Source of the DNA: Pirellulales bacterium
GTDB lineage: Bacteria; Planctomycetota; Planctomycetia; Pirellulales; Thermoguttaceae
NCBI GenBank assembly: GCA_030617125.1
Contig: JAUWWA010000014.1
Span: 1-11,641, forward strand
Length of the DNA stretch: 11,641 bases
Reading direction: 5' to 3'
Both the position numbers and the translations under genes were made by a program. Below the pieces are notes generated by a model, which was not told the origin of the DNA, did no database searches, and worked only from the letters and a program-made list of their open reading frames with translations. Positions 1-11,641 of this stretch are shown here, piece by piece. Numbering within the stretch: the first letter of the stretch is position 1; every line of letters begins with the position of its first letter.

Positions 1-3000
1 CTTAGGATTGCTTCGGCGGGTGAGGGACCCGCGTCGGAGTCGTCCGCTAGTGTCAACGTGACGGTCTGACGACTCATCGTCAGCTTGATGGTCTGCTTCT
101 TCGGATCGCCGACGATACGCAAGGCAGTGGTGTTCGCGGGCGACGTTCCCTCATAGACGATCTGGCCGGTCCGCTTGTCGATGCACAAAATAGACACGCG
201 ATGCCGGCTCGAACCCTTCTGACGCCGCTCGTATTTCTGGCAGGCGAATGTCAGCAGCGGCAGCCGGCTCGGTTGATTCAGCAGCAGGCACTGGTCTTGG
301 ATGTCCACCGGACTGGGCCACGTGGGTCGACCATGGTCGTCGAGCATGTACGCGCGGCCGGATTGGATCGGTCTGGAGAGCGTGGTGCGGATCGGGTTGA
401 TTTGGGGGTGGTTTGGCTCATTGGGTTTCGGCGGAACAAGCGTCACCACTGCGTAGCCGTCGCTCGAGGGAAAGATGAAGAACTCTAACAGGTCCTTTTC
501 CGGTTTGAGCCGGGTTTCGAAGACGGTCCGGCCATCGTGGAGCGACAACAGCACCAGCCGCCCGTCCTTCTGGAGCACCCCGATCGCCTCGTTTCCGATC
601 AGGCAAGGCTTCGCGCCCGCGGCAAAGGTGTGCGGCGGCCATACATCGCGCTGTTGCCAGACGTCGAAGAGCTTCAAGATAGATTTGCCGCCCTTGTTGC
701 TCCAAAGTAGCAGCCGCGAGCCGAGCGTGGCAAGGCCCGACTGCCCGCTCCGAGACGGGGTGACGTGCTGTATCCAGCCGTTGTTGATGGCCCCATGCCG
801 CCGCCAGCGGGGAACCTTGCGCCGGCCCAGCAGTTCGCCGTCGAGCGCCCGATACACCAAGGCCTCGTCCGCATTCGGAGCGACGACACAGACGAACCGG
901 TCGTCGCCAAACAGCCTGCTTCCCGGGGCGACATTGCGTCGAATCCAAAGCGTTTCACCGCTGAGCGAATCAACAGCGACGACGTTCCGATACCGCTGAA
1001 AACAAACATAGCGGCTCGTGACCGGCCCCAGTGCGTTGCCGAGGTTCTGATACCCCGATAGATGAAATTGCTGCATGGCCCATGGATTGTTCGCCAACTG
1101 GATGGGGAACCAGCCAGCACCCGCCGCGTCGGCAATCAGATTGGTCAAGTCCTGGCTCCACAGCCACTTCGGCGCCTCCGAATCGGAGGAGCCGAGGGCA
1201 TCGAGTGCAATGATGCTGTACCCCGTCGACACCAGCAGCAGGTGTCCCCGGGTACGGCCATGGGTCAAGTTATCGTGATACGCCAGGTTCTGTGGCGAGC
1301 CCGACTTGACCACCGAAGCCTGCCTCTGCCGCCTTCCCAGCGTGTCGTATCCGATCACGCTGCGGTGATGTTGGTCGTACTCGAGCGACGTTTCGCGGAA
1401 AAAGACGCCGCGGTTGCCTCGGACCGGCAAGAACAGACCGTACACGTCCGCGCGCGAGATTCTCGACGAACGCACCTTGTGCTTGACCGTTGCCACCTGC
1501 CACGGGTCGCCACGCCGCAAGAATGCCCAGGCGGGATCGTCATTCGGCAGGGCAGCGAGCAATTCCTTGCCGGTCTTGTCGCCCGAGCAGACGACGTCGG
1601 AGAACTCGTCCCGCAGTCGGCGATAGCACGCGGCCGCGTCGGCGGGCCGCTCGGTGTGGACGAGCAATTCGGCCAGCTTGGCCGTGGCCTTGGCGGCAAT
1701 CGACGCATTGGCGGACTCCCAGTCGGGCCATAGGAGCATTTCGGCCTCAAGCAATCGATCGTGTTCGATCAACCGCTGCGTCAATTCGCGACGGGCCTCG
1801 GCGGCGCTGGCATGGTTGCCGAAATAGTTGAGGAACCGCCGCAAGGCGTCGATGCTTCCCGACGCAACAGCCGCCTTTAGCCGGGTTTCGATGGGGGCGT
1901 CCAACAACGCCTGCCTGTCACCGGCCTCCTCGCGCAACGACGCCAACCGGGCCTGAACCCAACGGTCGCGACGTACCGAAAGCGTCTTGCCGACCACGTC
2001 CAACGGCGGGCTTTCAGGCTCTAAGTCGGCCAGCTTCAAGTAGCACTTCAGCGCCGCGCGCCACTCGCCCGATTGTCGAAACCCGCCGGCCATAAGCCGC
2101 AGATACTCGGCCCGGCCGTTCGAGTCGTCCAGCAGCGATTCGATCTCCGCCGCTCGGTCGCGATACACGGCGAATTGCCGCTTAAGACCGTCCATCAGCG
2201 CGTCGCGCAGCAAAGCTCGCCTTCGGGGCAAGCCGTCCGAGTCCTCCGAGTCGTACGCCTGTCGCAAACACGCGATCGCTTCCGAAAGTTTTCCTTCGTC
2301 CAGGAGGATTTCTCCGCGCAAACACAGCGCCTCTGGGTCGTCGGCACGGGCGGCCAAGCGACGATCGGCCTCCCGGCGGGCGGCTTCCAACTGGTAGAAC
2401 ATCTCCACGCCGTCGAGTCCCTGTGATATCACACGGCCCTTGTAGCAAACTAAGTTCCCCGGCACGATGCCCTTGCGCGACCGCACAACGTGTGTGATCT
2501 GTCCGGTCGTCAGGTCGATCGTGGTCACCTCGGCAGTGCTCAGCGGAAGGAAGTACTCGTTGCCGCTTAGAAACCCCCGTCCGCTGGGTACGGCGCCGTC
2601 GGGCAACTTCACGGTGCGGCCATCCCACGCCGGCTTCGGTTTGCTGTTGTCGCTCGCCTCGGCGAGTTGCCACGCGCGAACCCCACGCTGGCCGACCACC
2701 ACCACCTTGCCGCCGTGAACGCACGCCAGGTATAGCCCGTCGTCGCGCGGCTGCTTCCAAAGCAACGTGCCGTCGATCAGGTCTAAACAGTGCAACCGGT
2801 CCGATTCGACCGGGGTGACCAACACCCGGCCGCCGGCCACGGTAACACTGGCATCGAGCCAGCGTCGCTGCTGGGCGGCGTTAGGGTAGGCTCCCGGGAT
2901 CACGAAGCCCATCATTGGGCGCGTGCGGTCTCGGCGCTGCTCATAGCGATAGCCCCACAACAGTGAGCGGCTGGCCAAGTCGACCGCCACCACGGCGCCG

Positions 3001-4682
3001 GTCGAGGTCGGGCACACCAAGATCCCGTCGCCGTACGAAGGCGAAGCACCGGCCAGGCGGCGTACCGGACCCGCCGTGATGTCCTGCTCGGCCATGGCCA
3101 CTTGTTGAAACCAGATGACTTCGCCCGAATCGCCGCGCAGCGCAAACAGGCGAATCTCTCCCTTGGTTTCGCCCAACACGTAGAGCCGGTCCATCAGCGG
3201 CAGCGGCGGCCCGAGGAAGAACGTCCCGGCCTGAGGCAAGGTGGATGTGTCGGCCGGGCCGCCGATTTTCCACGCGAGTTCGCCGGTGTGAATATCGTGT
3301 GCCGCCAGGTGATTGTAGGACTTGCGTGTCTGGTAGACGGTCCGCCCATTGACAATCACCGGGTGCCTGGACGGCCAGCCAATCTCCAGGCTCAGGGATT
3401 CGATCGAGCAGACACGGCGGCCGTCGCTGCTGAGCGTGCCGTAGGTAGCGTCGTCCCACATGCGATAGCCCAGCGAGGCGGCCAACTGCGGCGCGTAGCG
3501 TGACGACGATTCGCCCCTTCCGCCGACGAATGCTCCTGCCGGATCGGCGACGTCTACGTTCCATAGCCGCCGGCCGGTGACGAGATCGACCGCCAGCAGA
3601 TTGCGCCAGGTACGCATCACAACGACATCGTCGACGGCCAAGGGGTGCAGACTCGACGGTGTCGGTGTCCCGCCACCTTGCTGTGCTCGACGGAGCCGCT
3701 CTTGTTCGAGCAGGCCTGCCACCATGCTTGGTCGTTCAAGGTCCCAGGAGTCGTCGGTGGTTGGAATCCGCCAGCGGCGATTCAACAGCGGCACGCCGCC
3801 GGCAGCGACCGCATTGCGCGCCGCGTTGCCGCGAAACATCGTCCAGTGGTCCGCCTGTCTCGGCGAGGGCATGTGATGCAAACCGGTCAACCCAACCAGC
3901 CAATCCAACGCCTCCGAGTTCTTCGCAAACAGTCTCACCTGCCTGCCGGCAATCTCGACGCTCGAGCCCCGGTGCCGGGCTCTCAACGCCAAAAGCACTT
4001 GTTCCGCCTTCTCGGGCATGCCGGCCTGTAGCCAAGCGGCGGCCGTCGCCAGCGACAAGGCGGGCTCGAACTCGGCGCCGTATCGCGTCACGCCACGCAG
4101 TCGCTCGAACGTCAACGCGGCGGCCAACGGCTCTGCGTCGTCGAGATGGGAGTAGCCCAGCAGCAGCGTTGCTTCGTAGCCACTTCTCGTGTGGAAGAAT
4201 CGCCGCGCCACCTCGGCCAGACGCTCCGTGTCCCCGGCGGCAATTGCTTCCTTCAGTAATCGCCGCGCCTCGATGCCGCAATCTTCTTCGTACCGCTTGC
4301 GCCCCGCAAGCGGCATTCGTGCAATCAGCCGTTGAACCTCGCCCTTGAGGCTGCGGTGGACCTGCGGTGTGTTGAGTCTGTCGGGCTGGAAGAAATAATC
4401 CTCCGGAGCATCCAGGATCTTGCGGAAATAGCGAATGGCCTCGCTGTATCGGGCCTGATCGACCAGGGCGCGAGCCTTCGCCAAATCCCGCAACGTGCGG
4501 CGTTCGGCCGGTTTGAAGACGTACTCGGCCAGATCGACCTTGTTCTTGGAATTCGAGCCGGCAACCGCCCGCCCGCCGAGACGGATAACCTGTGTCCACG
4601 CCGTCGCCGACCCTATCGCCGCCACCGCTGCTGCCACGAGCAAGAGCTTGTGCAAAAAATTCCGTCTCCACGGAGTGCCCAT
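1..4682 (-). CDS. Large secreted PQQ-type double β-propeller protein with TPR-like regions (3' end outside window)
   Basis: Translating the minus strand from ATG at 4682-4680 gives 1560 codons without a stop, so the gene continues past the left edge. An AGAGG box lies 8 nt before the start. Residues 1-28 form a signal peptide (WRR, hydrophobic core, Ala-Thr-Ala cleavage site). Residues ~50-270 are helical and repeat-like. The motif HWTMFRGNAARN at ~279-290 is the usual opening of PQQ/BamB-like propellers in planctomycetes. Blade motifs of the VDxxTGxxLW type follow, e.g. W374, W576 and W642. Residues ~765-1010 return to TPR-like helices, including ALCLRGEILLDEGKLSEAI near 790. A second propeller runs from ~1070 onward, with VDSLSGETLW ending at W1246 and CIDKRTGQIVYEG near 1500. 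It probably acts in the periplasm or envelope as a scaffold or binding protein. Bound PQQ or enzyme activity is not shown. The gene is divergent from the HU gene. Function unknown. Confidence 0.9.
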   Translation of the reverse strand, partial: MGTPWRRNFLHKLLLVAAAVAAIGSATAWTQVIRLGGRAVAGSNSKNKVDLAEYVFKPAERRTLRDLAKARALVDQARYSEAIRYFRKILDAPEDYFFQPDRLNTPQVHRSLKGEVQRLIARMPLAGRKRYEEDCGIEARRLLKEAIAAGDTERLAEVARRFFHTRSGYEATLLLGYSHLDDAEPLAAALTFERLRGVTRYGAEFEPALSLATAAAWLQAGMPEKAEQVLLALRARHRGSSVEIAGRQVRLFAKNSEALDWLVGLTGLHHMPSPRQADHWTMFRGNAARNAVAAGGVPLLNRRWRIPTTDDSWDLERPSMVAGLLEQERLRRAQQGGGTPTPSSLHPLAVDDVVVMRTWRNLLAVDLVTGRRLWNVDVADPAGAFVGGRGESSSRYAPQLAASLGYRMWDDATYGTLSSDGRRVCSIESLSLEIGWPSRHPVIVNGRTVYQTRKSYNHLAAHDIHTGELAWKIGGPADTSTLPQAGTFFLGPPLPLMDRLYVLGETKGEIRLFALRGDSGEVIWFQQVAMAEQDITAGPVRRLAGASPSYGDGILVCPTSTGAVVAVDLASRSLLWGYRYEQRRDRTRPMMGFVIPGAYPNAAQQRRWLDASVTVAGGRVLVTPVESDRLHCLDLIDGTLLWKQPRDDGLYLACVHGGKVVVVGQRGVRAWQLAEASDNSKPKPAWDGRTVKLPDGAVPSGRGFLSGNEYFLPLSTAEVTTIDLTTGQITHVVRSRKGIVPGNLVCYKGRVISQGLDGVEMFYQLEAARREADRRLAARADDPEALCLRGEILLDEGKLSEAIACLRQAYDSEDSDGLPRRRALLRDALMDGLKRQFAVYRDRAAEIESLLDDSNGRAEYLRLMAGGFRQSGEWRAALKCYLKLADLEPESPPLDVVGKTLSVRRDRWVQARLASLREEAGDRQALLDAPIETRLKAAVASGSIDALRRFLNYFGNHASAAEARRELTQRLIEHDRLLEAEMLLWPDWESANASIAAKATAKLAELLVHTERPADAAACYRRLRDEFSDVVCSGDKTGKELLAALPNDDPAWAFLRRGDPWQVATVKHKVRSSRISRADVYGLFLPVRGNRGVFFRETSLEYDQHHRSVIGYDTLGRRQRQASVVKSGSPQNLAYHDNLTHGRTRGHLLLVSTGYSIIALDALGSSDSEAPKWLWSQDLTNLIADAAGAGWFPIQLANNPWAMQQFHLSGYQNLGNALGPVTSRYVCFQRYRNVVAVDSLSGETLWIRRNVAPGSRLFGDDRFVCVVAPNADEALVYRALDGELLGRRKVPRWRRHGAINNGWIQHVTPSRSGQSGLATLGSRLLLWSNKGGKSILKLFDVWQQRDVWPPHTFAAGAKPCLIGNEAIGVLQKDGRLVLLSLHDGRTVFETRLKPEKDLLEFFIFPSSDGYAVVTLVPPKPNEPNHPQINPIRTTLSRPIQSGRAYMLDDHGRPTWPSPVDIQDQCLLLNQPSRLPLLTFACQKYERRQKGSSRHRVSILCIDKRTGQIVYEGTSPANTTALRIVGDPKKQTIKLTMSRQTVTLTLADDSDAGPSPAEAIL

Positions 4683-4724
4683 GGCAACTGCCTCTTGTGC
4701 CGTACCCTTGCCCTATATCTTGTT

Positions 4725-4730
4725 AGTATA
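4725..4730 (-). promoter_or_regulatory. Candidate -10 box for the propeller gene
   Basis: Read on the minus strand this is TATACT, about 43 nt upstream of the start codon at 4682. No clear -35 box is found 16-18 nt upstream (only ATGAAC or AATGAA). This is a weak prediction based on position and the -10 match alone. Confidence 0.35.
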
Positions 4731-4960
4731 CCAGCGACGCGAAAAAGTTCATTGACCGGGGACGATTACAGCGTGCTCGCGGCAGCCGCGGCGCCGAACA
4801 TGCGTCTTGCGGTGCCACGCCAGGCCCCAACGCCGATCTCAAGATACGTAACCTTTTGCTACTTAATATCTTAGGTGAGTTTTGGCCACTCGGCAAGGAG
4901 CACCGATTAGCGTGCCGGAAAGCAGCCCACCTGGGGGAGGGCGTTATAGAATCGACGTGT

Positions 4961-4971
4961 GGTATAATACC
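4961..4971. promoter_or_regulatory. Palindromic TATAAT element
   Basis: GGTATAATACC is a perfect palindrome around a central A and contains a consensus TATAAT at 4963-4968. No recognisable -35 box lies 16-18 nt upstream. If it drives the HU gene, the leader would be about 300 nt, so it may instead be a regulator site or chance. Confidence 0.3.
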
Positions 4972-5082
4972 CCGATAAAGGGTGGCTGACGGTTGCAGTG
5001 CACGTCTTGTCGGCAACGTGGAACCAATTATCGATCCGTCCGCGTTGTCGCATGTTTTGCCCGGAAAACCGCACCCATGGCG

Positions 5083-5152
5083 GAAAAAGCGGGCGGAAAG
5101 GCCAAGAATTCGAGGGAGAAATCGCCTGCCGAGCCGTTTTTTCCGCTTTTTC
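5083..5152. repeat. Spaced 10-bp inverted repeat
   Basis: GAAAAAGCGG at 5083-5092 is the exact reverse complement of CCGCTTTTTC at 5143-5152, with 50 nt between the arms. It lies in the HU upstream region. With a spacer this long it may be a paired protein-binding site or coincidence in repeated TTTTTCC/GGAAAAA tracts. Confidence 0.45.
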
Positions 5153-5175
5153 ACGGGTTTGAAGCCAATCTCGTA

Positions 5176-5203
5176 TTGCAATTTTTTCCGAAGAGGCTCT
5201 AAT
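5176..5203 (+). promoter_or_regulatory. Candidate sigma70-like promoter for the HU gene
   Basis: TTGCAA (5176-5181) and TCTAAT (5198-5203) are separated by 16 nt and match the consensus at 4/6 and 5/6 positions. Transcription would begin near 5210 and give a leader of about 60 nt before the ATG at 5273. Planctomycete promoters are not well fixed, so this is tentative. Confidence 0.4.
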
Positions 5204-5272
5204 CATCGGGTCCACTAAGAATCGGACGGATGTGTTTGTTTCTCCTACAAGCCTCGCATGGAGGGTATCCCT

Positions 5273-5596
5273 ATGGCAAAAGCAGCCAAGAAACCGCCGA
5301 CCAAGACCGAGATCCTCAACAACATCGCCAACACGACGGACCTGACCAAGAAGGATGTGGCCGCCGTGTTCGACGCCTTGACAGCCGAGATCAAGAGGAA
5401 TCTCGGCCCCCGCGGCGCCGGCGCCTTTACCGTCCCCGGTCTGCTGAAGATCGAGAAGAAGAGGATTCCGGCCCGGCCAGCCAAGAAAGGCGTTCCCAAC
5501 CCGTTCAGACCCGGTGAACTGATGGACGTCGCTGCTCGACCGGCCTCAAACAAGGTTAAGGTCCGGCCACTGAAAAACCTCAAAGACATGGTCTGA
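5273..5596 (+). CDS. HU-family DNA-binding protein, planctomycete type
   Basis: This 107-residue basic protein has the HU/IHF fold pattern. An N-terminal helical pair (residues ~10-44, TKTEILNNIA...KDVAAVFDAL) is followed by the conserved β turn (FTVPGLLKI, ~52-60). The DNA-binding arm contains NPFRPGE at 76-82, matching the RNPxTG region of HU, with P77 in the place of the DNA-intercalating proline. The lysine/proline-rich start (MAKAAKKPPTKTE) and the C-terminal VRPLKNLKDMV resemble HU-like proteins I know from planctomycetes; the protein is longer than the usual ~90 residues. It likely dimerises and bends or compacts DNA in the nucleoid. I chose ATG 5273 because GGAGGG (5260-5265) lies 7 nt upstream; the in-frame ATG at 5258 overlaps that box and has no ribosome binding site of its own. 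The gene is probably monocistronic, since hairpins follow it. Confidence 0.93.
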   Translation: MAKAAKKPPTKTEILNNIANTTDLTKKDVAAVFDALTAEIKRNLGPRGAGAFTVPGLLKIEKKRIPARPAKKGVPNPFRPGELMDVAARPASNKVKVRPLKNLKDMV

Positions 5597-5649
5597 GCTG
5601 CTAGAACGGACCACTACAAGCTGCTCGCGTGTGTAGGATCTCCTGGTGC

Positions 5650-5669
5650 GCGCACCCTGTTGGGTGCGC
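5650..5669 (+). terminator. Hairpin after the HU gene
   Basis: GCGCACCC and GGGTGCGC form a perfect 8-bp stem around a TGTT loop, 54 nt after the HU stop codon. No T-tract follows directly. It may be an RNA 3'-end stabiliser or the first part of a two-hairpin terminator. Confidence 0.5.
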
Positions 5670-5686
5670 CGGAAAGAGTAGTTGTG

Positions 5687-5714
5687 CGCAAGCGGCTTTT
5701 TTGCTGCGCTTGCG
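5687..5714 (+). terminator. Second hairpin after the HU gene
   Basis: CGCAAGCG (5687-5694) pairs with CGCTTGCG (5707-5714) around a 12-nt loop that holds a run of six T (5697-5702). The T-run is in the loop and not after the stem, so this is not a canonical intrinsic terminator. It could still work with the hairpin just upstream. Confidence 0.4.
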
Positions 5715-5805
5715 GGTGCGTCGCTGGCCTGCTACCCGTTTCCTGGTCCGTGGGGAATGCGAGGACTTTTGGCGCCTTGCATTTTGGAAAGGAGGTTTCG
5801 GGACC
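5715..5805. other. Non-coding stretch before the transposase remnant
   Basis: No gene is visible. The only clear signal is the ribosome binding site AAAGGAGG at 5788-5795, which belongs to the following transposase remnant. This stretch may be the former 5' end of an insertion sequence, but no terminal repeat pair could be assigned. Confidence 0.5.
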
Positions 5806-6006
5806 ATGAAACGGAAGCGTTACACGGACGAGCAGATAGCGTTTGCGGTGAGGCAGGCGGAACCGGGGACACCACTCGGCGGTACCCGTCGCCACCCGGC
5901 CAGCAACAATCCGGTACACGTGTTTCCGTGTGTTCCAAAGTGTCCCAGAAACCCGTCAACTCAGGCGCGAGAGCCAGGCCAAGTTCCTATCAGTCGGTCC
6001 GCGTGA
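5806..6006 (+). pseudogene. IS3-family transposase OrfA, 5' remnant
   Basis: The frame opens with MKRKRYTDEQIAFAVRQAE followed by PGTP, which closely matches the start of IS3-family OrfA proteins (MKR.R.T.EQI...LRQAE.GT). These carry the helix-turn-helix that binds the insertion-sequence ends. A strong ribosome binding site, AAAGGAGG, lies 10 nt upstream. After about residue 23 (near 5874) the resemblance stops: the helix-turn-helix core (normally CRKxGxSxxTFYRWK) and the leucine zipper are absent, and the frame runs through unrelated sequence to a stop at 6004-6006. No OrfB (DDE catalytic domain) follows. It is therefore a non-functional fragment of an insertion sequence, deleted after the start of orfA. 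The 66-residue frame could still be translated, but I see no sign that it matters. Confidence 0.75.
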
Positions 6007-6013
6007 ACTGGGA

Positions 6014-6042
6014 TTGACGTTAGGGATGGACAAACCTATACT
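6014..6042 (+). promoter_or_regulatory. Strong sigma70-like promoter upstream of the Cys-rich gene
   Basis: TTGACG (6014-6019) and TATACT (6037-6042) are separated by exactly 17 nt and each match the consensus at 5/6. The start site would be near 6049, about 24 nt before ATG 6073. The hexamer CCTATA occurs twice with 9-nt periodicity (6035-6040 and 6044-6049), overlapping the -10 box and start region, and could be part of an operator. This is the best promoter match I found in the intergenic regions. Confidence 0.6.
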
Positions 6043-6072
6043 TCCTATAAGTGCACAATCAACGGTTTGCTC

Positions 6073-6507
6073 ATGTTTCGCGTAGCGCATGCGCTCTTGA
6101 CGATTGCCGGGATGCTGGCCTGCCCGTTTGTTTGTATGGCCAAAGTCGGTCCCCACGCTGCGCTTGCGGAACAACGCGCCGAGTGCCCGTGCTGCCAGCA
6201 TCGTTGGCAGGCCCCCACCGGAGAGGGCCACTCCGGCGATAGTCCGGTCGAGCCCGAGCGTCGCAGTCCTGCACCTGCCGAGGATTGCGACTGCACCTGT
6301 CTGTGCAAAGGGGTCGTTCACCTAGAAGACACTCGCAAGCTCGGTCTCGGGGGACAAGCGGCTTTTGTTGTCTGGCTCGGCTTCACTTCTATCACAAAGG
6401 CGGATGCTGGCTCCCAATCGCTCCTTTCCTTTGCTGAAGCTCCGCCACCTTCCAAACTTGGCTCCGGCCGATTGATTCGTTTGGCTCTTGCCTCTCTCTT
6501 GCTTTGA
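6073..6507 (+). CDS. Small exported cysteine-rich protein, function unknown
   Basis: This 144-residue protein begins with a short hydrophobic export segment (residues ~2-23, MFRVAHALLTIAGMLACPFV). Two cysteine clusters follow: ECPCCQHRW at 37-45 and DCDCTCLCKG at 71-80, joined by a linker rich in Pro, Glu and Gly. Seven cysteines plus H43 in this arrangement suggest metal binding or disulfides outside the cytoplasm; this is inference. A hydrophobic patch (AFVVWLGF, ~97-104) and a hydrophobic C-terminus follow. I recognise similar CxCxCxCxG secreted proteins from planctomycetes, sometimes near metal-efflux genes, but know no named family. I chose ATG 6073; TTG 6067 is an in-frame alternative, and neither has a clear Shine-Dalgarno box. 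Third-position GC is visibly lower in the second half than in neighbouring genes. The protein lies just after a good promoter and 214 nt before permease 1. Confidence 0.65.
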   Translation: MFRVAHALLTIAGMLACPFVCMAKVGPHAALAEQRAECPCCQHRWQAPTGEGHSGDSPVEPERRSPAPAEDCDCTCLCKGVVHLEDTRKLGLGGQAAFVVWLGFTSITKADAGSQSLLSFAEAPPPSKLGSGRLIRLALASLLL

Positions 6508-6644
6508 TCCCCGCCAGCGATGCCCGGAAGGGTCACTCCAGCAGGTCGCGGACTGCGCGCCAGTCAGCGGCATCAGTTTCGCGTGCTCTGCGTGCATTGA
6601 ACCCCGGACATAAGAGGCGGGTGCGCCGTGCTCCCATCTCCGGG

Positions 6645-6683
6645 CCGAGCAAACGCCGCCCCAGGGCGGTTCGGTTTGCTCGG
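6645..6683 (+). promoter_or_regulatory. Long two-part stem-loop between the Cys-rich gene and permease 1
   Basis: CCGAGCAAAC (6645-6654) pairs perfectly with GTTTGCTCGG (6674-6683). Inside it CCGCC (6656-6660) pairs with GGCGG (6665-6669) around a CCAG loop. The internal loop is one G against TTCG. No T-run follows, so it is not a standard intrinsic terminator. It may be an attenuator, a processing or mRNA-stability element, or a cruciform binding site. It lies 38 nt before the GTG of permease 1. Confidence 0.6.
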
Positions 6684-6721
6684 ATCAACACGTAGGACCA
6701 TGAGGACTTCGAGGTAATCCC

Positions 6722-7891
6722 GTGTTTCGATTCCGTTTACTGCCTTGGGAATATGGCGTGCGCAACCTTCTCCGCAGGCCGATGCGGAGTTTTCTCACGA
6801 TGGGCGCTCTGACCGTCGTGGTGCTGCTGGTGTTTGTGATCGTCGGATTCATCCGGGGGTTGGAATCCTCGCTCACCGTAAGCGGCGACCCAGACGTAGT
6901 GCTCGTGCACTCGTTGGCGGCCGGAGGCAACCTTGAGAACTCGGCAATCCCCGCCCGAACGCCGGGGATCTTGTCGGCAAGTCTGGAGGGCATTCAACGC
7001 CGATTCGACGTATTGCACATCTCGCCCGAGTTGTACCAGGCTACCCACGTCCGCCAGGAACAAGACGGACACGCCTCGTTGGGGCTGGTCCGCGGCGTGT
7101 CCCGGGCCGCACCGTTGGTCCGCCGGCACGTCCGAATCGTCGAAGGCCGCTGGCCTGGTCCCGGCGAGGTGCTGGCCGGCCGGCTGGCGGCTGCAAAGCT
7201 CGGCTGGAAAGCCGACCGTCTCGCGGTCGGCAAAACGGTGATCTTTGAGGGGCGCGAGTGGCGCGTGAGCGGCCGATTCGTGGCAGGCAGTTCCGCGTTG
7301 GAATCAGAGCTGTGGTGCCCGTTGACCGACCTGCAGCAGGTCCTGAAACGCCAAGACCTGAGCTTGGTGGCCATGCTTCTGCGTTCCGGTGCTTCACCCT
7401 CCGAGGTTGAGTTGTTCTGCAAGGAGCGGGTGGACCTGGAACTGGCGGCAATTGCGGAGACCGATTACTACGCCGCATTACAGAAGCACTATCGTCCGGT
7501 GCGGATGCTCGCTTGGCTCGTTGTGATCCTGGTTGCAGGGGCGGGCGTGTTTGCGGCGATCAACACGATGTACGGCGCCGTGATGGGCCGCATTCGGGAA
7601 CTCGCGACCCTGCGAGCGATCGGCTTTCGTCGGCGGACTATCCTGCTGAGCCTCGTGCAGGAGGCGACGCTTCTGGCCGCGGCCGGCTGCTTGATTGCCG
7701 GGTTCCTGGCCATAACGCTCATCAACGGCCTGGCCGTGCGGTTTACCATGGGTGCATTCGCTCTGCGAATCGACAGCACGGCCGTGATGGTCGGCTGCGG
7801 CACCGGCCTGCTCATCGGCGCGGTGGGGGCGATCCCGCCCGCGGTCCGGGCCATGCGACTGTCCGTGTCCGAGAGTCTCAAAGCGGTTTAA
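6722..7891 (+). CDS. FtsX/MacB-type ABC transporter permease 1
   Basis: This 389-residue inner-membrane protein has the MacB/LolC/FtsX layout. There is one N-terminal transmembrane helix (~24-44), then a large periplasmic core domain (~48-255), then three C-terminal helices (~260-285, ~306-335, ~352-375). The segment after the second helix, [17 protein letters not shown] from ~289, is the conserved cytoplasmic coupling region of FtsX permeases. The C-terminus [17 protein letters not shown] is the typical family ending. Such permeases use ATP hydrolysis in the cytoplasm to drive movements of the periplasmic domain and move or extract substrates on the periplasmic side. The start is GTG, preceded by GAGGT (6711-6715) at 6 nt spacing. 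The gene is 49 nt upstream of the lipoprotein gene with no terminator between them. Its ATPase partner is most likely the gene at 10119. The substrate is not evident. Confidence 0.92.
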
Positions 7892-7940
7892 TTCACCCTA
7901 TTGTCACAACATACACCTGATACCTAAAGGAGTACATGAG

Positions 7941-8489
7941 ATGACACGTCACACGATGTTTCAAGGACTCACGCTGGCGGCGCTACTGCTGGCGGGCTGC
8001 GCGCAAAACAAAACGCCCACCGGCGATGCTTCAGCAGGTCGAGGCGCCAAACCGGCGGGAAGTGAGTTCCTGTTGGCGACCGAGCCGTCCGGCGCGATGG
8101 GAGTCGTCGAAGCCCGCGAAACGAGTCGAAACGACGACCAAGTGGTCCTGGTCGGCCGCATCGGCGGAGACACTGACCCGTTCGTGAAAGGCGCCGCCGC
8201 CTTCATGGTAGTGGACCTTTCGCTGGAGCCTTGCCCCGCAGACGAAGGTTGCCCAACGCCCTGGGACTATTGCTGCGATTTCAACAAGCTGTCCTCTCAC
8301 AAAGCAATGGTCAAAGTCGTCGATCAACAGGAACGAACGGTGAGACTCGACGCGCAGGAACTGCTGGGCGTCGAGGCACTTGCCACCGTGGTCGTGCGAG
8401 GCAAGGCCAAGCGCGATGAGGCCGGCAACCTGACGGTGCTGGCCGACGGCGTCTACGTCAAGCCATCGACCGGCCGAGGGCGCCAATGA
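7941..8489 (+). CDS. Lipoprotein with a conserved-looking Cys/TPWDYCC motif
   Basis: This 182-residue protein has a lipobox, L17-A18-G19-C20, after a short hydrophobic signal, so it should be lipid-anchored to an envelope membrane. A low-complexity linker (~21-50) leads into a compact β-rich domain (~60-178). VVLVGRIGG at ~68-76 and a late VVVRGKAKRDEAGNLTVLADGVYV segment suggest an OB-like barrel; the fold is inference. In the middle lies EPCPADEGCPTPWDYCC (96-112), with C98, C104, C111 and C112 as candidate metal or disulfide ligands. I recall similar CxTPWDxCC proteins in planctomycetes but know no assigned function. The ribosome binding site AAAGGAG (7926-7932) lies 8 nt before ATG. The stop overlaps the next start (ATGA at 8486-8489), so translation is likely coupled to the fusion protein, which suggests a role in the same export complex. 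Confidence 0.85.
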   Translation: MTRHTMFQGLTLAALLLAGCAQNKTPTGDASAGRGAKPAGSEFLLATEPSGAMGVVEARETSRNDDQVVLVGRIGGDTDPFVKGAAAFMVVDLSLEPCPADEGCPTPWDYCCDFNKLSSHKAMVKVVDQQERTVRLDAQELLGVEALATVVVRGKAKRDEAGNLTVLADGVYVKPSTGRGRQ

Positions 8490-10105
8490 GCACGACACCA
8501 GACCTCAAACAACTGATCATCGACCGCGGCGCACCGGCGCAGGTGCGGACCCCGCGCCGGCGACACCTGATCGCACGATACGTCATCCCCTCGGTGGTAT
8601 TGGCGGGGTTTGCCGCGATGCTCGGCTGGGCAGCCCGCGACCGGTTCCTCCCGGCCAAGCCGGTGACCGTGCTGCCGGTGGTCGTCACCCGGGCCGAAGT
8701 GCAGCAAAGCGGCGCTGCGCTGTTTCAAGCACCGGGTTGGATCGAGCCCCGGCCGACGCCGGTGCTCGTATCGGCGCTGGCCGAAGGAGTGATTGAGGAT
8801 CTGCTGGTCGTCGAGGGGCAGGAAGTCCGGGTGGGCGAGCCGGTGGCGCGGCTGATCGATGTAGACGCCCGCTTGGCCCTTGCCCAGGCCCAGGCCAGAT
8901 TGGCCCTGCGCCGCGCGGAACTAGCCAGTGCGCGGATCGAGCTAACCGCGGCTCGGCGACACCTGCAGTACCCGGTTCATCTGGAGGCAGCGGTGGCAGA
9001 GGCGGAATCGCTCTTGGCGCAAACGGAGACCGAACTGGCGCGGATTCCCCTGCTGGTTCAAGCCGCAGAGGCGCGGCTGGAATTTGCCCGCAAGAACCTT
9101 GAAGGGAAACAGGCGGCCGGTTCGTCCATCGCGGGACGGCTGATTCAGCAGGCCCAAAGCGAACATGACGGTGCTGTGGCTGAATTGGCGGAGCTTCGGG
9201 TCCGCCAGCCGCGCTTGCAGCGTAAAGCGGACGCCGTGCGGCGAAGGGAAGCTGCCCTCAGCAAACAACTCGATCTTCTGATTGATGAAACGCGCCGGGC
9301 GGCTGACGCAGAAGCGAAGTTACAGGCGGCCGAGGCGCGCGAGCGTCAGGCCTTGTTAGCAGTGGACGCTGCCCGGTTCCAACTGGACCGGATGGTGGTC
9401 CGCTCCCCGATCCATGGCCGCGTGCTGAGTCTGATCGCGCGGCCCGGCACGCGCTTGATGGGGCTCTCTTCCGCGTCAAACCAGGACTCCACGAACGTCG
9501 TCAGCCTCTACGACCCACAGATGCTCCAGGTCCGTGCCGACGTACGGCTGGAGGACGTTCTTCTGGTACAGTCGGGTCAGCCGGTGCGAATTGAGACGGC
9601 ATCCGCCGAAGGCACAATCGACGGCGAAGTGCTCTCGGCGACCTCGCGCGCAAACATCCAGAAAAACACACTGGAAGTGAAGGTGGCCATTAAGGACCCG
9701 CCCGCGACCATCCGGCCGGAGATGCTGGTGCAAGTCACGTTTCTCGCACCTGAAACCGAGGGCGACAGACCGGCAGAGGCGCAACACCGCGAGCGGCTGT
9801 TTGTCCCCCGGCAACTCGTCGATCAAACGCCGGAGGGGAACTTCGTCTGGCTGGCCGATGCGCGAGGGACCGCACGGCGGCAAAGCGTCGTGCTCGGGCA
9901 AGCCGGCACCGCAGAGCTTATCGAAGTCACGGAGGGCTTGAACGTGACCGACAAGCTCATTTCCGGCGGACGTGAAGGATTGCGCAACGGCGAGCGGATC
10001 AAGATCACGGGCGAGGACCCAACCATCGGAATGTCTGCAAGTCAAATCCGCCGGACAATTCCATCACACAAACGAATCACGGCACGAAGTGATCCAGTCG
10101 AATAG
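8486..10105 (+). CDS. HlyD/MacA-type periplasmic membrane fusion protein
   Basis: This 539-residue protein has a cytoplasmic N-terminus, one transmembrane helix (~31-50) and a periplasmic body. The first lipoyl half motif is at ~93-124 ([30 protein letters not shown]). A long Ala/Glu/Arg-rich coiled-coil hairpin spans ~125-300, and the second lipoyl half is at ~305-325 ([17 protein letters not shown]). β-barrel and membrane-proximal domains fill the rest, with [13 protein letters not shown] and [13 protein letters not shown] typical of the family. It would link the inner-membrane ABC permease to an outer-membrane partner; no TolC-like gene is in the window. The hairpin is longer than in E. 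coli MacA, which may reflect a wider periplasm or a different outer partner (inference). The start overlaps the lipoprotein stop by 4 nt, and 13 nt separate its stop from the ATPase gene. Confidence 0.93.
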
Positions 10106-10118
10106 CGAGGCACAAGGC

Positions 10119-10829
10119 ATGGCGATTGTAGAAATCCACGGGCTAACGAAGCAATTTCGCAAAGGGGATGAAACCATCACCCCGCTGGATGGGGTGGACC
10201 TCGATTTCGGGCACGGCGAATTCCTATCCCTGATGGGACCCAGCGGCAGCGGTAAGAGCACGCTGCTGAATCTCCTCGCTGGAATCGACCAACCCACTTC
10301 GGGCACGATTACCGTCGCTGGTACGGAGATCACACGCCTCTCGCGGAGCCGCCTGGCGGACTGGCGGGCGGCCCATCTGGGTTACATCTTCCAAACCCAC
10401 AATCTGATCCCCGTGCTGACGACATACGAAAACGTCGAGCTGCCTTTGCTGCTCCTTCCCATGTCGCGGACCGAGCGGGCCAAACGAGTCGGGATCGCAC
10501 TGGAAGCAGTGGGATTGACTGATCGGGCAGATCACTATCCTCGCCAGCTCTCCGGCGGACAGGAACAACGGGTGGGCATCGCCCGAGCCATTGTCGCCAA
10601 CCCGACTGTGATCGTTGCCGACGAGCCCACGGGAGACCTGGACGCCAAAACGAGCGAGCAAATCCAGGATTTGCTGCGGCGTCTGAACACCGAGTTGGGC
10701 ATGACCATATTGATGGTCACCCACGACTCCGACGTAGCGGCCATCGCCGCCCGTCAGCTTCGTCTGGTCGACGGCAAGCTCGTTGAGAGGCAGGATGTTG
10801 TGCAGAAACTGGACATAGTGAGGGCATGA
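10119..10829 (+). CDS. ABC transporter ATPase, LolD/MacB type
   Basis: This 236-residue cytoplasmic ATPase has all required motifs: Walker [10 protein letters not shown] (40-48, K46), a Q-loop in [10 protein letters not shown], signature [14 protein letters not shown] (144-157), Walker B VIVADEP (164-170, catalytic E169), the D-loop GDLD, and the switch H202 in MVTHD. Length and motif wording ([21 protein letters not shown]) place it with the LolD/MacB/FtsE group that pairs with FtsX-type permeases. It should power permease 1, permease 2, or a heterodimer of both. I chose ATG 10119 because it gives the normal N-terminus ([13 protein letters not shown]) and has GAGG at 10107-10110, 8 nt upstream. 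The open frame extends upstream into the fusion-protein gene, but that part is not needed. It ends 3 nt before the start of permease 2. Confidence 0.96.
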
Positions 10830-10832
10830 ACC

Positions 10833-11641
10833 ATGTTTCGTTTCGCCCCCTACATGCTCAAAGGACTTTGGCGGCACCAGGCGCGGACGGCCCTGACCGT
10901 CAGCGGATCGGCCGTCGCTTTGTTCGTTTTCTGTTTCGTGGGCGCCGTCCAGGAGGGGCTCCATGACCTGACGAGCTCGTACGACAACACACTCATCACG
11001 TTTCAGGAAAACCGTTTCTGTCCGACCACTAGCCGGCTGCCGGAAGTCTACGCCCGAACGATCGCCGCGATGGGTGGAGTGCAGGACGTGGTCCCAATCC
11101 AGGTGTTCACGAACAATTGCCGCGTCAGCCTTGATGTGATTGTGTTCAACGGGTTGCCTCCCGAAAAGTTGCGCTCAGCCCGCGAGATCAAAATCGTCTC
11201 GGGCAGTTGGTCCGAGTTTGAGCAGCGGCGCGATGCGGCCTTAGTCGGTACTCGCGTGGCCAGGCGCCGAAACCTCCGGGCCGGGCAGCAGTTTTCTCTG
11301 GGTGCGATTACGGTGAAGGTCGTCGGCGTGTTCGAGTCTTCCGTGGCGGCCGAAGAGAACCTGATTTACACACACCTTGAGTTCTTGCAGCGGGCTGGCG
11401 GCGTGGATAACGTCGGGCTGGTAACCGAGTTGGAAGTCCACCTGGCCGAAGATGCCGATGCCGACGCCGTGGCGGCAGCAATTGACGATAAGCTGCGCGC
11501 CGGGCCGGTGGCTACGGTGACCCGCCGCAAAGGGGCATTCCAAGCGAGCACGCTGGCAGACCTCATTGGACTGATCTCCTTTACCCACTGGCTCGGCTAT
11601 GCGTGCCTGGGGTTGGTGATGTCCCTGGTGGCGACCACGAC
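10833..11641 (+). CDS. FtsX/MacB-type ABC transporter permease 2 (partial at right edge)
   Basis: The frame is open for 269 codons from ATG 10833 to the window end, so the C-terminus is missing. It starts [35 protein letters not shown], with a transmembrane helix at ~20-41 as in FtsX permeases. A periplasmic core follows (~45-240) with the usual ending pattern [16 protein letters not shown] and [10 protein letters not shown] second helix begins near 247 ([24 protein letters not shown]). The coupling region and the last two helices lie outside the window. GAGGG (10820-10824) lies 8 nt upstream, inside the end of the ATPase gene. It differs clearly in sequence from permease 1, although both begin MFRF. 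The pair may form a heterodimer as LolC and LolE do (inference). Confidence 0.9.

Follow-up and report, generated by a model that had tools for sequence, protein, structure and literature searches.

A conserved gene set in Planctomycetota that may encode an ABC-powered heavy-metal efflux pump headed by a Cys-rich leader

A contig from a Pirellulales bacterium carries an operon that is probably an efflux pump, driven by ATP and spanning the cell envelope, for metals with an affinity for thiols, such as copper/silver, zinc or cadmium. Gene order across related loci makes it well supported that the five pump genes and the family of Cys-rich open reading frames (ORFs) preceding them form one conserved set, while the company that this set keeps suggests that its substrate would be a metal. 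The window that we analyzed is the whole of contig JAUWWA010000014.1 (11,641 nt; assembly GCA_030617125.1), and its relevant features are as follows.

6014..6042, plus strand: promoter-like TTGACG-17-TATACT preceding the Cys-rich ORF (consensus scan)
6073..6507, plus strand: Cys-rich, exported-looking ORF, the proposed metal-sensing leader (family profile, tail, Cys-to-tail spacing)
6645..6683, plus strand: hairpin CCGAGCAAAC..GTTTGCTCGG within the leader-permease 1 spacer (read in the sequence; within a predicted fold)
6722..7891, plus strand: permease 1, MacB_PCD + FtsX (Pfam above cut-off)
7941..8489, plus strand: lipoprotein with a predicted OB fold and a C-x5-C-x-TPWDYCC site (lipobox LAGC, conserved Cys, AlphaFold2 model, folds)
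8486..10105, plus strand: periplasmic adaptor of the HlyD/CusB/MacA type (Pfam and TIGR01730 above cut-off; model)
10119..10829, plus strand: ABC ATPase of the LolD/MacB/FtsE type (PF00005)
10833..11641, plus strand: permease 2, MacB_PCD, incomplete at the contig end (Pfam above cut-off)

The gaps between the pump genes, from permease 1 to permease 2, are 49, −4, 13 and 3 bp, confirming the first-pass annotation's description of five close plus-strand genes behind a Cys-rich ORF. Permease 2 is truncated by the end of the contig. A good promoter had also been proposed before the Cys-rich gene; the consensus scan did return one promoter-like site between 5600 and 6800, compared with 0.2 in shuffled sequences, though such a match is not evidence of function. 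Searches of the window for tRNAs and Rfam families were empty. A phage origin was rejected: viral contigs gave 67 pattern matches, and not one of these encodes a relative.

The expectation that the members would co-occur in the same order was confirmed. From at least 271 related loci we took the 80 most like the window's in their lipoprotein, and at 67 of these permease 1, lipoprotein, adaptor, ATPase and permease 2 follow one another; the remaining loci comprise 12 cut by contig ends and one exception. Locus L059 has no permease 1 between its leader and lipoprotein. A second order, adaptor-ATPase-permease 2-permease 1-lipoprotein, was found in other planctomycete classes at 70 of 84 loci selected for adjacent permease 1 and lipoprotein genes, several of the other 14 being cut by contig ends. 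In 114 of 128 places the lipoprotein gene directly follows permease 1, as it does in all 28 above 150 bits. The lipoprotein is usual and not universal, because 30 of 141 permease-1 places (taken from at least 150; the last nine listed were left out) have no detected neighboring lipoprotein. In a sister phylum, the five-gene unit occurs in nine of 12 places examined. Three initial genome scans scored at most 9, 4 and 10 candidates per genome, and counts resulting from them are therefore lower bounds. An outer-membrane efflux protein (OEP) gene occupies position −2 on the same strand at only 12 of the 80 loci, and other OEP matches nearby may be parts of neighboring RND operons. As far as sequence goes, the 67 loci support the proposal that a Lol-like two-permease plan is here combined with a MacA-like bridge and has a lipoprotein of its own.

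By their MacB_PCD/FtsX domains, both permeases are assigned to the MacB/FtsX (type VII) ABC superfamily. Permease 1 matches PF12704 (MacB_PCD) at 60.7 bits and PF02687 (FtsX) at 33.6 bits; permease 2, incomplete at the contig end, matches PF12704 at 58.1 bits, and its full-length relatives have about 380 residues. The two are indeed unlike, with 24% identity in a profile-profile alignment. The ATPase matches PF00005 (ABC_tran) at 123.7 bits, and the adaptor matches HlyD_D23/HlyD_3 and TIGR01730, its model having an N-terminal membrane helix and a long hairpin. An ATPase belonging to each permease would speak against a single complex. At 66 loci all five genes passed a stricter score, 44 of these loci having 3 kb on both sides, and at none of the 66 do the 3 kb that follow permease 2 contain a second ABC ATPase on the same strand. 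Other ABC ATPases occur nearby at L037 (about 2.5 kb upstream, same strand) and at L015 (downstream, opposite strand).

The Cys-rich ORF has no Pfam match at E ≤ 0.01 but is recognized by its family profile at E = 3.6e-19, although it lay outside the seed. The family is present at 70 of the 80 loci, establishing the upstream Cys-rich gene as a member of the set. Its products have a median of 14 Cys, and the N-terminus of the window's ORF is hydrophobic, judged by reading the sequence only. In 69 of 71 members, 49-54 residues separate the last Cys motif, C.[GASC], from the Gly of the tail, and the tail, GRxxRxxxxSxL[ILCV]-like in the window's family, is fixed relative to the stop codon: Gly falls at −13 in 65 and Ser at −4 in 57 of 71, against a shuffle maximum of 19 that was computed without regard to relatedness. 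Neither Pro-Pro in the last 15 residues nor a RAPP tail is present in the window's leader, and no leader of the window's class matched DUF2946 (0/48 at E ≤ 1). In other planctomycete classes, an ad hoc filter, which passed at least one spurious-looking ORF (L166), found leader-like ORFs at 44 of 65 loci, two such ORFs lying on the opposite strand; a looser filter was discarded for its many spurious ORFs. These ORFs are concentrated in front of the operons (46 in 164 kb upstream versus nine in 1.59 Mb of strand elsewhere), and Pro-Pro occurs within the last 40 residues at 42 of the 44 loci, compared with 51 of 408 other matched proteins of the same loci, 30 of those 51 being permease 1. One of eight other-class leaders matched DUF2946, below the cut-off (E = 0.46). 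By analogy with CutF and CruR, the Cys-rich ORF would be a metal-sensing leader that controls expression of the pump.

A conserved RNA stem-loop between the leader and permease 1 was looked for and was not supported. The mean unpaired probability near the permease 1 start (0.444, 52 loci) does not mark it as clearly more buried than the starts of the adaptor (0.493, 77), the ATPase (0.510, 71) or permease 2 (0.453, 69). The window's hairpin, for which relatives showed no counterpart, sits upstream of the permease 1 start, in a spacer region that is not unusually stable (z = −0.72). The 6-mer CTGCGC recurs in 19 of 54 spacers versus 5.8 expected, a weak motif given that 200 shuffles yielded counts of up to 17 for one 6-mer or another.

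The same leader family also heads metal operons of another kind. Across 59 genomes we found 36 Cys-rich ORFs, 18 before permease 1, at least 12 before heavy-metal RND pumps and six before neither, the RND count being a lower bound drawn from 150 of 206 RND places. In the 12 RND cases the pump (TIGR00914) lies 1.8-3.0 kb downstream of the ORF on the same strand, and six such pumps scored 1168-1247 bits against a cut-off of 701. Flanking the 80 loci, with family assignments verified on one representative per family, are CusA/CzcA-type RND genes (11 loci), CzcB-type adaptors (11) and metal P-type ATPases (8), and at five loci a secreted-looking HMA protein lies between the leader and permease 1. 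The 11 loci with RND genes compare with about 0.7 expected under uniform gene placement, again computed without regard to relatedness; where sampling was less selective, only two of 20 permease 1 places lay within 10 kb of one of the RND pumps listed. Among the eight window proteins scanned with Pfam there is no RND family. Seven neighboring P-type ATPases fall into two kinds, with CPCALVISTP in three and CPCAMGLAVP/CPCALGLATP in four; neighbors this mixed do not indicate a single metal, and assignment to one metal was rejected. The first-pass annotation had guessed at a metal, thiol or lipid, and of these the context favors metal.

The lipoprotein carries the lipobox LAGC and the conserved Cys site, has no Pfam match at E ≤ 0.01 and is confidently predicted to adopt an OB fold; its best sequence relative in the PDB reached an E of only 0.23, and families missing from the fold lists were not counted as evidence. 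Among those listed, PWDYCC is present in 18 of 19 operon-linked lipoproteins of other classes, and a CPFC-type site replaces it in five of seven unlinked ones. Since the unlinked lipoproteins L135 and L136 retain PWDYCC/PWDFCC, the Cys site is not strictly tied to the operon, and L135, with PWDYCC, adjoins an RND-type gene. We found no mention of the TPWDYCC motif in the literature searched, which included few subscription papers.

The constancy with which this lipoprotein accompanies permease 1 could also be read as that of cargo with its exporter. In an Aat/Lol-like system, the LolCE-like permeases would extract the co-encoded lipoprotein from the inner membrane, and adaptor and channel would deliver it to the cell surface, possibly to bind metal there. 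The LolD-like ATPase with two permeases and the adjacency in 114 of 128 places fit such a role, for which Aat, with Lol-like parts, an adaptor and a TolC-type channel, offers a precedent (PMC7943197). We nevertheless consider it unlikely, given the 30 permease-1 places where no lipoprotein was detected, the lipoprotein copies away from the pump, one of them beside an RND-type gene, and the leader held in common with RND metal pumps. Alternatively, the pump might carry an envelope lipid, a thiol or a metal-chelating small molecule, metal genes adjoining it because metal stress harms the envelope. Relatives of the MacB/Lol/Dev type carry lipids, lipoproteins, glycolipids, peptides or drugs (reviewed for the MacB family in PMC5985334), but the Cys/His-type site of the lipoprotein and the leader shared with metal-type RND operons make this quite improbable. 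Least plausible is that the Cys-rich product is itself a secreted metal-chelating peptide, exported as MacAB exports small periplasmic peptides: it is Cys-rich, looks exported and adjoins the pump at 70 of 80 loci, and secretion of heat-stable enterotoxin by MacAB-TolC is reported (PMC7943197), yet the stop-fixed tail and fixed Cys-to-tail spacing better suit a leader. Moreover, the family precedes RND pumps in at least 12 of 36 places. RND pumps are not known to export peptides.

A metal efflux pump thus remains our preferred reading, and its parts suggest how it might work. Permeases 1 and 2 would pair up as in LolCE, the heterodimer being seated on a dimer of the ATPase, this core would act by MacB-type mechanotransmission, and the adaptor would connect it to an OEP/TolC-type channel. 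In the periplasm, the OB-fold lipoprotein may take up metal at its Cys site and pass it to the pump, much as CusF hands metal to CusCBA. The leader could sense metal during its own export: metal binding at the Cys motif, some 50 residues before the tail, would alter translation at the leader's C-terminal end and so change expression of the pump genes, in either direction. No transporter of the MacB/LolCE type is known for which metal transport has been proven, and the trans-envelope metal pumps known so far are proton-driven RND systems. The operon could perhaps represent a new class of heavy-metal exporter, tentatively defined by ABC power, a heterodimeric MacB/LolCE-type core, an OB-fold metallolipoprotein and a stop-anchored, non-proline metal-sensing leader, widespread in Planctomycetota and also present in Verrucomicrobiota. 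We found no paper describing this system by title or abstract start, in a search that included few subscription papers, nor any linking CutF-like or arrest-peptide leaders with an ABC transporter in Planctomycetota.

Among known systems, MacAB-TolC resembles the set in its adaptor, TolC-type channel, MacB_PCD/FtsX permease fold and periplasmic substrate uptake. MacB, as described in a review, is a fused ATPase and permease acting as a homodimer (PMC5985334), whereas in the window the ATPase has a gene to itself and the permeases are two distinct proteins, with the lipoprotein and leader in addition. Scores stay below the MacAB equivalog cut-offs (MacA 22.7 versus 342; MacB 16.0 for permease 1 and 211.4 for the ATPase versus 966). 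DevBCA, like the window, encodes its adaptor, FtsX-type permease and ATPase in genes of their own, but has a single permease type where the window has two, and Dev scores are also below cut-off (DevA 198.6 versus 295.8, DevB 46.9 versus 129, DevC 25.1 versus 290.35). LolCDE shares the plan of two different permeases with one separate ATPase, seen here at 67 of 80 loci, but is treated as adaptor-independent in the same review (PMC5985334), unlike the window's set, which includes an adaptor; the Lol scores again fall short (LolCE 27.3 and 18.8 versus 362.45, permease 2 being incomplete; LolD 233.5 versus 307.75). Aat (AatPABCD) does join Lol-like ABC parts to an adaptor and a TolC-type channel (PMC7943197), and differs in its one permease gene, its acyltransferase AatD and its acylated-protein cargo. 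CusCFBA and CzcCBA have an adaptor, a channel, a small periplasmic metal protein and a small Cys/His ORF in front (CzcI, CutF-like), with an RND permease where the window has an ABC core. For the leader, the precedents are the copper-sensing CutF (PMC9973294) and the copper leader CruR, in which 45 residues, constant to one or two, lie between the Cys motif and the C-terminal motif (PMC9426467); the two regulate in opposite directions. Like them, the window's family is an exported-looking Cys-motif ORF heading a putative metal operon, with constant Cys-to-C-terminal-motif spacing and a sizeable spacer to the next gene. Unlike them, it has neither RAPP/PP tails nor a DUF2946 match, the leader-like ORFs of other classes being mostly Pro-Pro, and because the published CutF survey required Pro-Pro, it would have missed this non-proline family.

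The genes of the proposed envelope export system all lie where the first-pass annotation had placed them:

6073-6507, + strand, Cys-rich ORF
6722-7891, + strand, permease 1, MacB/FtsX group
7941-8489, + strand, lipoprotein
8486-10105, + strand, adaptor, HlyD/CusB-type
10119-10829, + strand, ABC ATPase, LolD/MacB-type
from 10833, + strand, permease 2, MacB/FtsX group, gene cut by the contig end

From permease 1 to permease 2, the intergenic distances are 49, -4, 13 and 3 bp. Against the LolCDE, MacAB and DevBCA models, the window's permeases, adaptor and ATPase all scored below cut-off; for the broad RND_mfp model the adaptor exceeded it (106.9 vs 94.9 bits). Solved relatives of the permeases are MacB-type, LolC/LolE and YtrF chains, the permease 1 match being weak. 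The lipoprotein has a predicted OB fold with a conserved C-x5-C-x-TPWDYCC site. The adaptor model (33 sequences; mean pLDDT 84.5, pTM 0.56) has a helix near its N-terminus (27-54), and its hairpin has two long helices per arm (126-161 and 164-210; 217-264 and 266-301), and the nearest solved sequences include MexJ, ZneB (CzcB-like) and MacA. No gene for a TolC-type outer-membrane channel (OEP) was found within the window, which is one complete contig of an incomplete host genome (2.42 Mb in 459 contigs, completeness 68%). A short stretch, MKRKRYTDEQIAFAVRQAE (~5806-5890, + strand), is an apparent remnant that we take to be similar to an IS3-type transposase start. The window also holds an HU-like DNA-binding protein (5258-5596, + strand, PF00216) and a 1560-residue frame that matches PQQ/BamB-like propellers and TPRs and extends past the contig end (3-4682, - strand).

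We collected lipoprotein relatives with up to 10 kb per side and took the best 80 of at least 271 loci. Co-occurrence of the members, the check that the first-pass annotation had proposed, was borne out, with all five genes from permease 1 to permease 2 in window order at 67 of the 80. Twelve of the other 13 loci are cut by a contig end. The one exception, L059, carries the Cys-rich ORF (a proposed leader, hereafter the leader), lipoprotein, adaptor, ATPase and permease 2 at 9215-14017 without permease 1; this could be a genuine one-permease variant or reflect a gap in the assembly. Across the phylum, the lipoprotein occurs in at least 116 of 392 genomes and permease 1 in at least 166 (E<=1e-40). 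Permease 1 lies immediately upstream of the lipoprotein in 114 of 128 places (median gap 63 bp) and in all 28 lipoprotein places above 150 bits; among the matches listed, 30 of 141 permease-1 places have no adjoining lipoprotein. In other classes, 70 of 84 loci, selected by permease 1-lipoprotein adjacency, have the order adaptor-ATPase-permease 2-permease 1-lipoprotein, and this recurrence of the same members in altered order is good evidence of joint function. A locus from the window's own family, L119, has the window order followed by an OEP gene. A further locus, L048, comes from Limisphaerales, an order of Verrucomicrobiota. In that phylum the lipoprotein was found in 19 of 145 genomes, and at nine of 12 places (taken of 20 listed) it is accompanied by adaptor, ATPase and both permeases, except that no permease 2 was called at L213.

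Three loci of other lineages (L137-L139) carry adaptor, ATPase, permease 2 and permease 1, the lipoprotein being absent. Unlinked lipoprotein relatives (L129-L132, L134) have a CPFC-type site in place of TPWDYCC, and at L135 (5931-11793, - strand) a TPWDYCC lipoprotein lies ~0.5 kb downstream of a same-strand RND-type gene, apart from the ABC operon.

A single complex would be doubtful if each permease had its own ATPase. Where all five genes passed a stricter score (66 loci, 44 of them with 3 kb on both sides), no second same-strand ABC ATPase was found within 3 kb downstream; at L037 a same-strand one lies ~2.5 kb upstream, and at L015 another is on the opposite strand. Given the conserved unit and this ATPase neighbourhood, neither outcome named in advance as counting against one complex, scattered members or separate ATPases, was seen. 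We regard the original finding as real and its interpretation, a LolCDE-like two-permease plan with a MacA-like bridge and a lipoprotein, as largely right.

A leader profile (seed, 37 upstream ORFs) detected the window ORF, which lay outside the seed (E=3.6e-19), and matched 70 of the 80 loci. Of the ten loci without a match, seven are contig-end cut; by eye, L025 and L048 have a different Cys-rich ORF at that place, and none was seen upstream at L070. Within 59 genomes of the class the leader occurs 36 times: 18 immediately before permease 1, at least 12 followed by a same-strand heavy-metal RND pump at a distance of 1.8-3.0 kb (RND places listed), and six with neither permease 1 nor a listed RND pump downstream. 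Among nine fetched loci where it is away from permease 1, seven have the order leader, adaptor, RND; L120 instead has an HMA protein, and L122 a different ABC set. Six RND pumps behind leaders scored 1168-1247 bits against a cut-off of 701. It is mainly this sharing between the ABC operon and heavy-metal RND operons that suggests a metal substrate.

The flanks of the 80 loci, with family assignments checked on one representative each, contain OEP in 25 (same strand at position -2 in 12), CusA/CzcA-type RND in 11, CzcB-type adaptor in 11 and metal P-type ATPase in eight; a secreted-looking HMA-domain protein sits between leader and permease 1 (position -1) in five (L017, L024, L058, L060, L080). 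Uniform placement would predict ~0.7 loci with flanking RND rather than 11, but a less selected sample gave only 2 of 20 permease-1 places with a listed RND inside 10 kb. In four related loci (L042, L043, L057, L066) position -2, upstream of the leader, is taken by a protein resembling multihaem cytochrome c (family checked with Pfam on L057).

Mean column identity in the leader family is 22% overall. Anchored to the stop codon (n=71), its tail has Gly -13 in 65, Arg -12 in 54, Arg -9 in 49 and Ser -4 in 57, against a maximum of 19 on shuffling the last 40 residues, and a C.[GASC] motif begins 49-54 residues ahead of Gly -13 in 69 of 71. Among 65 loci of other classes with 1 kb or more of upstream sequence, 44 carry a same-strand Cys-rich exported-looking ORF no further than 2.6 kb upstream, and two such ORFs are on the opposite strand; the density is 46 in 164 kb upstream vs 9 over 1.59 Mb of strand outside these regions. 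Pro-Pro falls within the last 40 residues at 42 of these 44 loci, compared with 51 of 408 other matched proteins of the same loci, 30 of the 51 being permease 1; C-terminal ends include RPPIA (L107, L119) and QPPIA (L108). The stop-anchored tail, the fixed Cys-to-tail spacing, these Pro-Pro ORFs and the published CutF and CruR parallels together argue for a regulatory leader. Leader-permease 1 spacers contain CTGCGC in 19 of 54 (5.8 expected), a signal that is weak across all 6-mers.

Taking as template the MacB model (PMC5985334), we propose that the periplasmic domains of permeases 1 and 2 would close once ATP binds, and that this closure would drive the substrate, probably a thiophilic metal handed over by the lipoprotein, through adaptor and channel. 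The leader may bind metal during its own export and so adjust pump synthesis. What the comparisons establish is the conserved unit, the protein families, the lipoprotein's predicted fold and Cys site, and a leader family shared with metal RND operons; a single complex, its substrate, the transport direction and the regulation are inferred.

According to PMC9973294, CutF of Rhodobacter capsulatus is a copper sensor that during export affects translation of the next gene via a stem-loop. CruR of Bordetella pertussis (PMC9426467) has CXXC 45 residues before RAPP, a spacing that holds within one or two residues, and its spacer is 162 bp long; that paper also notes a few planctomycete homologues. 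Arrest of CruR in vitro is covered in PMC12992588, and arrest peptides of this kind, in general, in PMC10987492. Copper acts in opposite directions, CutO rising with CutF (PMC9973294) and the downstream gene falling with CruR (PMC9426467). Unlike these proteins, the window's leader has no Pro-Pro in its tail and its family no DUF2946 match (0 of 48 class members; one sub-threshold match among eight other-class leader ORFs); with no clear sign of RNA structure shielding the permease 1 start, this counts against full membership. The CutF survey (PMC9973294) required Pro-Pro in the last 15 residues, and so the window's leader family would fall outside it. The likeness includes a Cys motif at near-constant distance from a C-terminal motif. 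We found no description of the combination in the literature searched, and the system joins known kinds: a MacB/Lol-type ABC set, a tripartite pump and a CutF-type leader.
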